From: Gammaproteobacteria bacterium
GTDB taxonomy: Bacteria > Pseudomonadota > Gammaproteobacteria > Pseudomonadales > Pseudohongiellaceae
NCBI GenBank assembly: GCA_030831165.1
Contig: JAURLP010000019.1
Coordinates: 1 to 64,000, forward strand
Reading direction: 5' to 3'
DNA: 64,000 nucleotides
A program made the position numbers and the translations under genes. Shown here one piece after another: positions 1-64,000 of this stretch. Numbering within the stretch: the stretch's first letter is position 1; each line of letters begins with the position of its first letter. Below the pieces are notes generated by a model. It made no database searches and was not told the DNA's origin. It saw only the letters and a list, made by a program, of their open reading frames with translations.

Positions 1-16
1 AAAACGAGAACTGAAG

Positions 17-370
17 ATGGAAGTCATTTCAATTCTAGTATTAATGCTAGCGGGTCATTTTGTAGGAGACTTTGTTCTACAGCCTGGCCCTATGAGTTCA
101 GGCAAAAATAGAAATAAAACTCGTGAACAGTTCGATGATGGTTTTCCGCAATGGTATTACTGGTTATCGGCTCATGCTTCTACTCATGGCCTGATCGTAT
201 ATTTATGTACGGGAAGCATCATTCTTCTACTTGCCGAATTTATAAGTCATTGGTTAATTGACTATGTTAAATGCGACAAAATCATCAACCTGCATCAAGA
301 TCAATCACTGCACATACTCTCTAAAGTGGCTTATGCAGTGGTAATCTTTTTTATTGGAATGCCTGTTTAA
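17..370 (+). CDS. DUF3307 family small membrane protein
   Basis: A 117-residue, strongly hydrophobic protein with about three membrane segments (roughly residues 3-22, 55-78 and 98-116). The first segment carries GHFVGDFVLQ, close to the His-x3-Asp-Phe-x2-Gln signature of DUF3307 proteins, and the second ends in SHWLIDYVK, another conserved patch of that family. Family function is unknown; an inner-membrane location is inferred from hydrophobicity. The gene starts 17 bases from the window edge, so its upstream partner, if any, is not visible. It is followed after 24 bases by the PPOX-family gene on the same strand. Confidence 0.7.
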   Translation: MEVISILVLMLAGHFVGDFVLQPGPMSSGKNRNKTREQFDDGFPQWYYWLSAHASTHGLIVYLCTGSIILLLAEFISHWLIDYVKCDKIINLHQDQSLHILSKVAYAVVIFFIGMPV

Positions 371-394
371 TATACTAACTCTTCAAATATCTTC

Positions 395-958
395 ATGGCT
401 GAAAAATTTCCCGAATTAAGCTCTTCTCTAATTGCTTTTATAGAAAACCAGCATATGTTTTTTGTTGGCACTGCTCGCTCTAGCGGAACTGTAAATGTAT
501 CCCCGAAAGGCATGGATTCTCTTAGGATTTTAAATCCAAACAAATTGATCTGGCTTAATTATACGGGTAGCGGCAATGAATCAGCGGCACATATTATTGA
601 AAACCCACGTATGACCATCATGTTGTGTTCTTTTGAACTGAAGCCACTAATACTAAGAATTTATGGCAATGCCCAATCGATTCATCCTAGAGATGAGCTA
701 TGGCATGAGTATTTAAATTTATTTCCTGAAAAATCAGGCGCCAGACAATTTTTCATTATGGACATCGATCTAGTCCAGACATCTTGCGGCTTTGCAGTCC
801 CATTTTACAAATATAAGGAAGATCGAAATGCACTCGTAAAATGGTCAGGTCCAAAAGGTGAAGAAGGAATTGAAGCCTACTGGCAAGAAAAAAACCAACA
901 TTCTATTGATGGCTTCCCTACCGAAATATTGAAAGATTCAGTCAGCGATAAAACTTAA
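395..958 (+). CDS. pyridoxamine 5'-phosphate oxidase-like FMN-binding protein
   Basis: A 187-residue soluble protein with the split-barrel flavin-binding pattern of the pyridoxamine phosphate oxidase superfamily: an N-terminal helix, then FFVGTARSSGTVNVSPKG near residues 24-41, where substrate and FMN phosphate contacts usually lie, then the barrel strands IWLNYTGSGNESAAHI and MTIMLCSF. It lacks the C-terminal motif of true PdxH, so vitamin B6 synthesis is unlikely. Members of this subfamily are usually annotated only as flavin-binding oxidoreductases. It lies 24 bases after the DUF3307 gene and may be cotranscribed with it. It is convergent with the POT transporter, with no clear terminator between them. 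Confidence 0.75.
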   Translation: MAEKFPELSSSLIAFIENQHMFFVGTARSSGTVNVSPKGMDSLRILNPNKLIWLNYTGSGNESAAHIIENPRMTIMLCSFELKPLILRIYGNAQSIHPRDELWHEYLNLFPEKSGARQFFIMDIDLVQTSCGFAVPFYKYKEDRNALVKWSGPKGEEGIEAYWQEKNQHSIDGFPTEILKDSVSDKT

Positions 959-1073
959 TTCGACTTTAAGGAAAATAAAAAAATACACCCAGCTCTAATC
1001 AAGTTTTTTTCTATGTATGGTTATTCAGTGAATGAGTAACAGGTTAAATTTATTTTGATTCCTAAAATACCTA

Positions 1074-2822
1074 TTACTCAGCACCCTCCATCATTTTCTT
1101 GATGAATGGTGAGACTAGTAACATCAAAGCCGCTATACCCATCGCAATATAACCAACCTGCGTATAAACACTAATGAAGTTTGCCTTGGCCGCTGCTACA
1201 TCCGTTAGCTGTCCCCCTATGGTTTCTGCCCCTGTGGTCGATGCAATAACACCAGCCAGATAATTGGATAATCCACTATAAAGAAACCAGGCGCCCATAG
1301 TCATACCTACCACCCTGGGAGGCGCCAGCTTGGTCACGACAGATAAACCAACAGGTGAGACCATTAACTCCCCCATGGTATGAATCCAGTATATAAGGAA
1401 AATAAAATAAACTGCTGTAAGGCCGGAACTTCCTGAAATCTTCATACCAGCAACCAATACCAGGAAACCTAAACCAGCCATAAACACCCCTAGAGAAAAT
1501 TTTACTGGACTGGATGGATTGATCTTATGCTTGGCAAGTTTAATCCACAGCATGGCCATGAGAGGTGCAAATATAATAATAAACATGGCATTTAATGACT
1601 GGAATATCGGGGCAGGAACGTTAAAACCCAACATGGTTCGATCAACCAGACTTCCTGCAAATAAATTCAATGATGTCCCTGCCTGCTCAAATAATGCCCA
1701 GAATGGTATTTGCGCGAGAATAATATAGATGGCCGCCAGCATGCGGTTTCGTTCAGTTTTATCACAACCGAAAAAGGCATAAGACACCATAAAAACAAAC
1801 ACTAAAATGCCTAAAAAACCGACGTAAGTATCATCAATCAGATGGGCATTCATGACCATGAGCATGGATATCGCAATAATCCCCAGACCAGCTAAATAAC
1901 ACATTGCCTCGATATTCAGTGGCCCAAATACCTTTTGTTGTAGTTTTTCAATACTTGGCGGCTCTGCTTTTCCTTCAAGCCAGCCCTGGAATTTCAAGAA
2001 TATTGTCAGTCCAAAAACCATTCCTATACCAGCAAGACCAAAGCCGTACTTCCAACCATAGGTAATCCCAAGATAACCACATAGTATTGATGCCAGAAAA
2101 GCACCAAGATTTATTCCCATATAAAAAATTGTGAAACCCGAATCACGGCGAGTATCACCAAAACCATACAGAGCTCCCACTATGGATGAGATATTGGCTT
2201 TAAGGAAACCTACTCCGGCAATAATCAGCGCCAAAGACAGGTATAAGCCATTCACATAAAGCGCTTCTGTCTCTGTGCGCCGAGTAAAGTCAGTGGCTGG
2301 GATAATTGCAGGGAGCCCAACATTATCAGGTTCCGCTATTAGCATCTGGGTAGCGCCGTTATTAAATGAAACCAGAGAGACACCCTGTTCAGATAAAATA
2401 ATCTGATTGCCGTCACCCCCTCTGGCATCAAGCCCTATCTCATAGTCAACGCCGTTATAGGTCAATATCTCCCTGGACCCATTACCTTCAAAAGCCATAC
2501 CCAAATGCCCTATTACGAGCAGGATCGCTCCGAAAGTCACTGCTTTTCTCGATCCCAGATACTTATCAGCAAGTGTTCCTCCTATGATTGTCATTACGTA
2601 AACAAGCGCAGTATAGGCACCATAAATAATAGAAGAACGCTCCTGACTAAATAAGAAATGTTCGGTGAGATAAAATATCAATAGGCCACGCATTCCATAA
2701 TATGAAAAACGCTCCCACATCTCAGTGAAGAACAGAATGTAAAGGCCGCGCGGATGCCCAAAAATAGTATTATCTGAAGATGATGCTCCTAGCAACTCTG
2801 CCGAATCTACTACTTCATTCAT
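1074..2822 (-). CDS. POT/PTR family proton-dependent oligopeptide transporter
   Basis: A 582-residue major-facilitator protein. The family signature ExxERFxYY is present as EMWERFSYYGMRGLL near residue 34 (helix 1), and GVGFLKANISSIVG near residue 200 matches the helix 4-5 FKPN-type motif. Such proteins import di- and tripeptides with protons across the inner membrane. It is about 80 residues longer than typical members: between helix 3 (ILLVIGHLGMAFE) and helix 4 there is a hydrophilic, Gly/Asn-rich, probably beta-structured insertion of about 75 residues that should face the periplasm. The ATG is preceded by a weak purine stretch. The gene stands alone, divergent from the methyltransferase gene and convergent with the PPOX gene. 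Substrate is inferred from family only. Confidence 0.88.
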   Translation of the reverse strand: MNEVVDSAELLGASSSDNTIFGHPRGLYILFFTEMWERFSYYGMRGLLIFYLTEHFLFSQERSSIIYGAYTALVYVMTIIGGTLADKYLGSRKAVTFGAILLVIGHLGMAFEGNGSREILTYNGVDYEIGLDARGGDGNQIILSEQGVSLVSFNNGATQMLIAEPDNVGLPAIIPATDFTRRTETEALYVNGLYLSLALIIAGVGFLKANISSIVGALYGFGDTRRDSGFTIFYMGINLGAFLASILCGYLGITYGWKYGFGLAGIGMVFGLTIFLKFQGWLEGKAEPPSIEKLQQKVFGPLNIEAMCYLAGLGIIAISMLMVMNAHLIDDTYVGFLGILVFVFMVSYAFFGCDKTERNRMLAAIYIILAQIPFWALFEQAGTSLNLFAGSLVDRTMLGFNVPAPIFQSLNAMFIIIFAPLMAMLWIKLAKHKINPSSPVKFSLGVFMAGLGFLVLVAGMKISGSSGLTAVYFIFLIYWIHTMGELMVSPVGLSVVTKLAPPRVVGMTMGAWFLYSGLSNYLAGVIASTTGAETIGGQLTDVAAAKANFISVYTQVGYIAMGIAALMLLVSPFIKKMMEGAE

Positions 2823-3004
2823 ACTGGCTCCTATTTATTTTATATAGATTGAATGCAGAATAAAGACGCACAGTGATAAAATCAACATATCTTGACAGTA
2901 ATAGTGCATGATTCAGGCTTACATGGTATTTACAATTCTGGTTTGAAAATTTATATTCCTGAATGCTTTGAGAATTTAAAAATTTATTGACTAAATAAAA
3001 TTCA

Positions 3005-4168
3005 ATGATGTACCTGAAATTATTAGAAAAGCACATAAAAGAAGGGATTCTGCATCTCCATCTGCCCCAAGGTAAAGTTTATACCTTCGGATCAAGCGGC
3101 ACCGAGGTGAACTGGTACTTTAAAAGTGAAAAAGCGATCAGACGTATAGCCCTGGATTGGGAATTCCAATTGGGGCAGACTTATATGGAAGGCCTATGGC
3201 ACGCGGGTGATGGCTCCCTTTATGATCTCCTTGGCCTACTGAGAAGCAACTTTCAACCCAAAAAAAATAGCTGGCACAAACCCATACAAGGGGCCATTCA
3301 GCAGTGGAATAAAATTTCTCGTGCATATAATAATATCTCGCATCACTATGATATCCATGAAGATGTATTTAGACATTTTTTAGATAAAGAAATGTTCTAT
3401 TCTTGTGCCTATTTTGAATCGGATGATGCTTCTCTTGAAGAAGCGCAAAACAGCAAGGCGAAGCACATCGCTAAAAAATTATTGTTAAAGGGCAATCAAA
3501 GAGTACTTGATATCGGTTGTGGATGGGGCAGCATGATGTTTCATCTGGCTCAGAACTATAATGTTGATGTCAGCGGTATCACACTGTCCAGGGAGCAACT
3601 ATCGGTCGCACAAGCTGAAGCTAAAAGACGCCAATTGGCTAACACCCACTTTCATCTCCAAGATTATCGTGAGCATCATGGTTTATATGACCGGATTGTT
3701 AGTATTGGCATGTTTGAACATGTGGGAACGCCTTTTTACACTACTTATTTCAACAAGATAGCGGATATGCTGGATGAAGACGGTCTAGCACTGGTTCACA
3801 CGATCGGCAAAACAGGCCCCCCTCGGACGACCAATCCATGGATTCACAAGTATATATTTCCTGGAGGAGTTAACTCTTCCCTTTCACAAATTACAAAAGC
3901 ACTTGAACTCAGTAATTTAAGAATTACAGATGTCGAGGTACTGCGCAAACATTATGCGCTTACTTTGCATCACTGGCAGCTAAGATTTCAACAACATCGT
4001 CATGAGATAGCTGAAATACTTGATGAAGAGTTTTGCTTAATGTGGGAATTCTATCTCGCTATCTGTGAAGTCGCTTTTGTATTTTCTGATCTGGTAGTTT
4101 ATCAGTTGCAGTTAGCAAAAAAGCATGGACCTGTTCCCATAACCAGAGACTATTTGTACAAAATTTAA
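3005..4168 (+). CDS. cyclopropane-fatty-acyl-phospholipid synthase family SAM-dependent methyltransferase
   Basis: A 387-residue soluble methyltransferase of the CFA synthase family. The SAM-binding motif I is VLDIGCGWGSMMFHLA near residues 169-184, followed by the family pattern GITLSREQ and by IVSIGMFEHVG, which contains the conserved Glu-His of CFA synthases. The N-terminal lipid-binding domain (about residues 1-120) and the ISRAYNNISHHYDI linker are as in bacterial CfaS, and YSCAYF corresponds to the usual YSCAYW. It is likely to methylenate unsaturated phospholipid acyl chains at the membrane surface. Two adjacent ATG codons (3005 and 3008) could serve as start. It precedes the damaged crp gene on the same strand after 128 bases. 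Confidence 0.85.
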   Translation: MMYLKLLEKHIKEGILHLHLPQGKVYTFGSSGTEVNWYFKSEKAIRRIALDWEFQLGQTYMEGLWHAGDGSLYDLLGLLRSNFQPKKNSWHKPIQGAIQQWNKISRAYNNISHHYDIHEDVFRHFLDKEMFYSCAYFESDDASLEEAQNSKAKHIAKKLLLKGNQRVLDIGCGWGSMMFHLAQNYNVDVSGITLSREQLSVAQAEAKRRQLANTHFHLQDYREHHGLYDRIVSIGMFEHVGTPFYTTYFNKIADMLDEDGLALVHTIGKTGPPRTTNPWIHKYIFPGGVNSSLSQITKALELSNLRITDVEVLRKHYALTLHHWQLRFQQHRHEIAEILDEEFCLMWEFYLAICEVAFVFSDLVVYQLQLAKKHGPVPITRDYLYKI

Positions 4169-4296
4169 TTTTCAATTGCACTGAATTTCCTATTCATAAT
4201 TTACGGACATAAAGTAGATTAAGTCTCTTAAGGCACATATACTCGGTCCCCATCAAAATCATGCTAAGTACAAAATTTCTCAGTTAGGAGGAACTT

Positions 4297-4931
4297 ATGT
4301 CAGTATTGTTTAAAAAAATCGATTTCCCTGATTTTGATAATTTCTTAAGCAAAACAAAAAATATTCATACCCTGCTAATACCTTAATTTTTAAAGAAGGC
4401 GATATATCAGAAACACTCTATTTCATTATAAGCGGCTCTATAAGTGTTCTATTGAAAGATGATAATAATCGAGAAATTATTATTGCCTACCTAAGCGCAG
4501 GCGACTTCTTTGGCGAAATGAGTTTGTTCGATATAAATATGAGCAGAAGCGCCAGCATAGTGACTAAAGAAAGATCTGAGCTTGCTGAAATAAATTATGA
4601 ATATTTCAAAATCTATGCTGAAGCCCACCCTAAAATAGTCTATATTTTGGGTAAACAAATGGCTAGAAGGCTTCGTAATACCACTCAAAAAGTTGCTGAC
4701 TTGTCTTTTCTCGATGCTACCGGCCGAATTGCCAGTGCTTTACTTAATTTAAGCAAAGATCCCAGTGCTCTTACTCATCCCGATGGCATGCAAATTAAAA
4801 TTACCCGACAGGAATTAGGGAAAATAACCAATTGTTCGCGTGAAATGGTGGGCCGTATTCTCAAAGACTTACAAGCACAGGGCTTAATTGAAGTGTCAGG
4901 AAAAACTATAGTCATCTATGGAACAAGATAG
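4297..4931 (+). pseudogene. crp: crp/vfr-type cAMP receptor protein gene, interrupted by a one-base frameshift
   Basis: The gene starts at ATG 4297 behind an excellent ribosome binding site (TAGGAGG, 4285-4291), but this frame ends at TAA 4384-4386 after 29 codons. If one A is added in the A-run 4356-4361, the reading continues as Y-S-Y-P-A-N-T-L-I-F and on through to 4931, giving 211 residues against 210 for E. coli CRP. The rest is intact: the cyclic-nucleotide domain with GDFFGEMSLF, then the helix-turn-helix ITRQELGKITNCSREMVGRI, and the C-terminus GKTIVIYGTR, which nearly equals that of CRP. The single lesion lies in a homopolymer, so an assembly error, a real mutation or recoding are all possible (see findings). 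Internal starts such as ATG 4452 would lack the first beta strands of the cAMP domain. Confidence 0.85.
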
Positions 4932-4957
4932 TTTTTATATGGACAAGATTTTTTTGC

Positions 4958-4988
4958 AAAAAAAAGCCGCTTATTAGCGGCTTTTTAA
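4958..4988. terminator. bidirectional rho-independent terminator between crp and rplQ
   Basis: The inverted repeat AAAAAGCCGC (4961-4970) / GCGGCTTTTT (4977-4986) with a six-base loop has an A-run on the left and a T-run on the right. It can therefore stop transcription of crp from the left and of the alpha operon from the right. Confidence 0.9.
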
Positions 4989-5003
4989 TTAGAGATAACT
5001 ATT

Positions 5004-5534
5004 TTATTTATCTTCTTTGTTTTCTTCAGAAGATTCTTCTGCTTGTTCGATGATTTCTTCTTCGGCAGTTTCTTCAGCAGTTTCTTCTATGACATCTTCT
5101 GAAGCCTCTTCATTTACTGCTTCTTCTGCAACGAGTTCTTCAGATTGATCAATATAATCATCTTCAAAATCTACAGCAGGGCGATCAACCAGTTCAACAT
5201 AAGCCATTGGAGCCTTATCTCCTGTGCGTAAACCACATTTAATAACGCGCAGATAGCCTCCAGGACGTTTTTGGTAACGAGGCCCTAGTTCTGAAAACAA
5301 CTTTCCTACAGCAGCTTTATCTTGTACTCGGGAAAAGGCGAGGCGACGATTTGCTACATTATCTTCTTTCGCAAGAGTAATTAAAGGCTCAGCATAAGAC
5401 CTTAATTCTTTAGCTTTAGCGAGTGTTGTTCTGATAATTTCGTGCTCAACAAGAGACGTAGTCATGTTACGGAACATGGCCTGACGATGACTACTATTTC
5501 TGTTAAGTTGACGTCCTGAGTGACGATGACGCAT
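5004..5534 (-). CDS. rplQ: 50S ribosomal protein L17 with acidic C-terminal tail
   Basis: The first ~118 residues ([12 protein letters not shown]..., [28 protein letters not shown]) are a normal L17, a large-subunit protein near the peptide exit tunnel that binds 23S rRNA. The protein is 176 residues long, whereas E. coli L17 has 127. The extra ~55 residues are almost half Glu/Asp with Ala and Ser, with no predicted fold. It is the last gene of the alpha operon, 27 bases after rpoA, and is followed by the terminator at 4958-4988. Acidic L17 tails are known in some marine and other proteobacteria; the role of this one is unknown. Confidence 0.97.
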
Positions 5535-5561
5535 GACTACTATTCCTAATTAATATCTATT

Positions 5562-6560
5562 TTATGCAGCTCGGTCGTCGCTTTTCAGCGATGACGGTGG
5601 CCAATTCTCTAAACGTAAACCCAAAGACAAACCGCGTGAGGCCAGCACATCTTTAATTTCCGTTAATGATTTTTTACCCAGATTTGGGGTTTTCAATAGC
5701 TCTACTTCAGTGCGCTGAATCAGATCACCAATGTAGTAAATATTTTCAGCTTTTAAACAATTAGCTGAACGCACAGTAAGCTCTAAATCATCAACTGGAC
5801 GCAGTAATATCGGATCAATCTTGTCTTCAGCTTCTTCAGGCTCATTGACAACATCACTTTGCAAATCAACAAACACACTGAGTTGATGTTGCATAATAGT
5901 TGCTGCTTGGCGGATAGCTTCTTCAGCATCCATAGTGCCATTAGTTTCTAATTCAAGAATCAGTTTATCCAGGTCAGTACGTTGCTCGACACGAGCATTT
6001 TCAACAGTGTAAGTGACTTGGTTAACTGGGGTATAAGAAGCATCCAATTGCAATTTACCAACTGAACGAGTTTCATCATCATCACTTAAGCGTGAATCCG
6101 CAGGCACATATCCACGACCAGATCCTACTTTAATTCTCATATTGATCGAGCCATTTTCATTTAGATTACAAATCAAATGATCAGGATCAACAATTTCAAC
6201 ATCGTGATCTAAAGTTATATCTGCAGCAGTTACAGGGCCTTTACCAGATTTACTCAAAGTAAGTACAACTTCAGTTTGAGTGTTCAAGGCAATAGCCAAG
6301 CCTTTCAGATTAAGAATGATTTCAATGACATCCTCTTGAACGCCTTCAATAGTACTGTATTCATGAACCACACCATCGATTTCAACTTCTTCAACCGCAA
6401 AACCCGGCATTGAAGAAAGTAAAATTCTTCTAAGAGCGTTACCTAATGTGTGACCAAATCCTCTTTCCAGTGGCTCCAGAACTACCTTGGAACGGTACTT
6501 ATCTAATTCCTCTACCTGGATCACCTGAGGGGTCAGAAAGTTTGCTAGGGAAATCTGCAT
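5562..6560 (-). CDS. rpoA: DNA-directed RNA polymerase subunit alpha
   Basis: 332 residues against 329 in E. coli. The N-terminal assembly domain (about 1-235) contains [21 protein letters not shown], which dimerises alpha and holds beta and beta'. After an acidic linker ([12 protein letters not shown]) comes the C-terminal domain with [19 protein letters not shown] and [13 protein letters not shown], the helix-hairpin-helix that binds UP elements and activators such as CRP. It sits between rpsD and rplQ in the usual alpha operon order, and expression is expected to follow the ribosomal protein genes. Confidence 0.99.
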
Positions 6561-6635
6561 GTAGTTCCTCTTTTATTTGGCTTAGTTGATATTAAATTTT
6601 TAGTTCTTTAAATGTTCTATCTTAAATTACCAGGC

Positions 6636-7256
6636 TTACTTCGAGTATAGCTCTACAATCAAGCTTTCGTTTATTTCAGCTGGTAACTCGCTGCGATCTG
6701 GCTTTTGTTTAAACTGGCCTTCCAATTTGCTGACATTCACATCAATCCATTCGGCTGCAGCACGTGTCGCCGCCAAATCCAATGCTGATTTAATACGCAA
6801 TTGCTCTTTGGCTTTCTCACGCACTGAAATCACATCTCCTTCCTGCACCTGATAAGAAGGAATATTCACCACTTCACCGTTTACCAATATGGATTTATGA
6901 GAAACCAGTTGTCTTGATTCAGATCGAGTGGATCCAAACCCAATACGATAAACCACATTATCTAGACGGCTTTCTAAGAGTTGTAAAAGGTTTTCACCTG
7001 TCGCACCCTTTAGACGCGCAGCTTCTTTGTAATAAGAACGGAATTGTTTTTCCAGAACGCCATACATACGACGTACTTTTTGTTTTTCACGTAGCTGTAC
7101 ACCATAATCTGAAAGACGCGTGCGACGTTGTCCATGCTGACCTGGAATAGTTTCAGCTTTACACTTGTCTTCCAGTGAACGAACACCACTTTTTAGAAAA
7201 AGATCAGTGCCTTCTCTTCTGGATAATTTACATTTTGGGCCTATATAACGGGCCAT
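6636..7256 (-). CDS. rpsD: 30S ribosomal protein S4
   Basis: 206 residues, the same length as E. coli S4. It starts [16 protein letters not shown] and has the S4 RNA-binding domain at about residues 95-155 ([31 protein letters not shown]). S4 nucleates 16S rRNA 5' domain folding and in E. coli also represses the alpha operon through the rpsM leader. Only two N-terminal cysteines remain (positions 9 and 32), so the zinc-binding form is unlikely. It lies 43 bases after rpsK and 75 bases before rpoA. Confidence 0.99.
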
Positions 7257-7299
7257 AGGTTCTTCTCCTGTCTACTAATTTCGACTTATATCTGGCTGC

Positions 7300-7695
7300 T
7301 TATACGCGACGCTTTTTAGGCGGTCGGCAACCATTATGAGGAATAGGGGTAACATCAGTAATATTACTGACTTTTAAACCACAGGCATTTAATGCGCGAA
7401 CTGCAGATTCACGTCCTGGACCAGGACCATTTACCCTAACATCAACATTTTTCAAACTATATAATTCAACAGCTGTTTTACCAGCTCGTTCTGCTGCAAC
7501 CTGAGCTGCAAACGGTGTACTTTTTCTTGAACCTCGAAAGCCAGAACCACCGGAAGTTGCCCAACTTAAGGCATTCCCCTGACGATCAGTGATGGTAATG
7601 ATAGTGTTGTTAAAAGAGGCATGAATATGCGCCACACCATCAGAAACCGGTGTTCTTGCCTTTTTACGCGTTTGTGCTGCAGCAGGTTTAGCCAT
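7300..7695 (-). CDS. rpsK: 30S ribosomal protein S11
   Basis: 131 residues (E. coli 129). The conserved core [22 protein letters not shown], the glycine-rich [16 protein letters not shown] and the C-terminal [15 protein letters not shown] are all present. S11 forms part of the 30S platform beside the mRNA exit channel. It lies between rpsM and rpsD, 27 bases after rpsM, in the standard alpha operon order. Confidence 0.99.
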
Positions 7696-7722
7696 TAACT
7701 TAGTACCTTCTATTAAATCCTG

Positions 7723-8079
7723 TTAATTGCGAATTGGTTTACGCGGACCTTTTCGGGTTCTGGCGTTAGTTTTGGTTCGTTGACCGTTCACGGGCAAACT
7801 ACGACGATGACGAATACCGCGGTAAGTACCCAAATCCATCAAACGTTTTATGTTCATTGATACTTCGCGGCGTAAATCACCTTCAACATTCAGTTTGCTT
7901 ATCTCACTACGAAGTGAATCCAGTGATTCTTCACTCAATTCACTAACTTTAGTATCCGGCGCAATGCCAGTAGTTTCACAAAGCTGTTTAGCAATGGTCG
8001 GACCAATGCCATAAACATAGCTGAGTGAAATCACTACATGTTTATTATCTGGTATGTTGACTCCGGCGATACGGGCCAT
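7723..8079 (-). CDS. rpsM: 30S ribosomal protein S13
   Basis: 118 residues (E. coli 118). It begins [21 protein letters not shown] with the helix-hairpin-helix [11 protein letters not shown], and the basic C-terminal tail contains [18 protein letters not shown], which reaches the P-site tRNA. S13 is in the 30S head and makes bridge contacts with the large subunit. It is the first gene of the alpha group here, 139 bases after rpmJ; the gap could hold an S4-responsive leader, though I cannot recognise the E. coli pseudoknot in it. Confidence 0.99.
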
Positions 8080-8218
8080 ATTTTTACTCCAATTCTATCT
8101 TAATCTTCGTTATTTTTTATTTATAAAATCAATCACTTAATACTTAAATCGGACTCAGAGCAGTGCCAAAAGGCGCGACAGCTTATACCTTGTCCTGAGC
8201 AAAATCAAGCTAGAGCCA

Positions 8219-8332
8219 TTAGCCCTGACGCTGCTTGTGACGAGGTTCCTTACAAATAACCCGCACAGTGCCGTGGCGTTTAACAACTTTGCAGTTTCTG
8301 CACATTCTTTTTACTGATGCTCTAACTTTCAT
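8219..8332 (-). CDS. rpmJ: 50S ribosomal protein L36
   Basis: A 37-residue gene between secY and rpsM. It reads [15 protein letters not shown], then a short basic loop, then [13 protein letters not shown]. The cysteines at 11, 14 and 27 with His 32 form the zinc ribbon of the C+ form of L36, which binds 23S rRNA in the large subunit. The ATG is the complement of 8330-8332 and the stop that of 8219-8221. It lies 41 bases after secY in the classical spc order. Confidence 0.97.
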
Positions 8333-8373
8333 GGTTCCACTCCTAAATTCTTATCTGGCTATAGCGTCTGCTT

Positions 8374-9699
8374 TTAGCGCTTAAATGAGCCAATATTGGA
8401 TTTCTTCATCAAGGATTCATATTGATGAGACATCAAATGTGATTGCACTTGCGCCATAAAATCCATACATACCACTACCACAATCAACAAAGATGTTCCG
8501 CCCAATTGGAAAGGGACGTTGGCCGAGGTTTGTAAAAACTGTGGCATCAAACAAATTAATGTAATGTACGCAGCTCCGAACATAGTGAGTCGAGTCATCA
8601 CACTATCAACATAATTTGCCGTTTGTTCACCAGGACGAATGCCAGGAATAAAAGCACCTGAGCGTTTCAGGTTTTCTGCAATTTCCTTGGGATTAAATAC
8701 CAAAGAGGTATAAAAGAAACAGAAGGTTACAATCAAAACGGTAAACAATAATATGTTCAAGGGTTGACCGGGGCCAAGCACCAACGCGAGATCAGCCAAA
8801 AATTCATAGCCATCATTATTACCAAACCAGGTACCCAAGGATTGGGGGAACAATAGAAATGAACTGGCAAAAATAGCAGGGATTACGCCAGCCATATTAA
8901 CTTTCAAGGGTAAATGGCTAGACTGCCCCTGATACATTTTTCTACCTTGTTGGCGAGGAGCATAATTCACTGTGATACGACGCTGAGCTCTTTCGACAAA
9001 TACAACACAGGCAATAACAACGGCACCCAAGACTGCCACAACAAACAATGCCAAGGGTTGTATCTGGCCTTCCGCAGCCTGCTCAAGGGCTTGACCAACA
9101 GCCGCAGGCAAGCTAGCAACTATACCCGCAAAAATAAGTAACGAAATGCCGTTACCAACACCTCTTTCAGTGATCTGCTCGCCTAACCACATTAAAAACA
9201 TTGCTCCAGTAATTAAAGAAACAATCGCTGTAAAATAAAAACTAAAATTAGGATCAAATGATATCGGCGCTAAAAGTCCAGTTGTAATCGCTACCGACTG
9301 AACACTGGCAAATAACAAAGCGCCGTAACGAGTATATTTGCTGATTTTACGACGCCCGGACTCTCCTTCCTTTTTCAACTGCTCAAGGGATGGTGTAGTC
9401 GCTGTTAATAACTGCATGATAATCGAGGCTGTAATATAAGGCATGATGCCCAAAGCAAAAATACTCATGCGTTCAATGGCACCACCAGAGAACATATTGA
9501 AAAGACCTAAAAAGGTTCCCTGATTTTGATTAAATAAAGCTTGAAGCTGGTCAGGGTTAATCCCCGGAACAGGAATATGCGTACCTATACGGTATACAAA
9601 AATTGCAAACAAGACGAAAAGCAATCTGGCTTTAAGTTCTGCCAGACCGTCTCCTTTACCTGCTTGCATTCCTGCTTGTGCTAAGCCTTTCTTTGCCAT
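8374..9699 (-). CDS. secY: preprotein translocase subunit SecY
   Basis: 441 residues (E. coli 443) with ten membrane helices, forming the protein-conducting channel of the inner membrane with SecE and SecG. It carries the early loop [13 protein letters not shown], the plug region [30 protein letters not shown] and the cytoplasmic loop [22 protein letters not shown] that contacts SecA and ribosomes. It follows rplO after 20 bases at the end of the spc genes. Its partner SecE is encoded at 39.8 kb. Confidence 0.99.
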
Positions 9700-9719
9700 T
9701 TCAGTTATATTTTTCTTGC

Positions 9720-10154
9720 TTACTCTTCAATTTTGCCGCCAGCCGCTTCGATAGCTGCTCTGGCACCTTTTGTTACTGCCAAGCCCTTAAGGGTAACTGC
9801 CTTGGTCACATCACCTGACAACATCACTTTCACCCGCTTAATGTTGCGGTTAATAATGTCGGCTTTTTCCAATGCAGCAATATCAATCACATCAGCATCG
9901 ACTTTATTTAGCTCGGAAGTTCGGACTTCCGCAGTTATCATGCCGACACGTGAAGTAAAACCAAACTTGGGCAGTCGTTTTTGCAAAGGCATTTGCCCGC
10001 CTTCAAATCCCGGTCTAACAGTTCCACCAGAACGTGAAGTCTGACCTTTATGACCACGACCAGAAGTCTTTCCTAGACCACTGCCAATACCTCGGCCTAC
10101 GCGTTTCTTGGCTTGAGTTGCGCCAGGGACATTATTTATTGTGTTTAATCTCAT
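9720..10154 (-). CDS. rplO: 50S ribosomal protein L15
   Basis: 144 residues, as in E. coli. The long Gly/Arg-rich N-terminal extension ([38 protein letters not shown]) threads into 23S rRNA; the C-terminal globular half ends in [19 protein letters not shown]15 joins late in 50S assembly. It starts two bases after the rpmD stop codon, so the two genes are probably translationally coupled. Confidence 0.99.
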
Positions 10155-10156
10155 TA

Positions 10157-10342
10157 CTATTCTCCCTCCACCTGGACTAGGTGACGGATTTTATTAATCA
10201 TGCCACGAACAGCAGCAGTATCTTCCAGTTCAACCTGGTGACGAATTCGACGCAAGCCAAGACCTGATACACAAGCCTTGTGCTTTGGTAAAGCCGCAAT
10301 AGGGCTTTTAACTAAAGTCACTTTTACTGTTTTTGATGCCAT
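10157..10342 (-). CDS. rpmD: 50S ribosomal protein L30
   Basis: 61 residues from the ATG at 10342 ([15 protein letters not shown]...); an upstream in-frame GTG at 10345 is possible but less likely, since the family starts at this ATG. The ferredoxin-like fold pattern with [23 protein letters not shown] is typical. L30 is a small 50S protein present in gammaproteobacteria. It lies between rpsE and rplO in the spc operon. Confidence 0.97.
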
Positions 10343-10435
10343 CACTACTTACCTGTTCTTAACTATTTGTTACAAATTTTTGCTAGCTGTCTCTTGAATG
10401 CTTTGTTACTAGTATTGATTCAATTCACTAATCAA

Positions 10436-10945
10436 TTAACTAACAATCTCTTCAACTTTTTTACCACGCTTCTCAGCAATTTCCTCAGGAGAACGCATAT
10501 GCTGCAGCCCTTTAAAAGTTGCTCTTACAACATTTACCGGATTGGTAGAGCCATAACACTTCGCCAATACATTATGCACCCCAGCAAGCTCTAAAATGGC
10601 ACGCATTGCACCACCTGCGATAACACCTGTACCTTCAGAGGCGGGCTGCATATATATATTCGAAGCACCGTGACGAGCTTTAACCGGGTACTGCAATGTA
10701 CCTCCATCCAGTTTTACAGAAATCATATTACGCCGGGCAGCTTCCATAGCTTTTTGTATTGCCAGTGGAACTTCTCGTGCTTTACCACGACCAAAACCAA
10801 CTCGACCATTGCCATCACCAACAGCGGTTAAAGCAGTGAAACCGAAGATACGTCCGCCTTTAACCACTTTAGCAACACGGTTAACCTGGATAAGCTTTTC
10901 CTGCAACCCTTCTTCGTTTTTATTTTGTTCGTTTTTATATGCCAT
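10436..10945 (-). CDS. rpsE: 30S ribosomal protein S5
   Basis: 169 residues (E. coli 167). The N-terminal double-stranded RNA-binding-like domain has [20 protein letters not shown] and [18 protein letters not shown]; the second half has the ribosomal S5 fold with [20 protein letters not shown]5 helps decoding accuracy and mRNA unwinding at the entry tunnel. It lies three bases after rplR, with a 93-base gap before rpmD. Confidence 0.99.
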
Positions 10946-10948
10946 AAC

Positions 10949-11284
10949 CTAAAACTCCAGTCCACCTTCACGTGCCGCATCGGCCAATGCCTTAACTCTG
11001 CCATGATATTGATAGCCACTACGATCGAAAGCCACCTTAGTAATTCCTACCGTTTTTGCTTTCTCAGCGATCTGCTTACCAATTTCAATAGCAGACTCAA
11101 CATTCCCGGTTTTCTTGCCACCTAATGAAGATGCCGCTGCCAGAATCTGGTTGTCAGGAGAAATAATCTGCGCATAAATATGTCGCGGACTACGATAAAC
11201 AGAAAGCCGATTTACGCGTAATTCACTGATCTTGGCGCGAGATCTTTTTGCTCGACGTAGACGTGATTTTTTCTTTTCGTTCAT
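10949..11284 (-). CDS. rplR: 50S ribosomal protein L18
   Basis: 111 residues (E. coli 117). It has a basic N-terminus ([18 protein letters not shown]), the strands [16 protein letters not shown] and the conserved end [27 protein letters not shown]18 binds 5S rRNA and, with L5, joins it to the central protuberance. The stop nearly touches the rpsE start, suggesting coupling. Confidence 0.99.
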
Positions 11285-11322
11285 TGTTCTTCCATTGCCT
11301 CAGTATTAGCTACAAGCTAGTC

Positions 11323-11856
11323 TTATTTCTTCTTAGCTTCTTTACGATAGACATATTCATCTTCGTAACGAATACCCTTACCTTTGTATGGCTCAGGTGG
11401 TCTAAATTCTCTGATCTCAGCGGCTACCTGACCGACCAATTGTTTGTCAGCACCTTTAAGCACAATCTCAGTTTGAGTTGGCGTTTCAGCACTAACACCT
11501 TCTGGCAAACTGTAATCAATAGGATGTGAATACCCAACAACCAGGTTTACAGTGTTACCTTGTGCCTTGGCGCGATAACCAACGCCAATTAAAGTAAGTT
11601 TTTTCTCAAAGCCCTGACTGACACCTATAACCATATTGTTAACGAGCGAACGGTAAGTACCAGCAAGCGCAACAGAGTTTTTTTCTTCTGTTTTAGCTTT
11701 TAACTTCAACTGGTTATCTTCATTAACAATTTCCACTTGCTCATGCAACGGGAGTTCGAGAGAACCCTGGGTACCCTTAACGGAAATCAAACCATTGGCA
11801 ATAATGGCTTCAACACCTTTTGGTAAGTCGACGGGGCTATTTGCTATTCTGGACAT
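11323..11856 (-). CDS. rplF: 50S ribosomal protein L6
   Basis: 177 residues, as in E. coli. It has two repeated L6 domains. The conserved C-terminal signature [26 protein letters not shown] is complete. L6 sits near the factor-binding site beside the sarcin-ricin loop. It lies 26 bases after rpsH and 38 bases before rplR. Confidence 0.99.
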
Positions 11857-11882
11857 AAGCTTGCTCTATTAAATCTTTTAAA

Positions 11883-12278
11883 TTAAAAAACGGTACAGAG
11901 TAATTCGCCACCAATACCAGCCTGGTTAGCAGCTTTCCCTGTCATTACACCCTGGTTAGTTGACACTATTGCCACACCTAATCCAGACCTTACATCTGGT
12001 AAATCTTCGTTATTCACATACTGACGCAAGCCTGGTCGACTACCTCTGTGCAATTCTTCAATAACAGCCTTACCTTTAAAATATTTAAGGTCCACAGTTA
12101 CAACAGGCTTCACCAAATCATCACTGACTTTATAGCCATTGATATATCCTTCTTGTTTTAGAACATCAAGAATAGCCAGCTTGATTTTTGAAGCAGGGCA
12201 ATCAACACTTTCTTTTTGTACTAACTGGGCATTTCTGATTCTGGTCAGAAGATCCGCTATTGGGTCAGACATACTCAT
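11883..12278 (-). CDS. rpsH: 30S ribosomal protein S8
   Basis: 131 residues (E. coli 130). It begins [18 protein letters not shown] and ends with the conserved [27 protein letters not shown]8 binds 16S rRNA helix 21; in E. coli it also represses the spc operon by binding a mimic at the rplE start. Both the rplE and rpsH genes are in the standard order here, so the circuit may be kept, but I did not identify the binding site. Confidence 0.99.
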
Positions 12279-12300
12279 CTTATTAATATCTCCTAAACGC

Positions 12301-12606
12301 TTACCAGCTTGCCTTAGTTAAACCTGGAACATCACCGCGCATTGCAGCTTCGCGTAATTTATTTCTACACATTTTAAATTTTCTATATACACCATGTGGG
12401 CGACCAGTAACCTGGCAGCGACGCATCTGTCTTACTGGACTTGCATCACGAGGTAACTTTTGCAGTTTAATCTGCGCTTCCCATTTCTCGTCATCAGAAG
12501 CAGTCGTACTGTTAATAATTGCTTTTAGAGCAGTACGTTTTTCAGCGTAGCGCGCAACCAGTTTGCTACGTTTATCTTCTCTTGCGATCATTGATGTCTT
12601 AGCCAT
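12301..12606 (-). CDS. rpsN: 30S ribosomal protein S14
   Basis: 101 residues, the long zinc-free form typical of gammaproteobacteria. It starts [20 protein letters not shown] and contains [42 protein letters not shown]14 is in the 30S head near the A site. It lies between rplE and rpsH, 26 bases after rplE. Confidence 0.99.
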
Positions 12607-12632
12607 CTAAACTATCCTCTGCTTTTTATCGC

Positions 12633-13199
12633 TTATGCCTGAGCTGTTTCAGCAGCAACTTCTCCGCCTCGTAGCGGAAACTGCATTGCTCGTAACAAGG
12701 CTCTGCCTTCATCGTCTGTTTTAGCCGTGGTTGTAATCGTAATATCCAGGCCTCTCAAGGTATCAATTTTGTCATAATCAATTTCTGGGAAAATAATTTG
12801 CTCGCTTACACCTAATGCGTAGTTACCTCGACCATCAAATGACTTTGGATTTAAACCCCTGAAATCACGAATACGAGGAATTGCGATGCTAACTAGACGA
12901 TCCAAAAACTCATACATTCTTACGCCACGCAGAGTTACTTTTGCACCAACAGGCCAACCTTCTCTGACTTTAAAACCAGCAATAGATTTACGCGCATTAT
13001 TCACAACAGGCTTTTGCCCACTGATCTGCGTCAAATCGTTTAAAGCATTATCCAGTACTTTTTTATCACCAAAGTCACCATTACCCATGTTGAGCACCAC
13101 TTTAGTAATTTTTGGCACTTCCATAGGGTTTTTATAGGCGAACTGCTTAATCAGTTCTGGCGCTACTTCGTTTCTATATAAATCTCTCATTCGAGCCAT
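12633..13199 (-). CDS. rplE: 50S ribosomal protein L5
   Basis: 188 residues, slightly longer than the 179 of E. coli because of a short C-terminal tail ([11 protein letters not shown]). Conserved blocks [15 protein letters not shown], the P-site loop [29 protein letters not shown] and [16 protein letters not shown] are present. L5 binds 5S rRNA and contacts P-site tRNA and S13. It lies 28 bases after rplX. Confidence 0.99.
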
Positions 13200-13227
13200 G
13201 TCTTAATCTCTCTTACGCTGCTATCTG

Positions 13228-13542
13228 TTAATCAATCAGAGAACTGTCTGATTTAAAAATGCGAACTTTGGTACCATCTTCTTCAATTTTAAACGTTACT
13301 CGATCCGCTTTTTCTGATTTAGGATTAAATATGGCGACATTAGAAACCTGAATTCCTGCCTCTTTTTCAACAATGCCACCCTGCTGTCCAATATTTGGAT
13401 TTGGGCGCGTATGACGCTTGATCATATTTATACCAGAGACAATTAAACGGCCATTACCCAATACACGAGTGATCTTGCCTCGCTTGCCCTTATCACGGCC
13501 AGCAATCACAATCACCTCATCATCTCTTTTCAGTTTTTGCAT
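13228..13542 (-). CDS. rplX: 50S ribosomal protein L24
   Basis: 104 residues (E. coli 104). The KOW motif is near the N-terminus ([21 protein letters not shown]), followed by [22 protein letters not shown]24 starts 50S assembly by binding the 5' domain of 23S rRNA and lies at the tunnel exit. It follows rplN after 58 bases. Confidence 0.99.
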
Positions 13543-13600
13543 TAACCTGTTCTCAACCTCTAAACTCGTATTACTTAACGTTTATTTCTTTCTATCCTTG

Positions 13601-13969
13601 TTATAAAACTTCTGGCGCCAGAGAAATAATTTTCATAAATTTCTCATTTCTTAATTCGCGTGTGACTGGACCAAAAACACGCGTACCAATTGGGGCATCC
13701 TGAGCATTCAATAAAATTGCAGCGTTATCATCGAATTTAATCAATGATCCATCCTGTCTCCTGACACCACTTTTGGTACGAACCACAACTGCGCTTAATA
13801 CTTGACCTTTTTTTACTTTGCCACGCGGAATAGCTTCCTTGACAGTAACTTTAATCACGTCGCCTACTCTGGCATAACGTCTATGAGAGCCGCCCAGTAC
13901 TTTTATGCACATGACACGCCTTGCACCACTGTTATCTGCCACATCCAAATAAGATTGTGTTTGAATCAT
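13601..13969 (-). CDS. rplN: 50S ribosomal protein L14
   Basis: 122 residues (E. coli 123). It starts [28 protein letters not shown] and carries the family signature [21 protein letters not shown]14 contacts L19 and forms a bridge to the 30S subunit; it is also the docking site of the silencing factor RsfS. It is the first gene of the spc group, 39 bases after rpsQ. Confidence 0.99.
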
Positions 13970-14008
13970 CTAACGCCTCTCAACCCTGCAATTAATACTA
14001 TTAAATTC

Positions 14009-14284
14009 TTAAACCTGAACCGCTTTCTCATCAATGGAGACTAAAGCCCACGTTTTCATTTTAGAAATTGGCCTTACTTCTTTAATGGTCACTGAATCAC
14101 CAGGCATGCACTCATTACTTTCGTCATGCGCATGCAATTTAGAAGACTTGGTAACATATTTCCCGTAAACAGGATGCTTCACACGCCTTTCAACCAGAAC
14201 AGTAATTGTTTTATCCATTTTGTTGCTAACGACTCTACCAGTAGCCGTACGCGCACTTTTTGCTTCTAAATTTGTTTCTGACAT
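14009..14284 (-). CDS. rpsQ: 30S ribosomal protein S17
   Basis: 91 residues (E. coli 84), an OB-fold protein with [29 protein letters not shown] and the signature [20 protein letters not shown]. The slightly long N-terminus ([11 protein letters not shown]) accounts for the extra length. S17 binds the 16S rRNA 5' domain. It closes the S10 group, three bases after rpmC. Confidence 0.99.
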
Positions 14285-14287
14285 TTC

Positions 14288-14488
14288 TTAAGAACCTGCT
14301 TTTTCAGTTAACAGAGTTTTTACTCTGGCAATATCTTTTCTTACCACAGACTGCAAATGTGTCTGATTCAACTGACCAGTTGATTTTTGCATTCTGTGAT
14401 TGAACTGATCACGCAACAGGCCAATTAAAATCTCGTTGAGCTCATCAACAGATTTCTCTCTTAGTTCTGAAGTATCTAACCCGGCCAT
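14288..14488 (-). CDS. rpmC: 50S ribosomal protein L29
   Basis: 66 residues, two long helices with [28 protein letters not shown] and [16 protein letters not shown]29 lies beside L23 at the tunnel exit, where trigger factor and SRP dock. Its first base overlaps the last base of rplP (14488), indicating translational coupling. Confidence 0.98.
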
Positions 14489-14901
14489 TACATCACCACC
14501 CTTTTAGCAAACTTAGTTGCGAACGGTAATTTTGCAGCTGCCAGAGTAAATGCCTCTTCAGCTAATTCTGCGCTCACACCTTCAATTTCAAACAACACTT
14601 TACCTGGCTGAATTTGAGCTACCCAATATTCAACACTACCTTTACCTTTACCCTGACGTACTTCCAGTGGCTTTTTGGTAATTGGTTTGTCTGGAAATAC
14701 ACGAATCCAGATTTTTCCACCACGTTTAACATGACGAGTTAACGCACGACGTGCAGACTCAATCTGACGCGCAGTCAAACGACCACGAGTAATCGCTTTT
14801 AAACCATATTCTCCAAAACTCACTGTACTACCGCGATGAGCAAGACCACGATTGCGGCCTTTCATCTGCTTACGGAATTTTGTTCGCTTCGGTTGTAACA
14901 T
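14488..14901 (-). CDS. rplP: 50S ribosomal protein L16
   Basis: 137 residues (E. coli 136). It starts [19 protein letters not shown] and contains [34 protein letters not shown] and the conserved glycine-rich [15 protein letters not shown]16 is near the A-site tRNA elbow and needed for peptidyl transferase assembly. It lies between rpsC and rpmC. Confidence 0.99.
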
Positions 14902-14931
14902 TTCTCGCCTACCTCTTACTCAATTCTTGTC

Positions 14932-15597
14932 TTACTTAGTCTCTGCCGCAGCAGGCTGCTCTTCATCAAAGTTAAAAACTTCACCTTTAAATATCCAAAC
15001 CTTAACGCCAATAATGCCGTAAGTGGTTAATGCTTCACTGGTGGCATAATCAATATCTGCTCGCAAGGTGTGCAAAGGTACCCGTCCTTCGTGATAACGC
15101 TCAGAACGTGCAATTTCAGCACCACCTAATCGACCACTAACCTGCACCTTGATACCTTCAGCACCCTGACGCATTGCATTTTGCATTACTCTTTTCATTG
15201 CGCGTCGAAACATCACACGACGTTCTAATTGCTGTGCAACACTATCAGCTACAAGCCGTGCATCTAAATCTGGCTTACGAATCTCTTCAATATTTATATG
15301 GACTGGCACGCCCATTTTTTCTGTAAGCTCGTTTTTTAACTTCTCAACGTCCTCACCTTTTTTACCAATCACAATACCGGGGCGGGCAGTATAAATAGTA
15401 ATTCTGGCTGTTTGAGCAGGACGTTCAATTTCTACACGCGAAACAGAGGCTGCTGCCAATTTCTTTTTAATAATGTCGCGAACTTCCATATCCTGCAATA
15501 AGTGATCCGCATAATCTTTACCACTGGCATACCAAACAGAAGTATGTTTTTTAACAATACCTAGTCTTATACCTGTTGGATTTACTTTTTGCCCCAT
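14932..15597 (-). CDS. rpsC: 30S ribosomal protein S3
   Basis: 221 residues (E. coli 233). The type II KH domain has the GXXG loop in [15 protein letters not shown] near residue 75, and the C-terminal domain has [26 protein letters not shown]3 lines the mRNA entry channel and has helicase function. It lies 24 bases after rplV. Confidence 0.99.
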
Positions 15598-15621
15598 GTT
15601 TGCCTCTTTTTTTCTATTATT

Positions 15622-15963
15622 CTAGTTAGCGCTATCGTCAGCGACTTTAACGGTAATATGACAGTAACGTTTCAAAATTCTATCTGCACGGCCTTTAGCA
15701 CGTGGGCGAATACGTTTTAAAGTTGTACCTTCGTCGACATATATAGTACTGACGCGAAGCTCATCGATATCAAGACCTTCATTATGCTCAGCATTAGCTA
15801 TGGCTGAATCCAGCACTTTCTTAATAACCTCAGCTCCTTTTTTAGGACTAAAGGTCAATATTTCCAGCGCTGCTTCAACACCAAGGCCACGAATCTGGTC
15901 TGCTACCAGTCTCGCTTTCTGTGCTGAAAGGTTTGCACCTTTAAGTTTCGCTGTTACTTCCAT
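15622..15963 (-). CDS. rplV: 50S ribosomal protein L22
   Basis: 113 residues (E. coli 110). The extended hairpin that lines the exit tunnel is the region [20 protein letters not shown], followed by the end strand CHITVKV. The macrolide-contact loop shows no obvious deletion. It lies between rpsS and rpsC. Confidence 0.99.
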
Positions 15964-16001
15964 TATCTTCTAAGCCTCAAAACTTATTTACGTATTTATA
16001 T

Positions 16002-16274
16002 TTATCGTGCTTTCTTATCTGCAGCATGGCCACGATAAGTGCGCGTCACAACAAACTCACCCAATTTATGGCCAACCATATCTTCAGATATCAAAATTGG
16101 TACATGCTGACGACCGTTGTGAACAGCAATTGTCAAACCCAACATTTCAGGTGAAATCATTGAACGTCTAGACCATGTTTTAATAGGTCTTCTGTCATTA
16201 TTCTCAGCGGCAACTTGTACTTTCTTCAATAAATGAAGATCTATAAAAGGCCCTTTTTTTAGCGATCTTGGCAC
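16002..16274 (-). CDS. rpsS: 30S ribosomal protein S19
   Basis: 90 residues (E. coli 92). It starts [19 protein letters not shown] and has the signature [40 protein letters not shown]19 forms a complex with S13 in the 30S head. It lies 14 bases after rplB. Confidence 0.99.
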
Positions 16275-16288
16275 TGTTATACCTACCC

Positions 16289-17119
16289 TTATCTATGCGC
16301 GTTTCTGCGACGAATAATCATGTTACTCGTACGCTTGTTAGTTCTTGTTTTATAACCTTTGGTTGGTGTACCCCATGGTGAAACAGGATGACGTCCACCT
16401 GAAGTTCTACCCTCACCACCACCATGCGGATGATCAACCGGATTCATGGCAACGCCACGAACAGTTGGTCTAACACCTCTCCAGCGCTTAGCACCAGCTT
16501 TACCTAATGAACGTAAATTATGCTCACTATTGGAAACTTCACCCAAAACAGCTCGACAATCAGACAACACTTTACGCATTTCACCTGAACGTAAACGCAA
16601 AGTTGCATACTGACCTTCTCTGGCTACCAACTGTACAGATGTCCCTGCACTTCGTGCCATTTGAGCACCTTTGCCAGGCTTTAACTCAACACAATGCACA
16701 GTGCTACCAACCGGAAGATCACGCAAAGCAAGACAGTTTCCTGGCTTCATTGGCGCAGAAGAACCTGAAACAATCCGATCTCCAGAACTTACTTTAGCCG
16801 GGGCAATTATGTATCGACGCTCACCGTCGGCATACTTAAGCAAAGCTATATTTGCACTGCGATTAGGATCATATTCAAGCCTTTCAACCACCGCTGGAAT
16901 GCCGTCTTTATCGCGTTTAAAATCAATAACACGGTATTTTTGTTTATGTCCACCACCAATATGACGTGTTGTAATGCGTCCAGCATTATTACGACCACCG
17001 TTTTTTGTCTTTTTCTCAAGCAACGGCGCATAAGGCTGACCCTTATGAAGATCAGGATTAACAACCTTAACAACAAAACGACGACCTGGTGAAGTAGGCT
17101 TACTCTTTACAACTGGCAT
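16289..17119 (-). CDS. rplB: 50S ribosomal protein L2
   Basis: 276 residues (E. coli 273). It has an OB-fold and SH3-like domains; the peptidyl-transferase-proximal loop is intact as [15 protein letters not shown], with the key histidine in HPHGGG. L2 helps subunit association and peptidyl transfer. It lies 16 bases after rplW. Confidence 0.99.
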
Positions 17120-17135
17120 GATCTTCTCTTACCCC

Positions 17136-17435
17136 TTAACCCAGTTCAGCAAAGTCTATTTCTTGACCCTGCTCTAATCTTATATAGGCTTTTTTCCAGT
17201 CTGAGCGGCTACGAAGTTTCCCACGTGCGGATCTTTTGGTTTTGCCTTTAACATTCAAAATCTGTATGTCTTTAACCTGCACATCAAACAAGCTCTCAAC
17301 AGCCTCTTTAATTTCAGGTTTAGTTGCGTCCTTTGCCACCTTAAAAGTCACCTGATTATTCACTTCAGACATAATCGAGGTTTTTTCAGAAATATGCGGC
17401 CCAAGAATAACGGTTAGTATGCGTTCCTGATTCAT
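17136..17435 (-). CDS. rplW: 50S ribosomal protein L23
   Basis: 99 residues (E. coli 100), with [33 protein letters not shown] and the C-terminal [17 protein letters not shown]23 is the main docking site of trigger factor and SRP at the tunnel exit. Its start overlaps the rplD stop by four bases, the usual coupling for this pair. Confidence 0.99.
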
Positions 17436-18049
17436 GCCAGCATCCCCTCTACTTTCTTCAGTGCAGGCACTGTCATCAACACCTTATCGAAACCAATTAA
17501 ACTGACAGGGTCGACAGCAGCGGCATCACGCACATCAACCTTGTATAAGTTGCGAGATGCTAAATAAAGATTCTTATCAATTTCTTCACTGACAATCAGC
17601 ACATCTTTTAAATCAAATTCAGATAGCTTTTGGACAAGGCCTTTTGTCTTGTGATCTTCTAGAGTGAAATCGTCAACAATTAGAAGTCTTTCCTGGCGGA
17701 TCAATTCTGAAAGGATGCAGCGTAGCGCACCACGATACATTTTTTTATTAATTTTCTTTGAGTGGTCTTGTGGTCTGGCCGCAAATGTAACACCACCGGA
17801 GCGCCAAATCGGGCTTCTTGTGGTCCCTGCTCGAGCTCGACCTGAGCCTTTTTGGCGCCATGGTTTTTTACCACCGCCGCTCACTTCAGAACGAGTCTTT
17901 TGTTTGACAGAACCCTGGCGAGCACCTGCCATGTAGGTTACTACTACCTGATGCACAAGACTTTCGTTAAATTCTTTAGCGAAGCTCTCATCAGAGACTG
18001 AAACTGTTTTTCCGGTCTTCTTACCGGGTGCTGCAACATTAATATCCAT
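17432..18049 (-). CDS. rplD: 50S ribosomal protein L4
   Basis: 205 residues (E. coli 201). The long tunnel loop region has [23 protein letters not shown], and the globular part ends in [20 protein letters not shown]. In E. coli L4 also represses the S10 operon through an RNA leader; here an unusual structured gap lies before rplC rather than only before rpsJ (see findings). It lies three bases after rplC. Confidence 0.99.
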
Positions 18050-18052
18050 TGC

Positions 18053-18712
18053 TTACCCCCTTGAAGACTTAGCTTTAATGGTTGGAGAAATGATCACATC
18101 AGTACCGGTTGCACCAGGCACCGCACCTTTGATCATGAGTAGATTGTTTTCTGTATCAACTTTAACAATCTCGAGGCCTTGAGTCGTGACTTTAACGTTA
18201 CCCATCTGACCTGCCATTTTTTTGCCTTTCCATACTCGTCCAGGCGTTTGGCATTGGCCAATAGATCCTGGCGCTCTATGAGAAAGTGAGTTGCCGTGAG
18301 TAGCGTCCTGCATGCGGAAGTTATAACGCTTAATGACGCCCTGGAAACCCTTACCTTTAGAAGTACCGGTCACGTCAACGATCTGACCCGCTTCAAATTT
18401 ATCTACAGTAAGTTCCGTACCAGTGATAATTTCCTGCTCAGAAACTTCAGTTTCTTCTGTTCGAAATTCCCACAGTCCACGTCCAGCATCAACACCTGCT
18501 TTAGCAAAGTGACCTGCTTCTGATTTTGAGACATGAGAAGTCTTGACTAAACCAGCAGTAACCTGAACAGCACTATAGCCATCAGCTTCTACGGTTTTAA
18601 TCTGCGTTACTCGGTTGGGAAGTACTTCCACAACTGTTACGGGTATAGAGGACCCTGTCTCGGTGAAAATGCGAGTCATCCCGCTTTTCCGACCGACTAA
18701 GCCAATCGACAT
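18053..18712 (-). CDS. rplC: 50S ribosomal protein L3
   Basis: 219 residues (E. coli 209). It starts [20 protein letters not shown]. The extended loop [23 protein letters not shown] contains the glutamine that PrmB methylates in E. coli (GSIGQ). L3 initiates 50S assembly and reaches the peptidyl transferase centre. Unlike the usual tight spacing, 196 bases separate it from rpsJ. Confidence 0.99.
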
Positions 18713-18782
18713 TATAATTACCTCATCGTGTATGGGGCTTTAACCCACTATGGCTGCTTACGCATTACACCATGTTACGTTT

Positions 18783-18813
18783 TTATCCCTTTTACTTGCG
18801 TAAATCGGGATAA
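18783..18813 (-). promoter_or_regulatory. GNRA-capped RNA hairpin in the rpsJ-rplC gap
   Basis: Read on the minus strand, the transcript has outer arms TTATCCC/GGGATAA, a small internal loop (GA opposite A), inner arms TTTAC/GTAAA and a GCAA tetraloop closed by C-G. A GNRA loop on two coaxial stems is a typical RNA tertiary-contact or protein-binding hairpin. It lies about 70 bases before the rplC start codon within a 196-base gap. A second short hairpin, GGG/CCC with a six-base loop, lies at 18734-18746. It could be the L4-type autoregulatory target of the operon, a processing site, or unrelated; no known leader family was recognised. Confidence 0.5.
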
Positions 18814-18908
18814 CTACTCGTTGTATTTAAAGTGCCAGCTTACGAGAAAACAGACACTCACTTCTTAAATCTTTACTGTTCTTATATAGTTCTTAAAAAT
18901 TTCTTTAA

Positions 18909-19238
<330 letters not shown>

Positions 19239-19309
19239 TTATTGTTAAAGAACTATTCCTATACGGAGGCACAGGGAACACCCTTTTCCACCGCGAAAAA
19301 AGAGCGCAA

Positions 19310-19338
19310 ATTGTAAGGATGTGGAATAAGCCTGTCAA
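19310..19338 (-). promoter_or_regulatory. sigma-70 promoter of the S10-spc-alpha superoperon
   Basis: On the minus strand a perfect -35 TTGACA (19333-19338) is followed after exactly 17 bases by TACAAT (19310-19315), one change from the consensus -10. The predicted start gives a leader of about 80 bases before rpsJ. The spacing and near-consensus boxes fit a strong ribosomal promoter. Confidence 0.88.
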
Positions 19339-19399
19339 GCACTGAATGCTATTAGAAGTTAATATTTTCAGGCTATTGAACGATTGCAGCTAAAAACAC

Positions 19400-20314
19400 T
19401 TATAAGCCCGATAATCTCTCAAAAAGATCATTCAAACTTTGCTCACGCATACCCGGTATCAGCGGAACAGCAATATTTATAATCGTTTCCGGGCTAGGAA
19501 TGATATCAGTGGCATTCTCAACATCTTTGATAGTCATTGTTGCGGCATTATCACCAAGAATGCGATTAACTGTTGTAACGGTATGAATAGCCCCAAACAT
19601 AATACCAATGACTTCAACAGAGCCATCGTAGGATTCGAAAACTACAGGTCCTCCAGAACTTGAACCGGTAGAGTCACAATTCGTATAAATCGAGTGCCCG
19701 GCGCCCAGAATCGCTCTGGGGGTTGGCTGCCAAATAGAGCATTTGTCAGAAACCTGAATTCTGGCCTCACCCTGATCCGGAATTAAATTTCCTCCATAAA
19801 ATTTAATTTCACCAAGACCTGCCTGGAGCAGACTGTGCAATTGCTGATAGGTTTTGTTGCTTAGCGGGATGGCGTCGCCTACCGTGTTCTCATTTGAAGG
19901 AATATGACAGACACCCCAGTCATTCTTGATAAAAACCGCAGGATCGATCTGCGCAAGGTTTCCAGCAATAATATTTTCAATAGCTATAAAATGTTCAGAG
20001 CCATATGGCCTGAATATACAATCTCTATGGTATTCATCATCGGTTGAATCCCTAAAACCATGGCCTGAGGTAATCAAAATGGCATTTTGACGATCCTGAC
20101 CTATATCAATTAAAAACCCCGTTGTGACTAACTGCCTTCCCGTTTTGACTTCTTTACAAAAGACGTTACCAGTAGCATTAATTGTGTTTCTTTCAAGTTC
20201 ATTTACAGGATCGCGCCTGTTGACGCCGTCATAAGTGAAGTTTGCACCATAAGATAATGTGGCCGCATAAAGGCAGTAGAGGCAAGCATATTGAAAAAAC
20301 TTTTTGTTAAACAT
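19400..20314 (-). CDS. secreted trypsin-like (S1 family) serine protease
   Basis: 304 residues with a signal peptide (MFNKKFFQYACLYCLYAATLSYGA). The chymotrypsin-type elements are visible: the histidine in ILITSGHGF (near residue 84), an aspartate in the KNDWGVCHIP region, and the serine in CDSTGSSSGGPVVF (near residue 215), the GxSGGP nucleophile motif. Cysteines at several positions suggest disulfides. It should act in the periplasm or outside the cell; substrate unknown. It may share a transcript with the upstream DUF6152 pair, although a hairpin lies between them (20371-20393). It belongs to the block that sits in place of tufA. Confidence 0.75.
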   Translation of the reverse strand: MFNKKFFQYACLYCLYAATLSYGANFTYDGVNRRDPVNELERNTINATGNVFCKEVKTGRQLVTTGFLIDIGQDRQNAILITSGHGFRDSTDDEYHRDCIFRPYGSEHFIAIENIIAGNLAQIDPAVFIKNDWGVCHIPSNENTVGDAIPLSNKTYQQLHSLLQAGLGEIKFYGGNLIPDQGEARIQVSDKCSIWQPTPRAILGAGHSIYTNCDSTGSSSGGPVVFESYDGSVEVIGIMFGAIHTVTTVNRILGDNAATMTIKDVENATDIIPSPETIINIAVPLIPGMREQSLNDLFERLSGL

Positions 20315-20370
20315 TCATCTAAAGTCGCGTTAGGATAAAAAACATGCTGTCTGCTGATTCCAGCATGCAT

Positions 20371-20393
20371 AAAGGGCTTCCTTAGAAGCCCTT
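20371..20393 (-). terminator. probable terminator after the DUF6152 gene
   Basis: AAAGGGCTTC (20371-20380) and GAAGCCCTTT (20385-20394) form a ten-base stem with a CTTA loop. On the minus strand the following T-run is short, so termination may be partial. A second hairpin with CATGCTG/CAGCATG arms lies just beyond (20343-20367). Confidence 0.6.
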
Positions 20394-20429
20394 TATTTTA
20401 AATGCAATTAACAAGCTAACGGAAAATTA

Positions 20430-20903
20430 CTAGGGCATTTCTTCCCCTGCATCCATGGCTTCCTTTTTGGACATATAGCCCTTAGCATACCAGTCTTCCC
20501 AGGCATCTCTATCGGCACCACATCCGCCATCACTAGGGTCATACCAGATGTCATCCTTTAGTACCAAACCTACAGCTCCACCGTTTCGACCATCACGTAA
20601 AGGGCATTGAACAATAGTTACACGATCGCCTGGTTGAAAAGTATAACCGGTCATAGATGGCGTACTTTCAATCATTCGGGGTGGCGCAGCGCCTTCAAAG
20701 GCAAATACTGTACCGGCATCATCTCGAATATAGAGTGCAACATGTGGACTATTAAAAGCCCATCGCACGACTTCACCGGAGATAACTTCCTCAGTTGCTC
20801 TGTCAAACATCGCAAAACTATGGTGCGCAGAGGCATAATTTACAGCGCTAAATGTAAGAATTGCGAGCATAACAGTCGATAATATTTTTTGTGAATTTTT
20901 CAT
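20430..20903 (-). CDS. DUF6152 family exported protein
   Basis: 157 residues with a clear signal peptide ending around ASAHHSFAMFD. The mature start HHSFAMFD followed by EVISGEVVRWAFNSPHVALYI is the hallmark of DUF6152, small periplasmic proteins of unknown function that often sit beside PQQ-dependent dehydrogenases and related exported proteins. The N-terminal His-His pair could bind metal, but this is unproven. The C-terminal part adds a cysteine (GGCGADRDAWEDW) and an acidic helix. It follows the secreted 342-residue protein by 56 bases, so the two are probably one operon. Confidence 0.75.
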   Translation of the reverse strand: MKNSQKILSTVMLAILTFSAVNYASAHHSFAMFDRATEEVISGEVVRWAFNSPHVALYIRDDAGTVFAFEGAAPPRMIESTPSMTGYTFQPGDRVTIVQCPLRDGRNGGAVGLVLKDDIWYDPSDGGCGADRDAWEDWYAKGYMSKKEAMDAGEEMP

Positions 20904-20959
20904 AGCTCCTTCCTCAAAATAATTTCTTACTCAAACTTTCATTTATCATGAATACCTGC

Positions 20960-21988
20960 TTAAAAAGCAAAATCAAACTGATCATCAAAAACTGGGCTTT
21001 TTTCCTGACCTATTAAACCTTGAGGTAAATCCGGGTTACGAGTTGCAGGGGTTCCTCTAGGATCTATATAGCCAGGTTCACCTGGCAGCCTGTATTGTGT
21101 GTTGGGCCGACCTTCTTCATCAAAAGTAAGATAGGTATTCTGGTTTTGGGCACACTCCCAGTATCGAATTCTCAGGCCTGCATCTTCCATATCCTGGCGG
21201 TGTCTAAAGGTATAGATAACGTTTAAAGGCTCCTCCAGCATCAAGTCATCATAGAAATAGACATTAACCGCTATTTTCATTTCATCATTCTCAGCATCCC
21301 ACCACTCATACCAGATTTCCAGGGTTTCTGCCTGGTTGCTGGTAGGCGGTGTGCCTCTAAAAAAGTCTGCAGGGTAAATATCCTCTGTATGGACAACCAA
21401 TACATCGCCAAGTTCATCATCCTTAGCCCAGAATCCAATACTGTCACCTGCCGCGAAATGCGTTCCATCAATATTGACATGTTCCTGGTTGATATAAATA
21501 CGTCGTGTATCATTAGCCAAGTCGTTATGCCATAGAGAGTAGCTTGGTGTATTTATAAATTCGCGTACATAAGGCTCTCTAAACCAACGTGGAATACCCG
21601 CTGGCTCACAGGTGGTTAAACGGTCATAGTCTACCCCGGCATTAAAAGCCTGATTTCCCAGATCAAGACGATATTTAAATGCTGCTTCATATTCTGGTGT
21701 TAGCACACCTGGAATAATTTCATCGTCCACCATGAATAATTGATTGTTACCTTGATGTGAGGCACTTGACCAAAGCCCTTCCCATTTAGGCACACTTAAA
21801 TAATCATGTTGTACGCCACCTTTATAGTAATCCATTAAATAATCATAATGGTCTCTGGAAGTTTCAAATTCCATTGGGAACGGAATTGCGTCAGGCAAAT
21901 TGCCTCCCCCAGGCTGAGCAAAGACTGACCCTGACGCCAGAAAACTTGCACTCAAAACAATGGTTTTAAAGTGTTTAGATAACGTCAT
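20960..21988 (-). CDS. uncharacterised exported protein associated with PQQ dehydrogenase
   Basis: 342 residues; the signal peptide MTLSKHFKTIVLSASFLASGSVFAQ is clear and no membrane segment follows. The mature part is rich in Trp, Tyr, Asp and Glu (GIPRWFREPYVREFI, VPKWEGLWSSASHQGN), with a C-terminal YWECAQNQNTYLTFDEEG. I do not recognise a catalytic motif. Its place, divergent from the PQQ dehydrogenase and upstream of DUF6152, suggests a periplasmic partner of that oxidase system. That is inference from context. Confidence 0.6.
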   Translation of the reverse strand: MTLSKHFKTIVLSASFLASGSVFAQPGGGNLPDAIPFPMEFETSRDHYDYLMDYYKGGVQHDYLSVPKWEGLWSSASHQGNNQLFMVDDEIIPGVLTPEYEAAFKYRLDLGNQAFNAGVDYDRLTTCEPAGIPRWFREPYVREFINTPSYSLWHNDLANDTRRIYINQEHVNIDGTHFAAGDSIGFWAKDDELGDVLVVHTEDIYPADFFRGTPPTSNQAETLEIWYEWWDAENDEMKIAVNVYFYDDLMLEEPLNVIYTFRHRQDMEDAGLRIRYWECAQNQNTYLTFDEEGRPNTQYRLPGEPGYIDPRGTPATRNPDLPQGLIGQEKSPVFDDQFDFAF

Positions 21989-22365
21989 ATTTCCCCCTAT
22001 GAAAATCGACTTAATATTGTTTTTATTAAAATTGAACCAGTCTGTGATATCTACCGATTCAAGCTGACTATCCTTATGTTCTTATTTATATTCTTATTTT
22101 TTTTGGACTTATATTTTTTCAGCTGTTTTTTCAATTAATTTGAAGAAATCAGGCTGAAATGAATTAAGCACTTTTTTTAGGCAAACTGCTAATTTTTACT
22201 CTTGCTAATACCTAAGTGGTCAATCATCAAACCATTAGGCAAAATAATCAAGCCCATAATTGTTCAAATTTGAAGGATCATAAAGATTAATATTGAACAA
22301 AGCCCAAGAATTGGTATGCTTGATCGTCTAATAAATACGTATCCACCCTCAAGGAGTTTTTACAA
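21989..22365. promoter_or_regulatory. divergent regulatory region of the exported-protein block
   Basis: A 377-base AT-rich gap with no ORF that I can support. It must hold both divergent promoters. It contains a perfect 12-base palindrome TTCAAATTTGAA (22263-22274), and a wider pair TTGTTCAA (22260-22267) / TTGAACAA (22293-22300) overlapping it. Both are candidate operator sites about 65-105 bases before the dehydrogenase start. Confidence 0.45.
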
Positions 22366-24522
22366 GTGAAAACAATTGCATCTTATTCTTCGCTGTTAGG
22401 TGGCCTCATTCTGTTGAGTGCTACATTTAATGCTACAGCACAACCAGGGCCCTTACCTGAAGACCCGGCCCATTACACTAATGATCAAGCTGAGCGTGGT
22501 GAAGCAATCTACCGTGAAACTTGCATCGTTTGTCATGGTGAAAACCTGAATGATGGTGAATTTGGAGCTCCCCTTACCGGTTCTTCTTTTTCTACCCGAT
22601 GGACTGGCATCAATATGGAAGCATTATTTGATGCTACTCGTGAAATGCCCCCAGGTCAGGCAAACAGCCTAAGCAGACAACAGTATATCGATACGATTGC
22701 GTTTATTCTGCAGGAAAATGATGTCCCTGCGGGTGATGACCCTTTGCCTGCAGATTCTGCTGAACTTGCAGCTTTGTTTGTCCCAGGGAATTCACTTGTC
22801 TCAGCTCAAGCTGTCAGAAGAAGTGGCGGCCCTGGTGGAGGCTTTGCGCCTGGTGTCCAGATACCTGAATGGCAATCAGATCCAAATCCGCTGGCAAATA
22901 TCTCTAACGTTACTCAAGACTTACTTGATAACCCGCCTGCAGGGTCCTGGCTGAATTGGCGAGGCACTTATGACGCAATGGGCTTCAGTTCCCTTGACCA
23001 GATTAACAAAAATAATGTCGATGACCTCCGCGTAGCCTGGTCACTATCACTTCCTCCTGGTCCAAATGAGTCAACTCCTTTGATTCATGAAGGAGTCATG
23101 TTCGTGCACAGTTTTGGTGACAACGTGATGGCTTTGAACGCCGTCACTGGAACAGAGCTCTGGCATTATCAACATGAACTAGCTGAAGATGCTCGGCCCA
23201 GTGTAAAAAGAAATATTTCCATCTATGAGGACAAAATCTACGCTGCCACCTCTGATGGGAAAGTGATTGCACTTGATATGCGAAGCGGCAGACTGGTTTG
23301 GGAAACTGAAGTAGGTGCAGCAATAACTGGTGGCCCTACAGTTGCTAGAGGTGTTGTCATGCAAGGAACGCTAATGACCAGACAACCTAACGTAGTTCCC
23401 GGCGGAGGCTTTATTCAGGCGCTGGATGCAGAAACTGGTGAAAAACTTTGGCGCTTCAACTCGATTCCGGAACCTGATGAACTAGGCGGCAATACCTGGA
23501 ATGGTGTCCCATATACACAAAGAAATGGTGGTTCATTCTGGACTGCAGGATCCTATGATCCAGAAAACAACCTGGTCTATTTTGCTCCCTCTCCAACTTA
23601 CGATACCGCTATGCTGGTTAATCCAGTTAATCAACCAAGTATCAATAATGATGCGCTGTTTACCAATTCAACTTTGGCTTTGAGGCCAGAAACTGGGGAG
23701 CTGGTTTGGTATTTCCAACATATGAACAATGATCAGTTTGATATGGATTGGATTTTTGAACGTATCATCATGGATGTTAATGTAGGTGGCAGAGAACGAC
23801 GTGTCTCACTTACAGCTGGCAAGCAGGGTTTTTATGATGCCAATGATGCTGTTACCGGTGAATATTTATTCTCTTATGACATGGGTCTGCAAAACTTCAT
23901 CCTGGGTGTCGATTTAGAATCAGGACGAAAAATAGTAGACATGTCACTCTACCCTGACGGTGAACGTAAAATCGTTTGTCCTCATGCCGGTGGTGGGCGC
24001 AGCTGGATACCCGGGGCATACAACCCTCAGACCCAAATGCTCTATGTTCCTGCCGTTGAATCTTGCATGGATCTTATGCCAACTGGAGAAGGTATGGGCA
24101 GTGGCGCACTTTCAGCAGGTTATAACTGGATGATCCGCCCACGCGATGACAGTGATGGCCTTTATGGACATATACAGGCTATCAATGTCAGTGAAAACAT
24201 GACTCAATCATGGATCGAGCGTCAGCGCGCACCGCAATCAACCGGGATACTTGCTACTGCAGGTGGACTTATTTTTGCTGGCGCCTTAGATCGTAACCTG
24301 ACGGCTTATGATGATATGACGGGTGAAAAATTATGGCAGGCAAAACTTAATGATGTACCGAACACCAATCCAGTCACTTTCTCTGTGGATGGCAAACAGT
24401 ATGTCGCAATTGTGGTTGGTTATGGTGGCGCTCAAACAGCCACTTTCGGAAGATTGGTTCCTGAAATCACCTTGCCAGCAGTGGCAAGTTCATCTGTATG
24501 GGTTTTTGAATTACCTGATTAA
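22366..24522 (+). CDS. cytochrome c-PQQ dehydrogenase fusion (quinohaemoprotein)
   Basis: 718 residues from a GTG start, chosen because AAGGAG (22351-22356) lies nine bases upstream and a signal peptide (to about ATAQPGPL) follows. Residues ~35-125 are a cytochrome c domain with the haem motif C-I-V-C-H at 53-57. Residues ~190-718 are an eight-bladed PQQ propeller with repeats such as VMALNAVTGTELWHY, VIALDMRSGRLVWE and YDDMTGEKLWQAKL, and a WGSYDPE-like TAGSYDPENNLVYFA. The usual quinohaemoprotein alcohol dehydrogenases carry the cytochrome at the C-terminus; here it is N-terminal. The usual NPAP loop near the calcium site reads SPTYDTAM. Periplasmic; electrons would pass from PQQ to haem to the respiratory chain. 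Substrate unknown. Confidence 0.85.
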   Translation: MKTIASYSSLLGGLILLSATFNATAQPGPLPEDPAHYTNDQAERGEAIYRETCIVCHGENLNDGEFGAPLTGSSFSTRWTGINMEALFDATREMPPGQANSLSRQQYIDTIAFILQENDVPAGDDPLPADSAELAALFVPGNSLVSAQAVRRSGGPGGGFAPGVQIPEWQSDPNPLANISNVTQDLLDNPPAGSWLNWRGTYDAMGFSSLDQINKNNVDDLRVAWSLSLPPGPNESTPLIHEGVMFVHSFGDNVMALNAVTGTELWHYQHELAEDARPSVKRNISIYEDKIYAATSDGKVIALDMRSGRLVWETEVGAAITGGPTVARGVVMQGTLMTRQPNVVPGGGFIQALDAETGEKLWRFNSIPEPDELGGNTWNGVPYTQRNGGSFWTAGSYDPENNLVYFAPSPTYDTAMLVNPVNQPSINNDALFTNSTLALRPETGELVWYFQHMNNDQFDMDWIFERIIMDVNVGGRERRVSLTAGKQGFYDANDAVTGEYLFSYDMGLQNFILGVDLESGRKIVDMSLYPDGERKIVCPHAGGGRSWIPGAYNPQTQMLYVPAVESCMDLMPTGEGMGSGALSAGYNWMIRPRDDSDGLYGHIQAINVSENMTQSWIERQRAPQSTGILATAGGLIFAGALDRNLTAYDDMTGEKLWQAKLNDVPNTNPVTFSVDGKQYVAIVVGYGGAQTATFGRLVPEITLPAVASSSVWVFELPD

Positions 24523-24594
24523 TAGACACCCTGCTCCTGGTGTTGATCTCATTACTTCAAACCAGGAGTATGAACTAACCATTAAAAGCATAAA

Positions 24595-24627
24595 CAAAAA
24601 AAGCCCTCATTAGAGGGCTTTTTTTAA
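24595..24627. terminator. bidirectional terminator after the PQQ dehydrogenase
   Basis: AAAAAAAGCCCTC and GAGGGCTTTTTTT form a strong stem with an ATTA loop, flanked by an A-run on the left and a T-run on the right. It ends the plus-strand dehydrogenase transcript and can back up termination of fusA from the other side. Confidence 0.9.
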
Positions 24628-24649
24628 TTACTAAAAAGGGTTAAATAAG

Positions 24650-24767
24650 GCGCTAGGTTATTGTATTCAATGCTTAGCAAAAATCCGCGTAGGAAAGGAA
24701 TGTATATTTTAATACATGACTGCCCGAGCAGATTTTTAACGCTAGCAGTGAATAGAAGAGCCAGCGC
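24650..24767. repeat. 118-bp imperfect palindrome in the fusA 3' region
   Basis: The element begins GCGCT and ends AGCGC. Going inward, the two arms share TATTCA, TGCT, AGC, AAAAATC, GC and GG in the same order on opposite strands, and meet at ATGTAT/ATACAT around an ATTTTA centre (near 24700-24717). As RNA or single-stranded DNA it would fold into one long bulged hairpin. It has no ORF and lacks a terminator T-run. It resembles the layout of REP- or MITE-like elements; family unknown. Confidence 0.55.
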
Positions 24768-24797
24768 TACTATATTCACCTAACAAAGAAAGCCCTA

Positions 24798-26888
24798 TTA
24801 GCCTTTCATAACTGCTTCAGCAACATTACTCGGCACTTCAGCATATTTAGTAAATTCCATTGTATATGTTGCTCGACCTTGCGTGGCAGAACGTAAATCC
24901 GTGGAATAACCAAACATCTCTGCCAATGGAACTTCGGCGTCAATGACTTTACCGGATGGTGTATCTTCCATACCCTGAACAATTCCTCGACGTCGATTCA
25001 AGTCTCCCATCACATCACCCATATAATCTTCAGGGGTGACCACTTCAACTTTCATGATTGGTTCAAGTAAAGCAGCGTCAGCTAGCAGTGCACCTTTTTT
25101 AAGGGCCATAGAGCCTGCAATTTTGAAAGCCATTTCAGATGAATCGACATCATGGAAAGATCCATCATAAAGTGTGACTTTCATGGCTAACAAAGGATAG
25201 CCTGCTAAGCAGCCATTTTTCATTTGTTCCTGCACGCCTTTATCAACAGCAGGAATGTATTCACGAGGAATCGTTCCACCTACAATTGCATTGACAAATT
25301 CGTATTCTGAATCGGCTGGTAATGGTTCCAGTTTAAGCCACACATGACCATACTGACCACGACCACCAGATTGTTTAACGTGCTTACCTTCAACTTCCAC
25401 GGTTTTACGGATAGTCTCACGATAGGCCACTTGTGGTTTACCGATATTCGCCTCAACGCCAAATTCACGACGCATACGATCAACAAGTACATCCAAATGT
25501 AATTCGCCCATACCAGAAATAATTGTTTGACCTGATTCTTCATCCGTTTCAACTCTGAAAGATGGATCTTCTTGCGCTAGTTTACCTAAGGCTATACCCA
25601 TTTTTTCCTGGTCAGCTTTGGTTTTTGGTTCTACTGCAACGGAAATCACGGGTTCCGGGAAATCCATTTTTTCCAATGTAATTTGCTTATCTTCTGCACA
25701 TAAGGTTTCACCGGTTGTGACATCTTTCAGACCAATCGCTGCAGCTATGTCGCCAGCTAGTACTTCCTTAATTTCTTCACGAGAGTTAGCGTGCATTTGA
25801 ACCATACGTCCGACACGTTCTTTTCTGTGTTTTAAGGGGTTGTATACGGAATCACCCGATTTCAAAGTGCCTGAATACACGCGGAAGAATGTTAAGGTTC
25901 CCACAAAGGGATCTGTCGCAATTTTAAATGCCAATGCAGCAAAAGGAGCCTTATCATCAGCTTCACGGGATTCGATAGTTTCACCATCTTCCAGAACACC
26001 TTGAATAGATTTAACTTCAGTTGGTGATGGAAGATATTCAACGACTGCATCCAAAACAGCCTGGACACCTTTATTTTTGAAAGCTGAACCACACAATGTT
26101 GGCACGATCTCATTGGCCAGAGTTCGAGTACGTAAGCCTAATTTGATTTCATCCTCAGTCAGGGTTTCACCTTCAAGATACTTGTCCATTAATTCTTCAT
26201 TGGCTTCGGCAGCAGCTTCAACCATCTGCTCATGCCATTTTTCAGCTTCAGCTCTCATATGATCCGGAATTTCAGCGTACACAAAAGTTGTACCCTGATC
26301 ATCTTCACTCCAGCGAATTTCTTTCATTTTCACCAGATCGATTACGCCTTTAAATTCGTCTTCTGCACCAATAGCCAACTGGATAGGGATTGGGTTTGCA
26401 CCCAATCTATCTTTCATTTGCTTTACTACTTTTAAGAAATCTGCGCCGGCACGGTCCATCTTATTGACAAACACTAATCGAGGAACTTCATACCGGTTGC
26501 CCTGACGCCAAACGGTTTCAGTTTGAGGCTGTACACCTGAACTACCACAAAGGACCACTACGGCACCGTCAAGCACACGAAGTGAACGTTCTACTTCAAT
26601 GGTAAAGTCAACGTGACCAGGAGTATCAATGATATTAATACGGTATTCTTCAAACTGCTTGTTCATTCCCTGCCAGAAACAAGTGGTAGCAGCAGAAGTA
26701 ATGGTAATTCCACGCTCCTGCTCTTGCTCCATCCAGTCCATAGTTGCAGCACCATCATGGACCTCACCAATTTTGTGAGAAACACCGGTATAAAAAAGTA
26801 CACGCTCGGTCGTCGTGGTTTTTCCGGCATCTACGTGAGCAACGATACCAATATTACGATAGCGATTGATGGGGGTTTTTCTAGCCAC
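24798..26888 (-). CDS. fusA: elongation factor G
   Basis: 696 residues with a GTG start (complement of 26886-26888). GTPase motifs: [19 protein letters not shown] (P-loop), [18 protein letters not shown] (switch II) and [10 protein letters not shown]. Domains II-V follow, with [14 protein letters not shown] in domain IV and [21 protein letters not shown] at the end. EF-G drives translocation and, with RRF, ribosome recycling. It lies 39 bases after rpsG in the str operon, but no tuf follows it, unlike in most gammaproteobacteria. Confidence 0.99.
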
Positions 26889-26927
26889 AGTCTAGACCTC
26901 AATTATTAAGTTGATTACAAAAATATT

Positions 26928-27410
<483 letters not shown>

Positions 27411-27478
27411 TCAGGGTATCCAGGATAAGAATAGTTTTCTTACCTGGCCTTACTGTTATAGATATAGATTAATTGATT

Positions 27479-27853
27479 TTAAGATTTAGGCCGCTTAGTT
27501 CCGTATTTGGAACGACCTTGTTTACGATCGGCAACACCAGAAGTATCCAGGCTGCCTCGAACAGTGTGATATCTCACACCAGGTAAATCTTTTACCCTGC
27601 CGCCTCTAATCAAAACCACAGAGTGTTCCTGCAGGTTATGACCTTCACCGCCAATGTAGGATGTAACTTCATAGGCATTGGTTAAGCGTACACGACAAAC
27701 TTTTCGTAGTGCTGAGTTTGGTTTTTTAGGCGTGGTCGTATAAACACGAGTACACACACCGCGGCGCTGTGGGCAACCTTGAAGGGCTGGCACATCACTT
27801 TTTTCAACTTTACTTCTTCTAGGCTTTCTAACCAATTGGTTAACAGTTGCCAT
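27479..27853 (-). CDS. rpsL: 30S ribosomal protein S12
   Basis: 124 residues, as in E. coli. It contains [19 protein letters not shown] and [27 protein letters not shown], the two loops at the decoding centre. Both classical streptomycin-resistance positions carry lysine, the wild-type state. It opens the str operon, read from the promoter at 27957-27985. Confidence 0.99.
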
Positions 27854-27956
27854 TCATAACTCCTGCACTATTTAGTTCGATAACTAATAATGCGATAACT
27901 AGCGCATCATTAAAAATATTGTTTGTTATTACTATCTATCCTAATAAAGAGGCGCG

Positions 27957-27985
27957 ATTTTAAAGAGCCGCACCTCTATAGTCAA
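27957..27985 (-). promoter_or_regulatory. sigma-70 promoter of the str operon (rpsL-rpsG-fusA)
   Basis: On the minus strand TTGACT (27980-27985) and TAAAAT (27957-27962) are separated by exactly 17 bases. The -10 is followed directly by CGCGCC, a GC-rich discriminator typical of promoters under stringent ppGpp control. The leader to rpsL is about 100 bases. Confidence 0.85.
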
Positions 27986-28023
27986 CTGTAGTAAGTAAAT
28001 CAGCCCACCCAGTTCGTATTTTT

Positions 28024-28062
28024 CTGCTTGGTGGAAACCTAAAACAGACTTCTACCAAGCAG
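28024..28062 (-). other. hairpin after rpoC without a T-run
   Basis: CTGCTTGGTGGAA (28024-28036) and TTCTACCAAGCAG (28050-28062) pair over 13 positions with one G-U/A-C type mismatch. The stem lies between the rpoC stop and the str promoter. On the minus strand it is followed by AAAAATAC, so it is not a standard intrinsic terminator; it may protect the rpoBC mRNA 3' end. Confidence 0.5.
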
Positions 28063-28094
28063 CGGTTTAATATTACAACAGAAACGCTATGCTA

Positions 28095-31000
28095 TCAGTC
28101 TTCCGTAGACTCGGAAGCACTCGCAACCTCAGAATTCAAGGCCTCGGTCAAAGCTGCTTCCACTTCACTGGCAGATACTGTATCTGATTCCTGTGCAGCA
28201 TTGCGCTTGGCTAAAGCATGCAAACGTCGATTTTCATGATATGTCAGACCTGTACCGGCTGGAATCAAACGTCCTACCACTACGTTTTCTTTCAAACCAT
28301 GTAAATAATCCTGTTTACCCGTGACGGCAGCTTCTGTAAGCACACGCGTAGTTTCCTGGAATGAAGCCGCAGAGATAAAGGACTCCGTTGCCAAAGAAGC
28401 CTTGGTTATACCTAGTAACACACGCTCATATTTAGCTGGTTGTTTGCCTTCTTCTCTCAACTTGGCATTCTCAGTTCTTACCTTGATGTATTCGACCTGC
28501 TCACCTTTAATGAAAGAAGAATCTCCCATATCGATGATTTCGGCTTTACGCAACATCTGGCGAACAATAACTTCAATATGCTTATCGTTTATTCGAACAC
28601 CCTGGAGTCGATACACTTCCTGCACTTCGTTAACAATATAGTTAGCAAGTGCTTCAACGCCCTTAAGCCGTAAAATATCATGAGGAGCTGGTGGCCCATC
28701 AGAAACAACCTCGCCCTTCTCAATAAATTCACCTTCAAACACAGTCATTTGACGCCATTTAGGAATCAGCACTTCATAATGATCACTACCATCAGTAGGC
28801 GTAATCACCAGACGACGCTTACCTTTGGTTTCTTTACCAAAACTAACCGTTCCGGAAATCTCAGCAAGTATTGCTGGCTCCTTCGGTCTACGGGCTTCAA
28901 ACAAATCAGCTACGCGTGGCAGACCACCTGTAATATCACGCGTTTTCGAACCTTCCTGTGGAATACGTGCGATAACGTCACCGATATTAACTTTACTTCC
29001 ATCTTCAACACCGACGATGGCTTTTGCTGGCAAGAAATAATGTGCCGGGACATTAGTGTCAGGAAGAGTTAACAGCTTGCCTTTACCATCCAGCAGAGTT
29101 ATGGCGGGACGTAAATCTTTCCCTGCTGAAGGTCGTTCAGCAGTATCCATTACTGAAATACTAGACAAACCAGTAATTTCATCAGTTTGATGCGTCACAC
29201 TCAGGCCTTCTTCCATGCCATCGAACTTCACCTTACCGGCAACTTCAACAACAATCGGGTGAGTATGCGGATCCCAGGTAGCAACTACCTGACCGATTTC
29301 AACTTCAGATTTATCTTCTCCATTAATAATAGAACCATACGGCAGTTTGTATCGTTCACGTTCACGACCATGAGTATCATCAACGATTAACTCACCAGAA
29401 CGAGAGACTACAACGAGCTCACCACTCACTTTTTTCACAGTTTTCATATTGTGCAAGCGGATGGTACCTGTAGTTTTTACCTGTACACTGTCAGCAGCAG
29501 TCGCTCTGGATGCCGCACCACCAATATGGAAAGTACGCATGGTTAACTGGGTACCTGGCTCACCGATAGATTGTGCAGCAACAACTCCGACCGCCTCGCC
29601 AATGTTGGCGAGATGACCACGACCCAAGTCACGACCATAGCAAAGTCGGCAAATGCCCAGTTCAGCCTCACAGGTTATCGCCGAACGAACAATAATTTCA
29701 TCAATGCTGTTGGTTTCCAAAGTATCGATCATTTTTTCGTCGATCAGTGTACCTGCCGCAATAACAGTTTCTCCATCACCATTAACCACATCCTGTGCCA
29801 CAACGCGGCCCAGCACACGCTCACCCAGTGGAGCAATAATATCGCCACCCTCAATAACAGGGTTCATGACCAGTCCGGTTTCAGTGCCGCAATCTGCTTC
29901 TTTAATAACCAGGTCTTGAGAAATATCAACCAAACGGCGTGTTAAGTAACCAGAGTTAGCTGTTTTCAATGCTGTATCTGCCAGACCTTTGCGAGCACCG
30001 TGAGTAGAAATAAAGTACTGCAGAATATTCAGGCCTTCCCTGAAGTTCGCAGTAATTGGCGTCTCAATAATGGAGCCATCTGGCTTGGCCATCAAACCAC
30101 GCATACCAGCCAGCTGACGAATCTGTGCGGGGGAGCCCCTGGCTCCTGAGTCAGCATAGATATACACCGAGTTGAAAGATTCCTGATCCTCTTCTTCCCC
30201 ATCCCGGTTGATTACTTTTTCAGTAGAAAGACCATCCATCATGGATTTTGCTACCTGATCATTAGCTCGAGACCAAATATCGATGACCTTATTATATTTT
30301 TCACCCTGAGTAACCAGACCTGAAGAGAATTGAGATTCAATCTCAGCTACTTCGCCTTCAGCCTTGGCAATCAGGGTTGCTTTTTCATCAGGAATAACAA
30401 AATCATTCACCCCGATAGAAGCACCTGAATAGGTTGAATATTTATATCCCATATACATCAACTGGTCAGCAAATATGACAGTTTCTTTCAAACCAACATT
30501 TCGATAACAGGTATTGATAATATTGGAAATCTGCTTTTTCGCCATTTTCTGATTAACCAGTGAAAACGGTAAACCGTCAGGTACAATATCAAACAGCAGA
30601 ACACGTCCAACTGTAGTTTCTTCAATTGACGTTTTCTCAATTGCTTCACCATTCTTATCAAACAATACTTCTTTCAAACGAACTTTGATCCGTGCTTGTA
30701 AATGAACATTCTTCGAGCTATAGGCTTTCATCACTTCATTTGTGTCGGCAAAAACCATTCCCTCTCCCTGTGCATTTACACGTGAGCGGGTCATGTAATA
30801 AAGACCCAGCACCACGTCTTGTGAAGGCACAATAATTGGCTCACCAGATGCAGGCGATAAGATGTTATTTGTCGACATCATCAGAGAACGGGCTTCTAGC
30901 TGTGCTTCCAGCGTCAGAGGAATATGCACAGCCATCTGGTCACCATCAAAGTCAGCGTTATAAGCAGCACAAACGAGAGGATGCAATTGAATTGCCTTAC

Positions 31001-32330
31001 CTTCAATCAATACTGGTTCAAATGCCTGTATACCTAATCTATGAAGCGTAGGCGCACGGTTTAATAAAATGGGATGCTCACGAATAACGTCTGCAAGAAT
31101 ATCCCAAACATCAGCCGTTTCTTTTTCTACCATTTTCTTGGCAGCTTTAATGGTTGTAGCAGCGCCACGTAAGATTAATTTACCTAGAATAAACGGTTTA
31201 AAAAGCTCCAGAGCCATTTTCTTGGGTAGACCAGCCTGGTGCAGTTTCAAGGTTGGTCCAACCACGATTACGGAACGACCAGAATAATCAACACGTTTCC
31301 CAAGTAGATTTTGACGGAAACGACCCTGCTTACCTTTAATCATGTCAGCAAGAGATTTTAATGGACGCTTGTTTGAACCTGTAATTGCTCTACCACGACG
31401 ACCATTATCCAGCAGGGCATCAACAGATTCCTGCAACATTCTTTTTTCATTACGAACGATGATATCTGGTGCGTTTAAGTCCAGCAGCCGTTTTAATCGG
31501 TTATTACGGTTAATGACTCGACGATATAAATCATTTAAATCCGAGGTGGCAAATCGACCTCCGTCCAGCGGAACCAGCGGACGCAAATCAGGTGGCAATA
31601 CTGGCAAGACTGACAAGACCATCCACTCAGGTTTATTACCTGAGTTAATAAAACCATCCAGAAGTTTCAGGCGTTTGGAAAGTTTTTTCAGTTTAGTTTC
31701 ACTATTGGTATTCGGAATTTCTTCACGCAGTGAATTTGCTTCTTCATTGATATCCAAATCTGTCATCAGATCCTGAATAGCTTCGGCACCCATTTTTGCC
31801 TGAAAATCATCACCAAATTCTTCCAGAGAATCATAGTATTGTTCGTCGTTTAATAACTGGCCACGTTCCAAAGTAGTCATACCTGGATCAGTGACAACGA
31901 ATGATTCAAAATACAAAATACGTTCAATATCACGCAAGGTCATATCCAGCAGCAATCCAATACGTGATGGTAATGATTTCAGGAACCAGATATGGGCAAC
32001 TGGGCTAGCCAGTTCAATATGGCCCATACGCTCACGACGCACTTTAGAAAGCGCAACTTCAACGCCACATTTTTCACAGATTACACCTCTATGCTTGAGG
32101 CGTTTGTACTTCCCACACAAACATTCATAGTCTTTAACCGGGCCAAATATTTTGGCACAGAACAACCCTTCTCTTTCTGGTTTGAAAGTACGGTAGTTGA
32201 TGGTCTCAGGTTTTTTCACTTCACCAAATGACCAGGAGCGAATTAATTGTGGCGACGCCAAACCAATCCGAATCGAATCAAAGTCTTTAGCTTGTGATTG
32301 TGACTTTAATAAACCTAATAGGTCTCTCAT
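28095..32330 (-). CDS. rpoC: DNA-directed RNA polymerase subunit beta'
   Basis: 1411 residues (E. coli 1407). The N-terminal zinc site is [20 protein letters not shown]; the catalytic magnesium loop is [12 protein letters not shown]; the second zinc site has [17 protein letters not shown]. The bridge helix and trigger loop region lies around [11 protein letters not shown]. The gammaproteobacterial SI3 insertion is present between the trigger-loop halves. It lies 55 bases after rpoB. After its stop there is a strong hairpin (28024-28062), but no T-run. Confidence 0.99.
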
Positions 32331-32385
32331 TCTCGTCCTCCGCCTGCTGTTACTATATTAATAATCAGTCAGGAAAAAATTGGTT

Positions 32386-35300
32386 TTAGTTGTCGGTTTC
32401 AAGGTCCATATCGATGCCTAAAGATCGAATCTCTTTAACTAGTACGTTAAAGGATTCAGGCATACCAGCTTCCATACGGTGGTCACCATCAACGATGTTC
32501 TTATACATCTTGGTTCGACCCGCTACATCATCCGATTTAACTGTAAGCATTTCCTGCAGAGTATAGGCTGCACCGTATGCTTCAAGAGCCCACACTTCCA
32601 TCTCTCCAAAACGTTGACCACCAAACTGCGCCTTACCACCCAGCGGTTGTTGGGTAACAAGAGAGTAGGAGCCAGTGGATCTGGCATGCATTTTGTCATC
32701 TACAAGGTGATTCAGTTTCAACATATACATGACGCCAACGGTCACTTTACGATCGAACGCATCGCCTGTACGTCCATCATAAAGTGTGATTTGTCCATCT
32801 TCACTCATGTCTGCAAGTTTCAGCATTTGCTTGATTTCTACTTCACTGGCTCCATCAAACACAGTCGTTGCCATAGGCACACCGTCTTTCAGGTTATGAG
32901 CCAATTCCATAATTTCAGCATTACTTAAACTGGAAAGGTCTTCCTGGCGCAAGGCATCACCAATACCGTTATAAATCTGATCCAACAGCTTTCTGATGTC
33001 AGCAATCTTTAGTTGCTGTTGCACCATGGCGTTAATTTTTTCACCCAAACCTTTTGCGGCAGCGCCTAAGTGAGTTTCCAAAATTTGACCAACGTTCATA
33101 CGTGATGGAACACCTAGGGGATTCAATACGATATCAACCGGGTTGCCCTTCTCGTCATAAGGCATATCTTCAACTGGCATGATGACAGAAATCACACCTT
33201 TATTACCGTGACGGCCAGCCATTTTGTCACCTGGCTGAATGCGACGCTTAATAGCCAAATAGACTTTGACGATTTTCAGCACACCCGGTGCCAAGTTATC
33301 ACCCTGGGTAAGTTTTCGTTTCTTATCCTCAAAACGCTCATCTAACTCTTCACGACGCTCTTTTAACTGCACGCCTGCGTTTTCTAATTGCTCACTGAGT
33401 TTGTCATCAACTAAGCGTAACTTGAACCAGTCTTCCGAATCTAAAGCATCAAGATATTCAGCCGACAGATCGTCGCCTTTTTTCAGCTTGGGTCCACCGG
33501 ATACTTTTTTGCCTACCAAAGCTTTTCGTAAACGCTGAAAAGTAGCCTCTTCAACAATTCGATATTCATCTTCAATATCTTTTCTAACTTTAGCAAGTTG
33601 CTGCTCTTCAATTTCTAATGCTCGCTTATCTTTTTCCAAACCGTCGCGGGTAAAAATCTGAACATCAATAACCGTACCCTTGACTGAACTTGGCACTCGC
33701 AAAGAAGTGTCTTTTACATCAGACGCTTTTTCACCAAAAATTGCTCGTAACAGTTTTTCTTCAGGCGTTAGCTGAGTTTCACCTTTTGGTGTTACTTTAC
33801 CAACCAAAATATCACCAGCATTAACTTCAGCCCCAATATAAACAACACCGGATTCATCCAAGCGAGCTAGGGCACTTTCACCCACATTAGGAATATCTGC
33901 AGTAACTTCTTCAGAACCTAATTTAGTATCGCGAGCAATACAGGTGAGTTCCTGAATATGAATAGAAGTAAAACGATCTTCTTTCACAACTCGTTCAGAA
34001 ATTAAGATGGAATCCTCGAAGTTATAACCATTCCAGGGCATAAACGCGATGCGCATATTTTGACCCAATGCCAACTCGCCCATATCAATCGATGGACCAT
34101 CAGCCAGAATATCGCCAACAGCTACCGTATCGCCTACTTTCACGAGTGGACGCTGATTAATACATGTATTCTGATTAGAACGGGTATATTTAGTCAGATT
34201 ATAAATATCGACACCAGCTTCACCAGCTACTGTTTCTTTATCATGAACACGCACAATAATACGTGCCGCATCAACGCTATCGATAACACCACCACGTTTG
34301 GAAACAACACAAACTCCAGAATCGCGTGCTACGTATCTTTCCATGCCAGTTCCTACTAATGGCTTTTGAGCTATTAAAGTAGGTACTGCCTGACGCTGCA
34401 TGTTCGACCCCATCAAGGCACGGTTTGCATCATCGTGTTCCAAGAAAGGAATTAAAGAAGCTGCAACTGATACAACCTGTTGCGGGCTAACATCCATAAA
34501 TTCTATTTGATCTTTGTTGACCAGTGTAAATTCATTCTGAAGTCGAACCGACACCATATCTTCAATAAATTTACCTTTTTTATCTAATGGCGAACTTGCT
34601 TGAGCAATCGCATAATTGCTTTCTTCAATAGCAGAAAGATAGACAATTTCATCAGTAACACTGCCGTTAACGACCTTTCTCACTGGGCTTTCTAGAAAAC
34701 CATATCTGTTTGTTTGTGCATAAGTCGCCAGTGAATTAATCAGGCCAATATTCGGGCCTTCAGGCGTCTCAATAGGACAAACACGGCCATAGTGAGTTGG
34801 ATGCACATCACGCACTTCGAAGCCTGCGCGCTCACGTGTTAATCCACCTGGCCCCAATGCTGAAATTCGTCGCTTGTGTGTAACTTCTGATAGGGGGTTA
34901 TTTTGATCCATAAACTGCGACAGCTGGCTGGAGCCAAAAAACTCTTTGATTGCAGCAGCAACCGGTTTTGCATTTATCATATCCTGTGGCATCAAACCTT
35001 CACTATCAGCCATGGATAAGCGCTCTTTAACAGCGCGCTCTACACGAACCAGTCCAACACGGAATTGATTCTCAGCCATTTCGCCTACAGAACGGATTCG
35101 ACGATTACCTAAGTGATCAATATCATCAACTGTGCCAAATCCATTACGGATGTTGACCAGTGTTTTAATAACATCAACGATATCTTCTTTGCTTAACACA
35201 CCAGAGCCTTCAGACTCCTCCCTGCCAAGACGACGGTTAAATTTCATTCGCCCTACAACAGACAAGTCATAACGATCTTCTGAGAAAAATAAATTAGCAA

Positions 35301-36468
35301 ACAGGTTTTCAGCCGACTCCTTCGTTGGCGGTTCACCTGGACGCATCATCCGATATATTTCTACCAGTGCTTCTAGTCTATTTTCAGTCGAATCAGATCT
35401 CAAAGTATCTGAAATAAAAGGACCACAATCCAGATCATTGGTGTAAATGGTCTCAAACTCTTTGATACCGGCTTTTACCAGTATCTCTAATACTTCTTCA
35501 GTGACCTCGGTATTGCAAGGTACCAATATCTCACCTGTATCAGTATCGATAATATCTTTGGCTAGAGCGTTACCTAATATAAACTCTGAAGGAACATCCA
35601 GCTTGGTTAATTTGGCATCCTCAATTTCACGAATATGCCTTGCAGTAATCCTGCGAGCTGCAGGGACAATGACTGTACGTTTGTTTTTGATGTCAAAATT
35701 TAGTACCACACCTCGCAGGCGAGAGGGGACTAACTCGAGTGAAAGCGAACCATCTTTACCAATAAAATATTTATTATTGTCATAGAACATTTCCAAAATG
35801 TCCTGAGCACTATAATCAAGGGCCTTCAATAATATTGATGCCGGTAGTTTTCTTCTACGGTCAATTCGCACAAAGACCAAATCTTTTGGATCAAATTCAA
35901 CATCCAACCAGGAACCACGATAAGGAATAATTCGAGCAGAATAAAGAAGCTTACCTGAACTGTGAGTTTTACCTTTATCATGATCAAAGAAAACGCCTGG
36001 TGAACGATGTAATTGAGAAACAACTACACGCTCAGTTCCATTAATCACAAAAGTACCACTATCAGTCATCAGAGGTATTTCACCCATGTAGACTTCTTGC
36101 TCTTTTATATCCTTAATTACTTTGGCGGTTGACTCTTTTTCATAAATGATCAATCGAACTTTAACGCGCAAAGAAACAGCATAAGTCGCACCACGAAGCA
36201 TACATTCGCTGACATCGAACTCGGGCTTGCCAAGTCGGTAACTTACATATTCAAGTAAGGCTTTACCCGAATAGGAAACTATTGGGAATACTGATTTAAA
36301 GGCCGCATGCAGGCCTTGCTCCAACCGATCCTCAGGAGGGGTAGTCGCTTGGGTAAATTGTTTATATGAATCAATCTGGATAGCCAGAAGATAAGGAATA
36401 TCCATAACACTTTGCAGTTTGCTAAAGTCTTTACGGATACGTTTTTTCTCAGTATATGAATATGCCAT
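32386..36468 (-). CDS. rpoB: DNA-directed RNA polymerase subunit beta
   Basis: 1360 residues (E. coli 1342). The rifampicin-pocket region [25 protein letters not shown] is wild type, followed by [24 protein letters not shown]. The flap and the C-terminal [24 protein letters not shown], which clamps beta', are intact. It is read with rpoC, after an attenuator-like hairpin behind rplL. Confidence 0.99.
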
Positions 36469-36602
36469 CAGTGGTCCCTAATCAGCGAATTTTCTGAATC
36501 TTGCTACTTTTAACCTTTTCTAAAAAAAAGTAACCCCAGCATTTTCTATTGCTCTCTCTAATATGCTAGTGCTAATACTTTTAAGCATATTGATAAAGCG
36601 CA

Positions 36603-36643
36603 GAAAGGTGGAAGCCATCCAGACACAATGGACTTCCACCTTC
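36603..36643 (-). promoter_or_regulatory. rplL-rpoB attenuator-type hairpin
   Basis: On the minus strand AAGGTGGAAG and CTTCCACCTT (36633-36642 and 36605-36614 on the plus strand) pair perfectly over ten bases, with an inner TCCA/TGGA stem. It is followed by only a broken T-run, as expected for partial termination. The position between rplL and rpoB is that of the E. coli attenuator, which lowers rpoBC expression relative to the ribosomal genes. Confidence 0.75.
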
Positions 36644-36665
36644 TAAATCAACTTTTATAGCTGAC

Positions 36666-37049
36666 TTATTTAAGCTCGACTGTCGCACCAGCTTCTTCAA
36701 GCTGCTTTTTGAAGTCTTCTGCTTCGGCTTTACTGGCGCCTTCTTTAATTGGAGATGGAGCACCATCAACCAAATCTTTAGCTTCTTTAAGTCCAAGTCC
36801 AGTAATTCCTCGTACTGCTTTAATGACATTTACTTTCTTCTCACCAGCAGCTGTCAAAATTACGTCAAACTCGTCTTTCTCTACAGCGGCAGCACCACCA
36901 GCATCGCCACCGGCAGCAGGAGCTGCAACGGCAACTGCTGCAGCAGCAGAAACGCCAAATTTTTCTTCCATAGCTGAAACCAATTCGACCACGTCCATGA
37001 CCGACAGTTCAGCGATACCTTCTAATATTTCTTCTTTAGATAGAGACAT
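36666..37049 (-). CDS. rplL: 50S ribosomal protein L7/L12
   Basis: 127 residues (E. coli 121). The N-terminal dimer domain starts [33 protein letters not shown]; an Ala/Gly-rich hinge of about 25 residues follows ([18 protein letters not shown]); and the C-terminal factor-binding domain has [29 protein letters not shown]. Four copies form the stalk with L10. It lies 64 bases after rplJ. Confidence 0.99.
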
Positions 37050-37113
37050 AATGCTCTCCTTTTAATTTCGTTTAATTAATTAAAACAACTAGGTTGTTAT
37101 GTGTCTTTTAAGC

Positions 37114-37644
37114 TTACGCTGCTTCCTGTTTCTGATCCCGAACAGCTGCTACAACACGAGTAGCCTTTGCAGGCACCTCTTTTGCCGTTCTTGCCAGTTT
37201 AGTTACCGGTGCTAACATCACGCTCATCAAGGTCGCGATAGCCTGATCGTATGTTGGCAGTTTCGCCAAAATATCAATCTGGTCTGCAGCTAGCAGGTTT
37301 CCGCCAACAGCAAGTGCTTTAACATCAAAATCTGCATTGTCTTTTGAAAAATCTTTAAGTACGCGTGCTGCTGCACCTGGATCTTCCTGAGAAAATGCTA
37401 AAATTGTTGGGCCAACCAAAGCTTCGTTGAGGCACTCATAATCAGTACCCTGTATTGCACGTTTCAATAATGTGTTTCTGACAACTCTTAGATAAACATT
37501 ATTTTCTCGAGCAGTTTTACGCAGCTCAGTTAGCTCACTAACAGTAACTCCCCTATAGTCGGCGAGCACTGCAGATAAAGCACTTTTAGCAGCTTCGTTG
37601 ACTTCGGCAACAATCTGCCTTTTGTCTTCAATACGAATAGCCAC
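37114..37644 (-). CDS. rplJ: 50S ribosomal protein L10
   Basis: 176 residues from a GTG start (complement of 37642-37644), with AGGAG nine bases upstream. It starts [19 protein letters not shown] and has [38 protein letters not shown]. The C-terminal helix binds L7/L12 dimers. It forms the stalk base. The 315-base leader before it is the expected site of L10 autoregulation. Confidence 0.98.
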
Positions 37645-37959
37645 TTTTAAATACTCCTAAGTTTTAGTCATCAACATAACTTCATAGCAACTGCACTATT
37701 AAGTCGACAACCAGTTAAGAAATCAGCGAACCAATTTCAAATTCCTGCACTCACTCAAAGCAAATACAGGGTCTTATTCGGTGAATAGCTCAATAACTTA
37801 CATTGGGCCGGGTTTCACCATCTGCGCAGGAGATTAAGTTTATGAGTTAAGCTTCAACATGCATAAACACCTGCGGTCTTTGACAGTCTTGTTTTCCTGG
37901 AAAACAACACCCCAAAGTCTTTATTAGGCAGTGAACTGAATCACTGCCAAAATTCTTTT
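37645..37959 (-). promoter_or_regulatory. rplJ leader region between rplA and rplJ
   Basis: A 315-base gap without an ORF. It holds a hairpin just after rplA (GGCAGTGA 37927-37934 / TCACTGCC 37941-37948), a 19-base near-perfect palindrome with arms TTGTTTTCC/GGAAAACAA (37889-37907), and on the minus strand a GGTGAAACCCGGCCCAA segment upstream of a predicted structured leader. Length and place fit the L10 leader that controls rplJL in gammaproteobacteria. I could not pick a promoter with confidence. Confidence 0.5.
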
Positions 37960-38655
37960 TTAAAAATCCAGTGATGACTGGTCTATCTGGATACCTGGCC
38001 CCATAGTTGAAGATAATACGATCTTCTTAACATAGGCGCCTTTAGCAGAAGCAGGTTTAGCTTTCTTTAGGTCTACTAACAATGCTTCCAGATTTCCCTT
38101 AACAGCACTAGCATCAAAATCCGCTTTACCAATTCCGCCATGGATGATGCCGTTTTTATCAGTTCGATATCTTACCTGGCCAGATTTAGCATTTTTTACC
38201 GCCCCTTCGACATCAGGAGTAACCGTGCCTACTTTAGGGTTAGGCATCAAACCTTTAGGACCCAGGATTGTTCCTAGTTGACCAACGATTCGCATAGCAT
38301 CCGGACTCGCTATCACGACGTCAAAATTCAGTTCTCCGCCTTTAATACTTTCTGCCAGATCTTCAAACCCAACCACATCAGCACCTGCCGCTTTGGCCTT
38401 TTCAGCATTCTCGCCCTGGGCAAATACCGCAATTCGCACATCCTTTCCTGTTCCGTGAGGCAAGGTAGTCGCCCCTCTAACAGCCTGGTCAGATTTGCGG
38501 GCATCAATACCCAGATTAATACTGACGTCTATTGATTCTTTGAATTTTTTGGTTGAAAACTCGGCAATTAAAGCAACGGCTTCACTTATTGAGTAAGACT
38601 TACCGGCTTCCAATTTTTCAGCAATTAATTTTGCCTTTTTAGTTAACTTGGCCAT
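37960..38655 (-). CDS. rplA: 50S ribosomal protein L1
   Basis: 231 residues (E. coli 234). Domain signatures [28 protein letters not shown] and the conserved [22 protein letters not shown] are present. L1 forms the mobile stalk near the E site and in E. coli represses the L11 operon. Its start codon shares one base with the rplK stop, showing coupling. Confidence 0.99.
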
Positions 38656-39089
38656 TAGTTGACCCCCTCAGTTTCAATCCCAGCACTTCTGGCACTTCCT
38701 GCCAATGTACGTACCGCAGCATCCATATCGGCTGCTGTGAGATCAGGCATTTTTAAGGTCGCGATTTCTTCTAACTGGGCACGAGTTACCTTGCCAACTT
38801 TTTCAGTATTTGGGCGACCGCTACCACTTTTAAGACCTGCTGCTTTTAATAACAACACTGCCGCGGGAGGTGTTTTAGTAATGAATGTAAAGCTTCTATC
38901 TGCGTAGACAGTAATGACAACAGGTATTGGCAAGCCTGGTTCAACACTTTGAGTTTCAGCATTGAAAGCCTTACAAAAATCCATGATATTTACACCATGT
39001 TGGCCCAGAGCCGGACCGACAGGAGGACTAGGATTAGCCTTACCTGCAGCAACCTGTAGCTTGATATAAGCCAGGACTTTTTTAGCCAT
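38655..39089 (-). CDS. rplK: 50S ribosomal protein L11
   Basis: 144 residues (E. coli 142). The proline-rich N-terminus [33 protein letters not shown] is where thiostrepton and RelA act; the C-terminal rRNA-binding domain has [23 protein letters not shown]11 is the sensor of the GTPase centre. It lies 108 bases after nusG. Confidence 0.99.
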
Positions 39090-39197
39090 TTTATACTCCT
39101 TTGGGTAATAACGTCTTTCGACTTCCCTGGCGCCTCATAGAGACGACTTTTTAATTAAGAAGTTACCTTATGGAAACTTCCACCAAATTTTTTACTC

Positions 39198-39746
39198 TTA
39201 ACCCTTTTCAACCTGAGAAAACTCCAACTCCACTGGAGTTGAACGGCCGAAGATTAGCACGGCGACGCGCACACGGCTTTTCTCGTAATTCACTTCTTCT
39301 ACTGTTCCTGTGAAATCGTTAAATGGACCATCTGTGACCCGAACCATTTCACCTGGCTCATAGACTGTCTTATGAGTAGGTTTATCAACCGTCTCTTCAA
39401 GTCGATTTACTATTTCATCAACTTCTCGCTGGGTAATAGGCGCCGGCTTATCAGCTTTTCCACCAATAAAACCCATTACCCGAGGTGTATCTTTTACTAA
39501 GTGCCAGGTTATGTCATTTAATACCATATGTATAAGAACATAACCCGGGAAGAATTTACGCTCACTTTTTCTTTTCTGGCCGCCGCGCATTTCCAACACT
39601 TCTTCTGTTGGCACAAGCACGTCACCAAACAATTCAGGATTGCCTGATAATGCAATTCTTTCTTCCAGCGCCTGCTTTACTTTGCGCTCGTAACCTGAAT
39701 AAGCATGTACTACATACCATCGCTTAGTATTTTCAGAAGCTGACAT
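39198..39746 (-). CDS. nusG: transcription termination/antitermination protein NusG
   Basis: 182 residues (E. coli 181). The NGN domain (about 1-115) begins [19 protein letters not shown] and includes [12 protein letters not shown]; the KOW domain is [33 protein letters not shown]. It bridges RNA polymerase with Rho or with S10 on the ribosome. It lies 12 bases after secE. Confidence 0.99.
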
Positions 39747-39758
39747 TCTTATTTTTTC

Positions 39759-40154
39759 CTAACCAATAATAAACGTAATGACCCAGCTTAATAGCGAGTC
39801 CAACGCCCAAAGAATTAAAGCCACTATAATGACAACCACAACAACTATTAACGTTGTCTGAGTAGTCTCTGTACGAGTAGGCCACACAACTTTTCTAATT
39901 TCAGTTTTAGCTTCCAGGCATAAGGCAACAAAAGCCTTACCTTTAACAGTTAACGTTGCTAACCAACCGGCAGCAACAGCCAAAACCAGTAAGCCTATAA
40001 CCCTATACAGCATGGACTCTGTAGCAAAATAACTATTGCCATAGACTCCTGCTGCCACTAGGAGCAGAACAACTATCCAAAGCACAAGGTCTAGACTACC
40101 CTCTTTACTGCCTTGGTTTTTAAGCTTTGCAGCTTTCCCAACCTTCTCGTTCAT
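39759..40154 (-). CDS. secE: preprotein translocase subunit SecE
   Basis: 131 residues, the long three-helix form of gammaproteobacteria (E. coli 127). After two N-terminal helices comes the conserved amphipathic segment EAKTEIRKVVWPTRTETTQTTLIV leading into the last membrane helix, the essential part that clamps SecY. It lies between tRNA-Trp and nusG and is cotranscribed with nusG. Confidence 0.98.
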   Translation of the reverse strand: MNEKVGKAAKLKNQGSKEGSLDLVLWIVVLLLVAAGVYGNSYFATESMLYRVIGLLVLAVAAGWLATLTVKGKAFVALCLEAKTEIRKVVWPTRTETTQTTLIVVVVVIIVALILWALDSLLSWVITFIIG

Positions 40155-40179
40155 TTTGCTAACTTTAACTTTTAGTTAA

Positions 40180-40255
40180 TGGCAGGCCAGGAGGGAATCG
40201 AACCCCCAACCTGCGGTTTTGGAGACCGCCGCTCTGCCAATTGAGCTACTGGCCT
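40180..40255 (-). tRNA. tRNA-Trp (anticodon CCA)
   Basis: The 76-base minus-strand gene starts AGGCCAGTAGCTC and ends in an encoded CCA. The anticodon arm GCGGT-CTCCAAA-ACCGC gives anticodon CCA, and the T-arm has GGTTCGATTCC. It lies between tuf and secE, the conserved place for tRNA-Trp in gammaproteobacteria. Confidence 0.97.
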
Positions 40256-40301
40256 ATACAACTCTTATCATCGTTCTTCATCTTAATTCATAAGACGATT
40301 A

Positions 40302-40333
40302 AGCCGAGAAGACTGCAAGCAGCGATCTCGGCT
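40302..40333 (-). other. hairpin between tuf and tRNA-Trp
   Basis: AGCCGAGA (40302-40309) and TCTCGGCT (40326-40333) form an eight-base stem with a 16-base loop just after the tuf stop codon. On the minus strand it is followed by TAATCG rather than a T-run, so it may be a weak terminator or a processing site of the tRNA-tuf transcript. Confidence 0.5.
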
Positions 40334-40355
40334 CAACTTAAAGCTTTTTAACTTC

Positions 40356-41546
40356 TTATTCGATGATTTTAGCTACTACGCCAGCTCCAACTGTACGACC
40401 ACCTTCACGAACAGCAAAACGCTGACCTTCTTCCATCGCGATTGGGGCAATCAGTTCGACCGACATCTTCACATTATCACCAGGCATAACCATTTCTACA
40501 CCATCTGGCAACTCGCAAGCACCAGTTACATCAGTGGTTTCGAAATAGAACTGGGGACGATACCCTTTAAAGAATGGGGTATGACGACCGCCCTCATCTT
40601 TAGACAGGACATAAATCTCACCTTCAAATTTGGTATGCGGTGTAATTGAACCTGGCTTAGCAAGCACTTGACCACGCTCAACGTCTTCACGCTTAGTGCC
40701 ACGTAAAAGAATACCAACGTTTTCACCAGCACGACCTTCGTCAAGCAATTTACGGAACATCTCAACACCAGTACAAGTAGTAGTTTGTGTATCCCTAATT
40801 CCGACGATCTGAATTTCTTCGCCGACTTTAACAACACCACGTGCTACACGGCCGGTAACAACCGTTCCTCGACCTGAAATAGAGAATACATCCTCAATTG
40901 GCATCAAAAATGGTTTTTCAATATCACGCTCAGGCTCAGGAATATACGAATCAAGAGTTTCAACCAGTTTTTTAACAGATGGCATACCTATATCAGAGGT
41001 ATCACCTTCCAACGCTTTTAGCGCAGAACCAATAATGATTGGCGTGTCATCACCTGGGAAATCATACTGGTCCAACAACTCACGAATTTCCATCTCAACC
41101 AACTCAAGCAGTTCCTCATCATCAACCATGTCGGCTTTATTCATGAAAACAACTATATAAGGCACACCTACCTGACGTGACAACAAAATATGTTCACGTG
41201 TTTGTGGCATAGGGCCATCAGCGGCTGAACAAACCAGGATTGCACCATCCATCTGTGCAGCACCAGTAATCATGTTTTTTACATAGTCGGCATGACCCGG
41301 ACAGTCAACATGAGCATAGTGGCGCGCTGCAGAGTCATACTCAACGTGGGAAGTTGCGATAGTAATACCGCGCTCTCTCTCTTCAGGCGCATTATCAATA
41401 CCGGCAAAGTCTACTGCCGTTCCACCCCATGTTTCAGCACATACGCGCGTCAACGCTGCTGTTAATGTAGTTTTACCATGGTCAACGTGACCAATTGTGC
41501 CCACATTTAGATGGGGCTTACTTCTTTCAAACTTTTCCTTTGCCAT
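40356..41546 (-). CDS. tuf: elongation factor Tu
   Basis: 396 residues (E. coli 393). GTPase motifs [38 protein letters not shown] and [10 protein letters not shown] are followed by beta-barrel domains with [13 protein letters not shown] and, at the end, [18 protein letters not shown]. It delivers aminoacyl-tRNA to the ribosome. It corresponds to tufB because it follows tRNA-Thr; it is the only tuf gene in the window. Confidence 0.99.
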
Positions 41547-41632
41547 CGACGATGCCTCCGACTAACTTATTAATAACTATTTATAAACCTGTTTAATACA
41601 CTTTCTTTTTACTATTCTGTGTCAAAGAGAGA

Positions 41633-41708
41633 TGGTGCTCACACCCAGAGTCGAACTGGGGACCTCATCATTACCAATGATGCGCTCTACCACCTGAGCT
41701 ATGCGAGC
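41633..41708 (-). tRNA. tRNA-Thr (anticodon GGT)
   Basis: 76 bases on the minus strand, GCTCGCATAGCTCAGG at the 5' end and an encoded CCA at the 3' end. The anticodon arm CATCA-TTGGTAA-TGATG gives GGT. It is just upstream of tuf, as in the E. coli thrT-tufB operon. Confidence 0.97.
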
Positions 41709-41784
41709 TCTCCCAAAGATCTACTCACATCATCCTGTTTCGACTTTGTTTGGTTCTACATCCAAACAGTCTAAAACTCGACTC

Positions 41785-41858
41785 TGGAGCGGGTAGCGGG
41801 AATCGAACCCGCATGATCAGCTTGGAAGGCTGGAGTTCTACCATTGAACTATACCCGC
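41785..41858 (-). tRNA. tRNA-Gly (anticodon TCC)
   Basis: 74 bases on the minus strand, starting GCGGGTATAGTTCAATGG and ending with an encoded CCA. The anticodon loop CTTCCAA gives TCC. It is the second tRNA of the tRNA-Tyr/Gly/Thr-tuf operon. Confidence 0.97.
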
Positions 41859-42062
41859 TTTAATTCCCTCGCTAAATCTGCGATAGATCATAAAATCTAC
41901 CCGCAAAATCAACCCTAGCCTCGCCTTAATCAGGCTCGCACACAAAAAACAGAGGACCAGAAACAATTAACTTGTAAGTTATTACTTTCCTGGTCCACTG
42001 TTTTCTGCCGTTCAATCCGACGGTTAAAACCCGAAGGATTTCCCAGAAACCCTCTATCTGAC

Positions 42063-42146
42063 TGGTGGAGGGGGGTGGATTTGAACCACCGAAGCTTACG
42101 CGTCAGATTTACAGTCTGATCCCTTTGACCACTCGGGAACCCCTCC
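42063..42146 (-). tRNA. tRNA-Tyr (anticodon GTA)
   Basis: An 84-base class II tRNA on the minus strand with a long variable arm, starting GGAGGGGTTCCCGAG and ending in an encoded CCA. The anticodon loop CTGTAAA gives GTA. It is the first gene of the tRNA-tuf transcript, about 50 bases after the promoter at 42199-42227. Confidence 0.97.
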
Positions 42147-42198
42147 AAAAAGAACATCAGACAAGCTTTTTCCTGGCTCTCTTTTACACAGAGGCGGC

Positions 42199-42227
42199 AT
42201 TCTATGGGAATTAGCCCTCAGGTGCAA
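42199..42227 (-). promoter_or_regulatory. sigma-70 promoter of the tRNA-Tyr/Gly/Thr-tuf operon
   Basis: On the minus strand TTGCAC (42222-42227) and TAGAAT (42199-42204) are 17 bases apart. The -10 is followed by GCCGCC, a GC-rich discriminator as in stringently controlled tRNA promoters. The -35 overlaps the last codons of the SPOR gene. Confidence 0.8.
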
Positions 42228-43017
42228 TCATTTGACAGAGATTTTCTGATTGTTTTAAGGATGGCTGTGAATTTAGCAAAGTAAGCCATAACTCATCTAG
42301 TTGTGTACTTGTAGCGGACCTAATTACTATCCAAAACTCAGTATTGCTAAGGATGGTTTCCTGAATATTTGTGGCATAACCCTCTGATGCAAGCTCCTCC
42401 TGCAAGGCAAATGCAGAGCTTTGTCGAGTAAAGACTCCTAAAGATATACCCTTGGCCAGATCACCATTCGTAATAAGGAAGCTATCAATTCCATTAGCAA
42501 GCAAATTTGCCAGCGTCTGTCTGGCAGCAGTATCCGATGTAAAAGGCGGCATATAAACTCGATACTCCGATTCAATTTGTTCCTGTAATTCAACTCTAGC
42601 CTGCAGTCCCTGTCGCCTAAGCTCTTCGACTAAAACATTGGTGTCAGTGATATTTTCAAAATCCCCTATGGCAAGGCAGGCTAGACTTTCTTCCTCACTT
42701 TCAAAGCTTGAGAATGATTGAGGTGACATTTCATCTATTGCACTTTCTATTGCGCTTTCTGGACTTTCTGCACTTTCTGCACTTGCTGCACTTTGGGTCG
42801 GAAATGATGCCGTGCTCTCTGTTGCAAGCTCTGCTCTAACGTTTTCAAGGAGCTGCTCATCGGGCATTTCACTCAGTAAAACCAAACTTTGAGGCGCCCG
42901 CTGGATAGGCTCCCTAACAATAACCTTATCTGGACTATCTGAACCCGGCAAAAAGCCCAAATTCCAGGATAAATAAAAGAGGTGCAGTAGCAATAAACCA
43001 ATTACAAAGTTTTTCAT
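42211..43017 (-). CDS. SPOR-domain-like membrane-anchored protein
   Basis: 268 residues. One N-terminal membrane helix (FVIGLLLLHLFYLSWNLGF) is followed by a low-complexity Ser/Ala/Glu linker (about residues 72-95, SAASAESAESPESAIESAID). The C-terminal region has two beta-alpha-beta units like SPOR repeats (ESEYRVYMPPFTSDTAARQ and AKGISLGVFTRQSSAFALQEEL), which bind denuded peptidoglycan in cell division proteins. It overlaps coaX by four bases (ATGA), completing a birA-coaX-SPOR operon as seen in Pseudomonas relatives. The linker is encoded by a 9-base DNA repeat (see findings). Confidence 0.65.
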   Translation of the reverse strand: MKNFVIGLLLLHLFYLSWNLGFLPGSDSPDKVIVREPIQRAPQSLVLLSEMPDEQLLENVRAELATESTASFPTQSAASAESAESPESAIESAIDEMSPQSFSSFESEEESLACLAIGDFENITDTNVLVEELRRQGLQARVELQEQIESEYRVYMPPFTSDTAARQTLANLLANGIDSFLITNGDLAKGISLGVFTRQSSAFALQEELASEGYATNIQETILSNTEFWIVIRSATSTQLDELWLTLLNSQPSLKQSENLCQMIAPEG

Positions 43018-43793
43018 GAGATTTTCGTACTGCCTATCAAGACATCATCGGCAATTTCCAAGCCATCCATAACCAGATCTGGATTAATGTTATGTTCCCA
43101 TTTAATAAAAGGAGCCAATACAGTCGAATCCCCACCTGTTAAATACCACCTTCTATTCAAGCCCCTATGCTGATTAACTTTTTCCAGCATGCCCAATGCC
43201 ATTACCAGAACCCCATGATTGATAGCGACTGCTGTATTTTTTCCAGGCTCTATATCAATAGTTGCTTGAGGATCATATTTTAAATTAGCGGTATGTTCTC
43301 CTAAACTACGTTGCATAAGTTGTAAACCAGGAACAATAAAGCCACCTTCGTGCTGGCCATCAGCATTGATTAGATCTACGGTGATGGCACTCCCACAATC
43401 TACAACGCATACTGCAGACTTGGCAGAACGAAATGCTGCCAGCATGGCTAACCAGCGATCTATGCCCAGCGTTTCAATATTTTGATAGGCATTTTTTAAT
43501 CCTGCACATGCTGCACTTACCTGCGCATAACTAACACTTACTGAAAAAATATTTAGACAAAAAAGTGATAATGAATTTGCAAAACTATTACCCCGCACAT
43601 TTGATACTCTTATTTTTTCTAAATGTTCTTCTTTTAAATCATGTAACTGCTGCATAAAAGTATCTGGTAATTCTTCAGTACGCTCAGCTGCGAACACGGA
43701 GTCAGATTTTATTTTTTTCAGTTGCTGGTTTGAATATTCCAATAGCCGCCATTTTATACGTGTATTACCAGCATCTATTTCAAGTATTTTCAT
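43014..43793 (-). CDS. coaX: type III pantothenate kinase
   Basis: 259 residues. It has the ASKHA-fold motifs of CoaX: the phosphate-1 loop EIDAGNTRIKWRL at the N-terminus, IDRWLAMLAAFR, the phosphate-2 region VVDCGSAITVDLINADGQHEGGFIVPG, and TGGDS in the adenosine site. It makes 4'-phosphopantothenate, the first step of coenzyme A synthesis, in the cytoplasm. It overlaps birA upstream and the SPOR gene downstream by four bases each. Confidence 0.93.
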   Translation of the reverse strand: MKILEIDAGNTRIKWRLLEYSNQQLKKIKSDSVFAAERTEELPDTFMQQLHDLKEEHLEKIRVSNVRGNSFANSLSLFCLNIFSVSVSYAQVSAACAGLKNAYQNIETLGIDRWLAMLAAFRSAKSAVCVVDCGSAITVDLINADGQHEGGFIVPGLQLMQRSLGEHTANLKYDPQATIDIEPGKNTAVAINHGVLVMALGMLEKVNQHRGLNRRWYLTGGDSTVLAPFIKWEHNINPDLVMDGLEIADDVLIGSTKIS

Positions 43794-44809
43794 CTCGGCT
43801 GATTTCCTTGCTCATTTTGAACTGGCCTCGGTGATAATTCCCCGCCATGGAAAGTTTCTATACCTTCTTTTGTTTGCAGCAATAATGCTCCCTGCTTATT
43901 AACCCCCATAACTTTGCCCAGGATACCGCTAGGCTGATTAGTATGCGTTTTTAATTCAACCTGCCTACCTTTTAGAGCATCAAAGTCTTCCCATTCATCT
44001 TTAAACGCAACAAAGCCTCCAGCTTCAAATTCATCAATCATTTTGATCATTTCAGCTAATATTTCTGCAATCAGCTTATTGCGATCCGGCACACTGCCCG
44101 AAATAGTTTTTATATCCACCCAGGGCTGATCTACATTAAACATCGATTGAGGGTTCGCATTTATATTTAGCCCTATTCCAATTAACACTTGAGAAAGACC
44201 TGTAGGATCGCCTGTAATTTCCAGTAATATACCGGCCAGCTTTTTTTCTTGCCAGAGAATGTCATTTGGCCACTTGATACCCAAACCATGAACTTTGTTT
44301 CGCTCTAAAACTCGGACAATGGCTAGTGCAATAACCAAGCTAAAACCTTCAATTTCACTAAGCCCGGTATTGAATTCACGTGCTACTGTAAAATAAAGAT
44401 TATGACCAAAAGGGCTGATCCATGGCCTCCCTCTTCTTCCCCTGCCAGCAGTTTGTTGCTCTGCCAAACAAACAAATAGCCTGTTTCCTTCCAGGTTTAA
44501 CTCCCTACTTCGCAATAGCTCCATAGTATAAGAGGAAGTTGAATCAAGACTTTGGAAAATTTTAATGTCCTGAATTTTAACTCTCAGATCAGCGGGTATA
44601 TTCTTTAATATGCTTTCGTGATCGAACAGGTCCAGCGGCTCAGATAATTTATAACCTTTACCTTTAACCGAATGCAGTTCAAGACCCAGATCATGAATTC
44701 TTGAAATCATTTTCCAGATGGATGTACGGCTTACTTGCAGCGTATTTGCCAGCATTTCACCAGAGTGAAATTTTCCATCAGCAAGCAGTTTGAGTAATTT
44801 AAAGTGCAT
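43790..44809 (-). CDS. birA: biotin--[acetyl-CoA-carboxylase] ligase and biotin operon repressor
   Basis: About 339 residues from the ATG at 44809 (MHFKLLKLLADGKFHSG). An upstream in-frame ATG at 44851 would put 14 extra residues inside the amt terminator hairpin and is rejected. The N-terminal winged helix (LANTLQVSRTSIWKMISRIHDLGLELHSVKGKGYKL) is present, so it is the bifunctional repressor type. The ligase motif is GRGRRGRPWISPFG, then GIKWPNDILW and LAGILLEI; the C-terminal SH3-like domain is shorter. It attaches biotin to the AccB subunit. It is first in the birA-coaX-SPOR operon. Confidence 0.95.
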   Translation of the reverse strand: MHFKLLKLLADGKFHSGEMLANTLQVSRTSIWKMISRIHDLGLELHSVKGKGYKLSEPLDLFDHESILKNIPADLRVKIQDIKIFQSLDSTSSYTMELLRSRELNLEGNRLFVCLAEQQTAGRGRRGRPWISPFGHNLYFTVAREFNTGLSEIEGFSLVIALAIVRVLERNKVHGLGIKWPNDILWQEKKLAGILLEITGDPTGLSQVLIGIGLNINANPQSMFNVDQPWVDIKTISGSVPDRNKLIAEILAEMIKMIDEFEAGGFVAFKDEWEDFDALKGRQVELKTHTNQPSGILGKVMGVNKQGALLLQTKEGIETFHGGELSPRPVQNEQGNQPR

Positions 44810-44826
44810 AATTTTTTTGTGGAAAA

Positions 44827-44854
44827 AAATTGGGAAGCCGGAGCTTCCCAATTT
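44827..44854. terminator. bidirectional terminator between amt and birA
   Basis: AAATTGGGAAGC (44827-44838) and GCTTCCCAATTT (44843-44854) are perfectly complementary over 12 bases around a CGGA loop. On the minus strand it is followed by a T-run, so it ends the ammonium transporter transcript just before birA. Confidence 0.9.
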
Positions 44855-44911
44855 TAGATTGTTGCTCAGTTTAAAACCTTAAACTTCAACAATAATGTTT
44901 AAAATCCAGAC

Positions 44912-46204
44912 CTAAAGATCATATCCTTTTTCATCATGCAGTGCGATATCTAGCCCCAGGGTTTCATCTTCTTCACCCACCCTGAACCCAATTAAGGCAG
45001 TCACAACTTTTACAATAATATAGGTTAAGACAGCCGTATAAACCAAGGTACTGACTATCCCAATTAGTTGCACACCAACTTGCGACCCCATAGTCATGCC
45101 TTCATTAAAACCTTGCCCACTAAAAACGCCCAAACCAGCCGAGGCAAATATTCCGGCAAAGAATGTTCCCAACATACCACCAACACCATGCACCGGGAAA
45201 ACATCCAGAGAGTCATCAATTTTCAAGACCTGTTTTAAATATTGCGTCGCGAAGAAACAAACTATTCCAGCGCACAGCCCGATCACCAGAGCGCCACCAG
45301 GTCCTACATAGCCAGATGCTGGCGTAATAGTCCCCAAGCCTGCCACCATACCAGTGACAATACCCAAAACTGAAGGCTTACCGAATTTAATTTTCTCCAT
45401 CATCATCCAGGAAATCGAACCTGCCGCTGCGGAAATATGTGTAACCAACATCGCCATGCCTGCATCACCATTTGCCGCCAGAGCGCTGCCACCATTAAAA
45501 CCAAACCAGCCAACCCAAAGCATGCCCGCACCGGTAACTGTCATCGTCATATTATGTGGAGCCATAGTCGTTTTGCCAAACCCCCTTCTGGTTCCAACTG
45601 TCAGCGCACAAACCAAAGCTGCTATACCTGCAGTAATATGGACAACTGTTCCTCCAGCAAAATCCAGCAAGCCCATAGCTCCTAACCAACCTCCTCCCCA
45701 AACCCAGTGAGTTATCGGCACATAGACCAATAGAAGCCACAGCATACTGAAAAGCATTACTGAACCAAATTTCACCCTCTCTGCAAAACCACCAAAAATA
45801 AGTGCTGGTGTAATAATGGCAAAGGTCATTTGGAATAGGGCAAACACCGATTCAGGAATAGACCCTGCAACACTGTCCTCTTGAATGCCCGCAAACATAA
45901 AGTTACTGAAATCCCCTATAAAAGCATTGCCTTCACCAAATGCCAAGCTGTAGCCACAAACCAGCCATACAATAGATGCTACACAGGTAATCGCAAAACA
46001 TTGCATTAGCACTGACAGCACATTCCTTACCCGAACAAGACCTCCATAAAACAAGGAAAGGCCAGGAATTGTCATAAACAAAACCAAGGCCGTTGAAGTC
46101 ATAATCCAGGCAGTATCGGCTCCATCAACTTCCTGAGCGAAACTGATAGCCGGCAATAACACGAGGCCAAGTATCAACAAACCTGGATTAAAGATCTTTC
46201 TCAT
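44912..46204 (-). CDS. amtB: ammonium transporter (AmtB type) with signal peptide
   Basis: 430 residues. A cleavable signal peptide (MRKIFNPGLLILGLVLLPAISFAQ) precedes 11 membrane helices, as in E. coli AmtB. Landmarks include FMTIPGLSLFYGGLVR, the DFAGGTVVHITAGIAALV pore histidine region and DSLDVFPVHGVGGMLGTFFAGIF with the second pore histidine. It forms a trimer in the inner membrane that carries ammonium and is blocked by GlnK. It is divergent from glnK and the second amt across a shared regulatory region. Confidence 0.95.
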   Translation of the reverse strand: MRKIFNPGLLILGLVLLPAISFAQEVDGADTAWIMTSTALVLFMTIPGLSLFYGGLVRVRNVLSVLMQCFAITCVASIVWLVCGYSLAFGEGNAFIGDFSNFMFAGIQEDSVAGSIPESVFALFQMTFAIITPALIFGGFAERVKFGSVMLFSMLWLLLVYVPITHWVWGGGWLGAMGLLDFAGGTVVHITAGIAALVCALTVGTRRGFGKTTMAPHNMTMTVTGAGMLWVGWFGFNGGSALAANGDAGMAMLVTHISAAAGSISWMMMEKIKFGKPSVLGIVTGMVAGLGTITPASGYVGPGGALVIGLCAGIVCFFATQYLKQVLKIDDSLDVFPVHGVGGMLGTFFAGIFASAGLGVFSGQGFNEGMTMGSQVGVQLIGIVSTLVYTAVLTYIIVKVVTALIGFRVGEEDETLGLDIALHDEKGYDL

Positions 46205-46511
46205 TATTTTCCCCTTCAGAAACGTCTTGTTGTGTTTTTTTTATTAAAAAAATTATATTAGGTTAATTTATGCACTTTTGTGCACTTTTTTATTATGTGT
46301 TTTTTATGCACTTTATTTGATCGTTACAACATCAACATTGCAGCAGAAAATGCTAAACAGGAGCATAAGATAAAGACTAATCTAAAAACAAGCGTTTTAG
46401 CCCCTCCACCCGCCAATTCATACCTTAAACCAATATGCAACTGGAATAATGCCATGCAAAGGACGCCTCCCCCTGAAGAAGAAAATCTTTAAAGCGCATT
46501 TCTTTTAAAAA

Positions 46512-46528
46512 TGCACCAAAGCTGTGCA
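46512..46528 (+). promoter_or_regulatory. NtrC-type binding site upstream of glnK
   Basis: TGCACCAAAGCTGTGCA has the arms TGCAC/GTGCA seven bases apart, the 17-base layout of NtrC enhancer sites. Its centre lies about 107 bases before the predicted sigma-54 start, close to the distance of the E. coli glnA enhancers. Confidence 0.75.
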
Positions 46529-46600
46529 AAAGCGTGTCGCCGCATATGGTTTAGGCTCCATAATATTTTTAACTCATTGTTATATATGGCTATTTAAATG

Positions 46601-46616
46601 TTGGCATAGCGATTGC
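46601..46616 (+). promoter_or_regulatory. sigma-54 promoter of glnK-amt
   Basis: TTGGCATAGCGATTGCA carries the invariant GG and GC of the -24 and -12 elements with correct spacing (TGGCAT, five bases, TTGC), one change from the consensus. The start would fall near 46627, about 100 bases before glnK. Confidence 0.8.
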
Positions 46617-46711
46617 AAACTGACTATTGCGGCTTTTAAGGAGCTAATTATAAAACTTTGTTTCTCGGCAGCCCGACTATCAATCAATGTAGAAATAGCT
46701 GCTAAAACTAA

Positions 46712-47065
<354 letters not shown>

Positions 47066-47118
47066 GCAATTGATCTATTTGAACTTAAAGTTATACCAAG
47101 CTTTTAGGAGGGCTTAGT

Positions 47119-48393
47119 ATGGAAAGCAATCTAAATTATATTTTTGAACTACAGTACGCCATGGATACCTTTTACTTCCTGGTGACTGGAGCTTTAGTTA
47201 TGTGGATGGCCGCCGGTTTTGCAATGTTGGAAGCTGGTCTGGTTCGTTCTAAAAACACCACAGAAATTCTTGCCAAAAACGTATCGCTATTTGCAGTGGC
47301 TTGTACTATGTACATGATCTGCGGTTATGCAATTATGTACGATGGCGGTGTCTTCCTGAGTGGTATCACAACTGTTGCTGAAATGGATGACGCTGCTGTT
47401 GCTGCTGTACTTGCTTCATCTACTGAGGCCGGCTTCGGTGACATGAGCGACTATTCTGGTGCTTCTGATTTCTTCTTCCAGGTTGTATTCGTTGCTACAG
47501 CGATGTCTATTGTATCTGGAGCCGTTGCAGAACGAATGAAGCTTTGGGCATTCCTTTTCTTTGCAGTTGTCATGACAGGCCTTATCTATCCTATGGAAGG
47601 TAGCTGGACCTGGGGTGGTGCTTCTGTATTTGGTATGTTTGAATTAAATTACAGCGACTATGCCGGATCTGGGATTGTACATTTAGCCGGCGCTGCTGCA
47701 GCTCTTGCTGGTGTCCTCTTGCTCGGTCCACGTAAAGGTAAATATGCTGCTGATGGTTCAGTGAAACCTATCCCAGGTGCCAATATGCCTTTAGCGACCT
47801 TGGGTACTTTCATTCTATGGATGGGCTGGTTCGGCTTTAATGGTGGCTCTACCTTAAAACTGGGTGGTATTGGTGTTGCAAACGAAGTAGCTAACGTGTT
47901 CCTTAATACCAATGCAGCCGCTGCGGGTGGATTGATAGGCGCCTTGATCGTATCACGCATCCTGTTTGGTAAAGCTGATTTAACCATGATCCTCAATGGT
48001 GCTTTAGCGGGACTGGTGGCCATTACTGCTGACCCGGCTTCTCCAGGCCCACTGGCTTCAACTATCGTTGGCCTGATCGGCGGCATCATCGTTGTCTTTA
48101 GTATTCTTGCTTTCGACAAACTGAAAATTGATGATCCTGTAGGTGCATTATCCGTTCATGGAGTGGTTGGTATCTTTGGCGTAATGGTAGTTTGTGTGAC
48201 TGGTGGTGCTAGCGTCTCTGGTCAGATTGTTGGAATACTGACTATCTTTATCTGGGTATTTGTTACCAGCTTCATCGTCTGGTTGATACTTAAAATGATT
48301 ATGGGTATCCGAGTCTCTGAAGAGGAAGAAGCTGAAGGTGTTGACATGTCAGAGTGTGGTGTAGAAGCCTACCCTGAGTTTGTAAACAACTAA
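47119..48393 (+). CDS. second ammonium transporter, without signal peptide
   Basis: 424 residues, inner membrane, 11 helices. It is of a different Amt subtype from the minus-strand gene: no cleavable signal, an N-terminus MESNLNYIFELQYAMDTFYFLVTGALVMWM, and FAMLEAGLVRSKNTTEILAKN. The pore histidine regions are GIVHLAGAAAALAGVLLLG and GALSVHGVVGIFGVM. It is read with glnK under the sigma-54 promoter and ends at a strong terminator. A second amt next to the first suggests different affinity or regulation; that is inference. Confidence 0.93.
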   Translation: MESNLNYIFELQYAMDTFYFLVTGALVMWMAAGFAMLEAGLVRSKNTTEILAKNVSLFAVACTMYMICGYAIMYDGGVFLSGITTVAEMDDAAVAAVLASSTEAGFGDMSDYSGASDFFFQVVFVATAMSIVSGAVAERMKLWAFLFFAVVMTGLIYPMEGSWTWGGASVFGMFELNYSDYAGSGIVHLAGAAAALAGVLLLGPRKGKYAADGSVKPIPGANMPLATLGTFILWMGWFGFNGGSTLKLGGIGVANEVANVFLNTNAAAAGGLIGALIVSRILFGKADLTMILNGALAGLVAITADPASPGPLASTIVGLIGGIIVVFSILAFDKLKIDDPVGALSVHGVVGIFGVMVVCVTGGASVSGQIVGILTIFIWVFVTSFIVWLILKMIMGIRVSEEEEAEGVDMSECGVEAYPEFVNN

Positions 48394-48415
48394 ACTCTTA
48401 CTTTCAATCTAGAAC

Positions 48416-48448
48416 TAAAAACGCCACTCAATGAGTGGCGTTTTTTTT
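48416..48448. terminator. terminator after the second amt gene
   Basis: ACGCCACTCA (48421-48430) and TGAGTGGCGT (48432-48441) form a stem of about ten pairs followed by eight T bases. An A-run on the left allows it to work from the minus strand for the gsp remnant as well. Confidence 0.9.
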
Positions 48449-48463
48449 AGTTAAAAAACAGTT

Positions 48464-49830
48464 TTAATCTTGAGCTCGAATTTCTTCAAGGCTTTCTGAA
48501 AACGGAGTGGTTTCTTCTTCGCCAACTTCAATATCTCGACTGATTAAATAGTTAAATCGGTCTGCGGATAAATCGCTGGCACTTTGACTATCACGAATAA
48601 TCGTCGGGCGAATAAAAACCATTAACACTCCTTGGTCATCACCATTGTTGGTCGAACGAAATAAAGGACCAATAGAGGCATACTGCCCAGGAAAGGCACT
48701 CTGGTTTCAGTGTTATCGTATTGATCATCCATCAAGCCTCCCAATATTAGAAACTCGCCATCTTCTACCAGCACATTGGTTGTAATTTCACGCTCAGCGG
48801 TAACGACATCGGCTGTTCCCAACTGGGCAGGCGTTGCCAATAAACTTGATGATTTTTGTTGAATAGTCAGGCGCACCAAAGTGCCTTCACTCACTTGTGG
48901 CGTTACTGTTAATTCGATACCTACTGTTTCACGATCAATGGTTTGGAATGGATTATTGGCGTTATTGTTGGATGAAGTAAAACTACCTGTAATAAAAGGC
49001 ACCTCAGTACCAACGGCAATATAACCTTCTTCATTATCCAACGTGACAATAGAAGGTTGCGATAATACCCGCGTGTTAGCATCAGATTCCAATGCCTGAA
49101 TTAATAAACCAAAGCCTCGACCTTCTGCTGAGTCAAAATCACCACCGCCAATTACCGCTCCCTGAACATTCGCCAGCGCACCAGTAACAGCATCCGAGGT
49201 AGATGACAGATCACCGCTACCGACACTAATTATAGTTGCCAAAAGATTATCAAACTGTGTTAAATAACCGCCGGCTTGTTGATCAGCATAAACCAACTGT
49301 GCACTAAGCCTGGCTGCCTGGTCCTGGGAAATTTCTGCTATCACCGCTTCAATTTGTACTGAAGGACTTAACACTGTTCGCAAAACACCATCCAGCCGAA
49401 ATCTAACGACGGCTTGTTTTTCATAGGGTTCGATGTGTATGTCTGAAGCCTGCTATTTCAGTGCCTCAGCTAATATCGAATTGAGAAGACGTATAATCGG
49501 CGCATCATTTTCTGAATCAAGCAAATCAACTGAGTCTTCTAGTGCAGCAGCTGCCTCTTCCAGATCAACAAAATCTTTTATTCAGGCCATTACCGTTTCT
49601 GAAGATGATTGCTGATTTTGGTAAAGACGAGCTAATAGTTGATCAAATTCCTCATTATCGACCTCTTTCAGAGATAAATTGGCATCATTACAACGAATAA
49701 GCTCAGAAAGCACCCAGTTTTCAAGAGCCTGAGTATGTATCAGCTCAGCCGAATCGGGTCGAACCAGCACTCGATTCAAACGGGCAAACTCATACGGCAG
49801 CAGCGTCAATGATTTGGGTCTATTCAGCAT
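48464..49830 (-). pseudogene. gspE::gspD fusion remnant of a type II secretion system
   Basis: Read from 49830 leftward. The first part is the N-terminus of a GspE-type ATPase: MLNRPKSLTLLPYEFARLN, then [31 protein letters not shown] and LDGVLRTVL. Near 49360 the frame passes straight into secretin GspD ([56 protein letters not shown]). Two in-frame stops, TGA at 49582-49584 and TAG at 49453-49455, each one transition from a sense codon, break the gspE part. One missing base near 48669 shifts the end; in the other frame PLFRSTNN and [13 protein letters not shown] restore the secretin C-terminus up to TAA 48464-48466. Walker A and B motifs of GspE and the N-domains of GspD are absent. It is a decayed pseudogene. 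Confidence 0.9.
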
Positions 49831-50279
49831 CAGGAGATTATATACCGCATTATGTTAAGTATTTAATATTTAACCACAGTGTACCGTGAATTAGAGGTGG
49901 CTCAAAAAGGTCAATATTAATGGTAGTTATAAGCTTCATACATTTATGCTATCTATGAAGATAAAATGTACAAAAAGTGCTAAATCTTCTGCAAATTAGA
50001 GCTTATTTGCTCTAGTCCCTAGAGTAGCAGATGATAACTCTCATCAAATAAGCCGTAAAATTAGATTAGACTATCAAATAATATTCTTAGTCCTTTTAAA
50101 ACAAGCCAGGCAGAAGCAAATTAATAACATGTTTGTAAAGTAGCCGAAATAAAAAAGCCAGATAACTGCTTAATTACCTGGCATTTTTATTAATATAAAT
50201 TTTTTAAATTATTAACTTACTATATGTTTTAGCATTGATATTTATTTTAACTTTTAATTCGCTCTATTTATTTGCTCTA
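49831..50279. other. AT-rich gap without genes
   Basis: 449 bases between the gsp remnant and the small RHH gene. Besides the terminator at 50151-50182, I see an inverted repeat CTCTAG-TCC-CTAGAG (50010-50024) set in a wider TGC...GCA hairpin. No ORF or RNA family is recognised. Confidence 0.5.
50151..50182 (-). terminator. terminator of the small RHH gene
   Basis: On the minus strand GCCAGGTAA and TTATCTGGC pair over nine positions, including one G-U, followed by six T bases (complement of 50151-50156). Confidence 0.75.
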
Positions 50280-50438
50280 TTATTCTTCATGCTCTTTTAG
50301 AAACTTTCGAATAAAGTGACGCACTTCTCTTGCTGCACTAGTATCAAGATCATCGCAAAGCTCAATAAAGGCTTCTTTCTCTTCTTTATTCAGCCGAATA
50401 ATCAATTGACTATTCTTTTTCTTTTTTTCTTTAGCCAT
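50280..50438 (-). CDS. small ribbon-helix-helix (CopG/Arc-like) DNA-binding protein
   Basis: 52 residues. The ATG at 50438 is chosen because GGAAG lies a few bases upstream; an in-frame ATG at 50450 adds four residues. A basic start (MAKEKKKKNSQ) leads into a strand LIIRLN, helix KEEKEAFIELCDDLD, then TSAAREVRHFIRKFLKEHEE. This is the beta-alpha-alpha pattern of a ribbon-helix-helix repressor. No toxin partner is seen next to it. Upstream, an 8-base inverted repeat (50490-50510) and a related copy (50541-50550) suggest autoregulation. It has its own terminator at 50151-50182. Confidence 0.7.
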   Translation of the reverse strand: MAKEKKKKNSQLIIRLNKEEKEAFIELCDDLDTSAAREVRHFIRKFLKEHEE

Positions 50439-50489
50439 GGTTTCTTCCATAAGAAGATAAATTCAAGAACAGAAAGTATATACGTCCAC

Positions 50490-50550
50490 TATCTACTAGC
50501 CAAGTAGATAAGTCAGAACCCGTTTAGGTAAAACAAATATTCTACTTGTC
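50490..50550. promoter_or_regulatory. repeats upstream of the RHH gene, candidate operators
   Basis: TATCTACT (50490-50497) and AGTAGATA (50503-50510) form a perfect inverted repeat with a five-base spacer. TCTACTTGTC at 50541-50550 repeats TCTACTAGCC (50492-50501) with eight of ten bases shared. RHH repressors usually bind such repeated short boxes near their own promoter. Confidence 0.5.
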
Positions 50551-50636
50551 TAGGAAATGCTTAAGCTTAGTAAAGCAAATTGCCTTGATACTAGATTTGA
50601 GACAGGAGTTAACATGCTAATATTTTAGACATAAAA

Positions 50637-50668
50637 AACCCGTTATACCGAAGGTATAACGGGCTTTA
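50637..50668. terminator. terminator after the DUF1552 gene
   Basis: ACCCGTTATACC and GGTATAACGGGC pair with a short GAA loop; an A-run lies on the left and TTTATA on the right. On the minus strand the T-run follows directly. Confidence 0.85.
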
Positions 50669-50691
50669 TATTTTAAACTATCAGCTACTAA

Positions 50692-52041
50692 TTAAGCTTT
50701 AGAAATACTGATACGTCCATTACTGTGACCTAATTGATCAAGGTGAATGCCGTATACATCCAAAATGCCTAGTAACAAGTTAGCGTTTGGAGTTGAGTCA
50801 CCATTCTCAGCGATCACATCAGTATGATGTCCGCTACGAAGTTGACCAGCACCACCACCAATAACAACATTAGATAATGGGTCTTTACTATGCACGTTAC
50901 CGTCACCCATACCAGCACCATAATAAATAACAGTGTTGTCTAGTAGGCTGCCGTTAACATCTTCAACTTCAGCCAATTTCGCAACTAAGTAGTCAGAAAC
51001 CAGTTTAGAGTGATAAGTGTTAATCAGAGCATGTAATGCCTGTCTTTCAGGATTATAGCCATGGTGAGATACACCGTGATGTTGCTCAGGCACACCGATC
51101 TGAGGATAGGTACGCTGATTCAACTCACGTGAAAGCATCATGCTGGATACACGAGTAGTATCAGTTTGGAAAGCCAAAGCCATCAACTCAAACTGTATAC
51201 GAACGTGATCATCATATAATTCTGGAATCTCAACAGGAGCAGCAGATAAGTTAGAACCTTGCTCTCTCATACGGCCTTCAAGATTACCAATACGTCTTTC
51301 AACTTCACGAACATTTTCCAGGAAGTCATTAATACGTCTCTGGTCACGAATACCCAGTCTGCTTTCCATATTTGCAGCAGATACCATGATTGAGTCTAAT
51401 AAACTCTTGTCAGTCTGAGCACGAACCAGACGCTCTTCAGTAGTAGCGCCATATCCGAACATACGCTCGAAAACAACACGTGGGTTAATTTCCATAGGAA
51501 GAGGCTGGTTAGCTTCTTTCCATGCAATCGTATTGATGTAGCCACAACTACTAGTTCCGTCACAAGCACCAATCATTGCGCCGGCATCTTCAATTGCTAA
51601 TTCTAGAGAAGGTAATGGAGTGTCTTGGCCAATGTGATCTGCAATAATTTGGTCAATGGTTTTACCCGCTTCTACGTCAGCACCAGAAGTATCTTTAGCA
51701 ACTGCACCACTCATCCAGGTACAGCTAGAAGTAGCGTGTCCTGAACCAGTTGTGTTCGCAGTATTCAATTTCATGTTGCTGAAAACCTGCATTTGATTAC
51801 GGAAAGGCTCAAGAGGTTTTAAGATCTGAGTCATCTCATAATCAGCACCTTCAGTAGTAGGTACATACTCATCAAGAATTACACCGTGAGGAGTGTAAAT
51901 AGATGCAAATCTTAGCTGAGGTGCAGCTGAGTCCTGAGCGCTTGCAGCTGGAATCATTGCTTCCAACATTGGCAAGCCCATAGTTACACCGGCGCCTTTT
52001 AATACTGTACGTCTCGGTAGTGATTTTTTGGTGATAAACAT
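50692..52041 (-). CDS. DUF1552 family Tat-exported protein
   Basis: 449 residues. The start MFITKKSLPRRTVLKGAGVT is a twin-arginine signal, followed by PMLEAMIPAASAQ. The body matches DUF1552, predicted phosphatase/sulfatase-like exported proteins, with RFASIYTPHGVILDEYVP, CTWMSGAVAKD, SMMLSRELNQRTYPQIG, HHGVSHHG and VIYYGAGMGDGNVHSKDPLSNVVIGGGAG. DUF1552 genes are normally paired with a large cytochrome-containing DUF1592/DUF1588 protein; none is adjacent here. Function unknown. It stands alone, with its own terminator. Confidence 0.85.
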   Translation of the reverse strand: MFITKKSLPRRTVLKGAGVTMGLPMLEAMIPAASAQDSAAPQLRFASIYTPHGVILDEYVPTTEGADYEMTQILKPLEPFRNQMQVFSNMKLNTANTTGSGHATSSCTWMSGAVAKDTSGADVEAGKTIDQIIADHIGQDTPLPSLELAIEDAGAMIGACDGTSSCGYINTIAWKEANQPLPMEINPRVVFERMFGYGATTEERLVRAQTDKSLLDSIMVSAANMESRLGIRDQRRINDFLENVREVERRIGNLEGRMREQGSNLSAAPVEIPELYDDHVRIQFELMALAFQTDTTRVSSMMLSRELNQRTYPQIGVPEQHHGVSHHGYNPERQALHALINTYHSKLVSDYLVAKLAEVEDVNGSLLDNTVIYYGAGMGDGNVHSKDPLSNVVIGGGAGQLRSGHHTDVIAENGDSTPNANLLLGILDVYGIHLDQLGHSNGRISISKA

Positions 52042-52316
52042 TATCTAACCCCCTGTATTACTGTAATTGTTATCGAGTTTTGGTACAAAAAAACTGTCTT
52101 TCATCTAACTGTCTCCGATTATGCCCTAGATTTTCAAAAAACTGCAACCGTTATTCATAAAAAAAAGATAAGATGCAGAATAATTGCACATTTCGCCATG
52201 CCAGTTCAGTACTATCTGATAAACCTTTATTATTTATAAGGTTTTTACACCTAAGCATTTATGCCTCCCTGAGGCTCATACGCATGATTTTAACACCTTG
52301 AAATCATTGAAAACTA

Positions 52317-53282
52317 TCACTTTATACCGGCCCTGTTATGTGGCCGCTCATAATCAATTTCAGGCCCAACAGGCACTATCTGAGTTGGATTTATCATGTC
52401 ATGACTATAATAATAATGCACTTTTATATGCCTGAAGCTAACTGTTTCCTTCACTCCCGGCACTTGATATAGCTCCCGGACGTAGTTAGAGATATTAGGA
52501 TAGTCCTCTATTCGTTTTTTATTGGTTTTGAAATGGCCATAATACACACAGTCAAACCTGATAAGAGTCGTAAAAAGACGCCAATCTGCCTCGGTGATTT
52601 TACTTCCGACAAGGTATCTTTGCTGACTTAAAATACTTTCAACCTGGTCCATGGCTGCAAACAGGTTTTTGTAATGCTTTTCGTATACATCCTGCTGGGT
52701 GGCAAACCCACACTTGTAAACCCCGTTATTTATATTGTGGTAAACCAATTCATTAATTTCATCAATAGCTCCGCGGAAGGCATCGGGATAATAATCGGTG
52801 TCATCATCCGTAAACTCACTAAATGCAGTATTCAACATACGAATAATTTCTGAAGACTCATTATTGACTATGCAATTATTCTTTTTATCCCATAACACCG
52901 GCACAGTAACCCGGCCGGAATAATCGGATTGCTGAGTTGTGTATACCTGGTACATATAGGCTATGTCCGGAATAGGACAAGCATGAAATCCATATTTAAG
53001 ACTTTCCTGGTCACTAATAACCCATCCATGTTCAAGCATTTCTGCTTCAACAACGGTTACGCCGATAATATCCTCAAGTTTCTTTATGGTCCGAAATATT
53101 AAGGTGCGATGTGCCCAGGGGCAGGCCAAAGAAACAAACAAATGATATCGCCCGGCTTCTGCTGGAAAATTATCGTCGCCTATTTGATTTCTAAATTGAG
53201 CATCTGTTCGTATAAACTCGCCTCCTGAAGAATCAGTATCATACCAATCAGTGCTCCACTCCCCTTTAACTAATAACCCCAT
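52317..53282 (-). CDS. yqjG: glutathionyl-hydroquinone reductase
   Basis: About 321 residues from ATG 53282 (MGLLVKGEWSTDWYDT); GAGGG lies five bases upstream, so an in-frame TTG four codons earlier is rejected. The xi-class GST signature is complete: GRYHLFVSLACPWAHRTLI with the catalytic cysteine in CPWAHR, FRNQIG upstream and VPVLWDKKNNCIVNNESSEIIRML. It reduces glutathionyl-hydroquinones in the cytoplasm and is often tied to quinone or aromatic stress. It is followed on the other side by a tannase-like gene whose products may be phenolic; the link is inference. Confidence 0.92.
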   Translation of the reverse strand: MGLLVKGEWSTDWYDTDSSGGEFIRTDAQFRNQIGDDNFPAEAGRYHLFVSLACPWAHRTLIFRTIKKLEDIIGVTVVEAEMLEHGWVISDQESLKYGFHACPIPDIAYMYQVYTTQQSDYSGRVTVPVLWDKKNNCIVNNESSEIIRMLNTAFSEFTDDDTDYYPDAFRGAIDEINELVYHNINNGVYKCGFATQQDVYEKHYKNLFAAMDQVESILSQQRYLVGSKITEADWRLFTTLIRFDCVYYGHFKTNKKRIEDYPNISNYVRELYQVPGVKETVSFRHIKVHYYYSHDMINPTQIVPVGPEIDYERPHNRAGIK

Positions 53283-53361
53283 GTTTACCCTCAATAAAAT
53301 ATGGAAACCTTGCCCCTTAGGCAGGCTTCAAAAATGAATATATTTTGTGATTATATGTGTG

Positions 53362-54846
53362 TTATCGACATTCAAAGCTGGCAGCATCACCAGCATCACC
53401 CCGGGAAGTATATACTGCAACTTGGGGATATGCACAAAGTGGCCGAGTAGTCTCTATTCCATCTTCAAGATGAGCCGCATTGATTCGCCCAGGACTTTGT
53501 CCGGATTCACGCCAATCGTCAATGACTTGAAGTTTGCTCCAGGTATCAAAACCAATTCCACCAGCACAATGGTTTACGCCAGGCATCATGAAAAGACTAA
53601 TGGCATCCTGCGCCTCAGAACCTATAGTCGATAGCACCTCCTTATAGTAATTAATTGTATTAAAGGGAGAAATTAAAGGGTCATTCCAGCCATGGTAAAG
53701 AAGTAGCTTCCCGCCATTATTGATGAATTCAGAAATATCTGGGTTTATAGCCTGCATGCCCAGTGCATTAACACGATCATCCAAAATACTTAAATCACGA
53801 GAATAGTCCAAGGCCATAAAATCCCATGCGGGGTCCTGATTAACGACAAAGGTTTGCATATCATTTGAATAAGAAAAGGGTTCTTTTCTGACCATTGCTG
53901 TCCAAGCCAGCTCACTGCCCTTGGCAAAACCCGGATAAATTAATTCTCCGCTTACAGGGTTCACAGCACCCTGATAGATAAGCCTAAGTGCTTCAATTTC
54001 TTCCTGACTAAAACCTGGAACATTAGCTGGATCCGCCATGCACATTGCCGGATTTTCGATTAAACCATCCTCCAGGCCATCTAAACTGTCGCATGAAGAC
54101 AACACATAATCGTTTAATTTAGCAAAATCCTCTGAACTTAAATCCATATCTCTCATGCTGTTAACAACTCGACTATTCCATAGTTGTTGCATGGTCATAC
54201 GAACTGTTGAATTAGCTGGAGCTCCAGCTACGATGCCGTCAAAATCATCTGGATAACGTTGTGCTGCTGTTAATGCTTGCCTGCCTCCTGTTGAACAACC
54301 GTTGAAATAAGTAAAACGTGGGTTAACTGAATAATAGTTCGTCACTACAGATTTAGCCGTTACTGTCATTTCATGTATTGCCCGGTAGGCAAAATCAGCT
54401 AGAAGAACCCTGTCTGTTAAAAAATCAGGATCCTGGCCTTCATGTCCGGTATTTGTGCTCACGGCAGCAAAACCTTCTGCAACAGCCCCCGCAAGAGCGT
54501 TATAGCTAATAGACCCGGCCAGGCCTCCATTACCTACAGCTACCAGCTTATTATTCCAAGCTTCAACAGGCAGCCAAACTTCAATTTTAATATTAGAGCC
54601 TTCAACCGGAGACAGCACTGCACTAATTCTGCAAAATGCCCCCAAAGCACTGTAAGCATCTGTTTCTCTTGTGGTTGGAGGATTAAAACTTCCAGCATCA
54701 ACGTATTCAGCGCTATTGATAACTCCATCAGCAAGTCCAAGCGAAATAAGCGCCTCACAAGCAGATGACTGGGCTTGAGCAGCGCTTAAGGGTGAAAGTA
54801 ATATCCCCACACCCAGCAAGATGTAATTTATTAAAAATTTTGGCAT
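53362..54846 (-). CDS. tannase/feruloyl esterase family secreted hydrolase
   Basis: 494 residues with a signal peptide (LINYILLGVGILLSPLSAAQAQ). The nucleophile serine is in YFNGCSTGGRQALTAAQRYP, preceded by VSTNTGHEGQDPDFL. The catalytic aspartate and histidine regions are LLYHGWNDPLISPFNT and MMPGVNHCAGGIGFDTW, with the cysteine pair that joins serine and histidine regions in this family (GCS and HCAG). It should cleave ester bonds of phenolic acids outside the cytoplasm. It stands between the GST and glycosyltransferase genes, not clearly in an operon with either. Confidence 0.88.
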   Translation of the reverse strand: MPKFLINYILLGVGILLSPLSAAQAQSSACEALISLGLADGVINSAEYVDAGSFNPPTTRETDAYSALGAFCRISAVLSPVEGSNIKIEVWLPVEAWNNKLVAVGNGGLAGSISYNALAGAVAEGFAAVSTNTGHEGQDPDFLTDRVLLADFAYRAIHEMTVTAKSVVTNYYSVNPRFTYFNGCSTGGRQALTAAQRYPDDFDGIVAGAPANSTVRMTMQQLWNSRVVNSMRDMDLSSEDFAKLNDYVLSSCDSLDGLEDGLIENPAMCMADPANVPGFSQEEIEALRLIYQGAVNPVSGELIYPGFAKGSELAWTAMVRKEPFSYSNDMQTFVVNQDPAWDFMALDYSRDLSILDDRVNALGMQAINPDISEFINNGGKLLLYHGWNDPLISPFNTINYYKEVLSTIGSEAQDAISLFMMPGVNHCAGGIGFDTWSKLQVIDDWRESGQSPGRINAAHLEDGIETTRPLCAYPQVAVYTSRGDAGDAASFECR

Positions 54847-55025
54847 TAGGGTCCCTCAGCTAGAAAGTGTTATGAGTCTGTATAAGCACCCAGAAAATGT
54901 CAATAAAGATGATAGCAAGTTATCTGGTACAGATTGAATGCTAAGCGCTCACCTAATTAACGCTTGAAAAGCCTGTTAGTAGAAAAATAATGCATGTTTA
55001 TACTCAGGCTGTTTTGATTACAAAT

Positions 55026-55976
55026 TTAGTTATTAGTTAATTCTATAATTTTATTTAACTTTAATTTTTTTGATGCTATGGCTTTTCTGTGTTTTCTGAT
55101 CTCCTTGAGATTTGTTATCGCTGCAAAAAATGCCCTAACATTTTTTTTATCGAATAAAATTAATTCACCCAGTAATTGCATCAATGTAAATGGGATAGTT
55201 GAAAAGATAAGGCGTATTTTAGGAAAATGGACCCATTCTAGAAAATATCGATTACGACGCTGCGTGCTTTTTATGAGGTCAGATTTGAAATGATCTTCGA
55301 TAGTTCCTTTATCTGCATGAATGACTTCAGCCCCGGGGCAAAAATAAGAAGGCCAGCCTTGATACCACGCCCTAAGTCCTAAGTCGAAATCCTCATAATA
55401 AAAAGGTTTATACAAATCGCTAAATCCCCCGAGCTTGTTAAACATCTCTTTGCGTATCATCACAGACCCTCCTGAACAATAAAGCGTTATATAGGCTTCA
55501 TCATTTTCTCTCATGCCAGGTAAATCAGAAATATCCCAGGGTTTTAATTTTAATCTGCCATGTGAAAATTGGGATCTAGTCCAAGAGCTTTGATTAATTT
55601 CATTATCCTGGTTGAGAATAAGAGGATTTACTGCAAAAGTATCTGGCTGCTCAAAATACTTTACGAGCTTGTTCAAACAACCCGATTTTGGCTGAACATC
55701 TGAATTCAACAAAAACACTAATTCATATTTAGCTGCAGAAACGCCAGAGTGAATACCCTCTGCAAAACCTTTATTAATTTCATGTTGAACAATTTTGACT
55801 GAAGCAAATTGCGCCTGAAGGATTTTTACGCTGTTATCACTTGACGCATCATCAACTACAATAACTTCACAATCATTGTTAAAACTTTCACATTCTCGTA
55901 TGACGGCGGGGAGATTCTGTTGCATTAGTTTTTCGCCATTATAGTTAGGAATAATTATTGAACACTTAAAAGTCAT
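55026..55976 (-). CDS. family 2 glycosyltransferase
   Basis: About 316 residues from ATG 55976 (MTFKCSIIIPNYNG); an in-frame TTG four codons earlier is less likely. The GT-A fold motifs are SIIIPNYNGEKLMQQNLPAV, IVVDDASSDNSVKIL and FLLNSDVQP, where the Asp of NSD binds metal and sugar nucleotide, then FYYEDFDLGLRAW (ED motif). It lacks membrane helices but has a basic C-terminus. It probably adds a sugar to a surface polysaccharide or lipid. No polysaccharide gene cluster surrounds it, so its acceptor is unknown. Confidence 0.85.
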   Translation of the reverse strand: MTFKCSIIIPNYNGEKLMQQNLPAVIRECESFNNDCEVIVVDDASSDNSVKILQAQFASVKIVQHEINKGFAEGIHSGVSAAKYELVFLLNSDVQPKSGCLNKLVKYFEQPDTFAVNPLILNQDNEINQSSWTRSQFSHGRLKLKPWDISDLPGMRENDEAYITLYCSGGSVMIRKEMFNKLGGFSDLYKPFYYEDFDLGLRAWYQGWPSYFCPGAEVIHADKGTIEDHFKSDLIKSTQRRNRYFLEWVHFPKIRLIFSTIPFTLMQLLGELILFDKKNVRAFFAAITNLKEIRKHRKAIASKKLKLNKIIELTNN

Positions 55977-56042
55977 TACTTTATCCAATATAAAATCTGT
56001 CTATTCACTAACAACGCTGCTATTTGGCTGTTTTGTTGCTTT

Positions 56043-56474
56043 TTAATGTAGCAGCTCTAATTTTTGAATATTACTCGTTAAGCCTTCTTCATTTACCTCA
56101 ACTATTTCTATACTAGCTATTGCCTTTTCCATTTTACTTCCAATGAAGAATTCATGATCTGATATTTTTTTACAAATTCTATTAGCCACTAATCGTGCAC
56201 TTTCCTTAGCAGTATACGGCAGCAATATTAAAATCATTTCTCGCTCCCATAATGCTGGAACATCGGGCTCTCTTAACTCCGATTGTATTATTTTAGTGAC
56301 ATCTTTAAGCATCAGTTCCCCCGCTTCCTGACCATGTTGAGAATTAACCCTGGCATAAGAATAAATACTGATAAGCAAATTACTAAACTTAAAACCATAA
56401 CGACTATATCGTTTATATTCCGTGTTTAATAATTTATCAATTGGCTTCCTGATATTCTCCTGGTATCTCACCAA
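56043..56474 (-). CDS. degenerate GGDEF-domain protein
   Basis: About 143 residues. The fold is that of a diguanylate cyclase domain: YGFKFSNLLISIYSYARVNSQHGQEAGELMLKDVTKIIQSELREPDVPALW, then LILLPYTAKESARLVANRICKKI. The signature GG(D/E)EF, which should follow ALW, reads EREMI, so catalysis is very unlikely. There is no sensor domain. The start is TTG or GTG near 56474-56469 with no ribosome binding site and a 17-base tandem repeat just upstream, so the N-terminus or expression is doubtful. It may be a c-di-GMP- or GTP-binding remnant. Confidence 0.65.
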   Translation of the reverse strand: MVRYQENIRKPIDKLLNTEYKRYSRYGFKFSNLLISIYSYARVNSQHGQEAGELMLKDVTKIIQSELREPDVPALWEREMILILLPYTAKESARLVANRICKKISDHEFFIGSKMEKAIASIEIVEVNEEGLTSNIQKLELLH

Positions 56475-56508
56475 ATGTAACTACTAACCAGATGTAACTA
56501 CTAATTAG
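56475..56508. repeat. 17-bp tandem repeat upstream of the degenerate GGDEF gene
   Basis: ATGTAACTACTAACCAG (56475-56491) is followed directly by ATGTAACTACTAATTAG (56492-56508), sharing 15 of 17 bases. It abuts the presumed start codon. Confidence 0.8.
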
Positions 56509-56533
56509 TTATTCTAAAAGTAAAAGCAGCATC

Positions 56534-56568
56534 AAAAAAACTTCGAGGCGAGTCATGCTTTCGCCTCG
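56534..56568 (-). terminator. terminator after the DUF2272-like gene
   Basis: On the minus strand CGAGGCGA and TCGCCTCG pair over eight bases around a nine-base loop, followed by AAG and seven T bases. Confidence 0.88.
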
Positions 56569-56622
56569 CATTCTAAAGCCCAGATGTATATGGGTAATTA
56601 GTAAGCCAAGGCCCGCAAAGTA

Positions 56623-57630
56623 TTAAGGCCGGAATTCAAGTGTTCTATTAGGTATAATTGTTGATGAAAGGGTATCCAGGTTTTTCAATGTCGGACTATT
56701 GAGCATAGCATTCTCTTCAATTGGCTCTGCCTGCAATTGAAGATGTGCAAAGAGCTGACGCCCGGCATAAGGTAAGGGTGCAAAATATCCTTGCTCTCTC
56801 GTCGTACCTGGAAATATTTTAAGCCTTACAGACGCCCTTACATTGCCGCCAATGGCTTTAATTTCACCGGCTGACTCATCAACCGATACGACGATATCGC
56901 AATGGGTTCTGGCTCCTTCGCCAAGATGATCTCTACGCTGTTCAAGGCTTTTGTATTCAGGTCGCGATCCTCTACAAAGCAAATCGCCTGGATTGATTTG
57001 AGCTTCACCAATATCAAAGGCTATATAAGCCGCATTATCTATTAAGCCATCCCGCGACAGAATCGCCTGATCAATATAGGTATGGTGAGCAATGGCCCTT
57101 GAAAATTCACTCATTTCTCCCAGACCACTTTCACAGGCAACCCAGGAAATAAATGCGGCAGACCAGAAGTCACGCCAACGAGCGCCTAATCCATCTTGCT
57201 GCCAGTTCTGATTTTGTTTTGCCAAAATCCAACTACTATCCGGTGCCGCAGACCAGTAACCGGCAATAGAGTCAGCAACACGAGCCGCCTCTTCATAACT
57301 AGGTCGATAAAAGCGTCTACGTCCATTGGCATCTCGAGGCGCTAACTGAGTTTCGCTAATACTGGTCATGTCATCCACGCTAAGACCAAAATAAGCCCAT
57401 TCCTGAACGGCTATATCAACCATACGACGACGAATCTCGTCTCTGGGTACTGAGTGACAGCTTCGATTAACAATTTGCATCTGACCAGGCTCACCAGTGA
57501 CTCTGGATGATGGAGGGTCTACTGCCAGAAGATCTCGCGGTAAGCGCTCGTAAGCAGTTAACTGCTGAGCATAAACATGCATACTTAAGGGTAAAAGCAG
57601 TAGCAAAGAAATAATGTGGTTTTTGTTCAA
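56623..57630 (-). CDS. exported DUF2272-like protein
   Basis: 335 residues with a signal peptide (MNKNHIISLLLLLPLSMHVYAQQ). Residues ~120-260 contain WRDFWSAAFISWVACESGLGEMSEF, IAHHTYIDQAI and PGDLLCRGSRPEY followed by HCDIVVSVDES, the cysteine/histidine-bearing pattern of DUF2272, a papain-like (NlpC/CHAP-type) fold thought to include amidases or peptidases. Here the position preceding the helix is WSAAF, and Cys residues lie at VAC and LLCRG. The catalytic role is unproven. It stands alone with its own terminator. Confidence 0.6.
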   Translation of the reverse strand: MNKNHIISLLLLLPLSMHVYAQQLTAYERLPRDLLAVDPPSSRVTGEPGQMQIVNRSCHSVPRDEIRRRMVDIAVQEWAYFGLSVDDMTSISETQLAPRDANGRRRFYRPSYEEAARVADSIAGYWSAAPDSSWILAKQNQNWQQDGLGARWRDFWSAAFISWVACESGLGEMSEFSRAIAHHTYIDQAILSRDGLIDNAAYIAFDIGEAQINPGDLLCRGSRPEYKSLEQRRDHLGEGARTHCDIVVSVDESAGEIKAIGGNVRASVRLKIFPGTTREQGYFAPLPYAGRQLFAHLQLQAEPIEENAMLNSPTLKNLDTLSSTIIPNRTLEFRP

Positions 57631-57796
57631 TGTAGCGTCCTGATTATTCTTTAGGGGAAAAGCATAATCGGACTGCTCACTAAAATCTAGTAATCTTGGA
57701 TTATTGTCGATCTGTCATTTATTAAAGTCTGATTTTACTTAAAAGATCGAGCTTACTGCGTTATTGATTCGCCTGTAGGAAGAAGGAGTTTTCAGA

Positions 57797-57946
57797 TTGG
57801 AAAGTGAATCCGAAAATATTCGGAGCATAATAATCGATAGAACAATAGCAGAAGCGGCTGTCCGAAATGGTGAAATCAACAATGCTATGAGCATCATTGC
57901 CATACAGTGGCTTGAATTAAACCTTAAAAAGCTGAAAACAATGTAA
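57797..57946 (+). CDS. 49-residue small ORF with TTG start
   Basis: Starts at TTG 57797, eight bases after AAGGAG (57783-57788), and ends at TAA 57944-57946. The product begins MESESENIRSIIIDRTIAEAA and is predicted helical, acidic at the N-terminus and basic at the end (WLELNLKKLKTM). No family recognised. It is on the plus strand in the gap between two minus-strand genes and ends 14 bases before the stop of the esterase gene. The strong ribosome binding site is the main support. Confidence 0.45.
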   Translation: MESESENIRSIIIDRTIAEAAVRNGEINNAMSIIAIQWLELNLKKLKTM

Positions 57947-57960
57947 GGTCAGCAGCAGTC

Positions 57961-59262
57961 TCAAGGCGCTATAAGAATTTCTGCTGCATATAACATCCGC
58001 CTGTCATTATCTTTGGCAGCCCAACTCAATAAAGTTTCAAGGCTGGGTTCCAGCAAACCCTGAAATTTAACTTCATTATTGACTGTTACTGTTACTGCTT
58101 GAGAAAAATCAATCACTTCTGGTGACAGCAATAGACGGAACGAACCAACGCCATCGCTGATAGCTTGTATATTATTTCCTTCTCTTACCAAATCCACTCG
58201 CCCAGCATCCTCCATAGTGAGTACAGTGGATCCGTCGGCAGGATCAACGCCCACTTCAAACAAGGGGATCGGACTCTCTTGCGCAAAGTCTAGTTCTTCT
58301 ATTAAGAGCCAGTGTGAACGCATATTTGATCCCTGTGCTGCCTTCCAGCTAATTGAAGCTGGATTAGCTTGTCTGGGGTGGGTTGTCACAAAATTCTCGA
58401 AATCCTCCCGCCACTCTGGCCACCATCGTGTATTGTGCTCACCATTGCGCAGGGGGTGATACTCTATATCGATGCCTTTAGTCTGCAAATATGTAATAAA
58501 AGGTGTAACGCGAGAAGTTGGATACAGCCGATCCCGACCACCGTTAATTGCATACCATGGCTTGCCTAATAAATTATGCAGCTGCGAACTTCCGTCCGAT
58601 ATTGATGGGTTGGCCAGCACCATTGTGTAGCCAATAAAAGAATAAAATGAAGCAAAGCGCGTGTTTTCGTGCATAGCGACATACCAGGCGCCAGTGCCTC
58701 CATCTGAAATACCACCAAGCACTACCCGGTTCTCATCGACGTTATATTCCCGCTTTACCAGATCAAGGATTTTTCGAATGTTTTCGATCTGACTAAGACC
58801 CCACCAAGGCTGGTTGATTGAAGCGTAAGGCATAATATAGATTTGCTCAGCGCTCTCCAGACGAGTTCTTCCATTATCACGGCTTTCACGCCCCCCCGGA
58901 CCATTACTTGTTCTGCCGCCCAGGCCGCCGTGCAACTCGAAGCGAACAGGATATTGTCTGGAAGGGTCATAATTGTCCGGGACATTTAAGTGATAAAAAT
59001 ATTCAATACCATCGACTGCCACATAAGAGCGTAAAACTACCCCTGGTTCTGCCTGTTTATATTGCTTTCCTGCTTGTAGTATCTGATAGGCTTCATTAAA
59101 ACTGATGCCACTTTGAAGAATATCGGCAATACTTGCTTCAGCTTCTTCCGTATCAGCTGAATTCCAAAACCCGTTAAATAGCGACTCGTAATTTATTTGC
59201 TGGGCATATAAATGCGTACTGAGGACAAAGATATAAGTTAATAATGATATTTTTTTTAGCAT
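57961..59262 (-). CDS. secreted alpha/beta hydrolase (esterase/PHB-depolymerase-like)
   Basis: 433 residues with a signal peptide (LLTYIFVLSTHLYAQQ). After a helical N-terminal region, an alpha/beta hydrolase domain begins at about residue 75: YHLNVPDNYDPSRQYPVRFELHGGLGG (oxyanion region), VDENRVVLGGISDGGTGAWYVAMHE with the nucleophile serine in GISDGG, and the histidine in LRNGEHNTRWWPEWRED. The C-terminal ~130 residues are a beta-rich domain with ITVTVNNEVKFQG-like strands. It probably hydrolyses an ester outside the cytoplasm. It is two bases after the zinc-ribbon membrane protein gene, so the two are likely coupled. Confidence 0.75.
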   Translation of the reverse strand: MLKKISLLTYIFVLSTHLYAQQINYESLFNGFWNSADTEEAEASIADILQSGISFNEAYQILQAGKQYKQAEPGVVLRSYVAVDGIEYFYHLNVPDNYDPSRQYPVRFELHGGLGGRTSNGPGGRESRDNGRTRLESAEQIYIMPYASINQPWWGLSQIENIRKILDLVKREYNVDENRVVLGGISDGGTGAWYVAMHENTRFASFYSFIGYTMVLANPSISDGSSQLHNLLGKPWYAINGGRDRLYPTSRVTPFITYLQTKGIDIEYHPLRNGEHNTRWWPEWREDFENFVTTHPRQANPASISWKAAQGSNMRSHWLLIEELDFAQESPIPLFEVGVDPADGSTVLTMEDAGRVDLVREGNNIQAISDGVGSFRLLLSPEVIDFSQAVTVTVNNEVKFQGLLEPSLETLLSWAAKDNDRRMLYAAEILIAP

Positions 59263-59264
59263 TT

Positions 59265-60005
59265 TTATAATTCAGGATTAGCAATCCTGCCCTTTAATTC
59301 CACCAGCAAAAGTTTTGCTCCCCAAAGCTGACTTAGAACAATGACTAGCACACCCAGCAAAAAACAAATTCTGGCATAAAATGCGGCATTGTCCATATTA
59401 TTTGTCATATTAAGAACGTTCCACCAATCATGCGTGGAATCTATCCGTGTGATGAGAGGTAGATATCTAGTCGGCGCATCAGCAATATAAGGTGAAACAT
59501 CTATAAAGTTTTGCCCAGACCACCATAGCATCAAGGACGCTGCAAAATTATCTCTCTTCAAAACCATAAAATAAGCTAAAGGCGCCAAGGGCACTAGTAT
59601 TTGAAAAAAACTACCCCCCATGAACATCCAGACTGTTCCAAAAGGCCTGAAAAAAATATGCCCGTATTCATGAAAAGGTAAATTTACATAATGTAAAAAA
59701 GAGCCGCCTATATAACTCCAGTCAATACCTTGCAGAATAAAGCTCCAGCCCCAGATAAAAAACCAGACAAACAAAATGCTGCGTCCCCAAAAGGCACTCT
59801 CATCACGGTCACTTGGCATGAAAAAAACATAATAATAAAACCGACTTAACAGAGGCTCTCCCACCTCTATATTTGGCTTATTAATAATTTTATCTTCAGA
59901 CTCTTCACGCCACTTTTTATAAGCGATACCACAAGCAGGACACACTCCTTCTGCAATGTCTCTATCATGATCCTGGGCTTCATATTGGCATTTTGGGCAA
60001 ATCAT
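59265..60005 (-). CDS. zinc-ribbon and HExxH membrane protein
   Basis: 246 residues. The N-terminus has two CxxC pairs (MICPKCQYEA and GVCPACGIAYKKW), a zinc ribbon. It is followed by about five membrane segments and, between them, HYVNLPFHEYGHIFFRPFG, an HExxH metalloprotease-type motif next to a membrane helix, as in M50-like proteases. No family name is certain. It may be an intramembrane metalloprotease or a related inactive protein. It is translated just before the secreted hydrolase (two-base gap), suggesting a joint role. Confidence 0.55.
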   Translation of the reverse strand: MICPKCQYEAQDHDRDIAEGVCPACGIAYKKWREESEDKIINKPNIEVGEPLLSRFYYYVFFMPSDRDESAFWGRSILFVWFFIWGWSFILQGIDWSYIGGSFLHYVNLPFHEYGHIFFRPFGTVWMFMGGSFFQILVPLAPLAYFMVLKRDNFAASLMLWWSGQNFIDVSPYIADAPTRYLPLITRIDSTHDWWNVLNMTNNMDNAAFYARICFLLGVLVIVLSQLWGAKLLLVELKGRIANPEL

Positions 60006-60076
60006 GTAACTCAGTATAAAACACTGTGCCGTAAGGAGACTATTTATCAGCTCTATATTTCTGCTTTAATTGCTTC

Positions 60077-60697
60077 ATGGAAGATCTATTTTCTCAGCAT
60101 CATCAACAGGCTATTTCACTAACCAGAGAACAGGGAGAATTAATTTGTTATCCCGAATGGTTAACTCAATCGGAAAGCCGCCAATACTTTGAACTATTTT
60201 CAAAAGAGCTGGCATGGGACACAGAAACCTTGATGATGGCAGGCAAACCTGTCCAATCACCACGACTGGTCGCCTGGTATGGTGATGCCGGGAAAACTTA
60301 TCGCTATTCTGGAACAAGCTATAAAGCTTTACCCTGGCACTCCGCACTGTATGAGATTAAAGAAAAATTAAATAAGGAATTTAATACCCCTGTTAATAGT
60401 GTTCTCAGTAATCTCTACAGGGACGGAAAAGATTCAGTTGGCTGGCATGCTGATTCAGAAAAAGAGTTAGGCAAACAACCTGTAATTTTTTCTTTATCAC
60501 TAGGGACATCTCGCTATTTTGATTACCGCCTTCAAGCAGAAAAGGTTAACAAGCACAGGATTGAACTACATGCTGGCACTTTGTTAATTATGCGGGGGGA
60601 TTTTCAACAATATTGGGAACATCAGGTACCGAAGCAAATGAAGATTACTGAGCCTAGAATTAATCTAACCTTTAGATTTATTCATCAAACCAAGTAG
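60077..60697 (+). CDS. AlkB-family 2-oxoglutarate/Fe(II) dioxygenase
   Basis: 206 residues. The DNA-repair dioxygenase motifs are NSVLSNLYRDGKDSVGWHADSEKELG with the iron ligands His and Asp (HxD), SLSLGTSRYFDYR, and then YWEHQVPKQ with the second iron histidine and RINLTFR with the 2-oxoglutarate arginine. The arrangement resembles eukaryotic ALKBH2/3 and bacterial AlkB homologues of the short type. It should remove alkyl lesions from DNA or RNA bases. Single plus-strand gene, divergent from the zinc-ribbon protein. Confidence 0.9.
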   Translation: MEDLFSQHHQQAISLTREQGELICYPEWLTQSESRQYFELFSKELAWDTETLMMAGKPVQSPRLVAWYGDAGKTYRYSGTSYKALPWHSALYEIKEKLNKEFNTPVNSVLSNLYRDGKDSVGWHADSEKELGKQPVIFSLSLGTSRYFDYRLQAEKVNKHRIELHAGTLLIMRGDFQQYWEHQVPKQMKITEPRINLTFRFIHQTK

Positions 60698-60739
60698 CCG
60701 AATCCAATTCCAAAAGACTCTTTAGCAACAAAGAGCGAC

Positions 60740-60762
60740 TGTCGGCTTTCGGCCAAAAGTGG
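60740..60762. repeat. 23-bp dispersed repeat, copy 1
   Basis: Shares 20 of 23 bases with 61837-61859 in the same orientation. Contains the core TGTCGGCT and the end AAGTGG. It lies in the convergent gap between the AlkB and EamA genes. Confidence 0.6.
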
Positions 60763-60853
60763 GCATTGGCTAGGCTTTGAAAATTGTATAAGAAAACTAT
60801 AATTTAATATTTTTACTCAACGCGTTTCTAATTCTAATTTTCAATCAACTTAT

Positions 60854-61729
60854 CTATCCAGCAGGGTTAATTTTCAAAAAACGTCGACTTTGAATCAGGG
60901 TATAACTGCCGCTTATTATTATAATCATTCCCCCTAACAAGGTCATCATGTCGGGCCTTTCACTAAAAATAAGCGCGCCCCAAATCAGCGCAAACAATAA
61001 ACGCGTATAACGAAATGGAGATACAACTGATACATCGCCAGTTCTCATTGCTATAGTTAGTGCATAATATGCCGCAACTCCAAAAATAACAGCTCCGAGT
61101 ATTTGAGAACCCACAATTAAATCTAATTGTATGGATTCGTTATTGTAAAAAAGCATAGCTAACCCTGTGGGGATTAATACAAAAAAACCATAAACCCCTA
61201 GTTGCATATTTGATAGCACTAATGGCGCTCCTCGAGTTGCCAGATCACGACCGGCAAAGCCTAAGGTTGCTATAAGCGCAAATAATGAGGCGGCTTCAAA
61301 ACCTGCAAGCCCTGGTCGAATAATCATTAACACGCCAACAAACCCTAGCAAAATAGCAAACCATCTCATTGCACCGATCCTCTCTTTAAAGATTAATGCA
61401 GCCCCTATTACTGCTACCAATGGCGTAGCTTGAAGAATTGCTGAAGCACTAGATAATGGTGTTAGGGTAATAGCTAAAGCAAATGTTAGTCGTCCAATTA
61501 CTTCACACCCAGCACGTACCAATATTGGCCGGGAAAGAATTTCGGTATTGAAAATGGACTCACCTCTTTGCCATGTCAGTATCATAAAAATCAACATGCC
61601 ACCTAAGCCAAATAAAGCCATGATCAAACCAATGGAAACTTTATTCGCGGCAGCTTTTATAAACATGTCTTCGATGGAAAAAGCGGCCATCGAAAGAACC
61701 ATAAAAAGACTGCCCCTAGTATTGCCCAA
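60854..61729 (-). CDS. EamA/DMT-family membrane transporter
   Basis: About 291 residues with ten hydrophobic segments and two EamA repeats (drug/metabolite transporter superfamily). AGCEVIGRLTFALAITLTPLSSASAILQATPLVAVIGAALIFKERIG is the conserved helix 3-4 pattern. The reading frame is open to an ATG at 61735, but AGGAG touches that codon directly; a TTG at 61729 has a better six-base spacing, so I place the start there. Substrate unknown; family members export metabolites, amino acids or drugs. It is flanked on both sides by a 23-bp repeat. Confidence 0.85.
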   Translation of the reverse strand: MGNTRGSLFMVLSMAAFSIEDMFIKAAANKVSIGLIMALFGLGGMLIFMILTWQRGESIFNTEILSRPILVRAGCEVIGRLTFALAITLTPLSSASAILQATPLVAVIGAALIFKERIGAMRWFAILLGFVGVLMIIRPGLAGFEAASLFALIATLGFAGRDLATRGAPLVLSNMQLGVYGFFVLIPTGLAMLFYNNESIQLDLIVGSQILGAVIFGVAAYYALTIAMRTGDVSVVSPFRYTRLLFALIWGALIFSERPDMMTLLGGMIIIISGSYTLIQSRRFLKINPAG

Positions 61730-61836
61730 AATCATCTCCTCAATTTTCTTTTAATAAAAATTACTTTTGTATTTATTTAACTCCATTAGAGCTTTTAAAA
61801 CACTGATTGAATGAACATATAATTGAAGTTATTCAA

Positions 61837-61859
61837 TGTCGGCTCTCGACCAGAAGTGG
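61837..61859. repeat. 23-bp dispersed repeat, copy 2
   Basis: Differs from copy 1 (60740-60762) at three positions. It lies between the EamA gene and tRNA-Ile, so the two copies flank the transporter. Confidence 0.6.
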
Positions 61860-61913
61860 ATAGAATATAAAGGAAGATTTTAGTGGTCGATCAAGGAAGG
61901 CCAGTCAGCAGAC

Positions 61914-61990
<77 letters not shown>

Positions 61991-62027
61991 AAACTTTACG
62001 TCTGGAATATTACTAAATAGGTCGCTT

Positions 62028-62091
62028 ACCGACCTCACCCTCCTCTTTACCTGCTAAGGGGGTACGCTCTAAGCAACTGAACTACAGACCC
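62028..62091 (-). pseudogene. decayed tandem copy of tRNA-Ile
   Basis: The sequence repeats the 5' half and anticodon arm of the neighbouring tRNA-Ile and also its 5' flank (the bases after CAGACCC on the plus strand are nearly the same in both copies up to the TATTA-TTAAA stretch). The acceptor pair, T-arm and a clean anticodon loop are missing: CACCC and GGGTG are separated by an enlarged, changed loop. It cannot make a tRNA. Confidence 0.85.
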
Positions 62092-62252
62092 AACCTTTAG
62101 GTCTGGAATATTATTAAAACAGCGCATAAACCCCATGCATAATCACGGGAACGCGCATTATACAGAGTCAGCATTTACAGACAAGAGCTTTAGGTATAAG
62201 TGATTCAAAACGGCCCTAATTAGGCCTTCTAATTTTACTAAGTAAACCAGTT

Positions 62253-63536
62253 TTAGGCTTTATAAAGCAGATGAAAAAGCTTTTTCCCACGCTTTAAGAG
62301 AAAATATTTCCCGAAAAAAGCTGTATCCCAAACAAGTTCAATAGCGCTGTCTGAAATCTTTTTACCATTAACTGTTACAGCGCCATTGCCTATAAATTCA
62401 CGAGCCATTTTATTGGAACTGGCTAGTTCGCTGTCAACTAGTGCCTGAACCAAAGTCAGAGTTGCATCAGAAGAAACAGACGATGGCATTCCATCCTGTT
62501 TTAATTGCTCAAAGTCACTTTCTGTCATAACTGAAATATCACCACTGAATAAAGCTTCAGAGATACGCTCCGCCGCAACAAGACCTTCTTCACCATGGAC
62601 TAGCTTGGTCACTTCTTTAGCTAGTATGCCTTGAGCTTCCGGCCTCCCTTGAGCACTTTTATCTTTTTCTTCTATTGCATCTATTTCTGCCACATCTAAA
62701 AAAGTGAAGTATTTCAAGAAGTTATAAACATCGGCATCGGCTGTGTTGATCCAGAACTGATAAAAGGCGTAACAAGATGTCCTTGCAGGATCAAGCCAGA
62801 TAGTGCCATCTTCAGTTTTACCGAACTTACCACCATCCGCTTTGGTAACCAGAGGTAAAGTAAGGCCATAAACCTGTTTTTGATTCATTCGACGGGTAAG
62901 ATCTATACCTGCAGTGATATTCCCCCACTGATCGCTTCCACCAATCTGCACAGTGCAGTCAAACATACTATTTAGATGGGCAAAATCATAAGATTGCAAA
63001 ATACTGTACGCAAACTCCGTGAAGGAGATTCCCTCTCCTTCACGCTCTATACGCTGTTTCACGCTTTCTTTCTGGATCATGGCATTAACTGAGAAGTGTT
63101 TGCCAATATCTCGCAAGAACGAAATAATATCGAGGTTTTCAGTCCATTCCAGATTATTGACGACTAAAGCAGAGTTTTTCCCACAATCAAAATCAATAAA
63201 CTGCTCTAACTGCTTTTTGATACTGGCAGTCCATGCTTGTGTCACTTCAGCAGAATTTAACTTTCTCTCCTGCGATTTGAAGCTTGGGTCACCGATCATT
63301 CCTGTTGCACCACCGGCTACAGCTAGCGGTTTATGACCTGATAGCTGGAAACGCTTAAGGGCCAATAAAGGCACCAAACTGCCTATGTGCAAACTATCAG
63401 CGGTAGGGTCAAAGCCACAATAGACGGTACGCATACCCGATAATAAGTGACTTTCCAGCTCCTCTTCACCAGCGGTTTGGGCTATTAGGCCCCGGTTTCT
63501 GAGTTCTTCAACAATATTCAAGTTAGTACATTCCAT
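62253..63536 (-). CDS. tyrS: tyrosyl-tRNA synthetase
   Basis: About 427 residues from ATG 63536 ([17 protein letters not shown]); a TTG start 16 codons upstream is open but not supported by the family. The Rossmann domain has [25 protein letters not shown] with the HIGH-equivalent HIGS, and [11 protein letters not shown] with KFGKT (KMSKS equivalent). The C-terminal S4 domain ends [31 protein letters not shown]-like. It charges tRNA-Tyr. It is divergent from the M23 peptidase gene, as in many gammaproteobacteria. Confidence 0.97.
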
Positions 63537-63739
63537 AACTATCGTAAAAAATAAAAGCGGCAACTTTACAAGATAGCCCTGCAATTACAAGCCATATTTG
63601 CATTTAAGCCTAAAATCCTCGTATCCAGGACAGATATATTTTTGAAATAAGTGCTTGGCAGATCAAAATAAGCAAGATAAAATCCTCTGGGTTTCCAGTA
63701 GCTTAGCTTATATATTGGATAAGATACTATAGGATTAAA

Positions 63740-64000
63740 ATGAATCTTATTGATTTAACAAAACAGCTGATTAAAAAGCTGGCGCCAAATGATCTTCCTT
63801 ACAAGCATCGTAATGCCTGTTTAGGGCTGGTATTTACATTATTAATTTTAGTCCTGGTCCCGGATTCTGAATCAATTGTCCCAGAACCACAAAACCATGA
63901 CTTGATCCTCCGTGCCAATACTTCACCTTTTTCTACCTCTACTTTTGATCCTTTAAAAAACATTGATGAAGCTCCTGTCGAAAATATTATTAGCACTGAA
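63740..64000 (+). CDS. OapA/M23-family peptidase, N-terminal fragment
   Basis: 87 residues to the window edge (truncated). ATG 63740 starts MNLIDLTKQLIKKLAPNDLPYKHRN, followed by a single membrane segment ACLGLVFTLLILVLVP. This is the start of the OapA-type membrane-anchored M23 endopeptidases that lie divergent from tyrS in gammaproteobacteria, usually followed by anmK. The catalytic LytM domain would be beyond the window, so the call rests on the N-terminus and context. Confidence 0.65.
   Translation, partial: MNLIDLTKQLIKKLAPNDLPYKHRNACLGLVFTLLILVLVPDSESIVPEPQNHDLILRANTSPFSTSTFDPLKNIDEAPVENIISTE

Follow-up and report, generated by a model that had tools for sequence, protein, structure and literature searches.

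The 64,000-nucleotide stretch analysed here (the window; positions 1 to 64,000 of contig JAURLP010000019.1, assembly GCA_030831165.1, from a gammaproteobacterium of the Pseudohongiellaceae) carries at 48464-49830, on the minus strand, a pseudogene that was very probably left behind by the deletion of a type II secretion system (T2SS) operon. In its translation the start of gspE runs straight into the end of gspD in a single frame, and the complete orthologous operon, with the order gspE-F-G-H-I-J-K-L-M-C-D, lies beside amt-glnK-amt in three of the four other genomes of the genus. The genome of the window (G000) is a draft assembly of 39 contigs with a completeness of 97.94%, and was compared with four further genomes of the same genus (G001 to G004). 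G000, G003 and G004 are the smaller genomes (2.3-2.4 Mb), and G001 and G002 comprise 2.7 and 3.1 Mb, respectively. An unrooted tree of the five genomes (2670 columns) pairs G000 with G004 and G002 with G003 (supports 99.8/100 and 100/100) and places G001 on the longest branch; the sister relation of G000 and G004 rests on this unrooted five-genome tree. The locus contains the following features:

49354-49830, minus strand: gspE remnant, the first about 159 codons, with two in-frame stops (translation, Pfam, comparison with relatives)
49348-49353, minus strand: gspE/gspD junction (alignment to relatives)
48464-49350, minus strand: gspD remnant, the C-terminal half with the secretin domain, extending to the native stop and missing one base
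49582-49584, minus strand: premature stop TGA in the gspE part, a sense codon in all four relatives
49453-49455, minus strand: premature stop TAG in the gspE part, a sense codon in all four relatives
48672-48673, minus strand: loss of a single base in the gspD part, shifting the frame, by comparison with three intact gspD genes
50283-50438, minus strand: 52-residue RHH-like gene upstream of gspE (Pfam RHH_9 match below the cut-off)
48416-48447, no strand assigned: inverted repeat with T runs, terminator-like by eye, between the ends of amt and gspD

Pfam GSPE_N1E matches 49585-49830 (E 4.4e-13), the first 82 residues of the gspE part, and Pfam Secretin matches 48625-49383 (E 1.8e-36). A profile search of the G000 contigs places T2SSE positions 2-64 at 49330-49515 and Secretin at 48658-49095, and among the matches listed GspD profile positions 338-565 align to the remnant in a single frame. 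Identity to the counterparts in congeneric genomes is 72-85% for the gspE part (four genomes) and 78-85% for the gspD part (three genomes), which is far beyond chance. When compared with the operon proteins of G003, the remnant matches residues 2-161 of gspE and 325-629 of gspD and none of the proteins F to C, and its two ends are thus homologous to the outer genes of the operon in the right order and on the right strand. The join falls on a residue at which Ile 161 of gspE in G001-G003 coincides with Ile 330-332 of gspD, and as judged from the relatives the parent sites share up to 4 nt, a putative ATTG microhomology. A join would preserve the frame by chance in one case out of three, and no meaning attaches to it.

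Beyond the 48673/48672 shift, the gspD frame goes on to its own stop at 48466-48464. The in-frame fusion had been proposed by a sequence-only reading of the window together with two nonsense changes and a one-base shift; translation, Pfam and the relatives all agree with it, its coordinates are exact, and each of the three lesions was located as counted. That reading had also allowed sequencing errors at the three sites as a refutation. In fifteen genes around the scar, located between 37.2 and 56.0 kb, the part matched to relatives shows no stop or frame change, several of these matches being partial where the fetched stretches end or the relatives' starts differ, and the count leaving out weak cross-matches between the two amt paralogues. 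Since these neighbours are clean in the matched part, base-calling errors confined to the scar gene appear unlikely. A match with stops and frame changes between window 41292-41694 and a 134-residue open reading frame of G004 (L046 15149-15553) was dropped as spurious, because most of this frame overlaps, in antisense, the start of a 396-residue gene.

In G001, G002 and G003, gspE and gspD are both complete open frames separated by nine genes. The nine inner genes of G003 were identified with NCBIfam and Pfam as F, G, H, I, J, K, L, M and C, of which F, H, I and C score below the curated NCBIfam cut-offs, M has no NCBIfam match, and M and C take their names from Pfam. This arrangement, which we take to be the Xanthomonas-type T2SS operon (gspE-F-G-H-I-J-K-L-M-C/N-D), has the same genes, order and chromosomal site as the parent of the scar, and the remnant corresponds to its two ends. 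The stretch absent from G000 amounts to 8722 bp in G003, 8715 bp in G002 and 8631 bp in G001 and spans gspE codon ~160 to gspD codon ~331. Compared with the intact operon, the scar thus lacks 8.6-8.7 kb and bears three point lesions in addition, and no secreton is possible.

The amt-glnK-amt side of the locus agrees in all five genomes, and the terminator-like inverted repeat is kept in G000, G002, G003 and G004, the four genomes compared; the labels amt, glnK, DUF1552 and GST for the neighbouring genes are our assumptions. Upstream of gspE, the RHH-like gene and two genes beyond it are common to G000, G003 and G004, whereas two different open frames occupy this place in G001 and G002. In the regions compared, the RHH-like gene has close matches in G003 and G004, a partial one where the G001 region ends and none in G002. 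The expectation of an intact operon between amt and the RHH gene was consequently borne out in G003, and in G001 and G002 it held on the amt side and failed upstream of gspE. With the operon intact beside amt in three of four relatives, the proposal that the operon was removed by a deletion running from inside gspE into gspD stands. Such a deletion of 8.6-8.7 kb, made in one step or possibly in several nested ones, would have created the fusion, probably by illegitimate recombination and perhaps at the 4-nt match.

No second T2SS was found in G000 with Secretin, T2SSF, T2SSE, GspD, GspL and GspK profiles. Secretin matches only PilQ and the remnant, the sole T2SSF match is the gene named PilC between pilB and pilD, and neither GspL nor GspK has a match in the 97.94% complete assembly. 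T2SSE has nine matches, three of which are pieces of pilB and one the remnant; the genome encodes other T2SSE-family ATPases (for example on C34 and C15), with no T2SSF partner besides PilC. One T2SSE-family ATPase frame (G000:C15:29070-29672) contains an in-frame TAG and is another possible pseudogene. Thus, G000 contains neither a complete GspE ATPase in a T2SS operon nor a complete GspD secretin, and in place of GspF, GspK and GspL has PilC only. Of the components considered, the prepilin peptidase GspO/PilD is present, with PilD open at C20 and common to the type IV pilus. Judged from this gene content, type II secretion in G000 cannot work, in line with the loss of the system claimed earlier from the window.

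In G004, the same operon with the same flanks has also been lost, leaving a different remnant. G004 keeps gspE whole together with residues 1-135 of gspF (two of the eleven gsp proteins match its locus), with no match at the locus for G, H, I, J, K, L, M, C or D; unlike in G000, gspE and 135 gspF codons are retained, gspD is gone, and about 0.45 kb with an open reading frame stands instead between the gspF remnant and the terminator-like repeat. The predicted product of this frame (L046 7993-8340) is lipoprotein-like and 115 residues long, and elsewhere in the genus has only weak matches, in G001 and G002. Profile searches of the G004 genome (completeness 91%; the gsp locus itself is contiguous) found no secretin, no GspL and no GspK, and the gspF remnant is its sole T2SSF match. 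The two deletions are separate, because G000 is without the gspE/gspF sequence of G004 and G004 is without the gspD sequence of G000; as read from these retained sequences, neither can descend from the other. The secA gene of G004 shows frame changes that break it into three frame segments, an indication of indel errors in this assembly, and its counterpart of window 42211-43017 is split into two open reading frames where the window has one whole frame. Small lesions and indels in G004 are therefore unreliable, a problem that would extend to small lesions and not to a kilobase deletion.

The loss in G000 appears to be recent. Between G000 and G004, the N-terminal part of gspE has a pN/pS of 0.104 (bootstrap 0.059-0.163), and pairs of functional genes over the same region yield 0.144-0.222; silent sites are near saturation in many functional pairs, and the ratio is used only as distance from 1. 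Since the remnant compared with G004 still shows strong purifying selection, this indicates that the deletion and the point lesions, taken as a whole set, would be recent. The excess dN of the remnant over functional lineages is 0.003 (-0.018 to 0.026; 448 codons), and this absence of a detectable excess is compatible with very recent death. Positions of the gspD part that are invariant in the others changed eight times in G000, nine times in G002, ten times in G003 and 22 times in G001. From these values, selection probably still acted on the gene during most of the period after the G000-G004 split, and the gene may have lain dead for no more than about a tenth of that branch, a rough estimate that sets the upper bound of the excess dN against half the silent divergence of five genes. 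The T2SS would accordingly have been functional until after the two lineages separated and would then have become dispensable in both.

Other accounts of the locus were weighed against the deletion. As G000 is a draft in 39 contigs, the ends of a healthy operon might have been misjoined and its middle lost in binning. We regard such a chimera as very improbable: F, K, L and a full-length D occur nowhere else in the 97.94% complete assembly, two stops and a frameshift in the retained ends are not expected of a healthy operon, and the neighbouring genes are clean. Still less credible is a small functional product, in which the secretin part or the GspE N-domain would remain useful, the cell either tolerating the stops or producing the pieces one by one. 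The gspD part does retain 253 codons of open frame, and the low pN/pS could on its own be read as selection on the fused product. However, the N-terminal half of GspD and the greater part of the GspE ATPase domain are missing from the remnant, two stops interrupt it, the frameshift falls inside the secretin domain, and recent death accounts for the low pN/pS. The remnant is without function, an ordinary dead gene.

The sequence of events leaves more room for a different history, in which point mutations killed the system before the deletion, or the common ancestor of G000 and G004 was already dead. The sequence-only reading had dated the loss of the T2SS to before the point mutations, a dating that does not hold: because all three point lesions sit in retained DNA, they could precede or follow the deletion, and their order is unreadable from one genome. 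In its dead-ancestor form this history is opposed by the gspE pN/pS between G000 and G004, which at 0.104 (0.059-0.163) is not near 1, so that death before the split is disfavoured on present divergence. Overall, we consider it possible and somewhat less than even in probability. Point lesions that arose after the split yet before the deletion are possible and would be a variant of the favoured explanation, the deletion of the T2SS operon in the G000 lineage, and not its opposite.

Beyond the T2SS, type IV pilus genes are broken or missing in the smaller genomes G000, G003 and G004, with different lesions in each. The pilB gene of G000 (L047 5953-7680, corresponding to G000:C20 about 25952-27679) is a pseudogene with two stops, a 5-nt insertion and a 1-nt deletion, and the adjacent pilA, pilC and pilD were matched without stops. 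G000 also has a run of five open frames, the last of which is PilQ (Secretin match) and the four before it presumably pilMNOP. In G003, pilB is found only from about residue 337 on, near a contig start (L064 1-1200, G003:C14), with a frameshift at a different place from those of G000; of pilC only residues 326-409 were found, and the sole secretin is GspD. No pilB or pilC match lies beside pilD in G004 (L063, G004:C1:48000-64000). The prepilin peptidase PilD is open in all five genomes. G001 and G002 each encode four secretins, among them a second that passes the GspD cut-off. A second T2SS-type cluster was observed in both (G001:C5 about 514000-522200; G002:C16 about 104600-112700), with GspD over the cut-off, T2SSE and T2SSF, and GspK below the cut-off.

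The T2SS was thus lost in G000 and G004, and the type IV pilus is broken in G000, G003 and G004. In the smaller genomes of the genus, the loss of the T2SS may belong to a broader disappearance of type IV filament machines. We tentatively propose, as an idea more doubtful than probable, that these machines are being dismantled in parallel and in different orders in the smaller genomes, with the prepilin peptidase going last, and that the losses are possibly driven by selection and not by drift; five genomes are too few to claim a statistical link between the losses and genome size. A shared pressure could be the need to evade pilus-dependent phages, or a life spent entirely in the plankton. Across the family, GspD scores over the cut-off in 83 of 137 genomes, and a GspD match of any strength occurs in 123 of the 137, or in 89 of the 92 better genomes, where a weak match may be a PilQ-type secretin; the T2SS is therefore widespread in the family. 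GspL has any match in 61 of the 137 genomes and scores over the cut-off in 23, a count that says little, since a weak match may come from a related pilus protein and a divergent GspL may have gone unmatched.

Decay of T2SS genes is known from other bacteria. In Shigella flexneri serotype 6, gspC, gspD and gspE of the T2SS cluster appear to be pseudogenes, and the cluster is absent from the other serotypes examined; the authors also caution that such pseudogenes can be functional (PMC11708030). In serotype 6, the cluster is mostly present with predicted frameshifts, whereas the interior of the G000 operon is deleted (PMC11708030). For Escherichia coli B, an extra T2SS has been reported (PMC3446290). 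Our search of the literature on T2SS loss, gsp pseudogenes and fusion, and type IV filament losses found no account of this gspE-gspD scar, which is an ordinary member of known T2SS decay and a case of ordinary reductive evolution. The loss of secretion operons is known, and the intermediate is usually gone. Here, one genus offers an unusually clean set of intermediates, with the scar, three complete operons and a relative with a reciprocal deletion, making the number, independence and recency of the losses readable. Together with the decaying pilus genes, these genomes provide a natural series on the order in which type IV filament machines are lost, which also bears on why the prepilin peptidase outlives its clients.
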